A program made the position numbers and the translations under genes. From NCBI GenBank assembly GCA_945874765.1, contig CAMCHQ010000001.1:124001-188000 (forward strand): a DNA stretch of 64,000 bases, in the 5' to 3' direction. Shown here one piece after another: positions 1-64,000 of this stretch. Source of the stretch: an uncultured Clostridia bacterium. Its GTDB lineage: Bacteria; Bacillota; Clostridia; Oscillospirales; Acutalibacteraceae. Each line of letters starts with the position of its first letter. Within the stretch, counting starts at the first letter, position 1. The notes under the pieces were generated by a model, which saw only the letters and a program-made list of their open reading frames with translations, was not told where the DNA came from and did no database searches.

Positions 1-175
1 TCTTTAATTCACGCAAAACCTGAGGTATCTCATAAAAAGTTCTGCCTGTGCAAAGTGCAAATTCTATCCCGTCATCAGTCATTTGTTCAATTGCGTCAAT
101 ATTATCAGTTGACACATTTGAATTATCATCAAGAAGCGTACCGTCAAGGTCACACGCAAAAAGCTTATAATTCAT
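1..175 (-). CDS. Cof-type HAD phosphatase, N-terminal fragment
   Basis: The gene starts with ATG at 175 and runs off the left edge, so only about 58 N-terminal residues are visible. They contain the HAD motif I as DLDGTLLD near residue 9, where the first Asp is the nucleophile, followed by the NIDAIEQM and CTGR segments typical of Cof/YidA-type sugar-phosphate or nucleotide phosphatases with a C2 cap. Substrate cannot be predicted from this fragment. No ribosome binding site stronger than a weak purine stretch is seen. The family call is secure, the exact activity is not. Confidence 0.85.
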   Translation of the reverse strand, partial: MNYKLFACDLDGTLLDDNSNVSTDNIDAIEQMTDDGIEFALCTGRTFYEIPQVLRELK

Positions 176-235
176 ATTATTTCCCCAACCTAAAATATTC
201 TATAAATCAATTATATTAAATATGAATACGTGAAA

Positions 236-808
236 TCAAGCCTTTTTCTTTCTGTGGATTACAAAACGGTTCAAAGGATATGTCCAAAGAGTAGGAACTG
301 TCATAACAATAAGTTTTGTTAAAAGAACAATAAATACGCTGTCGTGACCGCTGTTTTTAATAAGTGTGCCGAGAAATGAACCGAACCAAGTGTTAAAAGT
401 AATGGTGCAGACAACCATAATTGCATAAAGAATAGTTGAAAGAACAGGGTTAGCGTCTGCTTTAAATGTAAGTTTTCTGTTCATTATATAAGCTGCGGCA
501 TAACCGATTACTGCCGAAATAAAATAGGAATACATATATCCCTTGTACTCTATTCCCAAAAACGAAAGAACCGGATTATCGGTTACGGGAACTTCGTTAA
601 GTGATTTAAAAATAACATATTGCAAAAACCAAAAGACTGCAAGCTCCAAAACCGAGGTAGAAGCACCTGTGAATGAGAATTTTATAAATTTCCAAATTTC
701 TGCGTGTTTATTAACGAATTTAATAATGTTTTCTTTGAATGTGTTTTTCTTTTGAGCTGTCATTGCATCGTCTGTATAAATAATTTGTGTGTCGTCAATT
801 TGTTTCAT
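236..808 (-). CDS. GtrA-like family membrane protein
   Basis: A 190-residue protein with a polar N-terminal tail of about 40 residues and four predicted membrane segments arranged as in the GtrA/DPMS3-like family: FIKFSFTGA at the start of helix 1, a helix around the YFISAVIGYAAAY segment followed by the family-typical NRKLTF, and two more helices at the C-terminus. GtrA-type proteins are thought to help move lipid-linked sugars across the membrane for surface polysaccharide glycosylation; the partner glycosyltransferase is not adjacent here. The frame is open upstream to a TTG four codons earlier (820), but the ATG at 808 is the more natural start. Neither has a clear Shine-Dalgarno sequence. 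Confidence 0.8.
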   Translation of the reverse strand: MKQIDDTQIIYTDDAMTAQKKNTFKENIIKFVNKHAEIWKFIKFSFTGASTSVLELAVFWFLQYVIFKSLNEVPVTDNPVLSFLGIEYKGYMYSYFISAVIGYAAAYIMNRKLTFKADANPVLSTILYAIMVVCTITFNTWFGSFLGTLIKNSGHDSVFIVLLTKLIVMTVPTLWTYPLNRFVIHRKKKA

Positions 809-867
809 AATACTAATCAAAATAAAGCGAAAAACCGCAGCTAAGGCTCAAAGCCGCTTACGGTATA

Positions 868-1014
868 TCAATTTTCAGAAACTGAATATTGAATCGAAGA
901 TACATCACTGTTTGTTGCACTCATATAACAAGCATAACCCGAAACAGTCATAACAGATACTACAAGTGAAATTGCAAGAAGTGATGATAAAACCGTTTTA
1001 ATCTTTTCGCTCAT
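868..1014 (-). CDS. 48-residue exported or membrane peptide
   Basis: A short open frame of 48 codons starts with ATG at 1014, 7 bases after a strong AAAGGAGAG ribosome binding site, and ends with TGA at 868. The product has a charged start (MSEKIKTV), a hydrophobic core (LLAISLVVSVMTVSGYACY) and a polar tail rich in Ser and Asn. It fits a signal-peptide-like or single-span membrane peptide. Family not recognised. The ribosome binding site and the amphipathic design are the reasons for calling it. It could be a peptide signal, a toxin-like peptide or a small membrane regulator; nothing in the sequence decides between these. Confidence 0.55.
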   Translation of the reverse strand: MSEKIKTVLSSLLAISLVVSVMTVSGYACYMSATNSDVSSIQYSVSEN

Positions 1015-1020
1015 ATTTAT

Positions 1021-1529
1021 CTCTCCTTTCCTAAATCGTTGACTAAAGTATAAAACACGTCGATTAAAATATAATCAAGGTAGAGTAAAAAATGAGTAAA
1101 AATCAGGTAAATATCACTTATTATCGATTTAACATAAAATTAAAATTATTTAACATTGGCATAACAAAAGTTTTCTGAGTCTGCCTGATACTCAAGCTGA
1201 AAATTTATCAAAAGAACCATTTGTGCAAATCTCACAAAAAGCAGAGTGATTATTTGTGAAAGAAGCCGAATTTTCCGTTTCTTTTATTTTTTTGTCACAA
1301 AACGGCACTTTTTAGGGATTATGTTTAATGAGGGGATTAATTAAAAAGGAAGTATAAATTGCGACAAAGAAAGATGGTTACTTCTATATTTGGAAGTCAA
1401 ACCGGAATCATTTATAAGCTTGATTAACTTTTTATAATTTTTTTACAAAAAAATGTTCACATTTTTCCAAAAACCAACACTATACATATGAGAGGGCATT
1501 TTCTTAAATAAAGCTTTATTTAAATTTGT
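1021..1529. other. Intergenic stretch without a supported gene
   Basis: About 500 bases of very AT-rich sequence between the small peptide gene and the decayed region. I see no intact gene. A 22-codon TTG frame near 1360-1425, preceded by AAGGAAG, is too short to support. No tRNA, riboswitch or terminator with a good tail was recognised. Promoters for the small peptide (reading left) are expected near 1030-1080 but no convincing pair of boxes was found. Confidence 0.5.
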
Positions 1530-1530
1530 G

Positions 1531-1610
1531 ATGAAAGAGGTGTTTGAAATGATTTAGATAAGCTTAAAAATAAACAAAAAAAATTAATAATTCTATTAAC
1601 AAAACTTTGA
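1531..1610 (+). pseudogene. Frameshifted remnant of a short coding sequence
   Basis: An ATG at 1531 opens MKEVFEMI and stops at 1555. In the overlapping frame the same stretch continues as DLDKLKNKQKKLIILLTKL and stops at 1608, directly before a new ribosome binding site (AAAGGAATTT) for the next remnant. The coding-like composition of both halves and the abrupt change of frame suggest a decayed gene. Family not recognised. It may equally be chance coding in AT-rich DNA. Confidence 0.3.
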
Positions 1611-1625
1611 AAGGAATTTAAACAG

Positions 1626-1859
1626 ATGAAAAAACAGCAAAGCATATCGCATTAATTATGACATTTGTATCTTGTTTTTTATCATTTACACCTAACCGGT
1701 CAAATCCTTTGGAATTATGCGAATAAATATTCATGTATTCAATTTAACTATAATGCATATTGGTATATAAGCAACGGTGCAACTAACATTCACGACACAT
1801 CTAAAAAGGCTCAGGAACTCTTGTTTGGCGACCTGCTAAGCTTTACTGATATAAATTAA
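1626..1859 (+). pseudogene. Remnant of a secreted-protein gene with two frame breaks
   Basis: An ATG at 1626 follows a good ribosome binding site (AAAGGAATTT) but stops after nine codons. With one extra A in the A6 run at 1629-1634 it would read MKKTAKHIALIM followed by a hydrophobic stretch (TFVSCFLSF), a textbook signal peptide. The original frame then becomes open again from about 1695 (GQILWNYANKYS) to the TAA at 1857, ending in KKAQELLFGDLL and FTDIN. So a signal peptide in one frame and a body in another imply two compensating frame breaks. The parent family is not recognised. A poly-A slip site could in principle be phase variable. Confidence 0.45.
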
Positions 1860-1889
1860 TAATCATAACAATTAAACGGAGTATATTTC

Positions 1890-2690
1890 ATGAATAAAAA
1901 AGCAATTACTTTTAGTGCAATTTTAGTTACCATATTAATATGTTCACTTTTGGTATCTGCATTGCATTCTAAAAATCAAGTTGATACTTCACCGGCAAAA
2001 GCTGTTGAAAGCGTAGATTTAGCCACTCAAGCTGTAATTTCTGAAAATCTTTTGATTGAGAGTAATATTCAATTTTCAAATAAAGAACTAAATTTGAATG
2101 GTTATTATTTTGACGGAAACAGACTATATATTTCTGTTTCATCTGATAAAAGCAAATCACTAACTGATTTTAATCTAAATTCTTTTAATATTAATTCAAA
2201 AAGCTACAAAAAAAGTTCTGATATTATTTATAATTGCAAAGAATTAGAAGCGATTATCGGAGAAAAAACCGACTTTGCTCTCGTAGTTTTTAATTCCTTT
2301 AATTATGACGAAAAAAGCAAATATTATGCATCATATAATGATTTACGCACAAAAGAATTTTCCATTAAAGGAAACATTGCAAAGCATAAAAAGATAGAAA
2401 CGGCAAACGAGGAAATGACATTTAATTTTGCTGAATTTGGAACGACCGGCACTGTAATTAACTGTGATATAGACGCTTTTATTGAAGATTCATCTTTTAA
2501 GTTTAAAACAAAAGATAATATATGTACTGTCTATTTAATAAAAATATCAGGAAATAACTATTCGCTTTTGATACCTTTGAAATTAGACGAAGCATCAGAA
2601 GGCTATTTAATTGTTAATGATAAAAACGGTAATGTAAAATTAAGAGAAATTGTAAGCTTTAAAATTAATGATTCTAATGAAATGTTATAA
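1890..2690 (+). CDS. Secreted or membrane-anchored protein of unknown function
   Basis: A 266-residue protein starting at the ATG 1890, 9 bases after ACGGAG. Residues 1-25 form an uncleaved-looking signal or anchor segment (MNKKAITFSAILVTILIC). The rest is hydrophilic, rich in Ser, Asn and Lys with alternating hydrophobic residues that suggest beta-sandwich domains; two repeats of similar size (about 60-165 and 170-266) are possible. No catalytic motif is visible and no family is recognised. It is followed at once by a strong terminator, so it is probably transcribed alone. The gene is more AT-rich than the genes to its right, consistent with an accessory gene. Confidence 0.7.
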   Translation: MNKKAITFSAILVTILICSLLVSALHSKNQVDTSPAKAVESVDLATQAVISENLLIESNIQFSNKELNLNGYYFDGNRLYISVSSDKSKSLTDFNLNSFNINSKSYKKSSDIIYNCKELEAIIGEKTDFALVVFNSFNYDEKSKYYASYNDLRTKEFSIKGNIAKHKKIETANEEMTFNFAEFGTTGTVINCDIDAFIEDSSFKFKTKDNICTVYLIKISGNNYSLLIPLKLDEASEGYLIVNDKNGNVKLREIVSFKINDSNEML

Positions 2691-2703
2691 TCATTAAAAA
2701 ACG

Positions 2704-2740
2704 ACCCCTGCGTGGATAGCCATGCAGGGGGATACTTATT
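2704..2740. terminator. Bidirectional rho-independent terminator
   Basis: A GC-rich stem of 11 pairs (CCCCTGCGTGG with CCATGCAGGGG, one G-T) and a 4-base loop, with T-rich sequence on the right and A-rich sequence on the left. It lies between the convergent genes ending at 2690 and 2746. Confidence 0.85.
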
Positions 2741-2745
2741 TTTAT

Positions 2746-4038
2746 TTACTTTTTAACAAGCTCGACCTGAGCCTTATAGCTGCCGTAAACCCAACAGCCC
2801 GAGGAATTTTCAATATTGGCGGTGATATCGTAATAATCCCTGCCCTCTGACAAATCCTCACTTTTATAAGATGACAAATCAACAACCATACCTACGCCGA
2901 TTTTGTCATTATTCAAACTTGACTGAGTACCGACAAGGGTAAGCTGGTTTGCATTGACTGAAATTACATTTGCCACATATCCGTCGGGAACATTGGCAAC
3001 GGTTACTGAATTTTTATCAAATGTAACAGCCTTTGTTTTATAATTGCTCGGAACGGTGACGGTAACGGTAATTTCCTTTGTATTGTCAAGAATCATAATT
3101 CCGTCAAGGTGAGTTACATCAAATTTGATAGTATTCTTACCGACATTAAGCTGAGAGAAATCGATATTACCTATATTAGCCTCTTTAATTCCCGAATCAG
3201 CCAAAGCTGCGGCGAAAACTTTATCCACGCTATATGACACGTCAAATTTACTTGTATCGACATTATCGGGTTTGCCGGTAAATGAGCTTGTAACATTAAG
3301 AGTCATTTCCTTTAAAACCGGAATTGTAAGTGTAAGATTTTTAGCCTCGGTATCGACGGAAATATAATCAACAGTATTACCGCTTGAATCAATAGGAGTA
3401 GCCGTAATATCGATTGACTGCGTTGATTTAAGTTTATTTGCAATATCAACATTTGCAACAAGGCTTTTAACCTTTGAAACATATGATTTAGGACCGCTGA
3501 TTTTTGCAACCTTTTCACTCAAAAGTGCGTCACCCATTACATAGCCGTCGGCAATGAAATCTTTATTTTCATAATTCAAGTTAATGTCAAGTGTTTTTTC
3601 GTCCTCGACATCGAAATATGCTTTATATGTTGTGGGATAATATGATGAAATAGTAAAATCGGCATTTTCCGATACCGTTGTAACATTAATCGGAACATCA
3701 TAATTACCCTTTGAGGTAACAGAATTGGTTTGAAGCTGAACTTTAAGGTCGTCAGCCGTGATATCCCTTGCGAGATACTTTTTACAGGTGACCGTAACAT
3801 CAACGTCAATCTTACTGTCACCGTAACACTTAATACCAAGCTGAGAAGCGGCGGAATCGCTGAAATCTACATTGAGCGGAACGGTAATAGTCTTAGTAGT
3901 TTCAGGCGAGAGGCTCATAGAGGTTGAAACCCAAACAATAACTGCCGCAATAATTGAAAATACGATAAGATATTTATCGTTATATATAAGCTTTCTTAGG
4001 GAGAATTTTTTATCATTGTCTTTATTTTTTTCAGCCAT
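2746..4038 (-). CDS. cdaR: CdaR: YbbR-domain regulator of diadenylate cyclase
   Basis: A 430-residue protein with a short cytoplasmic start, one membrane helix at about residues 22-42 (YLIVFSIIAAVIVWVSTS) and an extracytoplasmic part made of about four repeated YbbR domains, each beginning with a pattern like the ETTKTITVPLNV segment. YbbR/CdaR proteins bind the membrane-bound diadenylate cyclase CdaA and tune c-di-AMP synthesis. The start codon overlaps the stop codon of cdaA (TAATG at 4040-4036), so the two are translationally coupled. In many Firmicutes glmM follows in the same operon; here glmM sits instead near 60 kb. Confidence 0.9.
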   Translation of the reverse strand: MAEKNKDNDKKFSLRKLIYNDKYLIVFSIIAAVIVWVSTSMSLSPETTKTITVPLNVDFSDSAASQLGIKCYGDSKIDVDVTVTCKKYLARDITADDLKVQLQTNSVTSKGNYDVPINVTTVSENADFTISSYYPTTYKAYFDVEDEKTLDINLNYENKDFIADGYVMGDALLSEKVAKISGPKSYVSKVKSLVANVDIANKLKSTQSIDITATPIDSSGNTVDYISVDTEAKNLTLTIPVLKEMTLNVTSSFTGKPDNVDTSKFDVSYSVDKVFAAALADSGIKEANIGNIDFSQLNVGKNTIKFDVTHLDGIMILDNTKEITVTVTVPSNYKTKAVTFDKNSVTVANVPDGYVANVISVNANQLTLVGTQSSLNNDKIGVGMVVDLSSYKSEDLSEGRDYYDITANIENSSGCWVYGSYKAQVELVKK

Positions 4039-4907
4039 TATTTTTTAATCCTCCTTACAAGCTTAGTAATGATTTTATCATCATCGGAGGAGCCTGACGG
4101 AACAAACTCCGTAGTCAAAATATCTCTTAAATCGCCGTAAGAAACGTCACGCTGAAGAATACCGCCTTTAGCAACAGAAATAGCACCCGTTTCCTCACTT
4201 ACGATTACAACCAAAGCATCACTTTCTTCAGTAAGACCGATCCCTGCTCTGTGCCTTGTGCCGAGAGATGAAGAAATTGTTTTTTTGGTAAGCGGCAAAA
4301 TACAGCCTGCTGCATAAATCTTACCGTCACGAATTACCATAGCGCCGTCGTGAAGCGGAGATTTAGGATAAAATATATTTTCCACAAGTTCTCTTGACGC
4401 TTTTGCATTAAGAATTGTACCCGATTTAATTACATTACCCAAAAGAGTATCGTTTTCAAAACAGATAAGCGCACCCACTCTTTGGTCGCTCATATTGGCG
4501 CAAGCCTTACATACATATTCAATACAATCCGAGATTTCCGCAATATCAACGGCAACACCGGGGTGAATAAGAGATTTAAGGCTCTTAGTAGTAGCGCCTT
4601 TACCGATTTGTTCAAGTATATTACGTATTTCTGGACCGAAGAGAATTACAAGAATAATCAAAATATTGGAGAAAATAGCCTTGAAAATAAAGCTTGAAGC
4701 CTCCATATCAAGAAGATTAACAACGCCGTAAATAATTGCAATAAAAATAAACCCCTTTGCAAGCTGCATTGCTCTTGTTTCTCTTATAATACGAACACAT
4801 ATATATATAATTACGGCAACCATAATGATGTCAAGCGCATCCGATATGCCAAAAGTTGAAAATACACTTAATATTTTATTAAATGTATCAGTTATTTTCG
4901 CTAACAT
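4038..4907 (-). CDS. cdaA: CdaA: membrane diadenylate cyclase (c-di-AMP synthase)
   Basis: A 289-residue enzyme that joins two ATP molecules into cyclic di-AMP, an essential second messenger for osmotic balance and cell wall homeostasis in Firmicutes. Three membrane segments lie in residues 25-95. The DAC domain follows, with the hallmark DGA at 187-189 and RHR at 218-220. Start ATG 4907 is preceded by GAGGAAG. It overlaps cdaR by one base. Length and order match the CdaA-CdaR module of Bacillus and clostridia. Confidence 0.95.
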   Translation of the reverse strand: MLAKITDTFNKILSVFSTFGISDALDIIMVAVIIYICVRIIRETRAMQLAKGFIFIAIIYGVVNLLDMEASSFIFKAIFSNILIILVILFGPEIRNILEQIGKGATTKSLKSLIHPGVAVDIAEISDCIEYVCKACANMSDQRVGALICFENDTLLGNVIKSGTILNAKASRELVENIFYPKSPLHDGAMVIRDGKIYAAGCILPLTKKTISSSLGTRHRAGIGLTEESDALVVIVSEETGAISVAKGGILQRDVSYGDLRDILTTEFVPSGSSDDDKIITKLVRRIKK

Positions 4908-4990
4908 AAACCGACTTCCTCGTTTGTTAATTACTATTATTTATATTTTATCACACGCAGTTAAATAAATAAAGTGAATATTTGAGTTTT

Positions 4991-6121
4991 TTAAAGTTTT
5001 TTCAAGATATTAATAAAATTTTCACATTCGCTGTATTTAGTGAACACGCTCGGGCTTATACGAACCGTACCTCGATTTTGAGTGCCGAATGCAGTGTGTG
5101 CAAGTTTTGAGCAGTGAAATCCCGCACGTGTCGCAATATTCTTTTCCGTTAAAAGTGAAGCGGTTTTTTCGGACGGATAATCTTTATAATTAAACGACAA
5201 TATCGGAGCAAGCAAGAAATCGTTAAAGCTCGGAGTATATAAAGTAACATTTTGATTTTTTGAAAGTTCCTTATATACATACTGCATAAGTCTGTTTTCG
5301 TGCTTATATATATTTGAAATACCTTTGGCATTAACAAAACGAGTACCTGCCAAAAGGCCTGAAATTCCGACATTATTAAGTGTGCCCGATTCCAACCTTT
5401 CAGGCATATTATCAGGCTGTGCTAAATTCATTGATTCCGACCCTGTTCCGCCTTCGATAATTGTATCAAGTTTAATATTCTCCCCAAGCGTTATAAATCC
5501 CGTACCCATAGGTGCATAAAGACCTTTATGACCCGGGGCACAAAGTATATCTATATTATCTCTTTTAGCGTCAATATCCAAGACGCCTGCCGATTGAGCC
5601 GCATCGACAACAAATATTATTCCGTTATCGTGTGCAAGTTTACCTATTTCCCTAATAGGAAAAACACAGCCAAATACATTTGATGCGTGCATACAAACGA
5701 TTAATTTGGTATTCGGTTTAATTAACTTTTTAAAATTATTTATTATTTCTTCCTTATCAAAAGAAAACTCTGCCAAATCGTATTCAATAATTCCTTTTTC
5801 AAAAAGAGCATTAACCGGACGTGCAACTGCATTATGTTCAAGATTGGAAATGATTATATGGTCGCCCGATTTAACTATGCCTTTGATTGCATAATTTAAT
5901 GCCGTTGTGCAATTTTGTGTAAAAGCAATATTTTCCGGGGAAAAGCCGAACATTTGAGAAAGACTTTCACGGCAGGAGAAAATCATATTTGATGTATTTA
6001 CGGATTCTTTATATCCTCCCCTGCCGCTGTTAAAACTATAGTAATTCATTGCCCTTGAAACAGCGTTTTTAACCTCTTGCGGTTTAGGATTTGTAGTGGC
6101 ACTGTTATCAAGATAAATCAT
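4991..6121 (-). CDS. Cysteine desulfurase family protein (PLP, class V aminotransferase)
   Basis: A 376-residue PLP enzyme predicted to abstract sulfur (or selenium) from cysteine (or selenocysteine). Visible motifs: LDNSATT at residues 4-10, the PLP-contacting DAAQSAG at 173-179, the Schiff-base lysine in PGHKG at K199 and the persulfide-forming cysteine in RAGFHCSKLAH at C337. The start overlaps the stop of the upstream DUF3343 gene by four bases (ATGA), so the pair is coupled. The C-terminal GFHCSKLAH segment puts it in the clostridial subfamily that travels with DUF3343, rather than in classical IscS or SufS. No Fe-S scaffold gene is nearby. Confidence 0.9.
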   Translation of the reverse strand: MIYLDNSATTNPKPQEVKNAVSRAMNYYSFNSGRGGYKESVNTSNMIFSCRESLSQMFGFSPENIAFTQNCTTALNYAIKGIVKSGDHIIISNLEHNAVARPVNALFEKGIIEYDLAEFSFDKEEIINNFKKLIKPNTKLIVCMHASNVFGCVFPIREIGKLAHDNGIIFVVDAAQSAGVLDIDAKRDNIDILCAPGHKGLYAPMGTGFITLGENIKLDTIIEGGTGSESMNLAQPDNMPERLESGTLNNVGISGLLAGTRFVNAKGISNIYKHENRLMQYVYKELSKNQNVTLYTPSFNDFLLAPILSFNYKDYPSEKTASLLTEKNIATRAGFHCSKLAHTAFGTQNRGTVRISPSVFTKYSECENFINILKKL

Positions 6122-6333
6122 TTACGCTCCACTCCCCTAATTTGTATTCCCTCTTTAATCAGTATTGAAATCGGCTCTTCAGTATATGTGCTGACAACAA
6201 CCATATAGCCGCACCCATCCTCAGGCGTTGGGTTTTCAAGCTTTTTGATAATGGATTTATATCCGTTTTGTCTGAGCACTCGTTGAGAACGCTGTGCGTT
6301 TGTTATTGAGCCTACCTTTATATATAAAGTCAT
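6118..6333 (-). CDS. DUF3343 protein, putative Se/S carrier
   Basis: A 71-residue protein that fits the DUF3343 family, described in Pfam as a putative Se/S carrier. It has one alpha-beta unit followed by a Cys-Gly turn (EDGCGYMVVV, Cys near residue 41) that could carry a persulfide. It is coupled by a four-base overlap to the cysteine desulfurase, so sulfur or selenium relay from that enzyme is the natural inference. Its ribosome binding site (AGAGG) lies inside the right arm of the upstream sigE terminator. Confidence 0.8.
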   Translation of the reverse strand: MTLYIKVGSITNAQRSQRVLRQNGYKSIIKKLENPTPEDGCGYMVVVSTYTEEPISILIKEGIQIRGVERK

Positions 6334-6340
6334 AAAAAAT

Positions 6341-6389
6341 CCTCTTTCACATAATAAATTATTTTACATTTTATTATATGCGAAAGAGG
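6341..6389 (-). terminator. sigE terminator that also holds the DUF3343 ribosome binding site
   Basis: In the minus-strand transcript CCTCTTTC pairs with GAAAGAGG, extended by an imperfect AT-rich stem, followed by ATTTTTT and then the ATG of the DUF3343 gene. The 3' arm is the Shine-Dalgarno sequence of that gene and the T run is its spacer. A TATAAT sits in the 5' part of the loop region, so transcripts starting there would lack the 5' arm. Confidence 0.7.
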
Positions 6390-6401
6390 TATATTTTGTT
6401 T

Positions 6402-7100
6402 TTATGCCGACAGACGCTTTAATTCATTCTTTATTTTCTGAAGTATTCTCTTTTCAAGACGGCTGATATATGACTGAGAAATACCCATTTTATCGGCAAG
6501 TTGCTTTTGGGTTAAACACTCGTTGCCGTATAAACCGAATCGAAGCGTCATAAGATTACGTTCCTTTTCCGGCAAAGCGTCAACCGTTTTGCGCAAAAGC
6601 CTTTTTTCATCATCATATTCTATTTCTTCAAACACATCATTAGGGTCAGTTCCCAAAACATCACGAAGCGTAAGTTCATTACCGTCCCAATCAACAGAAA
6701 GAGGTTCGTCAAAAGACATTTCGCTTTTCATATTATTGACTTTTCTTAAGTGCATAAGAATTTCATTTTCAATACACCGTGAAGCATAGGTAGCAAGTTT
6801 AATATTTTTTTCGGGATTAAAAGTTTTGACCGCTTTCATAAGACCGATTGTACCTATTGATACCAAATCCTCGGTTGACGTGGTTTTGTTTTCAAACTTT
6901 TTTGCAATATAGACAACCAAGCGCAAGTTGTGTATTATGAGAAGTTCTCTGTTATCTTCTATCCCGTTTTGAAGTTCCTCCATTATTTTCTGCTCTTCTT
7001 CTTTTGAAAGCGGAGGCGGCAGAGTTTCGGGTCCGTTAATATAGAAACATTTTTGCTTTTTAAACAGCCTTAAAAATAATTTTTTAATAAGCTTAAACAT
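6402..7100 (-). CDS. sigE: Sporulation sigma factor SigE (pro-form)
   Basis: A 232-residue sigma-70 family protein of the SigE type, which directs mother-cell transcription early in sporulation. Region 2 is recognised by NLRLVVYIAKKFENK and GTIGLMKAVKTF, region 4 by LTQKQLADKMGISQSYISRLEKR. The basic, hydrophobic start (MFKLIKKLFLRLFKKQ) is an inhibitory pro-sequence; the segment around residue 20 (FYINGPETLPPPLS) aligns with the processing site of Bacillus pro-SigE. This puts the cleavage near residue 19, several residues earlier than in Bacillus. The gene lies 9 bases after spoIIGA, the gene for its processing protease. sigG, often next in clostridia, is not here. Confidence 0.95.
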   Translation of the reverse strand: MFKLIKKLFLRLFKKQKCFYINGPETLPPPLSKEEEQKIMEELQNGIEDNRELLIIHNLRLVVYIAKKFENKTTSTEDLVSIGTIGLMKAVKTFNPEKNIKLATYASRCIENEILMHLRKVNNMKSEMSFDEPLSVDWDGNELTLRDVLGTDPNDVFEEIEYDDEKRLLRKTVDALPEKERNLMTLRFGLYGNECLTQKQLADKMGISQSYISRLEKRILQKIKNELKRLSA

Positions 7101-7109
7101 ATAATCACC

Positions 7110-7898
7110 CTAAATATTAATTAATTCATTAGATAAAACAGCCGAGAATTTTTTAGAATCGACGTCGGACAAAGCGACATATACTTTTGTAATTTCAATT
7201 TTATTTTTACCGCTTGAAATTATAATTTTATCCGGTTTAAAAGCCTTAAGCACTCCTTGCCCCGATACGGTTTGGCAAGGAATTAAGCGCTCGCATTTAT
7301 CGGGCATTTTTGATTTATCGACTATAATCACGGGATAATCGGAAAAAGGTTCTCTCAGTTTATTTCCGCTGTCGGCAAAGGCGAAAAGCTTATACTCTTT
7401 TGCGTCGACAAAAATGCTTAAAGAATAAATTTCGCCTTTTGCAAGTGTTCGGTTTGTTATTTTGATAATAATATATGTAACGAGATATGCACAAAAAGCA
7501 CTGACGAGAAGTTGCGAGGCTGAAATATCAAAATATACATTTGAATTTTTAACCGTCATACCTTTGGGTGAAAAGAACATACAAATTGCCGAAATTACGC
7601 CGAGGAAAAGTACGTTTGAAAAATAGAAGATAATAAAGTTTTTGAAATAAGTCCACACTCTTATAAATCCAAAAGCGACAAAAACAATAAGCATGGAAAT
7701 AATAATTTTTCCGATTAAAGACAAAAGAAAATTGAGTTTGTCGCAAATGATTACGAGCGAATACAAGCCGCCCAAAACCGAAGCCAAAACAGCTCGATAC
7801 TGTTTAATTTCCGACTTTGCGAAAAAGGAAGTTGAAATAAGAAGCAAATAAGTAATAAAAAAATTGACTACAAATAAAACGTCAACATATATAACCAA
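7110..7898 (-). CDS. spoIIGA: SpoIIGA, pro-SigE processing protease
   Basis: A 262-residue membrane-bound aspartic protease. Residues 1-150 hold five hydrophobic segments; the C-terminal cytoplasmic domain carries the single protease motif FADSGNKL with the catalytic Asp at 176. It cleaves pro-SigE after asymmetric septation. The start codon is TTG at 7898, six bases after the purine-rich GAGGGGG, which itself is the 3' arm of the upstream cyclophilin terminator. The product pairs with the directly downstream sigE as in other spore formers. Confidence 0.93.
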   Translation of the reverse strand: MVIYVDVLFVVNFFITYLLLISTSFFAKSEIKQYRAVLASVLGGLYSLVIICDKLNFLLSLIGKIIISMLIVFVAFGFIRVWTYFKNFIIFYFSNVLFLGVISAICMFFSPKGMTVKNSNVYFDISASQLLVSAFCAYLVTYIIIKITNRTLAKGEIYSLSIFVDAKEYKLFAFADSGNKLREPFSDYPVIIVDKSKMPDKCERLIPCQTVSGQGVLKAFKPDKIIISSGKNKIEITKVYVALSDVDSKKFSAVLSNELINI

Positions 7899-7902
7899 AA
7901 AA

Positions 7903-7944
7903 TACCCCCTCTCAATGATTAATTATAACCAATGAGAAGGGGTA
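7903..7944 (-). terminator. Cyclophilin-gene terminator overlapping the spoIIG promoter and ribosome binding site
   Basis: In the minus-strand transcript TACCCCTTCTCAT pairs with ATTGAGAGGGGGTA, followed by a run of six T. The loop contains the TATAAT of the spoIIG promoter, and the 3' arm is the ribosome binding site of spoIIGA. Confidence 0.75.
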
Positions 7945-7955
7945 AATTTGTCAAA
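7922..7955 (-). promoter_or_regulatory. spoIIG promoter with Spo0A box
   Basis: On the minus strand a perfect TTGACA (7954-7949) and a perfect TATAAT (7927-7922) are separated by 21 bases. The known Bacillus spoIIG promoter is famous for an over-long spacer of 22 bases that needs phosphorylated Spo0A. The plus strand at 7947-7955 reads TTTGTCAAA, a full match to the 0A box TTTGTCRAA, overlapping the -35 box as expected. The boxes lie at the end of and just after the cyclophilin gene. Confidence 0.75.
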
Positions 7956-7956
7956 A

Positions 7957-8517
7957 TCACTCTTCTATTTCAATTGTTTCGATAACAACATCATAAACAG
8001 GCTTGTCACCCATACCCGTACGAGTTGAAGCGATATCCTCCAAAACATCTGTTCCGTCTGTAATTTCGCCGAATACTGTATGGTGGAAATCAAGCCACGG
8101 TGTACCGCCGACCTCTTTATACTTATCAATTACCTCTTGAGGATAACCGTTATCTTTAAGTTCTTCCATTTGCTCAATAAGTGTACTCGGAACATCTTTA
8201 GCCTGAACGATAAAGAATTGAGAACCGTTAGTATTAGGACCGCTGTTTGCCATTGAAAGAGCACCGTAATAATTTCTTGCGTCAAGATTAAATTCATCCT
8301 GAAACGGTGTTCCCCAAATTGACTCACCGCCGCAGCCTGTGCCTGTCGGGTCGCCGCCCTGAATCATAAAATCTTTAATTACACGGTGGAAAATAAGACC
8401 GTCGTAGTATCCGTTTTTAGCATGAGTAACAAAGTTTTCGACAGCCTTAGGTGCAAGGTCGTCATAAAGATTGAATTTCATATCGCCTTTATTTGTTTTA
8501 ATAGTTGCTTTAGTCAT
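7957..8517 (-). CDS. Cyclophilin-type peptidyl-prolyl cis-trans isomerase
   Basis: A 186-residue cytoplasmic cyclophilin with no signal peptide. Signature segments: [19 protein letters not shown] (catalytic Arg in FHRV), [19 protein letters not shown] and HTVFGEI. An insertion of about 25 residues ([18 protein letters not shown]-like region) before the last strand is found in clostridial members. It overlaps the upstream glycosidase gene by 8 bases, so the two share a transcript. Ribosome binding site AAAGGG. Confidence 0.93.
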
Positions 8518-10216
8518 TTAATTTAACCCTTTCGTTTATCTTTTTTAATGTATCAAAATCTACCTTTTTCACCTCACGGTCATATGTTAAAAGGCCGTTA
8601 AGCTCATCCTCAACATCGGTAACCTGAGTATAAACAATTGCACTCAAACCGTCTTTAATTTGAGGAATGATAGTTTTTGTAAACAGTCTTTCATAAGCCT
8701 TAGTTAACGATTCACGGCTGAAAAAGACCTTATAGCCAAACATTTTATCATTAAAAGTATGTCCTTTGAGTTTAAGACCGAGCCCGCCGAACTCCGAAAG
8801 AACATAAGCACGGTTGCCCTTTTTGACTTTAATAGGAGTAAAGTAGATATGCTTTGAAATAACGTCGCTTTTACCCATATCGTGCCAACCGGAAGCCGTA
8901 TCAACAATTCGTGTTTTATCAAGGGCTTTAAGTTTATCGTAAGCCTTTTTACTGTCGAACTGTCCCCAACCTTCATTAAACGGAACCCACAAAGCTATAC
9001 ACGGGCAGTTATAAAGAGTATCAACAATCTCTTCAAGCTCCTGATAATATAAATCTCTGCCCTCTTTGTCCGTTCTGTGAAAAGTGGCATAATTATTATC
9101 GTTAAGAGTTATATTAATAAACGGAATAACAGATATTTCAAGCCCGTACTTACCGCCGCCGTTTATCATATCCTGCCAAACAATAATACCGTTTACATCG
9201 CAATAATGATACCATAAAAGAGGCTCAACCTTAATATGTTTTCTAAGCATATTAAATCCTGCCGATTTTACATATTCGACATCAAATTTCATTGCTTCAT
9301 TAGACGGAGGAGTTAAAAGACCGTCGGGATAATAACCTTGGTCAAGAAGTCCGTTATGAAAATACGGTTTGTTATTTAAAAACAGTCTTTTGATACCGTC
9401 TTTATCTGTTCCGAGGGAAAATTTACGCATACCGAAATACGACTTAATTGTTTCACCGCAGGCTGAAAATTCCACATTATATAAAAACGGCGATTCAGGC
9501 GACCACGATTTGAAATCGGGAATCGAAACGGTGGTATCCTTAGTTTTGGCAATTAATTCATCACCGTCAAAAATTGAAACTTCAACATCATTCGTTCCGA
9601 AATATTCAAACGATACGCACGAATTATCGTAATCAGGTGTAATCTTAACCTTTTCAAGAAATTCTTTAGGTGTGGATTCAAGCCAAACGCTTTGCCAAAT
9701 ACCGCTTTGACAAGTGTACCAAATTCCGCCACGTTTGATTTTTTGCTTACCACGTGAAAATTCGTTTGTATCTGAAAAATCAAGGCAAACTACTCTTATT
9801 TCATTTTCCCCGTCTATAATAAAATCTGTAATTTCAAATTTAAAAGGAGTATATCCGCCTTTATGTGAACCAACCTCTGCCCCGTTAATATAAACGGTTG
9901 CAATTTGGTCAACAGCGCCGAAATTAATAAATACTCTGCCTTTGTTAAAATCTTTTGGAATGTCAAATTTTCTCTTATAAATCAAGAATTCGCCCGGTTC
10001 AAGCGTTCTGTGAACACCCGAAAGATAAGACTCGGGAGAAAACGGCACGCAAATATCGTACCTGAACATTTCATCCTCGCAATCCGGCATATCATAAAAA
10101 GCACATTTCCACATTCCGTTAAGGCTGATATAACTGTCACGGACAAACTGCGGTCTCGGATATTCACTAAGCGGATTATTTTTATCAAGTTCTTTGCCCC
10201 ATTTAGTAAGTAACAT
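8510..10216 (-). CDS. Glycoside hydrolase family 2 enzyme
   Basis: A 568-residue intracellular enzyme with the three-part GH2 layout: N-terminal jelly-roll sugar-binding domain (about 15-180), a short immunoglobulin-like domain (about 190-265) and a TIM barrel (about 270-555). The acid/base Glu lies in VPFNEGWGQ and the nucleophile Glu in [11 protein letters not shown]2 members act as beta-galactosidases, beta-glucuronidases or beta-mannosidases; the shortened C-terminus does not allow a choice. No signal peptide, so it acts on imported glycosides. Its ribosome binding site (GAGGGG) lies at the end of the preceding ABC gene, two bases away. Confidence 0.9.
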
Positions 10217-10218
10217 AT

Positions 10219-11904
10219 TTACCCCTCACTTATAATTTTACCGTTTTTGATTTGAATTGTTTTATTGCATATATCAAGCGCCGCTTTCTTATGGGAGACG
10301 ATAATGCAAGTCACATTATCAAGCGCTTTCAAATTAGTTAAAAATTCTTTTTCCGTCTTTTCGTCAAGGGCGGAAGTAGCCTCGTCAAGAAGTAAAATCG
10401 GAGAATTTGCAAGCAGACTTCTTGCAATTGCAAGGCGCTGAACCTGACCTTCCGACAGACCCAAACCCTTTTCACCTATTACGGTTTCAAGCCCTAAAGT
10501 AAGCTCATCAATAAACTGTTTTGCGCAGCTTACCCTTATCGCCTCTTCAATTTCATCATCGGTAGCGTTAGGATTAATAAACGTAATGTTATCCTTAATA
10601 GTTCCAGATATAAGCATATTGCCCTGCGGAACGTATGAGAAAAGCCTTCTTGTATTTTTATCAACAGGGATATTGCCTTTATCAGTATCAAGATAAATTG
10701 CGCCTGAATTCAGATTAAACACGCCGAGTAAAAGTTTTAAAAGTGTACTTTTGCCGATACCGGATATACCCATAATAGCGACGAAATCGCCTTTTTTAAT
10801 ACTTAGAGAAGTATCGTCAAGAATTATATCACGGTCATACTTAAACGAAATATTTTCAAATTCAATAGATTTAAGTCCTTTATATGTATTCAAGACATCA
10901 ATTTCATTTTTATTGACTTCTTTTTCGTCAGGTAAATCGTCGAGTTCCATAATTCTCTCGGCAGAAGCGATAGTTGTATAATATTTAGGCATAATTCCCG
11001 AAAGAGAAACAAACGGAGACTGAACCTGATTAACAAGCTGAATGATAGCGGTAACAGTACCGTATGTCATACCGTTAAACAAAATACTGTACGCACCGAA
11101 AGCAATTGCAAAAACGGTACCCACGCTGAACACAGCACCGAGACCGACATTTGCACAAATGCTGAAATTACGTTTTTTCATACGGGCGTCAAAATTATTA
11201 TCCTGAAGTTCGTCTGTGGTTTCATTAATTCTGTCCTCAACGGAAAATGCCTTGATAACAAGAAGATTTGATAAAATTTCCTGAATAAAGGAACGTGTTT
11301 TGCCCTCGGTTTCCTGCACTTTTTTGTGAAGCCTTTTAAGTGTTTTCCTGAAAAATCGGGTAATGAGAAATACGGTACAGCCGCCTACAACAAATATAAG
11401 TGCAAAAATCTTATCAATGATAATCAAATATATAAGTGCACTCAAAAGTTTGGCGCCGAAATATGCCGATTCGGGAATAATCGTTGTAAAACCGGACGCT
11501 ACAATTGTTGCGTCATTAAACATACGGTTTTGCAAATCGCCTGTATGAAATGAGGTAACCTTTTGGTAATCCTTTTTAATAACTAAGTCGAGAATATACT
11601 TTTTAAGTATCATTTCAAGCCTTGCACTGCAACGTTCGCTCAAGCTGTTTTTGGTAATATTCAAAACCATTTGAAAAGCAACCAAGCCGAGCATACAAAG
11701 CGCAAACTTAATAACGACATTAAAATCCTTAGCCTGCGTTGCACCGTCGATAATACTTTTTGAAAATTTTGCAAAGAAAACAGATGATACGCCGTATATC
11801 GCATTTAATACAACAAGCAAAATCATTAAAGGAACCTGCTTTTTGCAAACGGTGAACATCCACTTGAGTACATTTTTATCATTTTTGCGGATTTTTTTAG
11901 CCAT
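10219..11904 (-). CDS. ABC exporter, fused permease and ATPase
   Basis: A 561-residue half-transporter: six membrane helices in residues 15-310 followed by an ATPase domain with Walker A GISGIGKST, the Q-loop in FSYVPQGN, signature LSEGQVQR (a variant of LSGGQ) and Walker B ILLLDEATSALD. It probably acts as a homodimer exporting a peptide, lipid or drug. It lies 9 bases after an S24/S26-type peptidase gene, an association that suggests processing and export of a small protein, but no precursor gene is seen next to them. Confidence 0.9.
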   Translation of the reverse strand: MAKKIRKNDKNVLKWMFTVCKKQVPLMILLVVLNAIYGVSSVFFAKFSKSIIDGATQAKDFNVVIKFALCMLGLVAFQMVLNITKNSLSERCSARLEMILKKYILDLVIKKDYQKVTSFHTGDLQNRMFNDATIVASGFTTIIPESAYFGAKLLSALIYLIIIDKIFALIFVVGGCTVFLITRFFRKTLKRLHKKVQETEGKTRSFIQEILSNLLVIKAFSVEDRINETTDELQDNNFDARMKKRNFSICANVGLGAVFSVGTVFAIAFGAYSILFNGMTYGTVTAIIQLVNQVQSPFVSLSGIMPKYYTTIASAERIMELDDLPDEKEVNKNEIDVLNTYKGLKSIEFENISFKYDRDIILDDTSLSIKKGDFVAIMGISGIGKSTLLKLLLGVFNLNSGAIYLDTDKGNIPVDKNTRRLFSYVPQGNMLISGTIKDNITFINPNATDDEIEEAIRVSCAKQFIDELTLGLETVIGEKGLGLSEGQVQRLAIARSLLANSPILLLDEATSALDEKTEKEFLTNLKALDNVTCIIVSHKKAALDICNKTIQIKNGKIISEG

Positions 11905-11913
11905 AAAAGCAAG

Positions 11914-12366
11914 TCACCCCTTTTTGAAAATATGCCTTTTAATCCAGTTTACTCCCCTTGGGAAAAGAAGAATAAAGGGACGTATAGGCAAAAGAGCAAC
12001 CCAAATTTTAGAATAAAGCTTATATGCCTTTGAATTTTGACAATCAATATACTTTTTGCCGTTTTTATAAAATCCGACAAGAACGCCGCATATCATATCG
12101 TCTGTAACATATTCTTTTTTCAATAAATTATCGCCGACAATAACATAATGGTCGTCGCACACTTTCACAATACGATGCATAATATATTTACCCTGCTTCG
12201 TAACATAAACAGGAACATCGTATTTTTTAAGTCTGCCTTTATTTTTTACAACGATAATATTATCACGCTGTTCGTGAATAAGCGGTTTCATAGACGTGCC
12301 CATTGTAAGACCCGTATATTTGCCGTAAGTATCAAGTATTTCTTTAATTGACTTACTCTGTTCCAT
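11914..12366 (-). CDS. S24/S26 family signal-peptidase-like protease
   Basis: About 150 residues. The catalytic Ser is in the GTSMKPLI motif (residue 25) and the usual Lys is replaced by His in the MHRIV motif (residue 64), the Ser-His arrangement of SipW and ER-type signal peptidases. A hydrophobic C-terminal stretch (VALLPIRPFILLF) is the likely membrane anchor. The frame is open to an ATG at 12378, but GAGGA is correctly spaced only for the ATG at 12366. It probably processes a substrate exported by the next gene's ABC transporter; this is inference. Confidence 0.8.
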   Translation of the reverse strand: MEQSKSIKEILDTYGKYTGLTMGTSMKPLIHEQRDNIIVVKNKGRLKKYDVPVYVTKQGKYIMHRIVKVCDDHYVIVGDNLLKKEYVTDDMICGVLVGFYKNGKKYIDCQNSKAYKLYSKIWVALLPIRPFILLFPRGVNWIKRHIFKKG

Positions 12367-12458
12367 TAAAATCCTCATAAAAATATAATATTACAAATAA
12401 ATTATAACAGATTATTATTCTATATGCAACAATAATTAAAACAAACGTACAACTCATA

Positions 12459-12487
12459 TTGACAAACTATTTCAAATATGCTAATAT
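12459..12487 (+). promoter_or_regulatory. SigA-type promoter
   Basis: TTGACA at 12459-12464, a 17-base spacer and TAATAT at 12482-12487. It precedes the flavoprotein gene at 12577 by about 90 bases, leaving a leader of about 80 bases. Confidence 0.75.
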
Positions 12488-12490
12488 AAT

Positions 12491-12568
12491 GTGCAATAGA
12501 TAATAATAAGACAGAGAAATTTAAGTCGAGCTATTGCAGCACGGCTTTATTTTTTTGCGAAAAAAGGA
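12491..12568 (+). other. Structured leader with T-run upstream of the flavoprotein gene
   Basis: The leader begins with GTGCAATAG, which can pair with CTATTGCAGCAC some 40 bases later, and ends in a run of seven T followed by the ribosome binding site AAAAGGAG. It could be an attenuator or an unrecognised regulatory RNA. It matches no riboswitch I know. Confidence 0.35.
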
Positions 12569-12576
12569 GTATATAA

Positions 12577-13980
12577 ATGAATTACGATTTGATAATTGTA
12601 GGCTCGGGTCCTGCCGGTATTTTCACCGCTCTTGAGCTTATCAAGCGTGGTACAAAGAAAAAAATGCTTTTAATTGAAAAAGGCAAGCCGGTTGAAAAGC
12701 GTCACTGCCCTAAGGCTGAGGTCGGTCATTGTGTCAACTGCAAGCCAAGCTGTGCTATTACAACAGGTTTTTCGGGTGCGGGTGCATTTTCCGACGGTAA
12801 ATTAAGTTTAAGTTATGAAGTCGGCGGCGATTTGCCAATGCTTATCGGTGAGGACTTTGCACAGGAACTTATCAACTATACCGACAAGATTTATCTTGAA
12901 TTTGGTGCAGATACAAAAATTGAAGGTATCAACACCGGCGACGCTATCAAGGAAATCAGAAAGAATGCTATCAAAGCAGGCTTAAAGCTTGTTGACTGCC
13001 CTATTCGCCACTTGGGTACAGAGAAAGCACAGGAACTTTATCTTAAAATTCAAAACTTCCTTGCAGATAACGGTGTTGATATGATGTTTTCAACAGAATG
13101 TAAGAACATTATTATTGAAGACAGCGTTTGCAAAGGTGTAATTATTGACGATAAGGGTAAAGACGTTGTTATAAACGCACCTGAAATCGTTATTGCAACG
13201 GGCAGACGTGGTGCCGACTGGCTTGACAAGCTTTGCATTGAGCACAACATTGCCCATAAGCCGGGTACAGTTGATATCGGTGTAAGAGTTGAGTGCAGAA
13301 ACGAAGTTATGGAAAAGGTAAACGAAGCTCTTTACGAGTCTAAGCTTATCGGCTATCCGAGACCGTGGAAAAACAAGGTACGTACTTTCTGCCAAAATCC
13401 GGGTGGTTTTGTTGCACAGGAAAACTACGATAATGACCTTGCCGTTGTAAACGGTCACAGCTTTAAGGATAAGAAAAGTGAAAATACAAACCTTGCAATC
13501 CTTGTAAGCCACAACTTTACAGAGCCGTTCAACCAGCCTATCGAATATGCACAAAAAGTCGGTGAGCTTACAAATATGCTCGGTGCCGGTCACATTATGG
13601 TTCAGCGTTTCGGAGATATCCTTGACGGCAAGAGAACTTGGCAGTATGAGCTTAACAAGAGTAACGTTAAGCCTACTCTTAAAGACGCTGTTGCAGGCGA
13701 TATTACAGCGGCTATGCCTTACCGTGCAATGACAAACATTATTGAATTTATCAAGATGCTTGATATCGTTGTACCGGGCTTTGCTTCAACTGAAACATTG
13801 CTTTACAGCCCTGAACTTAAATTCTATTCCAACAAAGTTAAGATGGACGAAAACCTTAACACCAACATTAAAGGTCTTCACTGTCTCGGTGACAGCTCAG
13901 GTTGGACAAGAGGTCTTATGATGGCATCTGTTATGGGTGTACTTATGGGACAAAAGCTCAGCGAAGCCGAAAACAACTAA
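12577..13980 (+). CDS. NAD(P)/FAD-dependent oxidoreductase (COG2509-like)
   Basis: A 467-residue flavoprotein. The FAD-binding GxGxxG is near the start (DLIIVGSGPAGIFTALEL, residues 4-21), with a second nucleotide-binding segment (EIVIATGRRGADW) near residue 208 and a third FAD contact (GLHCLGDSSGWTRGLMMASVMG) near 430. A cluster of four Cys (HCPKAEVGHCVNCKPSC, residues about 48-64) is typical of this group and may bind a metal or a disulfide. The physiological substrate of the family is unknown. It has its own promoter and terminator, so it is a single-gene unit. Codon use is richer in GC at third positions than neighbours, suggesting high expression. Confidence 0.88.
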   Translation: MNYDLIIVGSGPAGIFTALELIKRGTKKKMLLIEKGKPVEKRHCPKAEVGHCVNCKPSCAITTGFSGAGAFSDGKLSLSYEVGGDLPMLIGEDFAQELINYTDKIYLEFGADTKIEGINTGDAIKEIRKNAIKAGLKLVDCPIRHLGTEKAQELYLKIQNFLADNGVDMMFSTECKNIIIEDSVCKGVIIDDKGKDVVINAPEIVIATGRRGADWLDKLCIEHNIAHKPGTVDIGVRVECRNEVMEKVNEALYESKLIGYPRPWKNKVRTFCQNPGGFVAQENYDNDLAVVNGHSFKDKKSENTNLAILVSHNFTEPFNQPIEYAQKVGELTNMLGAGHIMVQRFGDILDGKRTWQYELNKSNVKPTLKDAVAGDITAAMPYRAMTNIIEFIKMLDIVVPGFASTETLLYSPELKFYSNKVKMDENLNTNIKGLHCLGDSSGWTRGLMMASVMGVLMGQKLSEAENN

Positions 13981-13993
13981 ACAAATACATAAT

Positions 13994-14031
13994 AAAACCC
14001 TCCCTGTTGAATTTTCAACAAGGAGGGTTTT
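13994..14031. terminator. Bidirectional terminator
   Basis: AAAACCCTCC pairs with GGAGGGTTTT and an inner TGTTGAA with TTCAACA. It separates the convergent genes ending at 13980 and 14039. Confidence 0.9.
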
Positions 14032-14038
14032 ATTATGC

Positions 14039-14584
14039 TTAATTAACCTTTTTCTTAATGAAATCAATTATTTTCTGCTTATCTTCGCCGAGGCAGGAAT
14101 ATAAAATGACAGATGCACGTTGAGCGTCAACATAAAGATACATCGCATCATCAGCGTAAATCACTTTATTAATGTCGCTGTATTTTGTATGTGAAACCGA
14201 ATTTTCGGTCGTTTCAACATATTGGTCATCTGAAAATTCAACGGTATAATGCTTAGAATAAGGCAGTTCGCCGTCCTTTTCAAGCATTTTTAATGCTCTT
14301 TTACAAATACGAACTGCACGTTTATTCCTGCTTTTAGGTCTAAGTGCAAAAAACAAATATATGCCGTAGAAAATCAAAAGAAAAACCGTTTCAATTATCG
14401 GAATATATATCGGCATACTGTTCTTTGTTGAAAAACAAAAGAAAACAGCAACCACAAAAGCTATAATTACCGCAATAGAGGCATAAGTTATTTTGTTTGC
14501 CACCTTATAAGCGTGCGAATTTTTATAATTTTCAACATTGAATTTCAAATAATCTTCCTCGGTCATAGTAAAATCATATTTCAT
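14039..14584 (-). CDS. YcxB-like membrane protein
   Basis: A 181-residue protein with two membrane helices at about 33-52 and 59-80, followed by a soluble C-terminal domain with the YcxB-like pattern (YTVEFSDDQYVETTENS, then IYADDAMYLYVDAQRASVI). The function of the family is unknown. Ribosome binding site GGAGAG. It follows rpiB by 22 bases and may be cotranscribed with it. Confidence 0.75.
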   Translation of the reverse strand: MKYDFTMTEEDYLKFNVENYKNSHAYKVANKITYASIAVIIAFVVAVFFCFSTKNSMPIYIPIIETVFLLIFYGIYLFFALRPKSRNKRAVRICKRALKMLEKDGELPYSKHYTVEFSDDQYVETTENSVSHTKYSDINKVIYADDAMYLYVDAQRASVILYSCLGEDKQKIIDFIKKKVN

Positions 14585-14606
14585 AATTACTCTCCAAGGG
14601 TGTCAA

Positions 14607-15056
14607 TTAATAAAGCTTTTCGCCGCTTTCAATTGCCATAATTTGGTCAACACGTGTTTTATGTCTGCCGCCCTCAAATTCGGTGTTAAGGAAAACGTCA
14701 ACAAGCTCGATTGCAAGGCCGGGGCCGATAACTCTCTCACCCATACAAAGAGCGTTTGCATCATTATGAAGACGTGTATATTTTGCGCTGAAATAATCGC
14801 TGCAACAGCAAGCACGAATACCCTTAACCTTATTTGCCGCCATAGAAATGCCGACACCTGTTCCGCAACAAAGAATTGCGGCTGTGCATTCACCCGAAAC
14901 TACTTTATCGCAAGCCTTTTGAGCTGAAATTGCATAATCAAATCTTTCAGGTGTGTAACAACCGACGTCAACGTATTCTACACCCGTTTCGTCAAGATGT
15001 TTTTTAATTTCCTCTTTTAGTGAAAAACCTGCGTGGTCACTTCCTAATGCTATCAT
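14607..15056 (-). CDS. rpiB: Ribose-5-phosphate isomerase B
   Basis: A 149-residue enzyme interconverting ribose 5-phosphate and ribulose 5-phosphate in the non-oxidative pentose phosphate pathway. Motifs: GSDHAGF at residues 5-11, the catalytic Cys in ILCCGTGVG (63-64) and ALCMGERVIG. Length is standard. It starts one base after tsaB ends, with AGGAG upstream, in a tsaE-tsaB-rpiB run. Confidence 0.94.
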   Translation of the reverse strand: MIALGSDHAGFSLKEEIKKHLDETGVEYVDVGCYTPERFDYAISAQKACDKVVSGECTAAILCCGTGVGISMAANKVKGIRACCCSDYFSAKYTRLHNDANALCMGERVIGPGLAIELVDVFLNTEFEGGRHKTRVDQIMAIESGEKLY

Positions 15057-15057
15057 A

Positions 15058-15738
15058 TTAATTCTCCTTATCCTTCTTTTTAAGCTTTAGCTCTCGTTCT
15101 GCCTGACTTAATCTCAAGTAAACAGGCATAAGAGCGGCAGCTGAAATTTTTTCTTTATTTTCTGCGGCAAGCGAAACACCCAAACCGCATTGACACCTTT
15201 TATCCTCAGGCGCTAAAACTGCGTTGTCTATACCCAAATTATCATAGCAAAGTTTAGCACCGTCACCTGCGATAATTACCTTATCATATTTTTTTAGGTC
15301 ACATCTCAAATCGTCAATCGAAATTGCCCTATCCTTACAAAGCCTTGAAACTTTACCGTCTTTTATCTCGAAAAGCGCATTATAAAACTGCATACGCCTT
15401 GCATCCATAACCGAGCATACAACACAATTTTCATCAATAAAATTGCAGGCAATCGCCTCTAAAGTCGAAACGCCGATACATGGAATATTATCATTGAAAG
15501 CAAGCCCTTTAACCGTTGCAACGCCGATTCTGACGCCGGTAAAAGAACCCGGACCTGCCGTAACTGCAATTGCATCAAGGTCGGATATTTTATACTCCCC
15601 CATCACCCTTTTAATCATAGGCAAAAGCGTTTCGCTATGGGTAAGACCTGCATTAATAAATTCACTTTTAATAACTTTTTTTCCGTCGGTCAAGGCAACG
15701 GAAGCCGTAACCGCCGAAGAGTCAACAGATAAAATCAT
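15058..15738 (-). CDS. tsaB: TsaB, tRNA t6A biosynthesis scaffold
   Basis: A 226-residue ASKHA-fold protein needed with TsaD and TsaE for N6-threonylcarbamoyl-adenosine at position 37 of ANN-decoding tRNAs. Motifs: LSVDSS at the start, THSETLLP and AVTAGPGSFTGVRIG (about residues 58-74). It overlaps tsaE by four bases (ATGA). In many Firmicutes rimI and tsaD follow; here rpiB follows instead. Confidence 0.93.
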   Translation of the reverse strand: MILSVDSSAVTASVALTDGKKVIKSEFINAGLTHSETLLPMIKRVMGEYKISDLDAIAVTAGPGSFTGVRIGVATVKGLAFNDNIPCIGVSTLEAIACNFIDENCVVCSVMDARRMQFYNALFEIKDGKVSRLCKDRAISIDDLRCDLKKYDKVIIAGDGAKLCYDNLGIDNAVLAPEDKRCQCGLGVSLAAENKEKISAAALMPVYLRLSQAERELKLKKKDKEN

Positions 15739-16169
15739 TCTTCTTCCTCTGATTTTTTATACATTTTAAAAAGCCTGTCATTTTCACTGAGACGTTCAAT
15801 TTCTATCATAAGCGTATCATCGGGCAAAGCGCCGTAAACATTTTCGCTCCACTCAATTGCCATATACGCATCTGTTTCAAGAAAATCGAAAAATCCTGTT
15901 GAATAAAGGTCGTCCCAGCCGTCAACACGATACATATCAAAATGATAAAGAGTATTTTCGTCACCTATATAAGTATTGCAAATAGCAAAAGTCGGCGATG
16001 AAACATCAACGTCTATTCCAAGACCTTTGGCAAAGCCTGTCGTAAAAGCGGTTTTGCCCATACCGAGCCCGCCGAGAAAAGCCACAACCGAGCCTTTAGG
16101 CAAGCTTTTGGCAACATCTTCGCCAAGTTTTACAGTTTCTTCATATGAATGAGTTTTATATTCTTTCAT
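15735..16169 (-). CDS. tsaE: TsaE, tRNA t6A biosynthesis ATPase
   Basis: A 144-residue P-loop ATPase with GGLGMGKT at residues 33-40, the switch-like SPTFAICNTY and the FHFDMYR-type strand seen as YHFDMYRVDG. It stimulates the TsaB-TsaD complex. The start ATG 16169 follows AAGGGG. It is coupled with tsaB by a four-base overlap. Confidence 0.93.
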   Translation of the reverse strand: MKEYKTHSYEETVKLGEDVAKSLPKGSVVAFLGGLGMGKTAFTTGFAKGLGIDVDVSSPTFAICNTYIGDENTLYHFDMYRVDGWDDLYSTGFFDFLETDAYMAIEWSENVYGALPDDTLMIEIERLSENDRLFKMYKKSEEEE

Positions 16170-16178
16170 AGTATCCCC

Positions 16179-17846
16179 TTAGAAAAGACCGACTGTATTA
16201 CCGTTTTCGTCAATATCGATTTTATAAGCGGCAGGAGATTTTGAAAGCCCCGGCATAGTCATAACCGAGCCGGTTTGGCACACAAGAAAACCTGCGCCGT
16301 TTGAAAGAGATGCGCTTGAAACGGTAATCTTAAAGCCGTGAGGTCTGCCGAGCAATGCAGGATTATCAGAAAGACTGTATTGCGTTTTCGCCATACACAC
16401 AGGCATATTATCACAACCGAGTTCAATAAATTCATCAATGCTCTTTTTAGCTTCTTTAGTATATTCAACACCGTCGGCGCCGTAAATTTCCTTAGCGATA
16501 GTTTCAATCTTTTCATAAATCGGCATATCGATATCATAAAGGAAACGGAAATTATTTTCTTTTTCGCAAGCATCCATTACTTTATTTGCAAGCTCAATAC
16601 TTCCGGCTCCGCCTTCGGCAAAACACTTTGTAACGGCGAAATCAGCACCCTTTTCCTTGCAGAATTTCTCAACAAATTCAATTTCCTTATCGGTATCGGC
16701 ATAAAAATGGTTGATAGCAACAACAACGGGAACACCGAATTTGTGAAGATTATCAATATGAGCGGCAAGGTTTTCACTGCCTTTTTCAAGTGCTTCAAGA
16801 TTTTCCTTTGCAAGTTCATCCTTAGGCACACCGCCGTTATATTTCATAGACCTTACGGTAGATACAAGAACTACACAAGAAGGCTTTAAATCAGCAAAAC
16901 GGCACTTAATATCAAAGAACTTTTCAGCGCCGAGGTCGGAGCCAAAGCCTGCTTCCGTAATACAATAGTCCCCAAGTTTTAATGCGGCTTTAGTGGCTCT
17001 TACGGAGTTACAGCCGTGAGCAATATTCGCAAACGGACCGCCGTGCATAACAGCCGGTGTATTTTCAAGAGTTTGAACAAGATTAGGTTTAAGTGCGTCT
17101 TTAAGAAGGACAGTCATAGCGCCGTTAGCTTTAATATCCTTGCAATAAACAGGTTTTCCGTCATAAGTATAAGCCACAAGAATTTTGCCGAGCCTCTGCT
17201 TTAAATCGAAAATATCATTTGAAAGGCAAAGAATAGCCATAACCTCGCTTGCAACCGTAATAACAAAATGGTCCTCACGTGGAATACCGTTTAATTTACC
17301 GCCTAAGGAACAAACAATGTTACGAAGTGCACGGTCGTTCATATCAAGGCATCTTTTAACAAGAACTCTGCGTTGGTCGATACCGAGAACATTACCCTGC
17401 TGAATATGGTTATCAAGAATGGCACACATAAGATTATTTGCACTTGTAATAGCGTGCATATCACCGGTAAAATGAAGATTAATATCTTCCATAGGAACTA
17501 CCTGAGAATATCCGCCGCCTGCGGCACCGCCTTTAATACCGAATACAGGGCCGAGTGACGGTTCTCTGAGTGCGGCAACAGCTTTTTTCCCGAGTTTATT
17601 AATAGCCTGAGAAAGACCGATTGAAACAGTTGTCTTGCCCTCACCCGCCGGAGTAGGATTGACAGCAGTCACCAAAACAAGTTTGCCGTCTTTTTTATCT
17701 TTAAGTGCTTCAAGTGTTTCGTTTGAAATCTTAGCTTTATAGTGACCGTACGGCTCAATACCTTTTGAATCTATACCGAGCATTTCGGCAATCTCGCTGA
17801 TGTCTTTCATTTTTGCAGCTTGTGCAATTTCAATATCACTTAACAT
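16179..17846 (-). CDS. fhs: Formate-tetrahydrofolate ligase
   Basis: A 555-residue ATP-dependent enzyme making 10-formyl-tetrahydrofolate, the entry step of the methyl branch of the acetyl-CoA pathway and a source of C1 units for purines in anaerobes. P-loop TPAGEGKTT at about residues 65-73; other signatures include [22 protein letters not shown]-type residues, split here as [10 protein letters not shown] and KGGAAGGGY. The frame opens at 17858, but AGGT is correctly placed only for the ATG at 17846 (MLSDIEIAQ), so that start is chosen. Confidence 0.95.
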
Positions 17847-17941
17847 AACATACCTCATTAATCTTTAACTTAGCACCTATTATAACATATAATATATAAT
17901 ATTCAACAATTAATTTTAACATAAAAAACACAATTTTTCAC

Positions 17942-17975
17942 TTGACATTGGGGCGTTAATATATTTTAATATAAT
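17942..17975 (+). promoter_or_regulatory. Promoter of the RodA/FtsW-like gene
   Basis: TTGACA at 17942-17947 followed by TTTAAT after 17 bases, with a TATAAT after 22 bases. The start TTGACATTGGGG is identical to the promoter at 24945. Confidence 0.6.
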
Positions 17976-18009
17976 AGGTACAAATTAATATACTCAAAGG
18001 AGATAAAAA

Positions 18010-19155
18010 TTGAAGAAAAAAAGAGTTGGATTTTTCAGCGGTCTTGATTTTGTAACGTTTATCACCGCTTTAATCGGCTCTTGCTACGGACTTGCTCTGG
18101 TTTACAGTGCAACCTATTCGACTTTGAAAGACGGCGCTGTTATTGCAAGCGGTGTAAAAAGTATGCTTATTTCAACATTAGGCGGTATCATTTTTGCACT
18201 TATTGTTTGTAATATCGACTATGAAATCATATCAAAGCTTTGGCCGATAATCGCCGCAGGATGTATCGGGCTTATGGTAATTACTCTGCTTTTCGGCAAA
18301 GCGGTAAACCCTGACAGGCCTGATGCTAAAAGCTGGCTTGACCTCGGTGTATTTTATTTCCAAACATCGGAGCTTTTAAAAGTCGGATTTATAATATCGT
18401 TTTCATATCATCTTGATATGGTTAAGGATAAATTAAACAGAGTTAAAACCATTATCCCCCTCGTCATTCACGGTATGATTCCGATTGGTCTTGTACTTCT
18501 CACGGGTGACGCAGGCTCAGCGCTTATTTTCCTTGTTATGTTTATAGGAATGTTATTCTTTGCTAAGGTAAATATCGGCTACTTTGTTGCAGGTATATGT
18601 GCAATTGTTGTCGGTTTTACTGCGGCTTGGAAGCTTAATCTTATTAACGGCGTTCAAAGGGAAAGAATTACTGCTTTGTTTTATCCTGACCAATATAAAG
18701 ACGTTCTTTATCAGCAAACCAACGGTAAAATTGCTCTCGGAAGCGGCGGCTGGACAGGTGAAGGATATCTTCACGGCAGTATGACACAAAGCGGCTCTGT
18801 TCCCGTTAATGAAAGTGATATGATTTTAACTGTTGCGGGTGAAGAACTCGGATATATAGGTGCACTTGCGGTTATTATTATTTTAGCCGTACTTATTATC
18901 AGAGTTATGACTACAGGTCTAAAGGCAAGAGATAATGTCGGTTATTTAATGTGCAGCGGCATATCGGTTATGCTTTTTGCGCAAATGTTTGTTAATATAG
19001 GAATGGAGCTTTCAATTTTGCCGAGTATCGGTATTACATTACCCCTCTTCTCGGCAGGCGGCTCGTCCTCGCTTTGTATTTATCTGGCGCTCGGTATCGA
19101 AATGAGTGTTTACAGATTTTCTAAACCGCAAACAAACGCACTGTTCTATAAATAA
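18010..19155 (+). CDS. FtsW/RodA/SpoVE family peptidoglycan polymerase
   Basis: A 381-residue polytopic membrane protein with about ten membrane segments. SEDS-family signatures: PDAKSWLDLGVFYFQTSEL (catalytic-region entry), the FLVMFIGMLFFA helix and the C-terminal MELSILPSIGITLPLFSAGGSS stretch with the GGSS turn. SEDS proteins polymerise lipid II with a partner class B PBP. The start is TTG at 18010, 8 bases after AAAGGAG. No partner gene is adjacent, so RodA, SpoVE or FtsW roles cannot be told apart; the standalone position favours RodA. Confidence 0.88.
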   Translation: MKKKRVGFFSGLDFVTFITALIGSCYGLALVYSATYSTLKDGAVIASGVKSMLISTLGGIIFALIVCNIDYEIISKLWPIIAAGCIGLMVITLLFGKAVNPDRPDAKSWLDLGVFYFQTSELLKVGFIISFSYHLDMVKDKLNRVKTIIPLVIHGMIPIGLVLLTGDAGSALIFLVMFIGMLFFAKVNIGYFVAGICAIVVGFTAAWKLNLINGVQRERITALFYPDQYKDVLYQQTNGKIALGSGGWTGEGYLHGSMTQSGSVPVNESDMILTVAGEELGYIGALAVIIILAVLIIRVMTTGLKARDNVGYLMCSGISVMLFAQMFVNIGMELSILPSIGITLPLFSAGGSSSLCIYLALGIEMSVYRFSKPQTNALFYK

Positions 19156-19170
19156 TTTAATAGAAAAAGC

Positions 19171-19200
19171 AAAGGTCACGCCAAACGGTGTGACCTTTGT
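19171..19200 (+). terminator. Rho-independent terminator
   Basis: AAAGGTCAC pairs with GTGACCTTT around a short CC/GG extension, followed by TTATTTTATTT. It ends the RodA/FtsW-like transcript. Confidence 0.85.
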
Positions 19201-19237
19201 TATTTTATTTGAAGCCATAATTTTGAATAAAAACAAA

Positions 19238-19260
19238 GAGGCGACCGATGGTCGCCCCTA
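19238..19260. repeat. Short palindromic unit
   Basis: GGCGACC-GAT-GGTCGCC (19240-19256) is a perfect 7-base stem with a 3-base centre, GC-rich in an AT-rich gap. It resembles dispersed extragenic palindromes; copies elsewhere cannot be checked here. Confidence 0.45.
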
Positions 19261-19278
19261 CGATATTTTAATATGAAA

Positions 19279-21801
19279 TTATTTCTTTCTTCTTGCGGCT
19301 TTACGCTTAGCAAGTTCAGCTTCAAGTTCCTTACGCTTACGCTCGTTTTCAAGGTCCTTAGCCTTTTCCTCAGCCTCAGCTCTTGCCTTAGCTTCGTCAT
19401 ACTTAGCGGCGATTTCATCAAGATGCTTGAAGTTTTCCTTTTGTTCAAGAAGTTTACGAGAAGTGATATAAGCGTCTGCTGCACGGTTAAACATAGCGTG
19501 CTTATCCATTTCAGCCTTAGAAGCCTTACGAGCCTCTTTACGCTCATCTGAATACTTCTTCATTTCAGCCTTAATCTTAGCAACTTCGCCCTTATCCTTA
19601 GCCTTTTTAGCCTCACGAAGTTCCTTATTAAGTTCCTCAAGTCTGTCATCGCATTTATCTTCTATATCGAAGAAGCCTTCAAGAACAGACATTTCAGGTT
19701 CTTTAAACTCATTAACCGAGCCGAAGTGCTTAAGATAATTCTTATGAGAAGCAAGCTTTTTCTTAGCAAGCTCAATTTCAACCTTACGAATTTCCTTATG
19801 CTGATGTGTATCCTTAGGAAGAGCCTTAGCAGCGGCAAGTTCAGCCTTAACAGCGTCAACGTCCATATTAACGATACCGTTAAGACCTGCGTCATATACC
19901 TTTTGATAAAGGTCAACCTGGCGCATTACGTTTTCAGAGTTAAACTTATCAAGTTCATCGCAAACGAATTGAGAAATTTCAATTTCCTCATTATATTCAA
20001 TTGCCTCACGATAAGCTTTTTTAGCAGCTTTCTTTTCCTTACCCTTAAGGTGTTTATAATCGTCTTTCGATACCTTTTTAGGTGTTGCGGCAGCCATTTC
20101 TCTTGCATTATTAACAAGGTCGATAGCCTCAACAAGTTCTTTATCGCTCAAAGCATCATTTGCATAGTCCTCAAAAAGAGCACGTACTTTAAGCACACGA
20201 ACAACAGCCTTTTGCTTCTTCTCGGTAAAATCATAGAAGAAGAAAGGAATTACGTTAAGAGTTGCACCGATAGCGGCAACGATAATAAGTACACGAAGAA
20301 GAGGAATAAGAACGCCGTTAACGTCATAAAGGGCATTGGATGCGTTATAAATATCCTGACCGTTAGCAGCCTGAGCACGAAGCATTTGACCGATAGTTTC
20401 GGTATTGCCCGGAAGTTTACGAGCCATAAGAGCAGAATCGTTTACAACTCTTCTTGCGGTTTCAACGTTCATACCGAGTTTTTCCTGAAGAGTAGGAATA
20501 ACAGATGAAGTGATAAGAGTAATAATAGAACCGATTGTTGCAACTGCGGCAAACATACCGTCGATTCTCTCACCTGTCTTATACTGCTGATAATCACGAA
20601 TATCAGCCTGAATAGCCGGGTTAAGAATATGAGCAAATGCGCCTACGATACCGTTACAATACAAGCAAAGGAGAACGAGCCAGATTGTTGCGGCTGTAAT
20701 CTTACCTGTAAAGAGAATCATAGCAATAATAAATACAATATTAAGAAGGTTAGTAACAATCTGAACATTCTTCTTACCGTATTTACGGATAAAGAACGGT
20801 GCCATAATCATACCCCAAAGAGCAGAGTTACCGTTAAGTGTTACGATAATACCGTAAACGTTACCGGAGCATGCGCCGCCGTAGTTATAAAGCCAAGCAA
20901 GAATATTTGAATAAGCGGTTTCAAGGAAGCCGATCCAGCCTGCAAGTGAAATAATCCAGAAATACTTATTCTTAGCAACAGCTTTAATTGCGTCTACGAA
21001 TTTAATTTGAATAACGTGAGTTTTAGCCTGAATAATTTTTTCTCTTGTGTTTGCATAAACAATAACAAGAAGTGCCGAACCGAGCACACCCAAGATTGGG
21101 AATACAAGTCTGTAAACACGGATATCGGTCTGATTTGTATGGAATACGTTTTCAGCAACGATAGGCATAATAAGGTTTACAACAGAAGGTCCGAGAGAAT
21201 ATACAATACTCTTAATTGATGCAACATCGGCTCTTTCCTGTGAGTTTGGAGAAAGAACGTGAATGAGGTTTTCATATGCATCATAGAAGAACATATATAC
21301 AAATTGAAGAATAACGTTAAATAAAAGAAGAACAAAGCATTTTGCAAGATAATCTGCGCTTTTTCCTGCGAACAAAACGTTAGTGCCGACAAGAAGTGAA
21401 AGCTTGTCATACGGGAACCATACCATAGCTACGAAAAGAGCGGCGGAAGGGATACCCATCATCAATATGTACGGTCGATACTTACCTGCTTTATTACGGG
21501 TGTTATCTACAATTGTTGCACGCAAACCTGTAAGCGGAATACTTGCAAGGGTTGCAATAACGTACAAAATATACATATCGGTCGGTGTTATACCGATTGT
21601 ACCTGTAATAAATACGTTTGTTGTTGCGAGCATACAGATATAGCTCATACTAACGATAAGATAAGCGCCTATACCGCCGAATGCGTATGAACCAATTTCC
21701 TTAAAGGACATATATCTGCCCTTGGGCGGCTCTTTCCAATAGTATTTAACATTGTCAACAAGAGTCGTCACTTTTTGTTTGAGTGAAGCATTGTCTGCCA
21801 T
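19279..21801 (-). CDS. MFS (GPH-type) transporter with long charged C-terminal extension
   Basis: An 840-residue protein. Residues 1-540 form a sugar:cation symporter-like (MFS_2/GPH) membrane domain: twelve membrane segments, a RATIVDNTRNKAGKYRPYI motif in the first cytoplasmic loop and a second half beginning with KAVAKNKYFW. Residues about 545-840 are a highly charged Lys/Glu/Ala-rich extension with strong coiled-coil character, ending in EAELAKRKAARRKK. It is cytoplasmic by the positive-inside rule. Ribosome binding site AAGGGGGA. GPH members take up glycosides such as melibiose or xylosides. The extension is about as long as a whole domain and is not explained by the transporter family. 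Confidence 0.85.
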   Translation of the reverse strand: MADNASLKQKVTTLVDNVKYYWKEPPKGRYMSFKEIGSYAFGGIGAYLIVSMSYICMLATTNVFITGTIGITPTDMYILYVIATLASIPLTGLRATIVDNTRNKAGKYRPYILMMGIPSAALFVAMVWFPYDKLSLLVGTNVLFAGKSADYLAKCFVLLLFNVILQFVYMFFYDAYENLIHVLSPNSQERADVASIKSIVYSLGPSVVNLIMPIVAENVFHTNQTDIRVYRLVFPILGVLGSALLVIVYANTREKIIQAKTHVIQIKFVDAIKAVAKNKYFWIISLAGWIGFLETAYSNILAWLYNYGGACSGNVYGIIVTLNGNSALWGMIMAPFFIRKYGKKNVQIVTNLLNIVFIIAMILFTGKITAATIWLVLLCLYCNGIVGAFAHILNPAIQADIRDYQQYKTGERIDGMFAAVATIGSIITLITSSVIPTLQEKLGMNVETARRVVNDSALMARKLPGNTETIGQMLRAQAANGQDIYNASNALYDVNGVLIPLLRVLIIVAAIGATLNVIPFFFYDFTEKKQKAVVRVLKVRALFEDYANDALSDKELVEAIDLVNNAREMAAATPKKVSKDDYKHLKGKEKKAAKKAYREAIEYNEEIEISQFVCDELDKFNSENVMRQVDLYQKVYDAGLNGIVNMDVDAVKAELAAAKALPKDTHQHKEIRKVEIELAKKKLASHKNYLKHFGSVNEFKEPEMSVLEGFFDIEDKCDDRLEELNKELREAKKAKDKGEVAKIKAEMKKYSDERKEARKASKAEMDKHAMFNRAADAYITSRKLLEQKENFKHLDEIAAKYDEAKARAEAEEKAKDLENERKRKELEAELAKRKAARRKK

Positions 21802-21862
21802 ACTAATCCCCCTTAGTTAAATCATAAGCCATATGATAACATATTTATTTAACAATTACAAC

Positions 21863-21892
21863 AAAAAAGATACAATTTCTTGTATCTTTTTT
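21863..21892 (-). terminator. Terminator of the lipoprotein gene
   Basis: AAAAAAGATACAA pairs with TTGTATCTTTTTT around a 4-base loop, symmetrical, so it can also act on the opposite strand. Confidence 0.8.
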
Positions 21893-21927
21893 ATCAAATA
21901 TATCAAATTGTAGTATAGAAAGTGAAT

Positions 21928-22839
21928 TTAGTCCAAATCAAATTCAAAGTCATCAGCTCCCTTAATATCAACTGTTACCTTTGAATTTTCAATTTTATAT
22001 GAGCTTGATGTCGAAAGTTTTGAGTATGTATCGTCATCAATTTCATCAGGGGAAGAATTATCGGTAAACATAAAGCCCGAGCCGGTCTGTGCTCTCTTTG
22101 TGTCCATTGCAAAATACTTCAAAGCTTTACCGGAATTATCCTCAAGTTCCGAGGTAACGTCAAAGAAATACTTTTGACCTTTAAAATCGGCAAGAGAAAT
22201 CATTTTTGCAATTGACGTAGTATCAACATTAATAAGATGAGAGGCTTTAATATCGTTTTGAAGAAGCAAATATTCAAAAAGTCCGCTTAATGTGGAACTC
22301 ATACCTTTACCCTGCAATACGGTATCGAAAACGGTAGTAACAGAATTATCGACAGTAAAGTTTCTTGCTATATAGGAATAAACATTGAGCAAATATTCGT
22401 CTTTACTTACTTTGCCGTAACCGCACTTATTCATTATTTTTGAAACGTCTGTATTAAATTCTTTAAGTTTAGATTCCTGCGTTTCCTTATCATTTGCATA
22501 AGTGATTTTAACACCGGAATTATCGTCAAGAAAATCGATTCCGTCAACAAGAACATATTGAGGAAAAGAGGTATAAAACAAACGGTTGACATCATCGGAA
22601 AGCGATACGTTATATTTAACCTCACTCTCATAATTAAGAACTGCATTACAAAGCTTTTCATAAGCCTTAATCGACGATTCATCAAGAGAAGCATAATGTG
22701 CGTCGACAGTTATTTTAAGTTCAATATTGCTTTGAGATGAGGTATCATCCGTATTACCATTTGCGCTTTTATCGCTACACGCAGCAAAAACCGAACATAA
22801 AAATGCTGCACTCAAAATTAACGATATAGCCTTTTTCAT
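21928..22839 (-). CDS. Lipoprotein with degenerate transglutaminase-like domain
   Basis: A 303-residue exported protein. The start at 22839 gives a lipoprotein signal (MKKAISLILSAAFLCSVFAAC, lipid-attachment Cys at residue 21) and has AGGTG upstream; the open frame extends further but lacks such features. Residues about 170-265 look like a transglutaminase-like fold: the helix GMSSTLSGLFEYLLLQNDIKA occupies the place where active members have a Cys, and the strand GQKYFFDVTSE follows without the usual His-Ala-Trp. The catalytic Cys and His thus seem lost, suggesting a binding or scaffold role. It lies 10 bases after the radical SAM gene, so both share a transcript. Confidence 0.7.
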   Translation of the reverse strand: MKKAISLILSAAFLCSVFAACSDKSANGNTDDTSSQSNIELKITVDAHYASLDESSIKAYEKLCNAVLNYESEVKYNVSLSDDVNRLFYTSFPQYVLVDGIDFLDDNSGVKITYANDKETQESKLKEFNTDVSKIMNKCGYGKVSKDEYLLNVYSYIARNFTVDNSVTTVFDTVLQGKGMSSTLSGLFEYLLLQNDIKASHLINVDTTSIAKMISLADFKGQKYFFDVTSELEDNSGKALKYFAMDTKRAQTGSGFMFTDNSSPDEIDDDTYSKLSTSSSYKIENSKVTVDIKGADDFEFDLD

Positions 22840-22849
22840 TAATTTACAC

Positions 22850-23926
22850 CTACTTTTTAAGCATTTTAAGTTTATCTTCACACTCTGAGAAGAATTTTTT
22901 ATACGCCGTGCAGTAATCACTGCTTTCACGGTTACGTTTACAACCGCCGCCACGGCAAATATAAAAATATTTACAGTCCTTACACTTGTCATCAAGTTTA
23001 AAGGAGTTTTTTATAAATTCAACGCATTTAGGACTTTTATACATTTCTTTAAATGATAAATCGTTTATATTGCCCAAAAGCCATTCATCGGTACAATAAA
23101 AATCGCAGGGATAAACGCTGCCGTCACCCTCCACAACAAACTGATTGGAGCAAAAGCCGTTCATTCCGCACTGCTCGGCATTATTCCCGTTTACAAGTGA
23201 TATGTAATTATCAAACGTTCGAACAGATACAAAGTCGCCTCGCAAATAGTCATTATAATAAATATTAAAGCCTTTTGTCAAAAAATATGCATAATCATCA
23301 TTATTCATATACATATCATCCTCTTCACTATCACCAAAAGGCTTCAAGCCGACAATAAACTGAATATATCTTAAATTATTTGATTTAAAAAATCTGTATG
23401 CTTTTCTGAAATTAAGAGCCGAGTTCTTAGTCAAAACAGAAAGAACATTAAAGGAGACATTATGCTTTTTAAGAATCTCAATACCGTTTAAAATATCGTC
23501 AAACGAATTTTTACCGTTAGGATAAACACGATATTTATTGATTTCTTCATCTCCGTCAAGAGAAACTCCGATTAAAAAGTCATTCTCCTTAAAAAAGTTC
23601 GCAATTTCATCATTAATAAGCGTACCGTTTGTTTGAAGGCAATAATGCACCTTACTGCCCTTTTTATTTACTTTTTTAACATATGATACGAAATCTTTAT
23701 AAAAATCAAGTGAGCACAAAAGCGGCTCGCCGCCCTGAAAAGTAAAATAAACATCTGTGCAATCGGCAAATTCAAGTGCACTGTCAATAGCCTTTTGTGC
23801 CGTTTCCCTGCTCATAAAACCTTTTGAAAAATCGGCTCTCTTTGATGAAAGCGAATGATAAAAGCAATATTCACAAGCAAGGTTACAATTACTTGATGCC
23901 GGTTTGAGCATAACCGAAATCGGCAT
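22850..23926 (-). CDS. Radical SAM/SPASM enzyme of the anaerobic sulfatase-maturase type
   Basis: A 358-residue enzyme. The radical SAM cluster motif is CNLACEYC (CX3CX2C, residues 13-20), followed by TFQGGEPLL and QTNGTLI. The C-terminal SPASM region carries the Cys pattern CGMNGFCSNQF, YPCDFYC, CKDCKYFYICRGGGC and DYC for two extra Fe-S clusters. This is the layout of anSME enzymes, which oxidise Cys or Ser to formylglycine in sulfatases. No sulfatase lies in the window, so the substrate could be elsewhere or could be a neighbour. Ribosome binding site AGAAGGTGG. Confidence 0.85.
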   Translation of the reverse strand: MPISVMLKPASSNCNLACEYCFYHSLSSKRADFSKGFMSRETAQKAIDSALEFADCTDVYFTFQGGEPLLCSLDFYKDFVSYVKKVNKKGSKVHYCLQTNGTLINDEIANFFKENDFLIGVSLDGDEEINKYRVYPNGKNSFDDILNGIEILKKHNVSFNVLSVLTKNSALNFRKAYRFFKSNNLRYIQFIVGLKPFGDSEEDDMYMNNDDYAYFLTKGFNIYYNDYLRGDFVSVRTFDNYISLVNGNNAEQCGMNGFCSNQFVVEGDGSVYPCDFYCTDEWLLGNINDLSFKEMYKSPKCVEFIKNSFKLDDKCKDCKYFYICRGGGCKRNRESSDYCTAYKKFFSECEDKLKMLKK

Positions 23927-23980
23927 TTAACCACCTTCTAACTTGTTTAGTATATAACAAAAAAATTAATTAGACAAGAG

Positions 23981-24871
23981 TTATTTGCCGTTATCACGAT
24001 AAAATGCAGAATATTTACAATTTAGAAATTTATTATTTGAAATTTCAATATTTTTGTAATTGACCGCCGAAATTGCACAATCGGTTATGTTTTCAAAGGT
24101 ACAGCCGGTTATCGTTATATTTGTTTGATAGAGATTTTTAAAATAATTATGTGTTCCTACTCCTCTGTATACATTTTTGAAAGTGCAATTTTCAACTGTG
24201 ATTGTATCATTCATAGTATTATCGTAAGAAGTGAAGCCGTAAAAATGGACCTTATCAAGAATATCTATTTGAATTGCCTCCGATGAATTTACGTTAAGAT
24301 TTGAATATTGACCGTTAAAAGCGCAATTTAAAAACGTAACATTTTGGCAGGCGGCAAGTTCGGCATGGTGGGAATAATAGTTATTGAGAAATGCAACATT
24401 TTGAATTTTTATATTTTTTGCATGGCAAAGACGCAAAATGCAAGACCTATTACGATTAAAATTATCGTCGAGAGTACCGTTTTTTATAATGCACTCACAC
24501 AATGAAGAATATCTCGGATATGCCTTATCCTCAGGGGATTTAAAAATATTTCCACGGTTAAAATTAGCATTTTTGATATATGCGCCGTTTAGATCAACAG
24601 TTGTAAACGAAGTAAGAAAAATTGTATTTTTCACATTATAATTACCACGTGAAATTTTGACAGTTAAAGGATTATATTTTGAAGCATAATTTTTTGTATA
24701 ATCAAGTGCTCTTGAAAGAGCCGTTGTAATGTCGCTTGAAGAATAATAACTTTTAATTACTTCTCCCCTGTCATCGATAACGCAAACACTGCAAATCGTA
24801 AAACCGTAAGACAGGAAAATGCACAAAGCAAGAACGACGCACATTAAAATTGAAGTTAATTTATTTTTCAA
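23981..24871 (-). CDS. Exported right-handed beta-helix protein
   Basis: A 296-residue protein with a signal peptide (KLTSILMCVVLALCIFLSYG) and a pectate-lyase-like parallel beta-helix made of repeated turns such as NITITGCTFENITDCAIS and NIEISNNKFLNC. The start is a TTG at 24871, five bases after a perfect GGAGGTG; the longer frame from 24889 would place this ribosome binding site inside the gene. Catalytic residues of lyases are not evident, so carbohydrate binding or hydrolysis is only inferred from the fold. It is followed by the radical SAM and lipoprotein genes on the same strand. Confidence 0.75.
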   Translation of the reverse strand: MKNKLTSILMCVVLALCIFLSYGFTICSVCVIDDRGEVIKSYYSSSDITTALSRALDYTKNYASKYNPLTVKISRGNYNVKNTIFLTSFTTVDLNGAYIKNANFNRGNIFKSPEDKAYPRYSSLCECIIKNGTLDDNFNRNRSCILRLCHAKNIKIQNVAFLNNYYSHHAELAACQNVTFLNCAFNGQYSNLNVNSSEAIQIDILDKVHFYGFTSYDNTMNDTITVENCTFKNVYRGVGTHNYFKNLYQTNITITGCTFENITDCAISAVNYKNIEISNNKFLNCKYSAFYRDNGK

Positions 24872-24944
24872 GCTATCACCTCCGCACATTCCGTATTATT
24901 TTTAGAAAAATATAAAAATTAATTCAAGACAGCTTTTGGTATAA

Positions 24945-24973
24945 TTGACATTGGGGTTATATAATGTTATAAT
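24945..24973 (+). promoter_or_regulatory. Consensus SigA promoter of the dehydrogenase-ABC operon
   Basis: TTGACA (24945-24950), 17 bases, TATAAT (24968-24973). Both boxes are perfect. The first 12 bases are the same as in the promoter at 17942. Confidence 0.85.
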
Positions 24974-25006
24974 TATTTATCTTTTATATTATGGGAAGTA
25001 GTAATT

Positions 25007-26098
25007 TTGAAAAATTATTCAATTACATTGCCGAGCTATTCAATCGGCGATAACGTTTACGGCAAAATCGGTGAAATTTGCGAACCGTATGGCAAGAAGG
25101 TTATTTGTATCGGCGGCAAAACAGCGATTGGCAAAGTTAAAGATTTAATTATTAATGAGTGCAAAGGCACAAATCTTGAAATACTTGACTTTTTATGGTA
25201 CGGCGGAGACGCTACATATGAAAATGTTAATAAGTTAAAGGAAAACGAGCTTGTCAAGCAGGCGGATATGATTTTCGGCATAGGCGGCGGAAAGGCGCTT
25301 GATACGGCTAAGGCACTTGCATATATGACAAATAAGGAAATATTTACATTTCCGACTATTGCGTCAAACTGTGCGGGTACGACAGCAGTTTCAATTATGT
25401 ATAATGCAGACGGAAGCTTTAAAGAGCCGTTTTTCTTTTTGGCACCGGCAAGACATTGCTTTATCTATACTCCGGTCATTGCAAAATCGCCTGCAAAATA
25501 TATGTGGGCAGGCATAGGCGACACATACGCCAAATATTTTGAAGCGGAGATGAGCAGTCGTGGAGAGGACCTTGTTCATTACCATGCACTCGGTGTTACC
25601 ACGTCGCAAATGTGCTTAACTCCCCTTTTGAAATACGGCAAAAAGGCGCTTGAAGATTTCAAATCGGGCACAGCAAGTTTTGAAGTTGAGCAAGTCGTTT
25701 TAGCAATTGTTGTAACAACGGGAATTGCGTCAATCCTTTTGACAAACGAGCACATTATTGATTATAACACAGGTCTTGCACACGCAGTATTTTATGCGCT
25801 TACATCTTTTCCACATATCGAGCAAAGGCATTTGCACGGTGAGGTTGTCGGATACGGTGTACTTATTCTTTTACTTGTTGATAAAAATGAGGAAATGTTT
25901 AAGACAATGTTTGAATTTAACCGTTCAATCAATTTGCCGACCTGCCTTGCGGATATCGAAATGAGCGTTGATGATTTAGACAAGCTTGTTCCTATGGTAT
26001 GCGCTATGAAGGATATTGACCACAATCCTTACAAAATAACTGAAGATATGGTATTTGAAGCTTTCAAAAAGCTTGAAGAATATAACAAAAACAATTAA
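25007..26098 (+). CDS. Iron-containing alcohol dehydrogenase family protein
   Basis: A 363-residue protein of the glycerol dehydrogenase-like (GldA/group III) branch. The NAD-binding FGIGGGKALDTAKALA is near residues 91-106, and metal-ligand His residues are plausible in AHAVFYALTSFPHIEQRHLHGEVVGYG. The start is TTG at 25007 with only a weak ribosome binding site (GGGAAG). It shares a transcript with the three ABC genes that follow 19 bases later, so its substrate may be the imported compound. The substrate cannot be read from the sequence. Confidence 0.85.
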   Translation: MKNYSITLPSYSIGDNVYGKIGEICEPYGKKVICIGGKTAIGKVKDLIINECKGTNLEILDFLWYGGDATYENVNKLKENELVKQADMIFGIGGGKALDTAKALAYMTNKEIFTFPTIASNCAGTTAVSIMYNADGSFKEPFFFLAPARHCFIYTPVIAKSPAKYMWAGIGDTYAKYFEAEMSSRGEDLVHYHALGVTTSQMCLTPLLKYGKKALEDFKSGTASFEVEQVVLAIVVTTGIASILLTNEHIIDYNTGLAHAVFYALTSFPHIEQRHLHGEVVGYGVLILLLVDKNEEMFKTMFEFNRSINLPTCLADIEMSVDDLDKLVPMVCAMKDIDHNPYKITEDMVFEAFKKLEEYNKNN

Positions 26099-26117
26099 TT
26101 AAGAAAGAGGTATTCTT

Positions 26118-27131
26118 ATGAAAAAGACAATCAAAAAAATTGCCGCTGTATTATTTGCAGTTGTAATTGCTGTCGCTTGCTTTGCAGGCTGTTCAAAATC
26201 AGGCGCAGACAGTGACAAAAAGGCAAACGATTCAAAAAAAGCTAAGTTCGGCATTGTAGTGCAGACAGGTGCTAACGGCGCTTTCGTCGATATGAAAGAC
26301 GGAATCATTGAAGAAATGAAGAAAAACGGATTTGAAAACGCCGAGTTCGACTACAAAGACGCACAAGGCGATTCAACAACGCTTACAACAATTATCAACG
26401 CAATGGACGACGGCAGTTATGACGCTATCTTTACAATCGGTACTGCCTGCACACAGACGCTTGTTAATTTAGCTTCCGACACACCTTGCTTCTTCTGTGC
26501 AGTATCTGCTCCTGTTGAAGCCCAGGTTATTACGGATATGAATAAGCCTGACAAGAATGCAACAGGTACATCAAACGCAATTCCCGTATCGGACATCATT
26601 GATATGGGTTACAAAATCACTCCTGACGTTAAAAAGTGGGGCTTTATCTATTCAACATCACAGATTAACGCTGTAAACACAGTTGAATCCGCACAAAAAT
26701 ACCTTGATAAAAAGGGTGTTAAATACGAAAGCGCAACTGTTGAAACTTCAGCTGACGTTAAATCATCAACAGAAACACTTATCAAAAAAGGCTGCGACGT
26801 TATATTTGTTCCTAATGACGCAATTGTTCAAGACGGTGTAAGCGCACTTGCTCAGGTTTGCAACGAAGCAAAAATTCCTACATATTGTTCATCGGCAACA
26901 ACAGTAAACAGCGGTTGCCTTGCAACACTTGCTATTGACGATAAAGGTATCGGTGCTAAGACTGCCGACAAGTGCATTAAGTATATGAACGGCACAAAGA
27001 TTGAGGATATTCCTGCCGAAGTTGTAGGCATTGACTATTGCACATTCAATGCAGGCACAGCAGATATGCTCGGTGTTAAAACACCTGAAAAAGACACAAT
27101 CGGCTACGAAATTCAGGTAGTAAATAAATAA
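26118..27131 (+). CDS. ABC transporter substrate-binding lipoprotein (TrpX/COG2984-like)
   Basis: A 337-residue extracellular lipoprotein: signal MKKTIKKIAAVLFAVVIAVACFAGC with the lipid-attachment Cys at residue 25, followed by two Rossmann-like lobes with FGIVVQTGANGAFVDMKDGI and CDVIFVPNDAIVQDGV. The family (ABC_sub_bind) includes binders of tryptophan and other small aromatic or nucleoside-like compounds. Together with the next two genes it forms a complete importer. Ribosome binding site AAAGAGG. Confidence 0.88.
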   Translation: MKKTIKKIAAVLFAVVIAVACFAGCSKSGADSDKKANDSKKAKFGIVVQTGANGAFVDMKDGIIEEMKKNGFENAEFDYKDAQGDSTTLTTIINAMDDGSYDAIFTIGTACTQTLVNLASDTPCFFCAVSAPVEAQVITDMNKPDKNATGTSNAIPVSDIIDMGYKITPDVKKWGFIYSTSQINAVNTVESAQKYLDKKGVKYESATVETSADVKSSTETLIKKGCDVIFVPNDAIVQDGVSALAQVCNEAKIPTYCSSATTVNSGCLATLAIDDKGIGAKTADKCIKYMNGTKIEDIPAEVVGIDYCTFNAGTADMLGVKTPEKDTIGYEIQVVNK

Positions 27132-27163
27132 TCAACTATATTACAAACTATTAAGGACAAATT

Positions 27164-28078
27164 ATGCAGGTTTATATTACGGCAATCGAGGAAGGATTTC
27201 TTTACGGGCTCCTTGCACTCGGTATATACATTTCACTCAGAATACTTGACATACCCGACCTTACAACAGAAGGTTCTTTCGGCTTCGGCTCGGCAGTTGC
27301 GGCTGTTGTGGCAAGCAAGGGGTTAAGCGTCACAAGTTTTATTGCGGCTTTTGCGGCAGGTGTGATTGCGGGAATCGTAACAGGTCTTTTGCAGACTAAG
27401 CTTAAAGTTCACCCTGTTTTGGCAGGTATCATCACTATGAGCGGTCTATATTCGATAAATTTAATGGTAAGAGGTTCGTCAAACCTTAACTTTAACGATA
27501 ATTCCGTATTCACAAAGTTCTATAAAGCGCTCGGAATAAGCGGTGCGGATAAAAAGGTAGCAGGTCTTGTTATCGGTGCGGTTATTTGTATCTTAGTGCT
27601 TATTCTTCTTATTGTATTTTTCAGAACTCATCTCGGTCTTTGTATCAGAGCTACGGGTGACAATCCGGATATGGTAAGAGCGTCATCAATCAATGTTGAT
27701 TTTTCACTTATTTTCGGCTTAGCGCTTGCTAACGGACTTATTGCACTTTCGGGTGCTCTTATTTCCCACTATCTCGGATTAAGTGACCAAAGCTTTTCAA
27801 ACGGAACGCTTATTTACGGTCTTGCAGCTGTAATAATCGGTGAGGCAATATTCGGCAAAAGAAATGTTGCGTTGGGCTTGACAAGCGCAGTTGTAGGTTC
27901 GGTTATATATAAGATTATCGTTGCGTTTGTTATCGACGTTTCACTTTTCGGCAAAAACAGCGAAAACCTTATGAAGCTTACTTGTGCAATCATTGTAGCG
28001 GCAACACTCGTTGTTCCCGAAATTAAGCACAAAATCGAAAATGCAAAAGTAAAAAAGGAGGCAAAGAAAAATGATTGA
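27164..28078 (+). CDS. ABC transporter permease (COG4120-like)
   Basis: A 304-residue protein with eight or so membrane segments of the branched-chain amino-acid/ribose-type permease fold. The coupling loop contains GLCIRATGDNPDMVRASSINVD. It overlaps the ATPase gene by 8 bases. It forms the membrane channel for the importer encoded by 26118-28871. Confidence 0.88.
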   Translation: MQVYITAIEEGFLYGLLALGIYISLRILDIPDLTTEGSFGFGSAVAAVVASKGLSVTSFIAAFAAGVIAGIVTGLLQTKLKVHPVLAGIITMSGLYSINLMVRGSSNLNFNDNSVFTKFYKALGISGADKKVAGLVIGAVICILVLILLIVFFRTHLGLCIRATGDNPDMVRASSINVDFSLIFGLALANGLIALSGALISHYLGLSDQSFSNGTLIYGLAAVIIGEAIFGKRNVALGLTSAVVGSVIYKIIVAFVIDVSLFGKNSENLMKLTCAIIVAATLVVPEIKHKIENAKVKKEAKKND

Positions 28079-28871
28079 AATTAAAAATGTCTCCAAAACC
28101 TTTGCAAAGGACACAGTCAATGAGCACAAGGCATTAAACAACATTAATCTTACTCTCAACGACGGCGAGTTTGTAACAATAGTCGGTTCAAACGGCGCAG
28201 GTAAATCAACCCTTTTCAATTTGATTTGCGGCACATTTGAACAGGACAGGGGCAAAATAATTCTTGACGGCAAGGATATTTCTTTTATGTCCGAGCATAA
28301 AAGAGCAAGGCTTGTCGGCAGAGTTTTCCAAGACCCTATGAAAGGTACTGCGCCGAATATGACGATTGAAGAAAACCTTGCGCTTGCATATTCACGTGCC
28401 GGTTCAAGTTTCTTTTCTCAGGCTATCGGCAAGAAGAAAAGAGAATTTTTCAGAGAGCACCTTGCAAGATTTGATATGGGGCTTGAGGATAGAATGAAAA
28501 CAAAAATCGGTCTTTTATCAGGCGGTCAAAGGCAAGTAGTTACCCTTTTGATGTGCACGATTGTTACACCTAAGCTTTTACTTCTTGACGAGCACACGGC
28601 GGCACTCGACCCGGTAACGGCTGACAAGGTTATGAAAATCACAAACGATATTGTTAAGGAAAACAATATTACAACTATGATGATTACTCATAATATGTCA
28701 CAGGCACTTGTTACCGGTACAAGGACAATAATGATGGATTCAGGCGAAATAATTATTGACCTTGACAGCGACACAAGGAAAGAAATGAACGTGTCGGACC
28801 TTTTAAAACTTTACCGTGAACGTGAAATGAAAGATTTTGACAACGACCGTATTCTTTTACAAAAAGATTAA
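28071..28871 (+). CDS. ABC transporter ATP-binding protein (COG1101-like)
   Basis: A 266-residue ATPase with Walker A GSNGAGKST, Q-loop RVFQDPMKG, signature LSGGQRQ and Walker B KLLLLDEHTAALDP, where the common Ala is replaced by His (DEHTAALD), as is usual for this subgroup. It powers the permease at 27164. Ribosome binding site AAAGGAGG inside the permease gene. A terminator follows. Confidence 0.9.
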   Translation: MIEIKNVSKTFAKDTVNEHKALNNINLTLNDGEFVTIVGSNGAGKSTLFNLICGTFEQDRGKIILDGKDISFMSEHKRARLVGRVFQDPMKGTAPNMTIEENLALAYSRAGSSFFSQAIGKKKREFFREHLARFDMGLEDRMKTKIGLLSGGQRQVVTLLMCTIVTPKLLLLDEHTAALDPVTADKVMKITNDIVKENNITTMMITHNMSQALVTGTRTIMMDSGEIIIDLDSDTRKEMNVSDLLKLYREREMKDFDNDRILLQKD

Positions 28872-28880
28872 TCAAATAAA

Positions 28881-28916
28881 TCCCCCACTTCGTTTAAAGC
28901 AAGTGAGGGATTTTTA
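28881..28916 (+). terminator. Rho-independent terminator
   Basis: TCCCCCACTT pairs with AAGTGAGGGA, followed by TTTTTATATA. It ends the dehydrogenase-ABC operon. Confidence 0.88.
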
Positions 28917-28938
28917 TATAATTGAAAGAGGAATTAAT

Positions 28939-29478
28939 ATGAATATTACAGTATATCTCGGCGCACTCAAAGGTAATGATAAAAGGCTTGAAAGTGCAGT
29001 CAAGGAGCTTGGCGAATTTATAGGAAAAAGCAAAAACACGCTCATTTACGGCGGTTCAAAATCGGGACTTATGGGGCTGATTGCCGAAAGCACATTAAAT
29101 GCAGGAGGCAAAGTAATAGGTATTGAACCGCAATTTTTTATTGATGAGGAACTTCAATATGACGGCTTAACTCAACTAATCGTAACAAAAGATATGAGCG
29201 AGAGAAAAGCGAAAATGATTGAACTCGGCGACGCTTTTATTGCATTTCCGGGAGGTACGGGAACTTTAGAGGAAATAAGCGAAGTAATGTCAAAAGTATC
29301 ATTAAAACAGCTTAACGCACCTTGCATATTATACAATTTAAACGGCTACTATAACAACTTAAAAGATTTGCTCAACAATATGATTGAAATGGGATTATCC
29401 ACAAAAGAACGTCAAAAAGGAATATATTTTGCAGACAGTTTAGAGCAAATAAAAGATATCCTGAAAATGCAGGCATAA
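28939..29478 (+). CDS. LOG family protein (nucleotide 5'-monophosphate phosphoribohydrolase-like)
   Basis: A 179-residue Rossmann protein of the TIGR00730/LOG family with GGSKSGLMG near residue 40 and the signature PGGTGTLEE near residue 103. Such proteins cleave N6-modified or plain nucleoside monophosphates to the base and ribose 5-phosphate. The start at 28939 (MNITVYLGA) has AAAGAGG; the frame extends upstream into the ABC gene but without support. Confidence 0.88.
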   Translation: MNITVYLGALKGNDKRLESAVKELGEFIGKSKNTLIYGGSKSGLMGLIAESTLNAGGKVIGIEPQFFIDEELQYDGLTQLIVTKDMSERKAKMIELGDAFIAFPGGTGTLEEISEVMSKVSLKQLNAPCILYNLNGYYNNLKDLLNNMIEMGLSTKERQKGIYFADSLEQIKDILKMQA

Positions 29479-29508
29479 AAACTTTGTTAATTAATTATCA
29501 AAGATTCA

Positions 29509-29537
29509 TTGACTTTTAAGCAACTTTAGTTTATAAT
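29509..29537 (+). promoter_or_regulatory. Promoter of the short-chain dehydrogenase gene
   Basis: TTGACT (29509-29514), 17 bases, TATAAT (29532-29537). The -10 box is the first of four in a tandem array of 11-base repeats. Confidence 0.7.
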
Positions 29538-29571
29538 CAGTTTATAATTAGTTTATAATTAGTTTATAATT
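29528..29571 (+). repeat. Four tandem 11-base repeats, each with a TATAAT box
   Basis: The unit AGTTTATAATT occurs four times head to tail (the first ends in C). The unit length is one DNA helical turn. It lies just before the ribosome binding site of the dehydrogenase gene. Confidence 0.9.
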
Positions 29572-29595
29572 AAATTTCAATCTCGGAGGTTAAGT

Positions 29596-30354
29596 ATGAG
29601 ATATGCATTAGTTACAGGTGCAACGAGCGGACTTGGCAAGGAAATAGCGATTAAGCTCAGCGAAAGCGGATGGAATGTGTTTGCTTGCGGAAGAAACGAG
29701 AATGCACTTGAAGAAATCAAAGCTACCACCTACTGTCATCCCCTGAAAATGGACGTTGTCGACCAAGACAGCATTGACGAAGCATTTGAGGAAGTATCAA
29801 AAGTTACTGACCATCTTAATGCCATAATCAATTTTTCCGGTATTCAAAAGATGAGTTCGCTGATTGAAGGTGACATTGACATAATCAAGCAATCTCTTGA
29901 CGTTAACCTTTTAGGTATGGCAAGAGTAAATCAAACATTCTTCCCTCTTGTAAAAAATTGCAAAGGAAGAATTATCAACTGCTCGTCGGAATGCGGTTGG
30001 ATGACACCGCAGCCGTTCAACGGCTCATATACACTTTCAAAATACGCTGTTGAGGCATATAACGATTCACTTAGAAGAGAATTAATGTTTCTTGACATTC
30101 CGGTTATCAAAATTCAGCCGGGTTCATTTAAAACGGCAATGCACGGCAAAACTCTCGAATCGTTTGACAAGCTTATCAACAGTACAAAATTGTACCGTGA
30201 CGTGCTTGAGAGAATGAAGGGTATGATGATTATTGAGCTTAAGATGGCTAATGAGCCTGACGCTCTTATCAAAGCTGTTATGAAGGCGGTTAATGACCCT
30301 AACCCCCGTCAAAAATACAGAGTAAAGAATTCCCCTATTCTCGGTGCAATTTAG
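29596..30354 (+). CDS. Short-chain dehydrogenase/reductase, cut short by an in-frame amber codon
   Basis: A 252-residue classical SDR: cofactor motif TGATSGLG (residues 6-13), NNAG-like NFSGIQ and catalytic Ser, Tyr-x-x-x-Lys as NCSSECGW and SYTLSKYAVEAY (Tyr near 152). It reduces or oxidises an unknown alcohol/ketone. The frame meets TAG at 30352 but continues in phase for 29 more codons to a TAA at 30442, and that extension (LPTTVDRLYKKFLKSDKID) looks like the usual C-terminal helix of this SDR subgroup. The core enzyme is complete, so the product may still be active. Ribosome binding site GGAGGT. Confidence 0.82.
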   Translation: MRYALVTGATSGLGKEIAIKLSESGWNVFACGRNENALEEIKATTYCHPLKMDVVDQDSIDEAFEEVSKVTDHLNAIINFSGIQKMSSLIEGDIDIIKQSLDVNLLGMARVNQTFFPLVKNCKGRIINCSSECGWMTPQPFNGSYTLSKYAVEAYNDSLRRELMFLDIPVIKIQPGSFKTAMHGKTLESFDKLINSTKLYRDVLERMKGMMIIELKMANEPDALIKAVMKAVNDPNPRQKYRVKNSPILGAI

Positions 30355-30464
30355 GTTATGCTTCCCACTACCGTTGACAGACTTTACAAGAAATTTCTTA
30401 AATCCGATAAGATTGATAAACTTATGAAAAAAGTAAATATATAATAAATATCATATAACCTATC

Positions 30465-30503
30465 AGACCTCCCACGGTGTTTTCTGCCGAAGGAGGTCTT
30501 TTT
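30465..30503 (+). terminator. Rho-independent terminator
   Basis: AGACCTCC pairs with GGAGGTCT with a short inner CGG/CCG stem, followed by TTTTTATT. It lies after the extended frame of the dehydrogenase, which supports that frame as the original end of the gene, and faces the convergent MATE gene. Confidence 0.85.
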
Positions 30504-30504
30504 A

Positions 30505-31851
30505 TTAATTTCGTTTAAATATCCGTTTACCGACAGCAAAATAACAGATTGACACTAAAATTATTGTAATAACCCACGAAAGAGGAAAAGCGTAATACAA
30601 AACTTCGAGTGACTGATAGTGCTTACATACAGTGAAAATCCAAACAATTCTGAATACGCACGTACCGACGACCGTACTTATTGCAGGCAAATGTGCCCTT
30701 GCACAACCTCTGAGTGCGCCTGCGGGAATTTCATAAAAAGAACAGATAGGTTCAAAAGCGAGGATTATCATTATCCTAAGGCAAGCATTTTGAATTACCG
30801 ATTGCTCGGTTGTAAAGAGAGAGCAGAAAAAAGTGCGAAAAAGGACAATAATCACAATAGAACCGCCGTTAAACAAAAAAGAAAGCAAAAGGCAAAGGCG
30901 AACTGTTTTTTTACATCTGTCAAATTGATTTGCGTAATAGTTTTGGCTTACAAATGTTGTTGTGCTTTGTGAAAATGATGTAATAATATAATAAGTAAAA
31001 TATTCAAAATTCATAGCAATTGTGCTTCCGGCAATTGCAACAGAGCCGAATTTATTGACGTATGCCTGAACAAAAATGTTGGCAAGGCAAAAGACAGCAC
31101 CGCTTACGGCAGACGGAATACCGATTTTAAATATTTGATTGGCGTAACTAAAATTAAATAAATTTTTATTTACAGACAGAACTAATAATTTTTCTTTTTT
31201 TAATTTGAAAATAATTAATAAAGATGAGATGACATTGGAAACAGCAGTTGCGACAGCCACCCCGACAACGCCGAGTTTAAACACAACAACAAGTATTAAA
31301 TTTAAAATAACATTGATTACACCTGATATTACAAGCGCCGCAAACGGAAATTTTCTGTCCCCTCTTGCACGTAAAACCGACGAGCCGAAATCATAAACGA
31401 GTAAAAACGGAAATCCTAAAAAGAATATTCTCAAATATAGAGAAGCAAGGTGCAAAATATTTTCAGGAGTTTTAATAAGCCTTAAAAACGGCAAGGATAT
31501 AACTTGACCGAAAGCAAAAACAACAATACCGATGAAAAAAGCAAGAAACATAGAAAAACTTGCAATTTGCTTTATAGTATCAAGTTTATTTTCACCTATA
31601 TGTTTGGCAATAAGAACATTTACACCTATGGAAAGTCCCGAAGAAACAGTTACTATAAACGCTACTGTTTCGGTATTTGTTCCGACGGCGGCAAGTGCGT
31701 TTGAATTATCGAAATATCCGACTATAGCGGTATCGGCGGCATTGAAAAGTTGCTGAATAATACTGCAAAGGGCTATAGGAATTGTAAAAAGCAATATATT
31801 CTTAAAAAGCGGAGCGTTGAGCATATCAATATTTTTATTAAACGATTTCAT
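30505..31851 (-). CDS. MATE family efflux transporter
   Basis: A 448-residue protein with twelve membrane segments in two similar halves. Typical segments: PIALCSIIQQLFNAADTAIVG in helix 1-2 and SAVSGAVFCLANIFVQAYVN at the start of the second half. It exports cationic drugs or metabolites in exchange for Na+ or H+. The frame is open to 31935, but AGAGGT fits only the ATG at 31851. A LysR gene is divergently transcribed from the same gap, so it may control the pump. Confidence 0.9.
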   Translation of the reverse strand: MKSFNKNIDMLNAPLFKNILLFTIPIALCSIIQQLFNAADTAIVGYFDNSNALAAVGTNTETVAFIVTVSSGLSIGVNVLIAKHIGENKLDTIKQIASFSMFLAFFIGIVVFAFGQVISLPFLRLIKTPENILHLASLYLRIFFLGFPFLLVYDFGSSVLRARGDRKFPFAALVISGVINVILNLILVVVFKLGVVGVAVATAVSNVISSLLIIFKLKKEKLLVLSVNKNLFNFSYANQIFKIGIPSAVSGAVFCLANIFVQAYVNKFGSVAIAGSTIAMNFEYFTYYIITSFSQSTTTFVSQNYYANQFDRCKKTVRLCLLLSFLFNGGSIVIIVLFRTFFCSLFTTEQSVIQNACLRIMIILAFEPICSFYEIPAGALRGCARAHLPAISTVVGTCVFRIVWIFTVCKHYQSLEVLYYAFPLSWVITIILVSICYFAVGKRIFKRN

Positions 31852-31872
31852 AACTGTACCTCTAAGTAATTC

Positions 31873-31901
31873 TTGAAATATTATAAAATGAATGATACAA
31901 T
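31873..31901 (+). promoter_or_regulatory. Promoter of the LysR gene, overlapping the divergent MATE start region
   Basis: TTGAAA (31873-31878), 17 bases, TACAAT (31896-31901). The 98-base gap to the MATE gene leaves room for a shared operator. Confidence 0.6.
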
Positions 31902-31949
31902 ATGAAAAGCGAATATTATTAATACAATCTATCAAAAAAAGGAATATTT

Positions 31950-32810
31950 ATGGATAACAATTTAGATAAATATCTTGCATTTGTCAAAACAGTTGAAAAA
32001 GGCAGTATTACAAAAGCTGCGATTGAACTTAATTATGCACAGTCAAGTGTAAGCAAAATGATTGCCGATTTAGAAAAAGAATGCGGTTTTGCCCTGCTTG
32101 AAAGAGGTAAAAAAGGAGTTAATTTAACTTCGTCGGGAAAGGAAATACTACCGCTTGCAAGAAATATTTTAAATAATTATTTCGAACTTGAGGGATACAT
32201 TAACAAATTAAATAAAATAGAAAGCGGAAGTGTAAGAATAGGAACATTTTCAAGCGTTGCGATTAATCGGCTTCCGGATATATTTACCAAATTTCAAAAA
32301 GATTTTCCGAATATTGAGTACGAAATGCTTTTAGGCGATTACATTGAGGTTGAAAAATGGATTGATGAGGGCAGAGTCGATTTTGGATTTTTAAGACTTC
32401 CGACTGAAAAACGTTTTGACACAATGTCCTTAATTCAAGACGAATACATGGTTGTATTGCCGAAAAATCATATACTCGCAAAAGAAGAGAACATTGACAT
32501 AAAAAAGCTAAACAGCGAGCCTTTTTTGCTTCTTGAACACGGAGGAAAAACAGAGGTTTCAAATCTTCTTGACAAATATAACGTCAAGCCGAATATAAAA
32601 TTCACCACTTGGGAAGATTTTGCTATAATGGCAATGGTTGAAAAAGGACTCGGTGTAAGTATTTTGCCGTCATTGATTTTAGAGAATATTCCTTACGATA
32701 TTGAAATCAGACCGCTCAAAATTCCGTTTTACAGGGATATCGGAATAGCTATGAAAGACAAAAAGCGATTAACACCTGCTGCTAAAAAATTCATTGAATA
32801 TTTGACATAA
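31950..32810 (+). CDS. LysR family transcriptional regulator
   Basis: A 286-residue protein with an N-terminal winged helix (FVKTVEKGSITKAAIELNYAQSSVSKMIADLE, residues 10-41) and a two-lobed effector-binding domain (about 90-286). It is divergent from the MATE pump gene, the classic arrangement in which the regulator controls the neighbour. Effector unknown. Ribosome binding site AAAAGGAA. Confidence 0.9.
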   Translation: MDNNLDKYLAFVKTVEKGSITKAAIELNYAQSSVSKMIADLEKECGFALLERGKKGVNLTSSGKEILPLARNILNNYFELEGYINKLNKIESGSVRIGTFSSVAINRLPDIFTKFQKDFPNIEYEMLLGDYIEVEKWIDEGRVDFGFLRLPTEKRFDTMSLIQDEYMVVLPKNHILAKEENIDIKKLNSEPFLLLEHGGKTEVSNLLDKYNVKPNIKFTTWEDFAIMAMVEKGLGVSILPSLILENIPYDIEIRPLKIPFYRDIGIAMKDKKRLTPAAKKFIEYLT

Positions 32811-32818
32811 TGAAAAAA

Positions 32819-32851
32819 GAAGGACTGCAAATAAAGCAATCCTTCTTTTTC
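32819..32851. terminator. Bidirectional terminator
   Basis: GAAGGA-TGC pairs with GCA-TCCTTC, flanked by A-rich sequence on the left and TTTTTCTT on the right, between convergent genes. Confidence 0.85.
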
Positions 32852-35580
32852 TTATAACGATTGATTTTTTAGAGCTTCACCGAGCGGTGTTTTTCTTATT
32901 TTAAACAGCATTGCAATTGCAACAACGGCATAACTTACAACACCCAAAACAAACATTGACACGTAACAGCTTGATGAAATAATATACGGCACGTATCCCG
33001 TCATTTGCGTATAAAGATAAGATTTAAAGCACCACCTAAGCGCTACGGATATAAGCGGAATACTTATCAAAAGCGACAGCACAACAACTATTGACGTCAT
33101 AATTATATAAAGCCGTCCTATTTCAATATCGGAAAATCCGAGTATCTTAGTCATTGAAATTGATTTGGTGTTCTTTTCAATAATCTGCTTTGTAAGTATA
33201 TACATAATAAGCAAGAATATTACGATTCCGAGCATTTTATAAACCTTTACAAAATCACTCATAGAAACCTGCATTTGAGTGACAACCTTATTGAAGTCTT
33301 TTTCGCTTATAACCGCCGCAACATCATCGTCGCTTAAATCGTTTAATTTTTCATTACTGAAATATCCCGTGAAATAGTCGGTATCTTCATTAAACATTTT
33401 AAGATAATCTCCCCTATTCATAAACACGGTTATTGCGGCGTCGTAATTATATTCTCCCGCAACCTTAAACGAATATGTTTTATCAGTATATTTTTCTTTA
33501 AGTTTAACCTCGTCGCCGACTTTTAAGCTGTATTTATTCATCATAGCACTTGATACAACTGCCTCACCGGTAGGAATTTGAGTTTTTATATATTTACTGT
33601 TATCCACTACTCCGTAAATTGAAACGTCATCACTCATAAATTTCTTATCCGTTGTTTCAAGAGTAGTAAGACAGAACTTTTCTGCATTTTGGTTATCGGT
33701 TTCTTTTTCATTAATCATTACATATTGATATTTTGAAATCATACTTTCCTTAACCAAATTTGAATAGTCGTCAAGTAAAGGGGCAAACATTGAGCCGATA
33801 ACAACAAGTATGCCTGCAAGGAAAATACCCAAGAACATAGTCAAATAAGACGGAATGTTTTGAAACAGTACACGCAATCTGAATTTGGAGAAAAAGTGCA
33901 TTTTTTTAGGAAGTTTAATAACTTTTTTCTGACCTTTTTGTTTTAACTCTCCACGAATAAAATTAAGCGGGCTGATTTTGAGTTTTTTCGCAAGGACAAA
34001 GGTGTTTACCAAAAGCATTATAATAATAGGAATAATCGTAGTTTCCCAAAATGCATTCATATTCCAAAGCGTTTTATAGGCAGTAAGTGAATAATTAGAA
34101 TAATAAACGTCTACAAACACCTTTTGAAATACGGTATAGCCGAGAATATTACCTATCAATGCTCCTAAAGTTGTTACAACCATCGGCATAAATAAATAGT
34201 GCCTGATAAGTTCACCTTTTGAGTATCCCATTGCTCTGAGAGTACCTATAACATTAGCCTCTTTTGTGATTGTATTTGAGGTTGTGACAGCAAACAGGAA
34301 TGCAATTACAATCATAATTATATATGTCATAAGCTGCATAGTAGCTTTATCCGAGCCTGAATCCTCTATTGTATACGTTATTGATTTATTTGTGTATTTG
34401 GCGCTGTAATCTTTAACAGTGATAATATTACTGTCATCAAACTTGAAATTATTTACTGTCTTTTTTAATTTTGACAAGTCGCTGTAAATTTTAGTGCAAT
34501 TATAAAGTTTAGCGTCACTTACGGCGTCGACGATTTTATAAACAGTATCAAACATATCGTCAAACTCGTTTAAATCATCATTTGACTTATAATTGTCAAG
34601 GCTGATTTTCGGCGCTTTATCGATATTATCTAAATCCCAATCATTTTCCTTTTTCTCAGCGTCTTCAAGGGCACTTTTAAGATTATCATACTGCTTTTGA
34701 GTAATTCCGAGCTCCTTTGCAAGCTTTTTATCATCGTTTAAGCCCGCATTTCTTATTGCGTCAAAATATTTTGACTGAAGAACGTTTTGAGCGTCGGTAA
34801 ATTCGTTTTTTAGCCTTTTAATATAAACTCTTGCGCTGTCGTACAAATCGTCCACCTGCGACTGAACAAGCGGTTCGTCATACTTTTTCAAAATACTTTC
34901 AAGCGAATTCGTCAATTTTTCACTTCTTGAATTTTCCTCGTTTTCATTTTTAGGTTTATTATTGAAACCCACGCATAATTGACGGTTTCGTGTGATTTTA
35001 AAACGGTGTTATATCCCTCGCCGCTCATAACGGCAACGCCGAAACCCACAGCGTCAAACATCATATCGGAATTTTTTTCAAACAAAGCGCTGTAGTCGGA
35101 AAGAGCAACCAAACCGCAGACTTTATAATTTTTATTTCTTATCTTGATTTTATCGCCGATACCGATTTTATTATTTTCGGCAAACATACGGTCAAGAGCT
35201 ATTTCTTCACGGCTTTTAGGAAGCTCACCGCTCATAAGGCATTGCTTATCTACTTTACTCCTAAGCTTATAAATACGAAGTTTTCTGTTAGTTTTAAGTA
35301 TATTTTCTTCCTTGTAATCAAGCTCATACAGCTTTAAATCGTTGTCCTTTTCAATTTGTTTTAATATTTCGTTACTCGGCTTAATATTAAATGAAAAATG
35401 TCCGTCTTCAATATTATATTTTTCAAAGTTTTCGTCACTCATTGCCATTACGGAATTATCGGCAACAAAGAAACCTGAAACAGCGCCTATAAAAAATACA
35501 AGGAAAAGAAATATAGCCGCATACTTACCGAAATCGGATTTTAAATCACGCTTAAATCTTTTATTTAAAGGATTGTGCAT
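32852..35580 (-). pseudogene. FtsX-type ABC permease split by a one-base frameshift
   Basis: The N-terminal piece (35580 to about 34968) starts with MHNPLNKRFKRDLKSDFGKY, one membrane helix and a MacB-like periplasmic region. The rest (to 32852) holds the coiled-coil part, seven membrane helices and two FtsX domains, the second ending in KIRKTPLGEALKNQSL. The frames join if one T is added to the T3 run at 34967-34965: NYAWV would continue directly into FNNKPKNENEEN. The restored gene has 2730 bases, an exact multiple of three, coding for 909 residues. It forms a transporter with the ATPase gene 12 bases upstream. Could also be an assembly error. Confidence 0.85.
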
Positions 35581-35592
35581 AATTCGCCCTCC

Positions 35593-36294
35593 CTACCATT
35601 CAAGCTCTGCGGCAGAAATCTTATTATCATTAACATAATTCTTGCGTATCTCCCCGTCACGCAATGTAAATATTCTGTCCGCCATATTCTTAATAGCGTC
35701 ATTGTGAGTTACCATAATGACAGTATTTCCATACTTTTTATTAACGTCTTCCAAAAGTTTCAATATCTCTTTAGAGGTGTTATAATCAAGCGCACCCGTA
35801 GGCTCATCGCAAAGGAGAATATCGGGATTTTTAACTATTGCTCTGCCGATTGACGTTCTCTGCTGTTGACCGCCGGAAAGTTGTGACGGAAGTTTATCCG
35901 CCTGGTCGCTGATACCCAAAGTATTCATAAGTTCGTCAATATCAAGCGGCTTATCGCTTAAATATGCACCGACTTCAATATTTTCCCTGACAGTTAAATT
36001 AGGGATAAGATTATACATTTGAAAAACATATCCGAGGTGTTTTCTTCTGTAAAGAGTAAGCTTTTTTTCACTCATCAAACGTGTTTTTTCATTATTAATG
36101 GCAATATATCCCTCGTCTGCCGATTCAATTGCACCGATAATATTAAGGAGCGTTGATTTACCCGAGCCGCTCGGTCCGAGCAAAACGCACATTTCCCCTT
36201 TTTCAATCGATAAATCAATTCCTTTGAGCACTTCAACCCTGCTGTCGCCCTCGCCGAAATGCTTTTTTATTCCTTTTATTTCTACAAAACTCAT
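35593..36294 (-). CDS. MacB-type ABC transporter ATP-binding protein
   Basis: A 233-residue ATPase with Walker A GPSGSGKST, Q-loop GYVFQMYNLIPNLT, signature LSGGQQQR and Walker B ILLCDEPTGALD, all typical of the LolD/MacB/BceA-like group that drives FtsX-type permeases. It precedes the broken permease by 12 bases. Two GTTAGT-N4-ACTAAC-like palindromes lie within 80 bases upstream, so repressor control is likely. Ribosome binding site AAAGGAG. Confidence 0.92.
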   Translation of the reverse strand: MSFVEIKGIKKHFGEGDSRVEVLKGIDLSIEKGEMCVLLGPSGSGKSTLLNIIGAIESADEGYIAINNEKTRLMSEKKLTLYRRKHLGYVFQMYNLIPNLTVRENIEVGAYLSDKPLDIDELMNTLGISDQADKLPSQLSGGQQQRTSIGRAIVKNPDILLCDEPTGALDYNTSKEILKLLEDVNKKYGNTVIMVTHNDAIKNMADRIFTLRDGEIRKNYVNDNKISAAELEW

Positions 36295-36317
36295 ATTTTT
36301 CTCCTTTATCTCAATCA

Positions 36318-36333
36318 GTTAGTCGTCACTAAC
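36318..36333. promoter_or_regulatory. Operator-like palindrome GTTAGT-N4-ACTAAC
   Basis: A perfect 6-4-6 palindrome 24 bases upstream of the ABC ATPase gene. The same sequence occurs at 42071, upstream of the other ABC system and beside a TetR gene. Confidence 0.7.
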
Positions 36334-36352
36334 TTACAAATTAAAAAAATAT

Positions 36353-36370
36353 AGTTAGTATTGCCTAACT
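36353..36370. promoter_or_regulatory. Second operator-like palindrome (one mismatch)
   Basis: AGTTAGT-ATTG-CCTAACT has the same half-sites and spacing with one mismatch. Its centre is 36 bases from the first palindrome. Confidence 0.65.
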
Positions 36371-36429
36371 CACGTTTATAATACCATATATTTCCTGCAA
36401 TGTCAATTAACAATATAAAATAAGTATGC

Positions 36430-36458
36430 TTGAAATTTCAGAGAGCACATTATATAAT
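36430..36458 (+). promoter_or_regulatory. Promoter of the second LysR gene
   Basis: TTGAAA (36430-36435), 17 bases, TATAAT (36453-36458). Confidence 0.7.
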
Positions 36459-36487
36459 TTAATTATCAAAACTATAAGAGGTGCGCT

Positions 36488-37393
36488 ATGACACTACAAC
36501 AGTTAAAATATTTAGTAACCGTTGCCGAATGTAAAAATATCACAGAAGCTGCGGAAAAGCTTTTTATATCACAGCCGAGCCTTAGTGCCGCCATACACAA
36601 TCTTGAACAGGAAATGGGAGTAACGGCTTTTGTACGTTCAAACAAAGGTGTAAGCGTGACGAGAGAGGGAGAAGAACTTCTTTCTTTTGCACGTAATTTG
36701 CTTGAACAGGCGGACATAATGAAAGACAGATTTTGTAATGACAAAAACAGGTCGCCCAAATTTTCGGTTTCCTGCCAACACTATTCTTTTGCCGTAAATG
36801 CATTTGTAGACGTTGTAAACGAATATGACGCAAACGTATATAATTTTATTCTTCGTGAAACGCAGACGGGTGAAATCATTGACGATGTTGCTAACGGAAA
36901 CAGTGAACTCGGTATTCTTTATTTATCAGAGCACAACGAAGACGTATTGACTAAGCTTTTGAAAAAGAATGAGTTGATGTTTGAAGAAATTTTCAAAGCC
37001 TCTCCTCACGTATTTATCAGCAAAAATCACCCTCTTGCAAATAAAGAGATTATTACTCTTGATGAATTAAAGCCGTATCCTTATTTGGTTTACGAGCAAG
37101 GCGAACGCAATTCGTTTTATTTCAGCGAGGAATTTTTAAGTGTTTTGGATATGCCGAAAAGTATTCAAGTCAGAGACAGAGCAACACTGTTCAACCTTGC
37201 AATCGGACTCAACGGTTTTACGGTAAGTTCGGGCGTTATTGACAAAGAGCTAAACGGTGAGGACATTATTTCAAAAAAGCTTGATATGGACTGCACTATG
37301 AGAATAGGTCTTATTAAAAAGAAAAACATATTACTTTCACGCTACGCAAACTCATATATTGAGGCAATCAAAAAGCATACAGCCATAGTTTAA
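36488..37393 (+). CDS. LysR family transcriptional regulator
   Basis: A 301-residue regulator with the winged helix at residues 1-60 (QLKYLVTVAECKNITEAAEKLFIS, QPSLSAAIHNLEQEMG) and the effector domain at about 90-300. It lies upstream of a MetE-like gene on the same strand and is followed by an 85-base gap. Sulfur-amino-acid control is possible by context only. Ribosome binding site AAGAGGTG. Confidence 0.9.
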   Translation: MTLQQLKYLVTVAECKNITEAAEKLFISQPSLSAAIHNLEQEMGVTAFVRSNKGVSVTREGEELLSFARNLLEQADIMKDRFCNDKNRSPKFSVSCQHYSFAVNAFVDVVNEYDANVYNFILRETQTGEIIDDVANGNSELGILYLSEHNEDVLTKLLKKNELMFEEIFKASPHVFISKNHPLANKEIITLDELKPYPYLVYEQGERNSFYFSEEFLSVLDMPKSIQVRDRATLFNLAIGLNGFTVSSGVIDKELNGEDIISKKLDMDCTMRIGLIKKKNILLSRYANSYIEAIKKHTAIV

Positions 37394-37484
37394 GACTATG
37401 ACAAACAGCAATATTTAAGTATTTTTCAAATTCCTTTTTATGTGATAGACTGTACTCATCAACAAAGCGAAAGGAAATTTGATT

Positions 37485-38594
37485 ATGAGTACATTAAAAA
37501 CACCGTTTAGATATGATTTTGTAGGAAGCTTTTTAAGACCGCAGGCGTTGAAAGACGCTAAGGCAAAATATCAAAACAATGATATTACAAAAGAGGAATA
37601 CGATAATATCGTAAACGAGGAAATCACAAAATTAGTAGCAAAGCAAAAGGAACTCGGTTTCCACGCAATTACAGACGGCGAGTTTAGAAGAACTTTCTGG
37701 CACCTTGATTTTATGTGGGGATTTGACGGAGTTGAGCACGAGGCAACAGGCGGCGGAGTACCGTTTAACGCCGAACTTGCAGTTCTTGACGATACATATT
37801 TAGTCGGCAAATTCAAAGCAAAGGCTCATCCGTTTGTTGAGTATTTCAAATTCTTAAAGCAATTTGAAGATGAAAATACCGTTGCAAAATACACAATCCC
37901 TGCCCCTGCACAAACATACTTGCAGTTTATCGTACCGGGTAATATTGAAAAGACACGTAAGTTTTATGAAACAAACGAAGAGCTTATTGAGGACATCGGC
38001 AAGGCTTACCAAAATGTTATAAAACAATTTTACGACGCCGGCTGCCGCAATCTTCAACTTGATGACTGTTCTTGGGGTTCGGCAATCGGCGACAGTGCAA
38101 ACCATGACGCTTTCGGAATTGATATTAACGAATTTAAAGAACAGCTTTTAAAAGTAAACAATCTTGCAATTGAGAATAAGCCTGAGGACTTAGTTATCAC
38201 TTCTCACATTTGCCGTGGTAACTACCATTCAACATTCTTCTCAAGCGGTGCATACGACCCGGTTGCAGACTATGTATTTGCAAGGGAAAATGTTGACGCA
38301 CTTCTTCTTGAATATGATGATGAACGTTCAGGCGGTTTTGAACCTCTTGCAAAAGTATCAAGCGACAAAAAGGTAGTTTTGGGATTAATCACAACGAAAT
38401 CGCCTAAGCTTGAAAACAAAGATGAAGTTATTAAAAGAATCCACGAAGCGGCAAAATATATTCCTCTTGACCGACTTTGCTTAAGCCCTCAGTGCGGCTT
38501 TGCTTCCTGCGAAATCGGTAACAAGCTTACCGAGGAGGAGCAATGGGCAAAATTAAAACTTGTTAAGGAAATCGCCGAAGAAGTTTTGGGTTAA
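37485..38594 (+). CDS. MetE-like methyltransferase (YxjG/YxjH type)
   Basis: A 369-residue single-domain protein resembling the C-terminal half of cobalamin-independent methionine synthase. Probable zinc ligands: His and Cys in TSHICRGNYH and Cys in LSPQCGFAS, with a Glu in between. Such short homologues are thought to methylate homocysteine from a corrinoid or other donor, or to act on other thiols. The frame opens with a TTG at 37479; the ATG at 37485 has AAAGGAA 8 bases upstream. It has its own terminator. Confidence 0.85.
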   Translation: MSTLKTPFRYDFVGSFLRPQALKDAKAKYQNNDITKEEYDNIVNEEITKLVAKQKELGFHAITDGEFRRTFWHLDFMWGFDGVEHEATGGGVPFNAELAVLDDTYLVGKFKAKAHPFVEYFKFLKQFEDENTVAKYTIPAPAQTYLQFIVPGNIEKTRKFYETNEELIEDIGKAYQNVIKQFYDAGCRNLQLDDCSWGSAIGDSANHDAFGIDINEFKEQLLKVNNLAIENKPEDLVITSHICRGNYHSTFFSSGAYDPVADYVFARENVDALLLEYDDERSGGFEPLAKVSSDKKVVLGLITTKSPKLENKDEVIKRIHEAAKYIPLDRLCLSPQCGFASCEIGNKLTEEEQWAKLKLVKEIAEEVLG

Positions 38595-38612
38595 ATAAAC
38601 GAACAGCAAAAA

Positions 38613-38645
38613 CGGGACTGAATAAAATTCAGCCCCGCTTTTTTA
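38613..38645. terminator. Bidirectional terminator
   Basis: CGGG-CTGAAT pairs with ATTCAG-CCCG, T run on the right and A run on the left, between the MetE-like gene and the convergent ABC exporter. Confidence 0.85.
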
Positions 38646-40319
38646 TGCTATTGTCCAGTTTTGTGATGCTGTTTGTAAATCAACCATATGCTTGAAAATT
38701 CCGTTATTTTTCATAAGTTCTTCGGGTGCTCCGCTTTCTGCGATTGAGCCGTTTGAGAGAACGACAATTTTATCCGCACTTTCAACCGTTCTCATTCTGT
38801 GAGCAATTACAAGAACCGTTTTATCCTTAATAAGTCTTGACAGTGCTGTTTGGATAAGCGTTTCATTTTCAACATCAAGAGAAGCAGTTGCTTCGTCAAG
38901 CAAAATGATAGGTGCGTTTTTCAAGAAAGCTCTTGCGATAGAAATACGCTGTCTTTCACCGCCTGAAAGATTACAGCCGTTCTCGCCTATTTCGGTATTA
39001 TAACAGTTAGGAAGTTTATCGGCAAACTCATCACAATTTGCAAGTTTTGCGGCAGCAAGCACTTATTCATCACTTGCATCTTTTTTGCCGAGACGTATAT
39101 TTTCAAGAATCGAGGTGTTAAAAAGAGTAACATCCTGAAAAACAATTGAATAAAGACTTAAAAGCGTTTCAGGTTCAATTTTGGAAATATCCATACCGCC
39201 GACTGTGATTTTACCGCTCGACGTATCCCAAAATCTTGCCGCAAGTCTTGAAACGGTAGTTTTTCCTCCGCCCGACGGACCCACAAGTGCCGTTATCTCA
39301 CCCTGCTTTGCCGTAAATGATACATTAGTCAAAACCTTAGCGTCATCATTATAAGAAAAACTTACATTGTCAAAATTTATATCATAGCCGTTATTTGAAA
39401 GATTTGTGTCGCCCGACTGTATATCGTGGTCAAGAATTTCATTCATTCTTGCAACATTCGTTTTAGTGCTGATTATAGCCGCAAGATTTTGAAGTGAGGT
39501 TTGCATTGGGTCATAAAGACGTGATACAAGCAGGAGAAATACAAAAAACGTCAGTACATCGACTTCGCCTTTTACAAGAAGAAGCGAACCTACGAGTGCG
39601 GTTGTGGCAATACCAAGTTTAAGAATAATTTGAGCGCTTGCTACAAATACCGCTGTTCCAAACTCACTTTTAAGTGCTCTTGTTTCGACATTATCAATTT
39701 TTTTATCAAGAGTAACTAAATATCTGTCCTCTGCGTTATTTGATTTAAGGTCAGAAACAGTATCGATACATTCCTGAATACCGTTTGCACAAGCTATTTT
39801 TGCTTTCATTGATTTATTTGTCAGTTTTTGCTGAACCTTTGACGAAGAGCCTACAATGATAAATGCAACAGGCAAAACCCACAAGGCCGCAATTGCCATT
39901 TTAACATTAAAGAAAAGAAGTGAAATCGCAATTAAAGCAGTTGAAATCAGAGAACCTGCAAAAGGAGGAATAAAGTGAGAAAAAGCTGTTTCGAGATATG
40001 TGCAATCAGCCATTATTGTGCTTGTTAAATCTGCCAAATCTTTTTTGGAAAAGAACGAAAGAGGGATTTTCCTAAGTTTTTCAGCAAGCGTTATTCTTCT
40101 TGTGCCTGTTTCTACATACGTTGCAAGAAATGTTGAATTATATTGAAAATACGTACACAATGCAACAATAATTAAACAAACAATTGAACCGATAATATAA
40201 AACGGTGCTCTGCCTTTTAATGAATTTGCAAGTAAATCCTTAACAAAAAAGTAAAGGAGCATTACAGGAAGCATAAACGCAATATCCTGAAGCGTACAGG
40301 CGATAACGCCTTTAATCAA
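38643..40319 (-). pseudogene. ABC exporter half B, interrupted by an in-frame ochre codon
   Basis: The restored product has 558 residues: six membrane helices, Walker A GPSGGGKTT, then LGKKDASDE, a TAA at 39065-39063, and in the same frame VLAAAKLANCDEF, signature LSGGERQR and Walker B IILLDEATASLD. A single change (GAA to TAA) explains the break. The ATPase is cut between Q-loop and signature, so the short product cannot hydrolyse ATP; a GTG right after the stop could restart the second piece. The start is TTG at 40319, overlapping the stop of half A as TTGA, with AAGGTG upstream. Readthrough or a sequencing error is also possible. Confidence 0.85.
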
Positions 40320-42040
40320 ATCTTTTGCACCTTGTTTTGACTTGCAAGGTTTTGAGCACTTCCCTGCTCTATAAGCCTGCCGCCTGCAAGAACGTAAATA
40401 CAATCTGCATTTTTGACGGTTGAAAGACGGTGAGCAATCATAATAACTGTTTTATCCTTTGAAAGTTCGTCAAGTGCTTTTTGAATTTTAACCTCGTTGT
40501 CGGGGTCGGCATATGCGGTAGCCTCATCAAGAATTACAATCGGCGCATTTTTCAAAATGGCACGTGCAATTGCAAGACGCTGTGCTTCACCGCCCGAAAG
40601 ATAAACGCCGTTTGAACCGATAACGGTATCGATACCGCTTTCAAATTTGTTGATTATATCAAGGCATTGTGCTTTTTCGAGTGCACACATAACCTCTTCT
40701 GCCGAAGCATTAGGTTTTGCAAGGGCAACGTTATCAAAAATACTTGCGCCGATAAGTTTGCTGTTTTGGAAAACAAACGAAACTGTATTCATAAGTTCTT
40801 TTTTATCAATATTTTTAACATTTACACCGCCGATAAGCACATCGCCCTCATCGGCATCGAAAAATCTTGAAATAAGATTTGCAAGAGTAGTTTTGCCGCC
40901 GCCCGATTCGCCTACAAAAGCGACTGTTTGACCCGCTTTGATTTTAAGTGAAATATTATCAATTGCCTTAGTTTCTCCGTCATAGCTGTAACTTACATTT
41001 TTAAGTTCAATTGATGAATCCTTAGGCTTTTGAACATTGGTCGAAGTTAAAGGTTTGACATTAAGAACACTGTCAATTCTTTTAAATGCGTCTTCAACAA
41101 TCATTTTATTTTCGCTTTGGAACATTACCTTAGTCATAGTAACCGTCAAAATCGGAGTAATAATTATATAGAAAAGAATATTGAGTATAATATCGTTTGT
41201 GACTCCGCCTTTGGTAAAAATAAGACCGCCGAAAATAATAAAGGCAAAAATACCGTTAATAAGCATAGTAAATATTGTCATAGGTACACGAAGATTTTTA
41301 GTATAAGCAATTGCCCATTCGCTGTAGGAATCGATTGACTTTTTAAATCTTCTGAAACTGAACACGCTTTGACCGAACGCTTTTACAACGGGAATACCTC
41401 TGATATATTCAACAGCTTCATTTGACATATCGTCAAGCGCATTTTGATACTCTGTCATTTTTTGCTGAAGCGTTTTGCCGGTCATAAATGCCATCATAAT
41501 AATAAACGAAAGAGCAACAGGGATAAGAGATATCAAACCGAAGCGCCAGTCAAACACAAATAAGAATATCAAAAGACCTATCGGTGTTACGATTGAGCCG
41601 ACCATATCGGGAAGTTGATGAGCAAGATATGTTTCCGTTGCCGCAGACGAATCGTTGACTGTTTTACGAAGTTTACCGCTGCCGAATTTTTCAACTTCAC
41701 CGAGTGGAAGCTTAACGATATGGTGCATCATATCTTTTCTCAAATTTGCCTGAACTCTGAATGCGCTTGTATGAGAACATAAAAGAGCCGCAATATAAAT
41801 AACCATTGACAAAATCGAAAACACAACTGCCATAACACCGTTTTTGACAATACCGGTTGAATTTTGAAAATCAGGCATAACGTCTAAAACTTCTTTTATA
41901 ATCTTCCACAAATAATAAAACGGAACAAGTGCAAGCGCACTGCTGATACCGCTTAATACCCACGAGGCATACGTAAAATACTTATACCCCTTTGCATACC
42001 CCATCAATCTTGACAGGCTTGATTGTTTTTTCTTTTCCAA
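40316..42040 (-). CDS. ABC exporter half A, fused permease and ATPase
   Basis: A 574-residue half-transporter with six membrane helices (residues 20-310), Walker A GESGGGKTT, Q-loop VSFVFQNS, signature LSGGEAQR and Walker B IVILDEATAYADPDNE (Tyr-Ala in place of Ser-Ala). It forms a heterodimeric multidrug-type exporter with half B. The start is TTG at 42040, 8 bases after AGGAGG. An operator-like palindrome lies 30 bases upstream and a TetR gene is next upstream in the same direction, so induction by an exported compound is likely. Confidence 0.92.
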   Translation of the reverse strand: MEKKKQSSLSRLMGYAKGYKYFTYASWVLSGISSALALVPFYYLWKIIKEVLDVMPDFQNSTGIVKNGVMAVVFSILSMVIYIAALLCSHTSAFRVQANLRKDMMHHIVKLPLGEVEKFGSGKLRKTVNDSSAATETYLAHQLPDMVGSIVTPIGLLIFLFVFDWRFGLISLIPVALSFIIMMAFMTGKTLQQKMTEYQNALDDMSNEAVEYIRGIPVVKAFGQSVFSFRRFKKSIDSYSEWAIAYTKNLRVPMTIFTMLINGIFAFIIFGGLIFTKGGVTNDIILNILFYIIITPILTVTMTKVMFQSENKMIVEDAFKRIDSVLNVKPLTSTNVQKPKDSSIELKNVSYSYDGETKAIDNISLKIKAGQTVAFVGESGGGKTTLANLISRFFDADEGDVLIGGVNVKNIDKKELMNTVSFVFQNSKLIGASIFDNVALAKPNASAEEVMCALEKAQCLDIINKFESGIDTVIGSNGVYLSGGEAQRLAIARAILKNAPIVILDEATAYADPDNEVKIQKALDELSKDKTVIMIAHRLSTVKNADCIYVLAGGRLIEQGSAQNLASQNKVQKI

Positions 42041-42069
42041 ATTAATTCCTCCTAAATATATAAAATCAT

Positions 42070-42089
42070 CAGTTAGTAATGACTAACTG
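42070..42089. promoter_or_regulatory. Operator-like palindrome upstream of the ABC exporter
   Basis: CAGTTAGT-AATG-ACTAACTG, a perfect palindrome with 8-base arms, between the TetR gene and exporter half A. It matches the sites at 36318 and 36353. Confidence 0.75.
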
Positions 42090-42097
42090 CAATATAA

Positions 42098-42120
42098 AAA
42101 ATTAAAGGACTTAAAGTCCT
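42098..42120 (-). terminator. Short terminator overlapping the TetR stop codon
   Basis: AGGACTTTAAGTCCT is self-complementary and followed on the minus strand by TTTAATTTTTT. The stem covers the TetR stop codon. It is weak (AT-rich, small loop). Confidence 0.5.
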
Positions 42121-42725
42121 AAAATTTTAGACCAACCTGCGATATAAAAATCCTGAAGCTGAGAAACATATTTCACAGCGTTTTCCTTTTTCATATCGTG
42201 CTTAATCAGTTCAAATATCCCCGTAAACATACCGCTTACAATCATATGGCAAACCGGTTTTTCCATATCGGGAACATTTTTGCCCTGACTTTTCAAAACT
42301 TCAATAAATTCAAGAGTTTGCTCAACTTCGATTTCAACCATATTGTGTACGAAGTTCTCATAGCTTGTGCCCTCACTTTTACAAACAAGAAGCTTAAATT
42401 CGTCAAAATGCTTATAAATGTAATCAACTATTTCATTTAGGCTTGAACGGCTTTCCACACCCATATGCTGCGCCTGAACCTCTTTCGGAAGTTTAACAAA
42501 ATCTTCCTGTGCAAACATAAAAATATTCATTATAGCCTTGGCGTGTTCCTCAACAAGTGCCGCAAAAAGTGCCTCTTTACCAGAAAAATAACCGTAAAAC
42601 GCACCGGTTGTAACACCTGCGATTTTAACGATATTACGAAGTGATGCGGATTTAAAGCCCTTATCCAAAAATTCAGCCTTTCCGGCAGTCAATATTTTTT
42701 CCAATGTAGATTGTTCTTCGTTCAA
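42111..42725 (-). CDS. TetR family transcriptional regulator
   Basis: A 204-residue repressor with the TetR helix-turn-helix (ILTAGKAEFLDKGFKSASLRN and VKIAGVTTGAFYGYFSGKEAL, residues 11-55) and a helical ligand-binding C-terminus. It is next to the ABC exporter whose operator it probably binds. Its own promoter contains two palindromes, which points to autoregulation. The start is TTG at 42725, 7 bases after GAGGT. Confidence 0.93.
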   Translation of the reverse strand: MNEEQSTLEKILTAGKAEFLDKGFKSASLRNIVKIAGVTTGAFYGYFSGKEALFAALVEEHAKAIMNIFMFAQEDFVKLPKEVQAQHMGVESRSSLNEIVDYIYKHFDEFKLLVCKSEGTSYENFVHNMVEIEVEQTLEFIEVLKSQGKNVPDMEKPVCHMIVSGMFTGIFELIKHDMKKENAVKYVSQLQDFYIAGWSKILGL

Positions 42726-42747
42726 TGTACTAACCTCATTATCCGTA

Positions 42748-42758
42748 TAACAGTGTTA
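42748..42758. promoter_or_regulatory. Palindrome TAACA-G-TGTTA downstream of the TetR promoter
   Basis: Perfect 11-base palindrome lying just after the expected transcription start of the TetR gene, 25 bases (centre to centre) from the next one. Confidence 0.6.
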
Positions 42759-42768
42759 CATTGTGTTT

Positions 42769-42797
42769 AGTATAACACTGTTATATTTTTCTGTCAA
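42769..42797 (-). promoter_or_regulatory. TetR promoter with embedded operator
   Basis: On the minus strand TTGACA (42797-42792), 17 bases, TATACT (42774-42769). The palindrome TATAACA-C-TGTTATA (42771-42785) covers the -10 box and most of the spacer, an ideal site for self-repression. Confidence 0.75.
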
Positions 42798-42822
42798 CCG
42801 TTTTAAATATTGTTCACAAACG

Positions 42823-42837
42823 GTTAGACTGTCTAAC
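42823..42837. promoter_or_regulatory. Palindrome GTTAGAC-T-GTCTAAC
   Basis: Perfect 15-base palindrome between the TetR promoter and the FezA-like gene. It shares the GTTAG half-site with the operators at 36318 and 42070 but has a shorter centre. Confidence 0.55.
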
Positions 42838-42884
42838 TAAAATGGCATATTTTGTTAATTTTCGTCATATTGACTTCAGATTTA

Positions 42885-42912
42885 TTGACAGCAAAGAATG
42901 ATTTGATATAAT
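42885..42912 (+). promoter_or_regulatory. Promoter of the FezA-like gene
   Basis: TTGACA (42885-42890), 16 bases, TATAAT (42907-42912). No clear Fur box was recognised near it. Confidence 0.75.
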
Positions 42913-42957
42913 TAAACTGTAAAAATTAATAGACATTTTGAAAGGAGTTTTTATATT

Positions 42958-43221
42958 ATGTTTAGTGAATTAGCAGCATTTGCAGGCGGAGTATTATTCG
43001 GCACAGCAGGCGTTAAGGCTTTAGGAAGTAAAGAGGCAAAGAAAGCCTATGCTCACACCGCAGCATTAGGACTTAGAATTAAAGACTCTGTTATGGAAAC
43101 CGTAACCTGTGTTAAGGAAAACGCAAACGATATTTTGGCTGAAGCTAAAGAAATTAATGAAAAAAGAGCAGCCGAGGCAGAGCAGGAAATTATAGAAGAT
43201 ACCGCTTGCGCAAAAGCATAA
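42958..43221 (+). CDS. Small membrane-anchored alanine-rich protein, FezA-like (DUF6110)
   Basis: An 87-residue protein with a glycine-rich hydrophobic N-terminus (FAGGVLFGTAGVKAL, residues 8-22), the segment GSKEAKKAYAHTAALG and an acidic, Ala/Glu-rich helical tail likely to form a coiled coil. It is directly upstream of a P1B-type ATPase. The family fits DUF6110, and the pairing resembles FezA with FezB of ferrosome clusters in Clostridioides difficile and other anaerobes, where the two build membrane-bound iron stores. The family call is from memory of these proteins and should be tested. Ribosome binding site AAAGGAG. Confidence 0.7.
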   Translation: MFSELAAFAGGVLFGTAGVKALGSKEAKKAYAHTAALGLRIKDSVMETVTCVKENANDILAEAKEINEKRAAEAEQEIIEDTACAKA

Positions 43222-43233
43222 TAACAAACAAAC

Positions 43234-43265
43234 GTGAGGCTGTCATTTTGACGGCCTCATATATT
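43234..43265 (+). terminator. Terminator or attenuator between the FezA-like and ATPase genes
   Basis: TGAGGC-GTCA pairs with TGAC-GCCTCA, followed by TATATTTTTAA. It would make the small protein more abundant than the ATPase, as expected for a structural and a catalytic subunit. Confidence 0.75.
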
Positions 43266-43333
43266 TTTAATTGGAAGATAAAAGCAGGTAATAAATATGA
43301 AATGCAAAAATATTACACGAAACAAAAGGCAGA

Positions 43334-45376
43334 ATGAGAATACATTTTTTCCAAAACACAATGAGCATCAGTCAAGCCGATATTGCCGACGCTTATTTCA
43401 AATCAATTAAAGGCATTGATGATGTTAAGGTATATGAGAGAACGAGCTACTTAATTATATATTATTCGTTTGAAAGAGCCAAGCTTATAAGCATATTATC
43501 AAAATTCAGCTTTGAAAACGATGATGTAAAAAGCATTGAAGTTGTCGGTACGACAAGGCAAATTCAGCGTGAATACGAAGAAAAACTTATTATGACCGTA
43601 TTTATGCGTTACGTAAGAAAACTGTTTTTCCCTGCCCCTTTAAGACTTGTAATCTCTTATATCAAAGCAGTCAAATACATATTTAAAGCGCTCAAATCAC
43701 TTATTAAGTTTAAACTTGACGTATCCGTTCTTGACGCCGTAGCAATTACGGTTTCACTTATCAGGGGTGATTATGAAACGGCTTCAAGCGTTATGTTCCT
43801 TCTTAAAATCGGCGAAATCCTTGAGGAGTGGACACATAAAAAGTCGGTAAGCGACCTTGCAAATACTATGTCACTCGGCGTTGAAAAGGTATGGCTCAGA
43901 GCAAAAGACGGCAGTGAAGTTCTTGTGCCTACAAGTGAGGTAAAAGTCGGTGATGAAATCGTTTTGAGAACAAGCAATATGATTGCGCTTGACGGCGAAA
44001 TAGTAAAAGGCGGCGCAACGGTTAATCAATCGGCAATTACCGGTGAAAGCGTTGCTGTAAACAAAACCGTCGGTTCTCAGGTATATGCAGGAACAGTAGT
44101 TGAAAGCGGCGAGTGCATTGTCAAAGTCACTCAAATCAACGGTCAGGGACGGTATGACAGAATAGTCAAAATGATTGAGGAGTCGGAAAAGCTGAAATCT
44201 TCTCTTGAAAGCAAAGCGGCAAACCTTGCCGACAGATTGGTACCTTTTAGCCTGTTTGGCACGATATTTACATATTTATTTACACGAAATGTAACTAAAG
44301 CATTATCAATTTTAATGGTTGACTATTCCTGCGCATTAAAACTTACTATGCCTGTTGCCGTTTTATCTGCTATAAACGAATGCAGTAATTATAATATTAC
44401 GGTAAAGGGCGGAAAATATCTTGAAGCGGTATCAAAAGCAAACGTTATTGTATTTGACAAAACAGGTACGCTTACCAATGCACAGCCTAAAGTTGCTAAA
44501 ATTGTTACCTTTGCAAACAGAGACAAAACCGAAATGCTGCGACTTGCAGCCTGCCTTGAAGAGCATTTCCCTCATTCGGTTGCAAATGCAGTTGTAAACG
44601 AAGCAAAATCAAGAGGACTTAATCACGAGGAACGTCACTCAAAGGTTGAATATATTGTAGCCCACGGAATTTCAAGTCTTGTAGATAACGAAAAAGTGGT
44701 AATAGGAAGTTATCATTTTGTTTTTGAAGATGAAAAATGCGTAATTCCAAGCGGTGAGAAAGAAAAATTCGACGATATAGAAAACGAATATTCTCATCTT
44801 TATATGGCAATTAACAGAGAACTTGCGGCTGTTATCTGCATTGAAGACCCTATCAAAGACAATGTAAAGCAAACGCTTGAAAAACTTCACAATAACGGAA
44901 TTGATAAAATTGTTATGATGACCGGTGACAGCGAAAGAACGGCTAAGGCTGTGGCGCAAAAACTCGGTATTGACGAATATTATGCAGAAGTTATGCCGGA
45001 TGACAAAGCAAAATTCATTAAAAATATGCATAAGCTCGGCAACAAGGTTATTATGGTTGGCGACGGAATTAACGACTCCCCTGCTCTTTCTGAAGCCGAC
45101 GCAGGCATTGCAATAAGCACAGGTGCGGCAATAGCAAGAGAAATAGCAGACATTACAATCTCAAGCGACGACCTTGAAACACTCGTTACACTTAAAGAAA
45201 TAAGCAATCTTTTAATGAATCGTATTTCGGATAATTACAGGTTGATAATGTCGTTTAACACTGCGCTTATCGTTTTAGGTGTTATAGGAATTTTACCGCC
45301 GACAACATCGGCATTTATGCACAACACGTCAACACTTCTTTTCACATTAAAAAGTATGACAAAGTTAATTAAGTAA
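43334..45376 (+). CDS. Heavy-metal P1B-type ATPase, FezB-like
   Basis: A 680-residue metal pump. The N-terminus has one or two degenerate HMA-like folds without Cys-x-x-Cys, then basic patches (VRKLFFPAPLR). Core motifs: TGES at 236-239, the metal-site helix with SCA at 332-334 in place of CPC or SPC, DKTGTLT with phosphorylated Asp 375, an HP-type motif altered to HFPHS, and MVGDGINDSPAL. The SCA motif is unlike Cu, Zn or Cd exporters and fits the P1B-6-like group found in ferrosome clusters. Start ATG 43334 follows AAAGG closely (4-base gap). Iron transport is inference from motif and neighbour. Confidence 0.85.
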   Translation: MRIHFFQNTMSISQADIADAYFKSIKGIDDVKVYERTSYLIIYYSFERAKLISILSKFSFENDDVKSIEVVGTTRQIQREYEEKLIMTVFMRYVRKLFFPAPLRLVISYIKAVKYIFKALKSLIKFKLDVSVLDAVAITVSLIRGDYETASSVMFLLKIGEILEEWTHKKSVSDLANTMSLGVEKVWLRAKDGSEVLVPTSEVKVGDEIVLRTSNMIALDGEIVKGGATVNQSAITGESVAVNKTVGSQVYAGTVVESGECIVKVTQINGQGRYDRIVKMIEESEKLKSSLESKAANLADRLVPFSLFGTIFTYLFTRNVTKALSILMVDYSCALKLTMPVAVLSAINECSNYNITVKGGKYLEAVSKANVIVFDKTGTLTNAQPKVAKIVTFANRDKTEMLRLAACLEEHFPHSVANAVVNEAKSRGLNHEERHSKVEYIVAHGISSLVDNEKVVIGSYHFVFEDEKCVIPSGEKEKFDDIENEYSHLYMAINRELAAVICIEDPIKDNVKQTLEKLHNNGIDKIVMMTGDSERTAKAVAQKLGIDEYYAEVMPDDKAKFIKNMHKLGNKVIMVGDGINDSPALSEADAGIAISTGAAIAREIADITISSDDLETLVTLKEISNLLMNRISDNYRLIMSFNTALIVLGVIGILPPTTSAFMHNTSTLLFTLKSMTKLIK

Positions 45377-45394
45377 AATAAATTATTATAGGCA

Positions 45395-45430
45395 CGGCGG
45401 GGCAACAGCAATGTACCCTGCCGTATTTAT
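45395..45430 (+). terminator. Rho-independent terminator
   Basis: CGGCGGGG pairs (with one bulge) with CCCTGCCG, followed by TATTTATTT. It ends the ATPase transcript. Confidence 0.75.
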
Positions 45431-45482
45431 TTACAAATAGTAACACAAAGTTTGTAATTTATCATATTTCATATAAATAATA

Positions 45483-45511
45483 TTTAAAATGAGAAGCTGT
45501 TTTGATATAAT
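45483..45511 (+). promoter_or_regulatory. Promoter of the glycosidase-like gene
   Basis: TTTAAA (45483-45488), 17 bases, TATAAT (45506-45511). Confidence 0.55.
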
Positions 45512-45543
45512 TCGATATATCAAAGAAAAAAGCGGTGCAAAAT

Positions 45544-46896
45544 ATGTATTTGGAAAGCGAAAACAAAACACTTGAAAATGCTTTTAATTGGGCAGTAAAA
45601 AAGACGGCTCAATTCGTAGTAAGCGGAAAGAAAAACGGTGACATCAACAAAGGTGACGGCGGCAAATGGTACGGACCCGACGCAAAGATAATTAACGAAC
45701 CTAATGAAAATTGGGCAAAGCCCCAAAATTACGGCTCAGCCTTTTGGGCAGGATATTATGACAGAAGTGCTTACTATATACGAGACTTTGTTCATCAAGC
45801 TGTCGGCGCAGTAATATTAGGTCTTTATGACGAAGTTTATCAAATGTATCATACATTCGTAAGCTCTGCAAGCGAGAAAACGGGTTGGTACGCTTTATGG
45901 TCATTTAATTTTAACCATACGCCTTATTATATGGATACGCCTAATTTAAACCGCTTTGTAAGAGAAATAACTTCGCAATTTGAACTTGTAGAACTAGGAT
46001 ATAAACTGTATCTTTGGACAGGTGACGAAAGATATATAACAGACAAAAGTATTGCGCTTTTTGCCGACAAAATTATGAGCGATTTTATCGATAATCAAGA
46101 TGGCATTATTTTCCCAGAAAAGAACGGAATACCCGAGGGAAAAGGCGATATATTTGAAGGCTCGGCGACATACAACGAACGTGGGTTTTGGGCAGTAGAA
46201 GCAGCTGACAGTATAGCCGCAATGTATTCGGCAACGGTAAGTTATTCAAAAATATTAAAATTAAGAGGAAATAATGAAGAAGCACAAAAACAGGCAGAAC
46301 GTGCTAAGAAGTTAAAGAAGTATTTTAACGAGGAATGGTCTGTTGTTAACGGCACGGATATGTTTTGTTATGCAATAGATGACAAAAAGCAAAAGCACTG
46401 TAAGTGGACGAAAAAATCGGGTATGCTTTGCGGTGCGGAAACACTTGAATTTATACCGCTGAAAAAGTTGAGCCGAGACGGTGAAAGAAATGAAAAAATG
46501 CTTGATTACATTTACATGATGCAATCAAGCAAAGAAACAATGTCTGACAATATAGAAAGTTTGACCTATCTGCCCGACCTGTATTTTGCGAATAATCAGT
46601 GCGAACGGGCATGGAATTTTATGAAATATATTATTTCTAAAAAAGATTTACCCCACGAGCACAAAAGTCAGGGAACAAACGGTGATTATCCAGAAATATC
46701 GTTTACATTAATTTCGCAAACAGTAGAAGGAATTATGGGAATAAGTGTTGACGAAAATAACGGAAATCTTATAATCAAACCGAATTTACCACGTGAAATC
46801 AACACGATAAAATTACACGATTTCAAATTCAAATCAAAAATATATGATATTGAAATTGACAAAGACGGCGCAAAAATAACAAAAATAACTACATAA
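45544..46896 (+). CDS. Six-hairpin (alpha/alpha)6-barrel glycosidase-like protein
   Basis: A 450-residue intracellular protein without signal peptide. Alternating helices with aromatic, acidic loops (FWAGYYDRSAYYIRDFVHQ near 60-80, FEGSATYNERGFWAVEAAD near 200, THEH-like DLPHEHKSQGTNGDYPEIS near 385) and a short beta-rich end (NLIIKPNLPREINTIKLHDF) give the layout of GH63/GH65/GH78-like hydrolases. No specific family is recognised. Acidic residues in YYIRDF and ATYNERGF are candidate catalytic sites. The ATG at 45544 is preferred over the GTG at 45535. A strong terminator follows. Confidence 0.7.
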   Translation: MYLESENKTLENAFNWAVKKTAQFVVSGKKNGDINKGDGGKWYGPDAKIINEPNENWAKPQNYGSAFWAGYYDRSAYYIRDFVHQAVGAVILGLYDEVYQMYHTFVSSASEKTGWYALWSFNFNHTPYYMDTPNLNRFVREITSQFELVELGYKLYLWTGDERYITDKSIALFADKIMSDFIDNQDGIIFPEKNGIPEGKGDIFEGSATYNERGFWAVEAADSIAAMYSATVSYSKILKLRGNNEEAQKQAERAKKLKKYFNEEWSVVNGTDMFCYAIDDKKQKHCKWTKKSGMLCGAETLEFIPLKKLSRDGERNEKMLDYIYMMQSSKETMSDNIESLTYLPDLYFANNQCERAWNFMKYIISKKDLPHEHKSQGTNGDYPEISFTLISQTVEGIMGISVDENNGNLIIKPNLPREINTIKLHDFKFKSKIYDIEIDKDGAKITKITT

Positions 46897-46901
46897 TACT
46901 A

Positions 46902-46935
46902 AAAGCCATTCAATCAAAAAAGACTGAATGGCTTT
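46902..46935. terminator. Bidirectional terminator
   Basis: AAGCCATTCA pairs with TGAATGGCTT around a short inner stem, between convergent genes. Confidence 0.88.
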
Positions 46936-46937
46936 AA

Positions 46938-47942
46938 TTATTTTTTCTCATCAAGAAGCATTACACCCTGCGGCGGATTTTCATTAATTGCACCGACAAT
47001 CGGGTGCGGTACATATTTTTCTTCAAGATAAGCGATATCCTCTTTTGTAAGCTTTATGTCAAATGCGCCGACTGCATCATCAAAATATTTTGCTTTTGTT
47101 GCGCCGATAATAGGAGAAGCAACACCTTTTACCCAGTGCCAAGCAATTGCAATTTGTGACATTTTGCAGTTATATTTATTTGCGAGTTCATTAACACGAT
47201 TGACAATTTCGATATCGTATTTTTCCATTTTATCATATTTGCCCTTTGCAACTCTGTCGGTCTTACTGCGCTTTGAACTGCTTTGCCAAGTAGGTCTTGC
47301 GAGATGACCTGCGGCAAGCGAACTGTAAGGCATAAGCGACACACCCATTTGTTTGCAAATAGGAATAAGCTCGTGTTCATCCTCACGATAAAGAAGATTA
47401 TAATGATTTTCCATAGCAGAAAACGGTGTCAAATTATTATCTCTTGCGCAAAGCTGCATATTATAAAATTGATAGCCATACATAGCGGAAGCGCCGAGAG
47501 CACGAACCTTGCCCGCCTTAACCAAATCATTTAAAGCACTCATTGTTTCTTCAATCGGAGTTTCGTAATCAAAACGGTGAATGATATATAAATCGAGATA
47601 ATCAGTACCGAGCCTTTTAAGAGTGCCGTCAATTTCACGCTCGATAGCTTTTCTTGAAAGCCTGCCCTCGTTAAAATAAACCTTTGAAGCGATAACAACC
47701 TTATCACGGCTGATATTATTTTTAATAGCCCTGCCGAGATATTCCTCGCTTGTACCTGACGAATAACCGTTAGCCGTGTCGAAAAAATTTATACCGAGGT
47801 CAAGTGCGTGTTTAACAATCGCTTCACTGTCCTTTTCATCAAGCGTCCAATCGTGCATAGTACCTGCCTTGCCAAAACTCATACAGCCAACGCAAAGCTT
47901 TGATATTTCAATATCCGTTTTACCGAGTTTAGTATATTCCAT
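46938..47942 (-). CDS. Aldo/keto reductase
   Basis: A 334-residue TIM-barrel NADPH-dependent oxidoreductase. Catalytic set: Asp in NFFDTANGYSSGTSE, Tyr in the same loop, Lys in VIASKVY and His in DLYIIHRFD. It resembles the YajO/YccK-type group that reduces sugar-derived or general carbonyls. The frame starts with a GTG at 47948, but GGAG is better spaced for the ATG at 47942. It seems to be a single-gene unit. Confidence 0.92.
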   Translation of the reverse strand: MEYTKLGKTDIEISKLCVGCMSFGKAGTMHDWTLDEKDSEAIVKHALDLGINFFDTANGYSSGTSEEYLGRAIKNNISRDKVVIASKVYFNEGRLSRKAIEREIDGTLKRLGTDYLDLYIIHRFDYETPIEETMSALNDLVKAGKVRALGASAMYGYQFYNMQLCARDNNLTPFSAMENHYNLLYREDEHELIPICKQMGVSLMPYSSLAAGHLARPTWQSSSKRSKTDRVAKGKYDKMEKYDIEIVNRVNELANKYNCKMSQIAIAWHWVKGVASPIIGATKAKYFDDAVGAFDIKLTKEDIAYLEEKYVPHPIVGAINENPPQGVMLLDEKK

Positions 47943-48032
47943 AATCACATCTCCATATCAAGATTATAAGAACATTATAGCACAAATATTTTAATCACTT
48001 CAACAAAGCGTCGTAATAATTAACAATATATA

Positions 48033-48629
48033 TTATATTTCAAGATTGAGCGCTTCAAGCTCGTTTTTAACGTCATTTTCACAAGAACGCATAGCAAGTA
48101 AGGTTTTTTCAAAAAGTTTGTCTAAATCCCAGCCGAGAAGCTCTGCACCGTATTTAATAACGTCACGTGAACAGCCGGCGGCAAACTTTTTATCCTTAAA
48201 CTTCTTTTTAAGATTTTTTACTTCAAAATCGCTCGTGCTCTTACTCGGTCTCATTCTTACGGCGGCACCTATTAAACCGGTCAATTCATCGGTTGCATAC
48301 AAAACCTTTTCCATTTGGTGCAAAGGCTCAACATCTACAGTCAAGTTATATCCGTGTGAGCAAATGCCGTGAATAACATCATCGCTGACGCCTGCCGTCC
48401 TTAAAAGTTCGGGCGCTTTTATACAGTGCTCGTTTGGATATTCTTCAAAATCGATATCGTGAAGAAGTCCCACTATTCCCCAAAACTCTTTATCACTTGA
48501 ATATCCGAGTTCATCTGCAAACCATTTCATAACACCCTCGACAGTCAAGCCGTGATAAATATGAAAAGGCTCTTTGTTATACTTTTGTAAAAGCTTTAAT
48601 GCTTCATCTCTTGTAATATTTGCGTTCAT
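48033..48629 (-). CDS. HD-domain phosphohydrolase
   Basis: A 198-residue protein with the HD metal site: His near residue 29 in FHIYHGLT region, HD at 57-58 in GLLHDIDFEEYP, His in CSHGYNL and Asp in YATDELTGLI. The long clear HD core points to a small nucleotide or phosphomonoester hydrolase. Ribosome binding site AGGAGG. It follows the SGNH hydrolase gene by 14 bases and is probably cotranscribed. Confidence 0.88.
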   Translation of the reverse strand: MNANITRDEALKLLQKYNKEPFHIYHGLTVEGVMKWFADELGYSSDKEFWGIVGLLHDIDFEEYPNEHCIKAPELLRTAGVSDDVIHGICSHGYNLTVDVEPLHQMEKVLYATDELTGLIGAAVRMRPSKSTSDFEVKNLKKKFKDKKFAAGCSRDVIKYGAELLGWDLDKLFEKTLLAMRSCENDVKNELEALNLEI

Positions 48630-48643
48630 TTTTTCCTCCTAAA

Positions 48644-49264
48644 TCATACAAGACTTGCACTTAAAACAGCGTTTAAAATAGCGTTTGCAAGAATTTTATG
48701 TCCCTGCGCAGTTAAATGTTCCTGGTCTGCCTCACTCGGCTGAACATAATCGGCGGCGCTGATAATATTAGTTCCCTTTTCAAGCGCAACCTTTTTATAT
48801 TCACTATAAAGTTTTTTTGCGGTTTCAACAGACCTTGTATCAAATTCGGGGTCATATTCCTCTTTCCAAACATTTTCACCGAGGAATATAGGCGAAACCA
48901 CAAGTATTTTTTCAGGTGAAATATATTTTGAAAGTTCATCAATACACAAACCGAGACCTTTGGCAATTTTAAACGAATTTGAATTATAATAAGATTTACA
49001 ATCATTCGTTCCAAGCATAATTATTGCCGCATCTAAAGGATAGCTTGATTCCAATATTTCAGGCAAAGATTCAAGACCGTTGCGATTTTTTCTGTAAGCG
49101 TCATCAAAAATAGTTGTTCTGCCGCAAAGTCCCTCCTCCAAAACACGAACGTTTTGAAGTTTTTGCTGCAAAATACTCGTCCACCTTACACCCCAAGAAT
49201 ATCTATCTTTTGTATTCGGTATCAAGCCCCAAGTGTTTGAGTCGCCAAAGCATAAAAGCTGTTT
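48644..49264 (-). CDS. SGNH/GDSL-type esterase
   Basis: A 206-residue hydrolase with block I GDSNTWG (nucleophile Ser near residue 9), block III MLGTNDCK and block V with Asp and His in PSEADQEHLTAQGH. It resembles arylesterase-like acyl hydrolases. No signal peptide, so it is cytoplasmic. AAGGTG is spaced for the TTG at 49264, which is chosen over the GTG at 49276. Confidence 0.9.
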   Translation of the reverse strand, partial: KQLLCFGDSNTWGLIPNTKDRYSWGVRWTSILQQKLQNVRVLEEGLCGRTTIFDDAYRKNRNGLESLPEILESSYPLDAAIIMLGTNDCKSYYNSNSFKIAKGLGLCIDELSKYISPEKILVVSPIFLGENVWKEEYDPEFDTRSVETAKKLYSEYKKVALEKGTNIISAADYVQPSEADQEHLTAQGHKILANAILNAVLSASLV

Positions 49265-49363
49265 CAAAATAATCACCTTGCTTTAATAAAGATTTGTTAT
49301 AAATTTATTATAGCAATATTTCATACTTTATCAATAGGTTTTTAGGTATTTGTTATTTTTCAC

Positions 49364-49391
49364 TTGAAAAAGCGATAAACGGTGGTATAAT
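49364..49391 (+). promoter_or_regulatory. Promoter of the YczE-like gene
   Basis: TTGAAA (49364-49369), 16 bases, TATAAT (49386-49391), with a TGG extension upstream of the -10 box. Confidence 0.7.
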
Positions 49392-49422
49392 ATAGCTTGT
49401 GTTTAAAGAAAGAAGTGTAATA

Positions 49423-50142
49423 ATGAACAGTAAAAAAGCAATTTACAGGTGGACAATTTATGTTTTAGGATTTATTTTGCTTGCAATGGGAATAGTGCTC
49501 AATACAAAATGCGGTTTAGGCGTATCCCCCATTATATCGGTTGCGTACACATTTTCGCTTATATTAGGTACAAAAATCGGCAACACTACGCTTGCTCTTT
49601 ACAGTGTATTTGTTTTGTTTGAAATAATTTTGCACGCAATACGAAAGTGTCCCAAAAAAGTATTTTTATTTGACATATTGCAAATTGCCGTAAGTGTGGT
49701 TTTTACAAGATTTATAAATCTGTTTTCGGATTTTATACCGCAACTTGACGATATATATAAAAATCAGTGGCAAGGTAGTATGCCGTTTAGAATTTTTGTG
49801 CTTTGCATAGCGATTATTCTTACGGGATTAGGTGCGGCAATGTCTCTTAATATGAGGCTTGTTCCAAACCCGGGTGACGGAATAGTACAGGCAGTGGCAG
49901 ACACCATCAAGAAACCGGTCGGCTTCACGAAAAACTGTTGGGATATATTAATGGTTACTATATCAACAATATTAACCGTAACACTTTACAGTAAAATTGC
50001 GGACACAAGGTTAAATGCGTTTTTAGCGGTAATAAGTATCGGCACAATCCTTGCAGTAATCGGCGTCGGCAGAGTAATAGCCATATTTAACCATTTTACA
50101 TATGATAAAATGATGGAAAAATCGGGAGTTTTGGAAAAATAA
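49423..50142 (+). CDS. YczE/YyaS/YitT family membrane protein
   Basis: A 239-residue protein with five or six membrane helices. Segments typical of the family: MGIVLNTKCGLGVSPIIS near the start and RLVPNPGDGIVQAVADTI in the centre. Transport or regulation is assumed for the family, but the function is unknown. The ATG at 49423 (MNSKKAIYRW) is preferred over the GTG at 49399. It has its own promoter and terminator. Confidence 0.82.
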   Translation: MNSKKAIYRWTIYVLGFILLAMGIVLNTKCGLGVSPIISVAYTFSLILGTKIGNTTLALYSVFVLFEIILHAIRKCPKKVFLFDILQIAVSVVFTRFINLFSDFIPQLDDIYKNQWQGSMPFRIFVLCIAIILTGLGAAMSLNMRLVPNPGDGIVQAVADTIKKPVGFTKNCWDILMVTISTILTVTLYSKIADTRLNAFLAVISIGTILAVIGVGRVIAIFNHFTYDKMMEKSGVLEK

Positions 50143-50144
50143 AA

Positions 50145-50178
50145 AATACCTCTTAAGTTGATAAAGACTTAAGGGGTA
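50145..50178 (+). terminator. Rho-independent terminator
   Basis: AATACC-CTTAAGT pairs with ACTTAAG-GGTATT, followed by TTTATTG. Confidence 0.88.
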
Positions 50179-50311
50179 TTTTTATTGACACTTTTGCCAA
50201 ATTCAAGTAAAATATGTTAAAATAACATATACATTTTCATATACATTTTACTGTAAAACGACGTAAAACAACGTAAATTTCAAACATTTGTGTTATGATT
50301 TTTTAAGTGTG

Positions 50312-50357
50312 AAAAAACCCCGAAAGCCGTGTAAATAAAGGCATTTCGAGGTTTTTT
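50312..50357 (-). terminator. Terminator of the tRNA cluster
   Basis: AACCTCGAAATGCC pairs with GGCTTTCGGGGTT (minus-strand sense), followed by TTTT. It lies just after the last tRNA gene. Confidence 0.85.
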
Positions 50358-50360
50358 ACT

Positions 50361-50436
50361 TGGTGGCTCATCGGGGAATCGAACCCCGGACACCTTGATT
50401 AAAAGTCAAGTGCTCTGCCATCTGAGCTAATGAACC
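50361..50436 (-). tRNA. tRNA-Lys (TTT)
   Basis: Cloverleaf with anticodon loop CTTTTAA, T-loop GGTTCGATTCC and encoded CCA end. It is last in a five-gene cluster. Confidence 0.97.
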
Positions 50437-50461
50437 GAGTATCACCCTGAATTCAGGGTGT

Positions 50462-50536
50462 TGGCTGGGGAGGCGGGATTCGAACCCACGCATGACGGAG
50501 TCAAAGTCCGTTGCCTTACCGCTTGGCTACACCCCA
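50462..50536 (-). tRNA. tRNA-Gln (TTG)
   Basis: Starts with TGGGGTGTAGCC as tRNA-Gln usually does, anticodon loop CTTTGAC, encoded CCA. Confidence 0.97.
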
Positions 50537-50559
50537 ATGTAGGGATAAATATAAAAAAG

Positions 50560-50637
50560 TGGGGTGGGATATCGGATTCGAACCGATGACCTCCAGTGCC
50601 ACAAACTGGCGCTCTAACCAACTGAACTAATCCCACC
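50560..50637 (-). tRNA. tRNA-His (GTG)
   Basis: Anticodon loop TTGTGGC. The extra 5' G (position -1) pairs with a C discriminator, the identity mark of tRNA-His. CCA is encoded. Confidence 0.97.
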
Positions 50638-50673
50638 ATATATGTAAAAGCACTTGCGTGCTGTTACCCAAAA

Positions 50674-50750
50674 TGGCGCGCTGAGAGGGACTCGAACCCC
50701 CGACCTACTGCTTAGAAGGCAGTTGCTCTATCCAGCTGAGCTATCAGCGC
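50674..50750 (-). tRNA. tRNA-Arg (TCT)
   Basis: Anticodon loop CTTCTAA, decoding AGA/AGG, T-loop GGTTCGAGTCC, encoded CCA. Confidence 0.97.
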
Positions 50751-50752
50751 AT

Positions 50753-50826
50753 TGGAGCGGGTGATGGGAATCGAACCCACACGACCAGCTTGGAAGGCTG
50801 GGATTCTACCATTGAACTACACCCGC
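50753..50826 (-). tRNA. tRNA-Gly (TCC)
   Basis: Anticodon loop CTTCCAA, T-loop GGTTCGATTCC, encoded CCA. First gene of the cluster, only about 12 bases after the expected transcription start. Confidence 0.97.
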
Positions 50827-50841
50827 GTTGCAACGTTCATT

Positions 50842-50870
50842 ATTATACATAACACATTGCAAAATGTCAA
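50842..50870 (-). promoter_or_regulatory. Consensus promoter of the tRNA cluster
   Basis: On the minus strand TTGACA (50870-50865), 17 bases, TATAAT (50847-50842). Both boxes are perfect. It lies right after the stop of the clpE-like gene. Confidence 0.9.
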
Positions 50871-50878
50871 GTCTTTTT

Positions 50879-53212
50879 TTAATTTATTTTAATTTTAATT
50901 TCATCATTTTCGGCGGAAAGAGAAAGCGACTTAATTTCCTCATCCTGATTAAAGACAATCGCATTGGCAAGTTTTTCCTCAACGTCACGTCTTACGCAGT
51001 CACGAAGTCCTCTTGCGTTTTTCTTAGAGCCGAATGCCTTCTTGGCAAGATAAACAGGAACGCTGTCATCATAAGTCATAGTAATTGCTTTATCTTTAAG
51101 GCTTTCAACAAGCTCATCAAGCATAAGTTTAGCAATTTTTTCGAAATTGTCATGAGTAAGCTGATTGAAAATAACAATCTCATCTACCCTGCCCAAAAAT
51201 TCAGGGCGAAGGAAGCGTTCAAGAGCTTTCATTGTAACCTCGGCATTAATGTCATTTGCGGTTTTATTAAAGCCTAAAGATGCAGAATCCGTTGAACCTG
51301 CATTAGAGGTCATAATTATAATTGTGTTTTCAAAATTAACGGTTCTTCCCTGAGCGTCCGTAATTCTGCCCTCATCAAGAATTTGAAGAAGAATATTGAG
51401 AACGTCCTTATGTGCCTTTTCAATTTCATCAAAAAGAATGATACTGTAAGGCTTACGTCTGACTTTTTCTGTAAGCTGACCGGCGTCATCATAACCTACA
51501 TATCCCGGAGGCGAACCGATAATACGGGATACGCTGAATTTCTCCATAAATTCGCTCATATCAAGACGAATAAGATTATCCGGACTGTCAAACAAACTGT
51601 CGGCAAGGCGCTTAACAAGTTCGGTTTTACCTACGCCTGTAGGACCTACAAAAATAAATGACTGAGGTCTCTTCTTAGGGCTAATGTATACCCTGCCTCT
51701 TCTTACAGCGTTCGCAACCTTTTCAATCGCCGTATCCTGACCGATTATATGCGCTTTAAGTTCATTTTCAAGGTTTGCAAGTTTTTTAACGTCGTTTTGC
51801 TCAATCTTAGTTGCCGGAATACCGGTCCAAAGAGAAATAACTTTAGCTAAATCTGCTTCCAAAACCTGATTATCCGAAGCCTTTTCCTTAAGTTCAGCTA
51901 ATTTTTCGTCAAGCTGAATAACCTCGCTTTTAAACTTGGTTACAAGCTCATAATCAATCTCTTCATTTTCCTCGGGGTTGGAAAGTCTTTCTATATTGTC
52001 CTCTAAAAGCTTTTTTCTTTCAAGTGCCATCTGATATTGGCTTATAGCAGGATTGCGCAAATTAGCGCTTGTGCAGCTTTCATCGAGCAAATCTATTGCT
52101 TTATCGGGGAGATATCTGTCTGTAACATATCTTTCGGACATTGTGACAGCTTTATACACAAGAGAATCGGAAATTCGAACCTTATGATAATCCTCATAAT
52201 ATCCCTTGATACCGACAAGCATTTTATATGCGTCGTCAATTGACGGTTCCTCAACCTTAATAGGCTGAAAACGTCTTTCGAGAGCGGCGTCCTTTTCAAT
52301 ATATTTTCTGTACTCGTTAAAGGTAGTTGCACCGATAACCTGAATTTCACCACGTGAAAGAGCAGGTTTAAGGATATTGGCAGCATTCATTGTGCCCTCG
52401 GAATCACCAGTACCGACAAGATTATGAACCTCATCAATAAAGAGAATAATATTACCCTCGTGCTTAACCTCGTCAACAAGACCTTTAATCCTGCCCTCAA
52501 ACTGACCTCTGAACTGTGTGCCGGCAACAAGAGCCGTAAGGTCAAGTAGATAAATTTCCTTATCTGCAAGACGAGCCGGAACCTCACCCTTAGCAATTTT
52601 AATTGCAAGTCCCTCTGCTATAGCGGTTTTACCGACACCCGGCTCACCGATAAGGCAAGGGTTATTCTTTGTTCTTCTGCAAAGAATTTGAACAGCACGT
52701 GCGATTTCGTTTTCTCTGCCGATAATGTTATCAATTTTACCTTGCTTTGCACGTTCGGTAAGGTTAGTACAATAGGTGTTAAGGAATTTTCTTGAATCGT
52801 CCTTAGAACCTCTTTTACCTTTTCTGCGCTTTTTACCGTTAGGCTCATTATTTGAATTATCTGTAGTAATCTCTTCTTCGCCGTCCTCAGTCGGAGAAAG
52901 AGCACCGTTAATCAAATCCGAGAAAGGCATAGTTTGAGCGCCGTCAAAGTTTTCGGGATTAAACATTTCGGACAAATTATCAAGATTGAAATCGCCCATA
53001 TTTTCCATAAAGTCAGCCATCTGTTCGCTTGCGGCTTCAATTTCTTCATCAGTAATGCCGAGCTTATCAATCATCTGATTAATTGAACCGATATTAAGTT
53101 CCCTTGCGCATTTAATGCAAAGTCCCTCAGGCGTAACCTTATCATTTTCCATCTTTTGAATAAACACAACCGCAGGTCTTTCACCGCAGCGTGAACACAT
53201 TTGTTGTTTCAT
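50879..53212 (-). CDS. ClpE-like ATP-dependent Clp protease ATPase subunit
   Basis: A 777-residue Hsp100 unfoldase. In place of the usual N-terminal repeat domain it has a zinc finger (C6, C9, C32, C35), the mark of ClpE, followed by an acidic linker (about 60-140). AAA+ domain 1 has Walker A GEPGVGKT and Walker [10 protein letters not shown]; a short coiled-coil insert (about 400-470) precedes domain 2 with [20 protein letters not shown] and the arginine finger region [10 protein letters not shown]. It feeds substrates to ClpP. No IGF/L ClpP loop was pinned down. Ribosome binding site AGGTG. No CtsR gene or CtsR-type operator was noticed nearby. Confidence 0.9.
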
Positions 53213-53239
53213 TAAATCACCTCGTAATAGGTAGTCAGC

Positions 53240-53881
53240 TTATTTTTCAGAGGAATCGTTTTTTTCTTTATTTTCCTTGAGCTGACGAATAAATCCCGGT
53301 GCATAACCGAAAAGAGAAGCAAAAGCAAGAATTGCGGAAATAATAACCATAATCATAATTACGGTATTATTAAGTTCCCATCCTTTAAAGAAGTCAATGC
53401 TGAGAAGTGCACCACCCGGTCCGATAGCAATAATAGTTATCATAAATGTATAAAATACAACGGTTGCAACCTTGCCCCAAACTTCAGCGGCAACAGGACG
53501 CATACCCTTTGACATCAATATTGCACCGCCGACAACCATTAAAAGTTCCTTAAATATGAAAAGGAACAAAACGTATTTAAGCGGACCGTCCCAAAACTTA
53601 ACAAGCAAAATAATAACAATTGCTATCTGTGACAGTTTATCTGCAATAGGGTCAAGAATTTTGCCGAGATTTGACACCATATTAAATTTTCTTGCAATTT
53701 TGCCGTCAAATACATCTGTAAGAGCCGCAACAATCATAGTTATGAAAGCTGCTATGTAATACTCTTTAATAAAAAGAACAGTGAAAACGGGAATAAGTGC
53801 AATTCTTACAAAGCACATCCAGTTAGGAATAGTGTTCCAATTGTCAAAAAGGTCTTTAACATTATCGTTAAATTTACTCAT
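53240..53881 (-). CDS. pgsA: CDP-diacylglycerol-glycerol-3-phosphate 3-phosphatidyltransferase
   Basis: A 213-residue membrane enzyme that makes phosphatidylglycerol phosphate. The complete CDP-alcohol phosphotransferase motif is present: D56, D59-G60, A63-R64, G73, D77 and D81 with canonical spacing. About five membrane helices. The C-terminal tail is charged (KENKEKNDSSEK). Ribosome binding site GGAGGA. Located between cvpA and clpE-like genes on the same strand with short gaps. Confidence 0.93.
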   Translation of the reverse strand: MSKFNDNVKDLFDNWNTIPNWMCFVRIALIPVFTVLFIKEYYIAAFITMIVAALTDVFDGKIARKFNMVSNLGKILDPIADKLSQIAIVIILLVKFWDGPLKYVLFLFIFKELLMVVGGAILMSKGMRPVAAEVWGKVATVVFYTFMITIIAIGPGGALLSIDFFKGWELNNTVIMIMVIISAILAFASLFGYAPGFIRQLKENKEKNDSSEK

Positions 53882-53893
53882 AAATTATCCTCC

Positions 53894-54559
53894 TCATATC
53901 AAAGAATTGAGTTTATTAATATATTCTATAATCACACTGCCTTTGAGCTGTGTAATAAACTGATTTTGCGTTGTTGCAATATCAAGAACCGCTTTTGAAA
54001 GAGCAGAAATGACTATCAAATATGCGCCTGATTTAATCAAGCCGAATACGCCGCCGAAAAAGCTGTTTGTTTTATGAAGCGGAAGTTTTTTCTTTTCTCT
54101 CATCTTTTTGGCAAACGAGAGTATAATACCTGTTATTACATAAAAAAGAACAAAAGTCAATAGAATTAAAAGTATTTTAATAATTTCTTGAACAATTGGA
54201 CAAAGAATATTGTCCGTTATATAAACAGCCGCTTCTTTTGAATTAATATTTGAAAGCGATTTTAAAGCGGAATTATCTTTAGCAAGAAAAGAAAAAGTAT
54301 TTGCAAACGATTTAACATTTTCATTAAACTTAGTTATCTCTTCGGAATTGCTCAGTTTTTTTGAAACATATTCAAGAAGATATTTCCTGACAATGCTTTT
54401 ATATATTATTACATTATAATTATTGCCGACGAAAAGGGAAAGCGGAACGGCAACGATAAATCGAAGCGCAGACAAAAGAGATATCAAAAAGCCTCTTTTA
54501 ATTCCTACAAAAACAGTGACGGCAACAATAACAATCAACACTAAGTCTACAATATTCAT
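53894..54559 (-). CDS. CvpA family membrane protein
   Basis: A 221-residue protein with four membrane helices. The N-terminal NIVDLVLIVIVAVTVFVGIKRGF and the later NSFFGGVFGLIKSGAYLIVISAL are typical CvpA-family segments. CvpA relates to colicin V production in E. coli and to envelope integrity more widely; its role in Gram-positive anaerobes is unknown. Its ATG overlaps the stop of the upstream gene (TAATG). Confidence 0.87.
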   Translation of the reverse strand: MNIVDLVLIVIVAVTVFVGIKRGFLISLLSALRFIVAVPLSLFVGNNYNVIIYKSIVRKYLLEYVSKKLSNSEEITKFNENVKSFANTFSFLAKDNSALKSLSNINSKEAAVYITDNILCPIVQEIIKILLILLTFVLFYVITGIILSFAKKMREKKKLPLHKTNSFFGGVFGLIKSGAYLIVISALSKAVLDIATTQNQFITQLKGSVIIEYINKLNSLI

Positions 54560-55746
54560 TATTTACCACTCTCACTTTTGTCAATAAGCGATTGCCTGTG
54601 AACAAATACCGTTGAACCCATTTGGCAAATTGATTTAACTGAATCATCAACGCTGATTTTTTTCTTTTCTTTCATATTGCCGAGAGAGTAGGTAATTATG
54701 TTACTGTTGGTTAAAACGCTGACAGTGCTTGATGAAGCTGAAATATATCTGATATTACCGCTCACCTTAGTTTCGCTTTTTGTATTTCCCCCCGCTCTGA
54801 CTCTGACAAGCTTATTTTCCGTTGAATTGTTATAATCGTTATAAGCCAAAACAAGTTCGTCATTCGGTGTGAAGTTATAGCAAACGGTATTTATTTTACC
54901 GCATTCAAAAACGGTCTTTAATTTCTTTTGATTGGAAACTATACCGACAAAATTATCGGCTACAACGTAAAGATTATCGCTGTTATATTTTAGGTTGAGA
55001 ACATTGCAGTTAGGCAAATCAATTTCTGCCTTAGGCTTATCGGTTCCGATATTCATAGTATAAAGTTTAGCCTTCAGTTGAGCGTTTTTACTGTTTACGG
55101 CAACGAAAGCTATTTTACTTGCGCTGTTATTAATCGCAATATCGACAATATATCCGTAGTCTAAATCATAACTCATTTTTTTATCAAGTGATTTATTATA
55201 AACAGACACGTTGCAAAGCTTATCGCCCGAAAGAGTGGCAACAACGGTATTTCCGTTTTTAGCTACATCGCCACAAAGAATATTGCCCGAAAGTTCATTT
55301 TCATAAACATTTTCACTCGTATTGTCAAGGCGCAACTTTGTACTGCCCTGGTCAACGATTAAAGAATAAATACCCGACGTTTTAATTACAGGGTTTGAGT
55401 AGCCGTGGTCAAAGGTATATTTTGCAACCGCTTTTTTAGTATCGAGAACAGTGAAACTTGACGGCGTCAAAATACCAAGCTTATTATTTACATTTTTGAC
55501 TACAACGTTTTGAGAAGAATCAAGATTATAAGGAAAATTATTTTTATTTATATCCTGCGAAAGCGAAAACTTACCGTTTGAATCGGTAAAATGTTCCTTC
55601 ACGGTATTAATATTAATTTCGCAAACTTTCATTACAATCAATATTGCAACAATAACGGCAATTACAATCCAAACAATCGTTTTATTTCGTTTATCCTTTT
55701 TGGCTTTTAGCTCCTTTTTATGCATCTCACGCTGATTGCCTGCCAC
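54559..55746 (-). CDS. DUF5711-like membrane-anchored beta-propeller protein
   Basis: About 395 residues: a basic cytoplasmic tail (REMHKKELKAKKDKRNK), one membrane helix (TIVWIVIAVIVAILIVM) and an extracytoplasmic domain of repeated beta-strands resembling a WD40-like or propeller fold. It fits DUF5711, a clostridial family of unknown function. The frame opens at a GTG (55755), but AGGTG is correctly spaced for the GTG at 55746. It is coupled to cvpA by an overlapping stop/start. Confidence 0.75.
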   Translation of the reverse strand: MAGNQREMHKKELKAKKDKRNKTIVWIVIAVIVAILIVMKVCEININTVKEHFTDSNGKFSLSQDINKNNFPYNLDSSQNVVVKNVNNKLGILTPSSFTVLDTKKAVAKYTFDHGYSNPVIKTSGIYSLIVDQGSTKLRLDNTSENVYENELSGNILCGDVAKNGNTVVATLSGDKLCNVSVYNKSLDKKMSYDLDYGYIVDIAINNSASKIAFVAVNSKNAQLKAKLYTMNIGTDKPKAEIDLPNCNVLNLKYNSDNLYVVADNFVGIVSNQKKLKTVFECGKINTVCYNFTPNDELVLAYNDYNNSTENKLVRVRAGGNTKSETKVSGNIRYISASSSTVSVLTNSNIITYSLGNMKEKKKISVDDSVKSICQMGSTVFVHRQSLIDKSESGK

Positions 55747-55759
55747 ATATCTCACCTGC

Positions 55760-56494
55760 CTAATAATTAATTTTATTCAAATAAAGCCCCTGAGGCGGAG
55801 CAGTCTTACCCGCACGTTTACGTTCTTTTGAAAGAATTACGTTTTTAAGCTCATTTTCTTTAATTTTACCCTCCGACACAAACAAAAGAGTGCCGACCAT
55901 AATTCTGACCATATTGTAAAGAAAACCGTCAGCCTCGACCTTAAAATACACCATATCGCCCTCACGCCAAACTTTAAAAGATTTGACGTTTCTTACTGTA
56001 TCCTCAACGTCGCTTTTTGACGAGCAAAATCCGGAATAATCGAATGTGCCGACATATGCCTGAGCCTGAGCGTTAAGATAATCGGCGTCAATGGGGCGTC
56101 TGTAATAGTAAGCGTATTTCGGCAAAAAAGCATTAGGTCGCCTGCCGTTATAAAGCTTATATAAATATTCCTTTGATTTGCAGGAATATCGAGGGTGAAA
56201 ATCGCTGTCACATTCCTCACAATCAATAACGGCTATATCATTAGGTAACTTTGAATTAAGCGCCATAATAACGCCCTCATTTGATATATTCATATCCGTT
56301 TCAAGAGTGAGAACATACATATTGGCGTGAACGAATGAATCCGTCCTACTGCAACCCGTTACATCAAGACGTTTTAAAAAAACTTTTTCAACGGCGTTTT
56401 GAAACATCTCTTGAACGGTAACGGCATTTTTTTGCACCTGCCAACCGTGGTAAGACGAGCCGTCATATTGAATTGTTATTTTTAATTTTCTCAT
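55760..56494 (-). CDS. truA: tRNA pseudouridine(38-40) synthase
   Basis: A 244-residue enzyme converting uridines 38-40 of many tRNAs to pseudouridine. The N-terminus has the family start ITIQYDGSSYHGWQVQ; the catalytic Asp is D52 in CSRTDSFVHA, and the C-terminus has FLYNMVRIMVGTL. The active-site segment departs from the usual GRTDxGVHA by Ser and Phe at two Gly positions. It overlaps ecfT by four bases (ATGA), an arrangement common in clostridia (ecfA-ecfA-ecfT-truA). Confidence 0.92.
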   Translation of the reverse strand: MRKLKITIQYDGSSYHGWQVQKNAVTVQEMFQNAVEKVFLKRLDVTGCSRTDSFVHANMYVLTLETDMNISNEGVIMALNSKLPNDIAVIDCEECDSDFHPRYSCKSKEYLYKLYNGRRPNAFLPKYAYYYRRPIDADYLNAQAQAYVGTFDYSGFCSSKSDVEDTVRNVKSFKVWREGDMVYFKVEADGFLYNMVRIMVGTLLFVSEGKIKENELKNVILSKERKRAGKTAPPQGLYLNKINY

Positions 56495-57303
56495 ATTACC
56501 TTTTTAAATATAAAATTAAACGAAACAAGAAGCGCAATAAATACAATTACTGCCGCAAGAGCAATATAATCTCTCGCTTCAAATTTCATAACTTTCATTT
56601 TTGTTCTGCCCTCGCCGCCACGATAGCAACGGCACTCCATAGCATACGCAAGTTCATTTGCTCTTCTGAATGCCGAGATAAAAAGAGGAATAAGAACAGG
56701 AACAAGCGCCTTTGCTCTATGAATAAGACCGCCCGATTCCATATCTGCACCACGTGATTTTTGAGCAGACATAATTTTATCAATTTCCTCAATCAAAGTA
56801 GGAATAAATCTCAAAGCAATAGTCATTGTCATTGAAATTGAATGAACGTCTATTTTAAATATTTTCAGCGGCTTCATAAGCCTTTCAAGCCCGTCTGTCA
56901 GCTCATTCGGAGAAGTGGTATATGTTAAAAGCGAACTTATAACAACAAGAGTAATAATTCTAATTGACATAAAAACAGCCGTCATAATACCGTTTTCCGT
57001 AATTTTGAGCTTCCAAATTTGAACAAGCGGCTCGCCCTTGCCGTAAAAGAGATTAAGTATTGCAGTAAACAAAATAATAATAACAAGCGGCTTAATACTT
57101 TTCATCACCGTTTTAAGCGGTATTTTAGAAATAAGTACAAGTGCAACGGTTGCAACCACAATAACCGCAAGAGCCGGCAAAGTTTTGCAAATAAAAATTG
57201 CAACAATAAGCAAAACGGTAAGAATGATTTTCATTCTCGAATCCATTTTGTGAACAACGGAATTACCGGGGAAATACTGACCTATAGTGATATCCGTAAT
57301 CAT
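56491..57303 (-). CDS. ecfT: ECF transporter T component
   Basis: A 270-residue membrane protein with about five helices and the two coupling motifs, seen as SQKSRGADM-like AQKSRGADMESGG and AYAMECRCYRGG, which contact the two ATPases. It links vitamin-binding S components to EcfA1/EcfA2. It overlaps ecfA2 and truA by four bases each. No S component is encoded in the window, so this is a shared (group II) module. Confidence 0.93.
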   Translation of the reverse strand: MITDITIGQYFPGNSVVHKMDSRMKIILTVLLIVAIFICKTLPALAVIVVATVALVLISKIPLKTVMKSIKPLVIIILFTAILNLFYGKGEPLVQIWKLKITENGIMTAVFMSIRIITLVVISSLLTYTTSPNELTDGLERLMKPLKIFKIDVHSISMTMTIALRFIPTLIEEIDKIMSAQKSRGADMESGGLIHRAKALVPVLIPLFISAFRRANELAYAMECRCYRGGEGRTKMKVMKFEARDYIALAAVIVFIALLVSFNFIFKKVI

Positions 57304-58172
57304 TTCACAGCACCTCCCGCCAAAAGTCTTTTATATTCCTCAACGCCCTGCTCAACTGTATAAATATCAGTCCTGCAATCAATGCCGGACGCTTTAAGTT
57401 TTAAGAATATATCTGTTATTTCAGGAACATTCAAGCCCATTTCTTTAAGTTCGCTGCCGTGTGAATAAACCTCATTAACGCTGCCGCAAAAAGCGAGTTT
57501 GCCTTTATTCATAACAATAACCTTTTTGCACAGTTTCGCAACGTCCTCCATAGAATGAGAAACAAACAAAACGGTATTGCCCATCCTGCTTTGATATTCC
57601 TTAATAAGATTAAGAATAGTATCCCTGCCCTTTGGGTCAAGACCCGCACACGGTTCATCAAGAATAAGCACCTTAGGCTCCATAGCTATGATAGATGCAA
57701 TTGCGACACGTCTTTTTTGACCGCCGGAAAGGTCAAAGGGAGATTTTTTTGAAAATTCATCAAACGAAAGACCGACAAATTCCATACTTTTTCTTATTCT
57801 TCTGTCAATCTCAGCCTCATCAAGACCCATTTGCTTAGGACCGAAAGCAATTTCCTTATAAACATCCTCTTCAAAAATTTGATATTCGGGATATTGGAAG
57901 CAAAGACCGACCGCAAAACGAACCTGCCTGATTTCTTTTCTATTTTCTTTTGACCAAATATCCTTACCGTCAAGAATTACTTTACCCTTATGAGGTTCAA
58001 GAAGTCCGTTCAAATGCTGAATCAGGGTTGATTTACCCGAACCCGTATGACCGATAATACCGATAAGGTCGCCCTGCTCAATTTCAAGGCTTACATCATC
58101 AAGAGCCGCAGTTTGAAACGGAGTTCCTATGCTGTAAAGATATTCAATATTTTCGCAGACAAGAAACGCCAT
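57300..58172 (-). CDS. ecfA2: ECF transporter ATPase EcfA2
   Basis: A 290-residue ATPase with Walker A GHTGSGKST, Q-loop LCFQYPEYQIFE, signature LSGGQKRR and Walker B VLILDEPCAGLDP (Cys variant). The PEYQ form of the Q-helix is typical of EcfA2. The C-terminal extension (about 230-290) is the usual EcfA dimerisation tail. It overlaps ecfT and directly follows ecfA1. Confidence 0.93.
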   Translation of the reverse strand: MAFLVCENIEYLYSIGTPFQTAALDDVSLEIEQGDLIGIIGHTGSGKSTLIQHLNGLLEPHKGKVILDGKDIWSKENRKEIRQVRFAVGLCFQYPEYQIFEEDVYKEIAFGPKQMGLDEAEIDRRIRKSMEFVGLSFDEFSKKSPFDLSGGQKRRVAIASIIAMEPKVLILDEPCAGLDPKGRDTILNLIKEYQSRMGNTVLFVSHSMEDVAKLCKKVIVMNKGKLAFCGSVNEVYSHGSELKEMGLNVPEITDIFLKLKASGIDCRTDIYTVEQGVEEYKRLLAGGAVK

Positions 58173-59024
58173 TTATTCTTTTGCCTCCAAAGTTTTCTTT
58201 AATAATTTCACGCAATCATCAGCGTTTAAAACTGTATTTTCGCTTTTAAGTCCAAGCCTGTGAACAAGCTCCGTTGACTGAGGAACATCAAGACCGAGCG
58301 CCTTAACCTCGTCAAATTTCGAAAATACGTTTTGCGGTGTATCGTCAAGTTTAATTTCACCGCTGTCCATAACAACTACCCTGTCAGCCTGAACAGCCTC
58401 ATCCATATAGTGAGTTATGAGAACAATAGTAATGCCCTCTTCCTTATTAAGCTTTTTAATCGTACTTAAAACCTCTTGTCTGCCGCTTGGGTCAAGCATA
58501 GCAGTAGGTTCATCAAGGACAATACACATAGGCTTCATTGCAATAATACCTGCAACGGCGACACGCTGCTTTTGACCGCCTGAAAGTTTATTAGGCGCTT
58601 TAAGTCGATAATCGTACATACCGACCGTTTTAAGCGCAGCGTCAACACGTCTTCTTATTTCCTTAGGTTCAACTCCCAAATTTTCAACGCCGAATGCGAC
58701 GTCCTCCTCAACGATTGAGGAAACAATTTGGTTATCGGGATTTTGAAAAACCATTCCGACCTTACGCCTGATATCAAAAATAGTATCATCGTCCTCGACT
58801 TTTTGACCGTCAACGATAACCTCACCGCTTTGGGCAATATTTATACCGTTAATAAGCTTTGCCGTTGTTGATTTACCCGAGCCGTTATGCCCCAAAATTG
58901 CGACGAAACTGCCTTTTTCAATTGTTAAGTTAAAATTCTTAAGTACGTCGACAGTAACCTGATTTTCCTCATCATCGTCGACCACATAAGAAAAGTCTAC
59001 ATTTCTAAATTCAATTAAATTCAT
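58173..59024 (-). CDS. ecfA1: ECF transporter ATPase EcfA1
   Basis: A 283-residue ATPase with Walker A GHNGSGKST, Q-loop MVFQNPDNQIVS, signature LSGGQKQR and Walker B CIVLDEPTAMLDP. The NPDNQ form of the Q-helix is typical of EcfA1. The start ATG 59024 overlaps the stop of the upstream methyltransferase gene (TAATG); the frame is open 11 codons further, but that part is inside the other gene. Confidence 0.93.
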   Translation of the reverse strand: MNLIEFRNVDFSYVVDDDEENQVTVDVLKNFNLTIEKGSFVAILGHNGSGKSTTAKLINGINIAQSGEVIVDGQKVEDDDTIFDIRRKVGMVFQNPDNQIVSSIVEEDVAFGVENLGVEPKEIRRRVDAALKTVGMYDYRLKAPNKLSGGQKQRVAVAGIIAMKPMCIVLDEPTAMLDPSGRQEVLSTIKKLNKEEGITIVLITHYMDEAVQADRVVVMDSGEIKLDDTPQNVFSKFDEVKALGLDVPQSTELVHRLGLKSENTVLNADDCVKLLKKTLEAKE

Positions 59025-59899
59025 TATTTCAACATCCAAATTGCCGTCGAGCCGCAAGGAAGCACTCTGCCGTTAGATGAAACCGGAAGTCCGATTTCGT
59101 CAGCCACAACCTTTCCGCCTCGTTTATCGGTAATTACATCATCAAGAATATATTTCATAACAGAAGCCGAAAGTCCTGTTGTATAAGAATTAAGCATAAC
59201 CATAAGCGGCTTATCTGAGAGCACCTGCTCAACAAGTTTTACAAAATCATAAATACTGTCCTCAAGATGCCAAATTTCGCCTTTAGGACCACGTCCGTAG
59301 CTTGGTGGGTCAAGAATAACAATATCATACTTATTGCCACGCCTGATTTCACGCTGAACGAATTTAATACAATCGTCAACAATCCATCTGATTTGACCTT
59401 CATTAACACCGGAAGCGACTGCATTTTCCTTAGCCCACTGAACCATACCACGAGATGCGTCAACGTGAACTACCGAAGCGCCTTCTTTAAGGCACGCAAC
59501 CGTTGCGCCGCCCGTGTAAGCGAAAAGATTAAGAACTTTAACATTTCGGCACTCGCTCTTAGCTCTTTTGATAACTTCTCTTGTAAAATCCCAATTGACA
59601 GCCTGCTCAGGAAATATTCCCGTATGCTTAAAGCCCATAGTTTTGATGTTAAAGGTTAAATCCTTATATCTAATCTGCCAAGAAGAAGGAATTTTACTAT
59701 GTACCTGCCATCTGCCGCCGCCTGTTCTTGAACGAAGATAGGTAGCGTCCGGCTGGAACCAAAATTTATTTTCCTTTTTACTTTTCCAAATTACCTGAGG
59801 GTCAGGTCTGACAAGGATTTCTCTCGTCCATCTTTCAAGCTTATAGCCGCTGCTGCAATCTATAAGTTCATAATCTTCCCAATCTTTTGAATATCTCAT
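59024..59899 (-). CDS. RlmI/RlmK-like class I SAM-dependent RNA methyltransferase
   Basis: A 291-residue methyltransferase of the COG1092-like group without a PUA domain. SAM-binding motif LNLFAYTGGATVACL (about 122-136), the acidic motif VVHVDASRG, and catalytic motif IVILDPPSYGRGPKGE near 205-220. Related enzymes methylate 23S rRNA cytosine or guanine; the exact target is open. It is coupled to ecfA1. Ribosome binding site AAAGGAA. Confidence 0.85.
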   Translation of the reverse strand: MRYSKDWEDYELIDCSSGYKLERWTREILVRPDPQVIWKSKKENKFWFQPDATYLRSRTGGGRWQVHSKIPSSWQIRYKDLTFNIKTMGFKHTGIFPEQAVNWDFTREVIKRAKSECRNVKVLNLFAYTGGATVACLKEGASVVHVDASRGMVQWAKENAVASGVNEGQIRWIVDDCIKFVQREIRRGNKYDIVILDPPSYGRGPKGEIWHLEDSIYDFVKLVEQVLSDKPLMVMLNSYTTGLSASVMKYILDDVITDKRGGKVVADEIGLPVSSNGRVLPCGSTAIWMLK

Positions 59900-59911
59900 A
59901 TATTAATTCCT

Positions 59912-61264
59912 TTATGATAATCTGTTTCTTACAACGTCGGCGATTTTATTACCGAGAACCGTAATTTGCTCTAAGTCGCTTCCCTCAAGCATTACACGAA
60001 TAAGAGGTTCCGTTCCGCTTACACGAACAAGAACACGTCCCTCGCCCATAAGCTCCATTTCCGCCTGCTGAACGGCAGAAATAATATATTCGTCGTTATT
60101 ATACTTTTGCTTTCCTTCAGGGGTAACCTCAACGTTAATAAGAACCTGAGGATAAACTTTCATTATTTTTGCAAGTTCGGAAAGCTTCTTGCCCGATTTT
60201 ACAACTGCTTCAAGAAGCTGAACGCCGGAAAGTTCACCGTCGCCCGTTGTTGCATAATCAAGAAAAATAACGTGACCGCTTTGCTCACCGCCGATATTAT
60301 AACCGTCTTTCAACATTCTTTCAAGAACATATCTGTCACCTACTGCGGTTTTGGCACAGGAAATATCGTTTTCCTCGCAGAATTTGAAAAATCCCATATT
60401 ACTCATAACAGTGACAACTGCGGTATTTTTAGCAAGCTTGCCCTCGTCCTTCATTTTCTTTGAACAAATAGCAATTACTTTATCTCCGTCAACAAGTTCG
60501 CCGTTTTCATCAACAGCAAGCATTCTGTCAGCGTCGCCGTCAAATGCAAGACCCAAATCAAGAGAAGCGTCTTTAACAAATCTCATAAGCTCCTCGGGGT
60601 GAGTGGAACCGCATTTGTCATTAATATTTGTTCCGTCGGGTGTATCGGAAAGCATAAGGCACTTAGCACCAAGTGACGTAAATATTTCCTTAGCGCAAAC
60701 CGAAGCACTGCCGTTGGCACAATCAAGAGCAATTGAAAGACCGTCAAAACGAACGTCTGTTGTTGACACAACGTGCTTCACATAATCACTGACCGCCGTT
60801 TTGCAATAAAGTCTGTTACCTACCTCACCGCCTGTAAGAGTAGGAATTTCCTCGGCGTTATCAAGAATAATCGCTTCAATTTCATTTTCAAGTGCGTCAT
60901 CAAGTTTATAGCCGTTGCCCTGAAAAATCTTAATTCCGTTATATTCGCAAGGGTTGTGAGAAGCTGAAATCATAACGCCCGCCTCACAGCCGTATTTATC
61001 AACCAAATAAGCAACTGCCGGAGTAGGAACAATTCCTACAGAAAGAACATTACAGCCGACCGAACAAAGCCCTGCCGTAAGTGCCGCTTCAAGCATATCG
61101 CCCGAAGCACGAGTATCCTTGCCTATAAGGACTGTCGGCTTTGATGATTTACTTTCTTTAAGCAAAACCATTGCTGCCGCTCTGCCTATTTGAAGTGCAA
61201 GTTCAGAGGTCAAATCAACGTTTGCAACTCCCCTTACACCGTCCGTACCAAAAAGTCTGCCCAT
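59912..61264 (-). CDS. glmM: Phosphoglucosamine mutase
   Basis: A 450-residue enzyme converting glucosamine 6-phosphate to glucosamine 1-phosphate for UDP-GlcNAc and cell wall synthesis. Phosphoserine loop ISASHNPCEYNG with S102, metal loop AFDGDADRM, sugar loop GGEQSGHVI and the C-terminal phosphate-binding VRVSGTEPLIRVM. In many Firmicutes it follows cdaA-cdaR; here that operon is about 55 kb away. Confidence 0.95.
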   Translation of the reverse strand: MGRLFGTDGVRGVANVDLTSELALQIGRAAAMVLLKESKSSKPTVLIGKDTRASGDMLEAALTAGLCSVGCNVLSVGIVPTPAVAYLVDKYGCEAGVMISASHNPCEYNGIKIFQGNGYKLDDALENEIEAIILDNAEEIPTLTGGEVGNRLYCKTAVSDYVKHVVSTTDVRFDGLSIALDCANGSASVCAKEIFTSLGAKCLMLSDTPDGTNINDKCGSTHPEELMRFVKDASLDLGLAFDGDADRMLAVDENGELVDGDKVIAICSKKMKDEGKLAKNTAVVTVMSNMGFFKFCEENDISCAKTAVGDRYVLERMLKDGYNIGGEQSGHVIFLDYATTGDGELSGVQLLEAVVKSGKKLSELAKIMKVYPQVLINVEVTPEGKQKYNNDEYIISAVQQAEMELMGEGRVLVRVSGTEPLIRVMLEGSDLEQITVLGNKIADVVRNRLS

Positions 61265-61295
61265 AATAGTTCCTCATTCCTAATTAGTTTAGTTA

Positions 61296-62330
61296 TTATA
61301 AAAGTGATTGCTGACCGGGTTGTTCAAGCCCCAAATGCTGATATGCAAGAGGAGTAACGCATCTTCCTCTCGGTGTTCTAGAAAGAAAACCTATTTGCAT
61401 AAGATAGGGCTCATAAACGTCCTCAATAGTAACCGATTCTTCACCAATAGCCGCCGCAATGGTATCAAGACCTACAGGGCCGCCGTTATAATTTTTAATC
61501 ATAGTTGTCAATAACACTCTGTCGATATTATCAAGACCGAGATTATCAATTTCCATTCTTTCAAGAGCGTCAACTGCCGCTTCCTTACTAATCACGCCGT
61601 CATACTTAACCTGAGCAAAATCACGGCTTCTTTTAAGAAGTCTGTTTGCAATACGTGGTGTTCCTCTTGAACGTGAAGCAATTTCCATAGCGCCTTTTTC
61701 ATCAACAGGGATATTAAGAATATCAGCGCTTCTTTTAACGATTGAAGCAAGCTGTTCATTAGTATACATTTCAAGCCTGAAAATCACGCCGAATCTGTCA
61801 CGAAGAGGTGCTGAAAGCTGACCTGCACGGGTTGTTGCACCGATAAGAGTAAAATGCGGCAAATCAAGTCTTATTGACCTTGCCGAAGGACCTTTGCCGA
61901 TAATAATATCGAGCGCCCCATCCTCCATAGCCGGATAAAGAACTTCCTCAACCTGCCTGTTAAGACGGTGAATCTCATCAATAAACAAAACGTCACCTTC
62001 TTGAAGATTAGTAAGAAGAGCTGCCAAATCGCCCTGTTTTTCAATAGCCGGACCGCTTGTCACACGGAGATTAACACCCATTTCATTTGCAATAACACCC
62101 GCAAGAGTAGTTTTACCGAGACCCGGAGGTCCATACAAAAGAACGTGGTCAAGTGCTTCTCCTCTTCCCCTTGCCGCCTGAATATAAACAGCAAGATTTT
62201 CCTTAACCTTATCCTGACCGATATAGTCATCAAGCACTTTAGGTCTTAAAGAATTTTCTATATCGTTATCCTCGGGAGTAAAATCAGAAGTAACTATTCT
62301 GCTTTCAAAATCCATTTCGGTTTCCTGCAT
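61296..62330 (-). CDS. ruvB: Holliday junction branch migration ATPase RuvB
   Basis: A 344-residue AAA+ motor. Walker [10 protein letters not shown] at about 67-75, Walker [11 protein letters not shown], sensor [18 protein letters not shown] with arginine finger, and the C-terminal winged helix with [10 protein letters not shown]. It drives Holliday junction migration with RuvA. A perfect AGGAGGT precedes the ATG at 62330. Confidence 0.96.
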
Positions 62331-62344
62331 AAACGATTACCTCC

Positions 62345-62950
62345 TTATAAATTCTTGGCAAGCTCTTTCAAGCCGTGCCTAATCATTTCATCAACTGACA
62401 TTGAACTGTCAAGCGAACCGACAACCAAAGCCGCATCTGCCTGGGAATAGCCGAGAGATACAAGTGCCTCAACAGCCTCAGCGCTTGCACTGCCTGCAAC
62501 ATTATTTTGCAAATTGGAAACAGTTGCCGAAGCCGCCTCGGTAGCAATCGTACCGATTTTGTCTTTAAGTTCGAGAACCACTCTTTCAGCCGTTTTTTTG
62601 CCGACGCCCTGCGCCGCAGTAATCGACTTAGAGTCACCCGAAGCAATGCAAAGAGCCAACCTATCCGGAGTAAGCTCGGAAAGAATTGCAATTGCCGCCT
62701 TAGGACCGATACCCGAAACAGTAATAAGAAGTTTAAATGCATCAAGCTCTGCGGTAGTGGCAAAAGCGTACAAGTCCATTGCATCCTCACGTACTGCAAG
62801 ATGAGTAAAGACATTCACTTCCTTGCCGATTTCACCGACCTGCTTAGCGGTATTAAGTGAAGTAAAGCACTTAAATCCCACGCCGCCGCATTCAACAACT
62901 ATAAAATTAACATCACAAACAGTAAGTTTGCCTTTTAAATTATATATCAT
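62345..62950 (-). CDS. ruvA: Holliday junction binding protein RuvA
   Basis: A 201-residue protein: OB fold (1-62), two helix-hairpin-helix motifs (LITVSGIGPKAAIAIL and ITAAQGVGKKTAERVVLELKDK) and a C-terminal UBA-like RuvB-binding domain (AVEALVSLGYSQADAA). Located between ruvB and ruvC with gaps of 14 and 11 bases. Confidence 0.96.
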   Translation of the reverse strand: MIYNLKGKLTVCDVNFIVVECGGVGFKCFTSLNTAKQVGEIGKEVNVFTHLAVREDAMDLYAFATTAELDAFKLLITVSGIGPKAAIAILSELTPDRLALCIASGDSKSITAAQGVGKKTAERVVLELKDKIGTIATEAASATVSNLQNNVAGSASAEAVEALVSLGYSQADAALVVGSLDSSMSVDEMIRHGLKELAKNL

Positions 62951-62961
62951 AACAAATCCCT

Positions 62962-63462
62962 TTATTTCAGTGAATTAAGTCTACCCATCATTGAGCCGGA
63001 ACAGTGACCGTGGCAAATAGCCATAGCCAAAGCGTCAGCAGTATCATCGGGCTTAGGTATTTTCGAAAGACCGAGCATCAGCCTTGTCATTTCCTGCACC
63101 TGCTTTTTTTCAGCTCTGCCGTAACCTACAACCGCCTGCTTGACCTGAAGAGGTGTATATTCAAAAATATCAACCCCGTAATTTTGAGCCGAAAGAGTGA
63201 TAACTCCCCTCGCCTGCGCCACGTCAATAACAGTCTTAGCATTATTATTGTAGAAAAGTTTTTCCATACTCATAACCTCAGGCTTATACTTTTCAAACAG
63301 ATAACACATATCGTTATAAATCGTTTGAAGTCTAAGAGGAAAATCGGTGTGAGCCTCTGTAGTTATAGCACCGTAACCGAGCACACGAAACTTATTCATT
63401 TTATATTCAAGCACACCCCAGCCGACAATTGCGTAGCCCGGGTCAATTCCGAGAATTATCAT
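62962..63462 (-). CDS. ruvC: Holliday junction resolvase RuvC
   Basis: A 166-residue RNase H-fold endonuclease. The four catalytic acidic residues are D7 (LGIDPG), E67 (SMEKLFY), D140 and D143 (PDDTADALA). First gene of a ruvC-ruvA-ruvB operon. yebC, often upstream in clostridia, is absent. Ribosome binding site GGGGT. Confidence 0.95.
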   Translation of the reverse strand: MIILGIDPGYAIVGWGVLEYKMNKFRVLGYGAITTEAHTDFPLRLQTIYNDMCYLFEKYKPEVMSMEKLFYNNNAKTVIDVAQARGVITLSAQNYGVDIFEYTPLQVKQAVVGYGRAEKKQVQEMTRLMLGLSKIPKPDDTADALAMAICHGHCSGSMMGRLNSLK

Positions 63463-63490
63463 ATCATACTACCCCATAATAAATCAATTT

Positions 63491-63519
63491 ATTATATCAC
63501 AGTAATTATTAATAAGCAA
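63491..63519 (-). promoter_or_regulatory. Promoter of the ruvCAB operon
   Basis: On the minus strand TTGCTT (63519-63514), 17 bases, TATAAT (63496-63491). No SOS box (LexA-type GAAC-N4-GTTC) was recognised close by. Confidence 0.6.
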
Positions 63520-63555
63520 TATATAATATATAAATTATTTATAATAAAATAAAGA

Positions 63556-63577
63556 AAGGCAGTCAAATGACTGCCTT
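63556..63577 (-). terminator. Rho-independent terminator
   Basis: AAGGCAGTCA pairs with TGACTGCCTT, followed on the minus strand by TCTTTATTTTATT. It ends the transcript coming from the FMN reductase-like gene through the hairpin element. Confidence 0.8.
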
Positions 63578-63580
63578 AAA

Positions 63581-63693
63581 TCCCTTTGAGTGCAACAAGT
63601 TGCACCCACCGTCTTGCCTCCCGGCTCGGTCGGTGCTTCTGCACTAAAGTGCAGAGGTCTCCACCGGAGACCCGCACCCTTTACAAGGGAGGC
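63581..63693. repeat. Multi-hairpin intergenic element
   Basis: A 113-base, GC-rich block with nested complementarity: GCCTCCC (63616-63622) with GGGAGGC (63687-63693), GGTGC (63632-63636) with GCACC (63674-63678), TCTGCAC (63638-63644) with GTGCAGA (63649-63655), GGTCTCC (63656-63662) with GGAGACC (63666-63672), and a separate GTGCAAC/GTTGCAC hairpin (63590-63605). It ends one base from the stop of the FMN reductase-like gene. It resembles dispersed palindromic repeats of gut clostridia, or could be a structured RNA. Confidence 0.65.
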
Positions 63694-64000
63694 TTAATCG
63701 GTTTTACCTTTTAGTTGATGGACAAATTTTTGAAGCTCTGTCATATTAAAGGTATATCTGCCCATATCGGTATTAGGGATATAATACCTTGAACAAACCT
63801 CACTGCCGAGCGGTGCAAACGACTGTTTAAGCGCATTATACATATAATCTGCCGACTGCCTTGCATTTGAGCCGCTTGCAATAACAACGCCTACCCTTTT
63901 AGGCTTCTTAATCGGCGGATTAGAGCCACGTTTATATCTGGCGTTATAGTAACGCTGGAAGCGGTCCAAAATTGCCTTAATCGGAGCAGGAAAGAAATTG
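63694..64000 (-). CDS. NADPH-dependent FMN reductase-like flavodoxin-fold protein, C-terminal part
   Basis: About 102 C-terminal residues; the frame runs off the right edge, so a TTG inside (63969) is not the start. The visible start NFFPAPIKAILDRFQRYYNARY is the FPAPLKALIDR-type segment of the NADPH-dependent FMN reductase family, after the FMN phosphate loop. VGVVIASGSNARQSADYMYNAL gives the next strand and helix. It is followed by the multi-hairpin element and a terminator. Confidence 0.82.
   Translation of the reverse strand, partial: NFFPAPIKAILDRFQRYYNARYKRGSNPPIKKPKRVGVVIASGSNARQSADYMYNALKQSFAPLGSEVCSRYYIPNTDMGRYTFNMTELQKFVHQLKGKTD

Follow-up and report, generated by a model that had tools for sequence, protein, structure and literature searches.

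A candidate FezA-FezB pair of the Clostridioides type in the genome of an uncultured Clostridia bacterium

Introduction

Ferrosomes are a recent class of bacterial organelle for which few hosts have been studied. In Clostridioides difficile, they are reported to require both FezA and FezB, and both proteins are reported to be Fur-repressed (PMC12574912). The fezAB genes of this species are given as CD630_05910-05920 (PMC11651100), and an expression table on iron and Fur labels these two tags 'ATPase' and 'Hypothetical protein' (PMC6311696).

Small proteins of the DUF6110 family have been described separately as relatives of the mycobacterial DUF1490 proteins (PacL) that are typically encoded with P1B6 ATPases and occur mainly in Firmicutes (Boudehen 2022, PMC9374683), so the DUF6110-P1B6 pairing is already in print. 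The same paper gives an HN in TM6 as a P1B6 feature, a 2026 EMBO J paper calls DUF6110 proteins PacL-like (PMC13043812), and in both it is proposed that these proteins help to assemble P1B6 platforms (PMC9374683, PMC13043812). The word ferrosome is absent from both of these papers. The link that would make FezA a DUF6110, PacL-like protein was not found in the literature searched, and primary ferrosome papers outside that search may have it; 'ferrosome' and 'PacL' appeared together there in a single paper, which judging by title and abstract concerns breast cancer.

Results

The window analyzed here is a stretch of 64,000 nucleotides from the genome of an uncultured Clostridia bacterium. A sequence-only reading of this DNA had proposed a ferrosome module made of two genes, encoding proteins of 87 and 680 aa, with a consensus promoter upstream and a partial terminator between them. 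Both ORFs were found on the + strand, the promoter scored a full 12/12, and the terminator corresponded to a 12-pair hairpin followed by a T-run. These and the other features of the locus are as follows.

42111-42725, minus strand (divergent): TetR gene, with its own promoter (TTGACA 42797 to TATACT 42769), adjoining ABC-exporter genes
42823..42837, no strand: perfect 7-1-7 palindrome GTTAGAC-T-GTCTAAC, candidate operator
42885..42912, + strand: sigma-70-type promoter TTGACA-16-TATAAT, 12/12 matches, TG before the second hexamer
42958..43221, + strand: FezA-like small membrane protein, DUF6110 (PacL-like), 87 aa, PF19605 at E 6e-31
43234..43260, + strand: terminator-like hairpin between the genes, 12 pairs, then ATATTTTTAA
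43301..43333, + strand: conserved FezB N-terminal segment NAKILHETKGR in the ATPase frame, no standard start codon
43334..45376, + strand: FezB-like P1B-6 ATPase, 680 aa, SCA in TM4 and HN in TM6, TIGR01525 at 494 bits

The presence of SCA in TM4 is a mark of P1B-6 ATPases. The window ATPase carries this motif at residues 332-334, along with TGES (236-239), DKTGT (375-379) and GDGIND (576-581), all of which had been read correctly from the letters, and it carries the second P1B-6 mark, HN, at residues 663-664 in its last membrane helix (TM6). Its score against TIGR01525 exceeded the cut-off of 346 bits and assigned it to the heavy-metal P1B ATPases. The Cu/Zn-type signature (i.e., CPC in TM4 and an N-terminal CxxC) was absent, with SCA in the place of CPC and no CxxC in the first 110 residues, the latter again in agreement with the earlier claim; CPC was found in three other P1B ATPases of the same genome. 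Amongst the 80 named relatives kept, out of at least 560 loci found to encode a relative in a genome scan, SCA and HN were each present in 80/80 (HN in one case as FHN). The 32 ATPases collected from the class showed SCA in 29 and CCA in three, with HN in 31 and the remaining one being an ORF that extends beyond the usual end.

The position of the ATPase was examined in a tree of 60 rows, comprising 15 of the 80 named loci together with class, plasmid and own-genome rows, in which the midpoint root serves for drawing only and long branches occur among the outgroup rows. The window ATPase was placed, like the C. difficile ATPase, in a DUF6110-linked Bacillota clade of 35 rows (support 100/99); CPC ATPases encoded in the same genome and DUF1490-linked pumps lay outside this clade. 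Membership in a Zn, Cu or Mn clade had been named beforehand as the outcome that would speak against a FezB identity; in this tree the ATPase instead stood apart from those own-genome CPC pumps.

Comparison with C. difficile relied on a genome (G359) that we took as this species on account of 92 CWB2 repeats and of a 16S oligo used for C. difficile, which occurs in it in 10 exact copies and in none of three other genomes. G359 contains a single DUF6110 match and a single close ATPase match, which lie side by side and are ordered as in the window. The two ATPases share 57% identity over 666 aa and the two small proteins 59% over 61 aa, so the kinship to FezA on which the proposal depended was found, in the form of relatedness to the protein preceding the C. 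difficile ATPase. In a second genome of the same genus (G451), DUF6110 lies at 713.9 kb on the minus strand, which by our estimate is presumably about where the tags CD630_05910-05920 are expected. The sole adjacent pair of G359, considered in concert with the fezAB locus tags and gene labels in print, indicated that FezA is very probably the DUF6110 protein. The FezAB-type identity proposed for the window pair was upheld by the match in sequence, gene order and motifs to the DUF6110/P1B-6 pair of G359.

Altogether, these observations support a FezAB-type iron pair in the window. We read it as a FezA-FezB pair of the Clostridioides type, for which an iron role and ferrosome-type storage are proposed, and would give this reading a probability of roughly 0.68.

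The small protein was identified as DUF6110 by profile search, and its predicted structure consists of a membrane-length helix at residues 2-22 and a long helix at 25-85 (mean pLDDT 78). An N-terminal G...G spacing was kept in 76/80 of the named loci retained from at least 560. The DUF1490 (PacL) domain remained below its curated cut-off in this protein (13.5 bits vs 28.4, E 0.077), and a direct comparison of the DUF6110 and DUF1490 profiles, built from 44 and 4 sequences, gave a probability of 60 and an E value of 8e-5, which is in weak agreement with kinship. This profile match, the modelled shape of one membrane helix followed by a long one, and the description of DUF6110 proteins as PacL-like and as proposed P1B6 platform helpers (PMC9374683, PMC13043812) would fit an effluxosome-like iron exporter, in which FezB would be clustered in the plasma membrane by FezA, like CtpC by PacL1, and would expel Fe(II), with no organelle formed. 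However, the window protein has no His among its final 30 residues and thereby lacks the C-terminal His metal-binding motif of the PacL1 tail, and ferrosome formation is reported to depend on C. difficile FezA and FezB, the closest relatives to have been tested (PMC12574912). We consider such an exporter unlikely.

The distribution of the two genes was assessed in the named loci and in 391 Clostridia genomes, the window's own included. A homologue of the small protein was encoded upstream of the ATPase in 80/80 named loci kept (of at least 560). In the Clostridia genomes, DUF6110 was detected in 29 (24 over the curated cut-off) and the ATPase, at E <= 1e-100, also in 29; the two were together in 28/391 (Fisher p 2e-40, uncorrected for kinship), the exceptions being G412 (DUF6110 only) and G430 (ATPase only, at 35% identity). 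The two genes were thus shown nearly always to co-occur in the sampled Clostridia, and about 7% of the sampled genomes carry the C. difficile-type pair, whose two genes are tightly linked. Carriers include named gut and rumen commensals (e.g., Ruminococcus flavefaciens, Coprococcus comes and Oribacterium parvum), which could serve as harmless hosts for studying the pair.

Some of the distribution data count against the FezAB-type reading. DUF6110 is scarce in the window's own family, with 3/60 genomes when its own genome is counted, a search of one other genome from the same genus did not find it, and it also occurs with no ATPase nearby: in G412 (L146), as a second copy in G094 (L150) and as a broken copy in G039 (L009, L010). 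For the G412 gene (L146:6309-6569), neither the 13 kb fetched around it nor the whole genome (at E 1e-100) yielded a P1B-6 ATPase. The second gene of G094 (L150:6150-6422), present in addition to the usual pair of that genome, likewise had no ATPase in its fetched 13 kb. G039 belongs to the window's own family, and no ATPase was seen in the 2.5 kb fetched around its broken DUF6110 gene.

Genomic context was compared across 114 related loci (80 named and 34 from the class), each with a DUF6110 homologue. FeoB was encoded near 20/114 (13/80 named, 7/34 class), compared with 1.1 expected from the FeoB density in the window's genome (3 per 2.27 Mb), with fetched flanks only being counted. Other recurrent neighbours were flavodoxin (20), DUF3793 (19), DtxR-type regulators (10), ZIP-type transporters (9) and a ferric-reductase-like protein (7), one representative of each family being confirmed by Pfam. 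The loci are partly related to one another, so none of these counts, including the 20 FeoB loci, are independent, and this weakens the iron reading to some extent. Also on that side, no FeoB, flavodoxin, DUF3793, DtxR-type, ZIP-type or ferric-reductase-like gene neighbours the window's pair. Elsewhere in its genome there are three strong FeoB matches and one FUR-family gene. Ferritin was considered as an alternative iron store, and the four ferritin-like matches in the genome were weak (best 34 bits) and suggestive at most. At one related locus (L076:221-6900), FeoB, a DtxR-like regulator, DUF6110, a P1B-6 ATPase and DUF3793 follow in a row, a candidate full iron module.

These neighbours also bear on whether the pair could serve another metal (Zn, Mn, Co or Cd), as a pump and its PacL-like partner. 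A fold search with the ATPase model ranked solved Cu, Zn and Cd P1B pumps at the top alike, and thus does not tell the metal. Sequence alone is no guide to the metal either: the ATPases of the window and of C. difficile also scored over the threshold of TIGR01512, a 'cadmium family' model. This, the zinc and copper-type pumps that DUF1490 relatives serve, and the ZIP-type transporters listed above would agree with a pump for a metal other than iron. On the other hand, the ATPase is free of CPC and CxxC, recurrent neighbours are dominated by iron genes, and the C. difficile data link the pair to iron and Fur (PMC12574912, PMC6311696). We regard a pump for another metal as highly improbable; the metal of the window pair is very probably iron.

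Control of the pair was explored at several levels. Promoter-like sites in 42600-45600 numbered 21, against 9.5 in shuffled sequence, and 42885-42912 was the sole 12/12 site. In the 300 bp upstream of the window pair, the best Fur box scored 10/14, which is the chance level and a further point against the FezAB-type reading; across the 114 related genes, five upstream regions had a box of >=12/14 against 1 expected, with the window's not among them. A search for known RNA elements in 42000-46000 returned none at E up to 1.

The palindrome at 42823-42837 was the only site for its pattern in the window at <=3 mismatches, and a perfect one, with 1.88 expected at that looseness. At <=2 mismatches it was the sole site genome-wide (a reversed-pattern control gave 3 sites per strand), and no regulon was found for it in the genome. 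A DtxR-type operator was rejected, as the site looks like one but is unique in the genome and its core is not clearly enriched: TTAG-N5-CTAA preceded 3 of the 114 related genes exactly, the window's included, against 0.9 expected, and 8 with one mismatch against 19 expected. In G412, GTTAGAGCATCTAAC, which resembles the palindrome, lies 42 bases upstream of the DUF6110 gene of L146.

Control of the pair by the TetR protein was also set aside, since the TetR gene has its own promoter, adjoins ABC-exporter genes and was taken as a separate unit. By eye, two ATAACA.TGTTAT-like inverted repeats at 42740-42800 overlap the promoter of this gene, and they are likely an autoregulatory operator of the TetR-ABC exporter unit. 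The sequence-only reading had described a minimal two-gene set controlled by something other than an adjacent XRE regulator, FezX. The two-gene part stood, as this is the usual arrangement in the relatives seen. The contrast with an adjacent FezX did not, because the C. difficile (G359) pair likewise showed no neighbouring XRE gene: the 1.4 kb before its small gene held only ORFs of <=93 aa, and the nearest regulator-like ORF matched TetR C-terminal families weakly (E 0.03).

The hairpin between the genes directly precedes ATATTTTT. A stretch of 69 nt containing it folded at -21 kcal/mol (z -4.7), and 0/200 shuffles were equally good. Amongst the related pairs, 18/113 had a terminator-like site between the genes and 54/113 a gap of <=20 bp, so that inter-gene terminator control is not general, which also counts against the favoured reading.

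The start of the ATPase gene is anomalous. An arginine-rich N-terminal motif is a family mark of FezB; the relatives' N-terminus reads M[KR]C.ILHES.GR.R, with a strict GRxR in 72/80 named relatives kept (of at least 560), a count in which two loci were badly registered by the alignment. In the ATPase frame, the window codes NAKILHETKGRMRIHFF (NAKILHETKGR, then MRIHFF) just upstream of the ATG at 43334, so its GRMR is encoded in frame but ahead of the first in-frame standard start codon. No ATG, GTG or TTG lies in frame between the in-frame stop and 43334 (window 43283-43340), and an ATG that follows an AGG, at 43297, belongs to another reading frame. The segment conserved in relatives thus precedes the ATG at 43334 in that codon's own frame, and this ATG is unlikely to be the true start of the ATPase.

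Two other genes of the window seem to be interrupted by frame breaks. An ABC exporter gene appears divided between 39063-40403 and a remainder at 38643-39062, and an FtsX-like permease gene is perhaps divided between 32852-34972 and 34912-35580. On these grounds, assembly errors or local decay are tentatively favoured over a special mechanism as the cause of the start anomaly. Taken further, the missing start, which is also a point against a working FezAB-type pair, could mean that the locus is decaying and the pair no longer functional in this host; the same-genus genome that lacks DUF6110 and the broken ABC exporter 3 kb away would be in line with this. Yet 680 codons remain open and the family's invariant residues are conserved in them, the promoter is perfect, and assembly errors could account for several frame breaks within one contig. 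A decayed pair therefore appears improbable to us.

Discussion

For the FezA-FezB reading, a mechanism can be outlined. FezA (DUF6110) would be seated in the membrane by its glycine-rich helix and may oligomerise, and its long cytoplasmic helix would gather and steady the pump. FezB would use ATP to move Fe(II) out of the cytoplasm and into a membrane-enclosed compartment for iron storage, as reported for C. difficile ferrosomes; Cys333 of SCA in TM4 and the HN of TM6 may form part of its transport site. In the window's genome, the hairpin between the genes may hold FezA in excess over FezB.

The identification of FezA as a DUF6110, PacL-like protein would provide a testable link from iron organelles to metal-efflux platforms (i.e., mycobacterial effluxosomes). 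A broader and more tentative idea, which we hold with some doubt, is that FezA and the PacL scaffolds belong together in a single superfamily, whose glycine-rich membrane proteins cluster P1B pumps. Ferrosomes, in which iron is stored inside, and mycobacterial effluxosomes, from which metal is pushed out, might then be two outcomes of one old way of gathering pumps, with many gut Clostridia possibly having the ferrosome version.

The locus compares to known systems as follows. The six-gene fez cluster of Rhodopseudomonas palustris (RPA2333-2338) represents the proteobacterial type, which shares with the window an ATPase with SCA and HN, but has more genes (HMA2, a cation transporter and hypothetical proteins), and its small protein is of the YtxH type, not DUF6110. 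Multi-gene clusters in which a YtxH-annotated small protein precedes an SCA/HN ATPase were also observed on plasmids of Arcobacter (L135:1997-5752, which includes a DUF2202 gene) and Azospirillum (L136:1670-5656), and fez-like clusters may travel on plasmids. The Azospirillum ATPase is 36.8% identical to that of the window; from its gene number, we infer that this cluster is of the palustris type.

The PacL1-CtpC and other DUF1490-P1B pairs of Actinobacteria resemble the window pair in their layout: directly ahead of the gene for a P1B ATPase that has HN in TM6, each codes for a small protein made up of one membrane helix and a long helical tail. DUF1490 also shows the weak profile similarity to DUF6110 described above. 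The window pair differs from them in the DUF6110 family of its small protein, the tail with no His motif, SCA in the place of CPC and another place in the tree. With respect to the DUF6110-P1B6 pairs of Firmicutes, as described in PMC9374683, it is a member with no notable difference.

The closest counterpart is the C. difficile FezA-FezB pair. There, the small protein is longer (a 138-aa ORF, compared with 87 aa), the ATPase ORF has KHEIRGRIRF in frame with its start, whereas the window's segment is not preceded by such a start, and Fur repression is reported (PMC12574912), in contrast to the window, where no Fur box was found. The two pairs agree in gene order, the DUF6110 partner, SCA and HN, the 57% identity of their ATPases and the lack of any further fez-like gene seen alongside.
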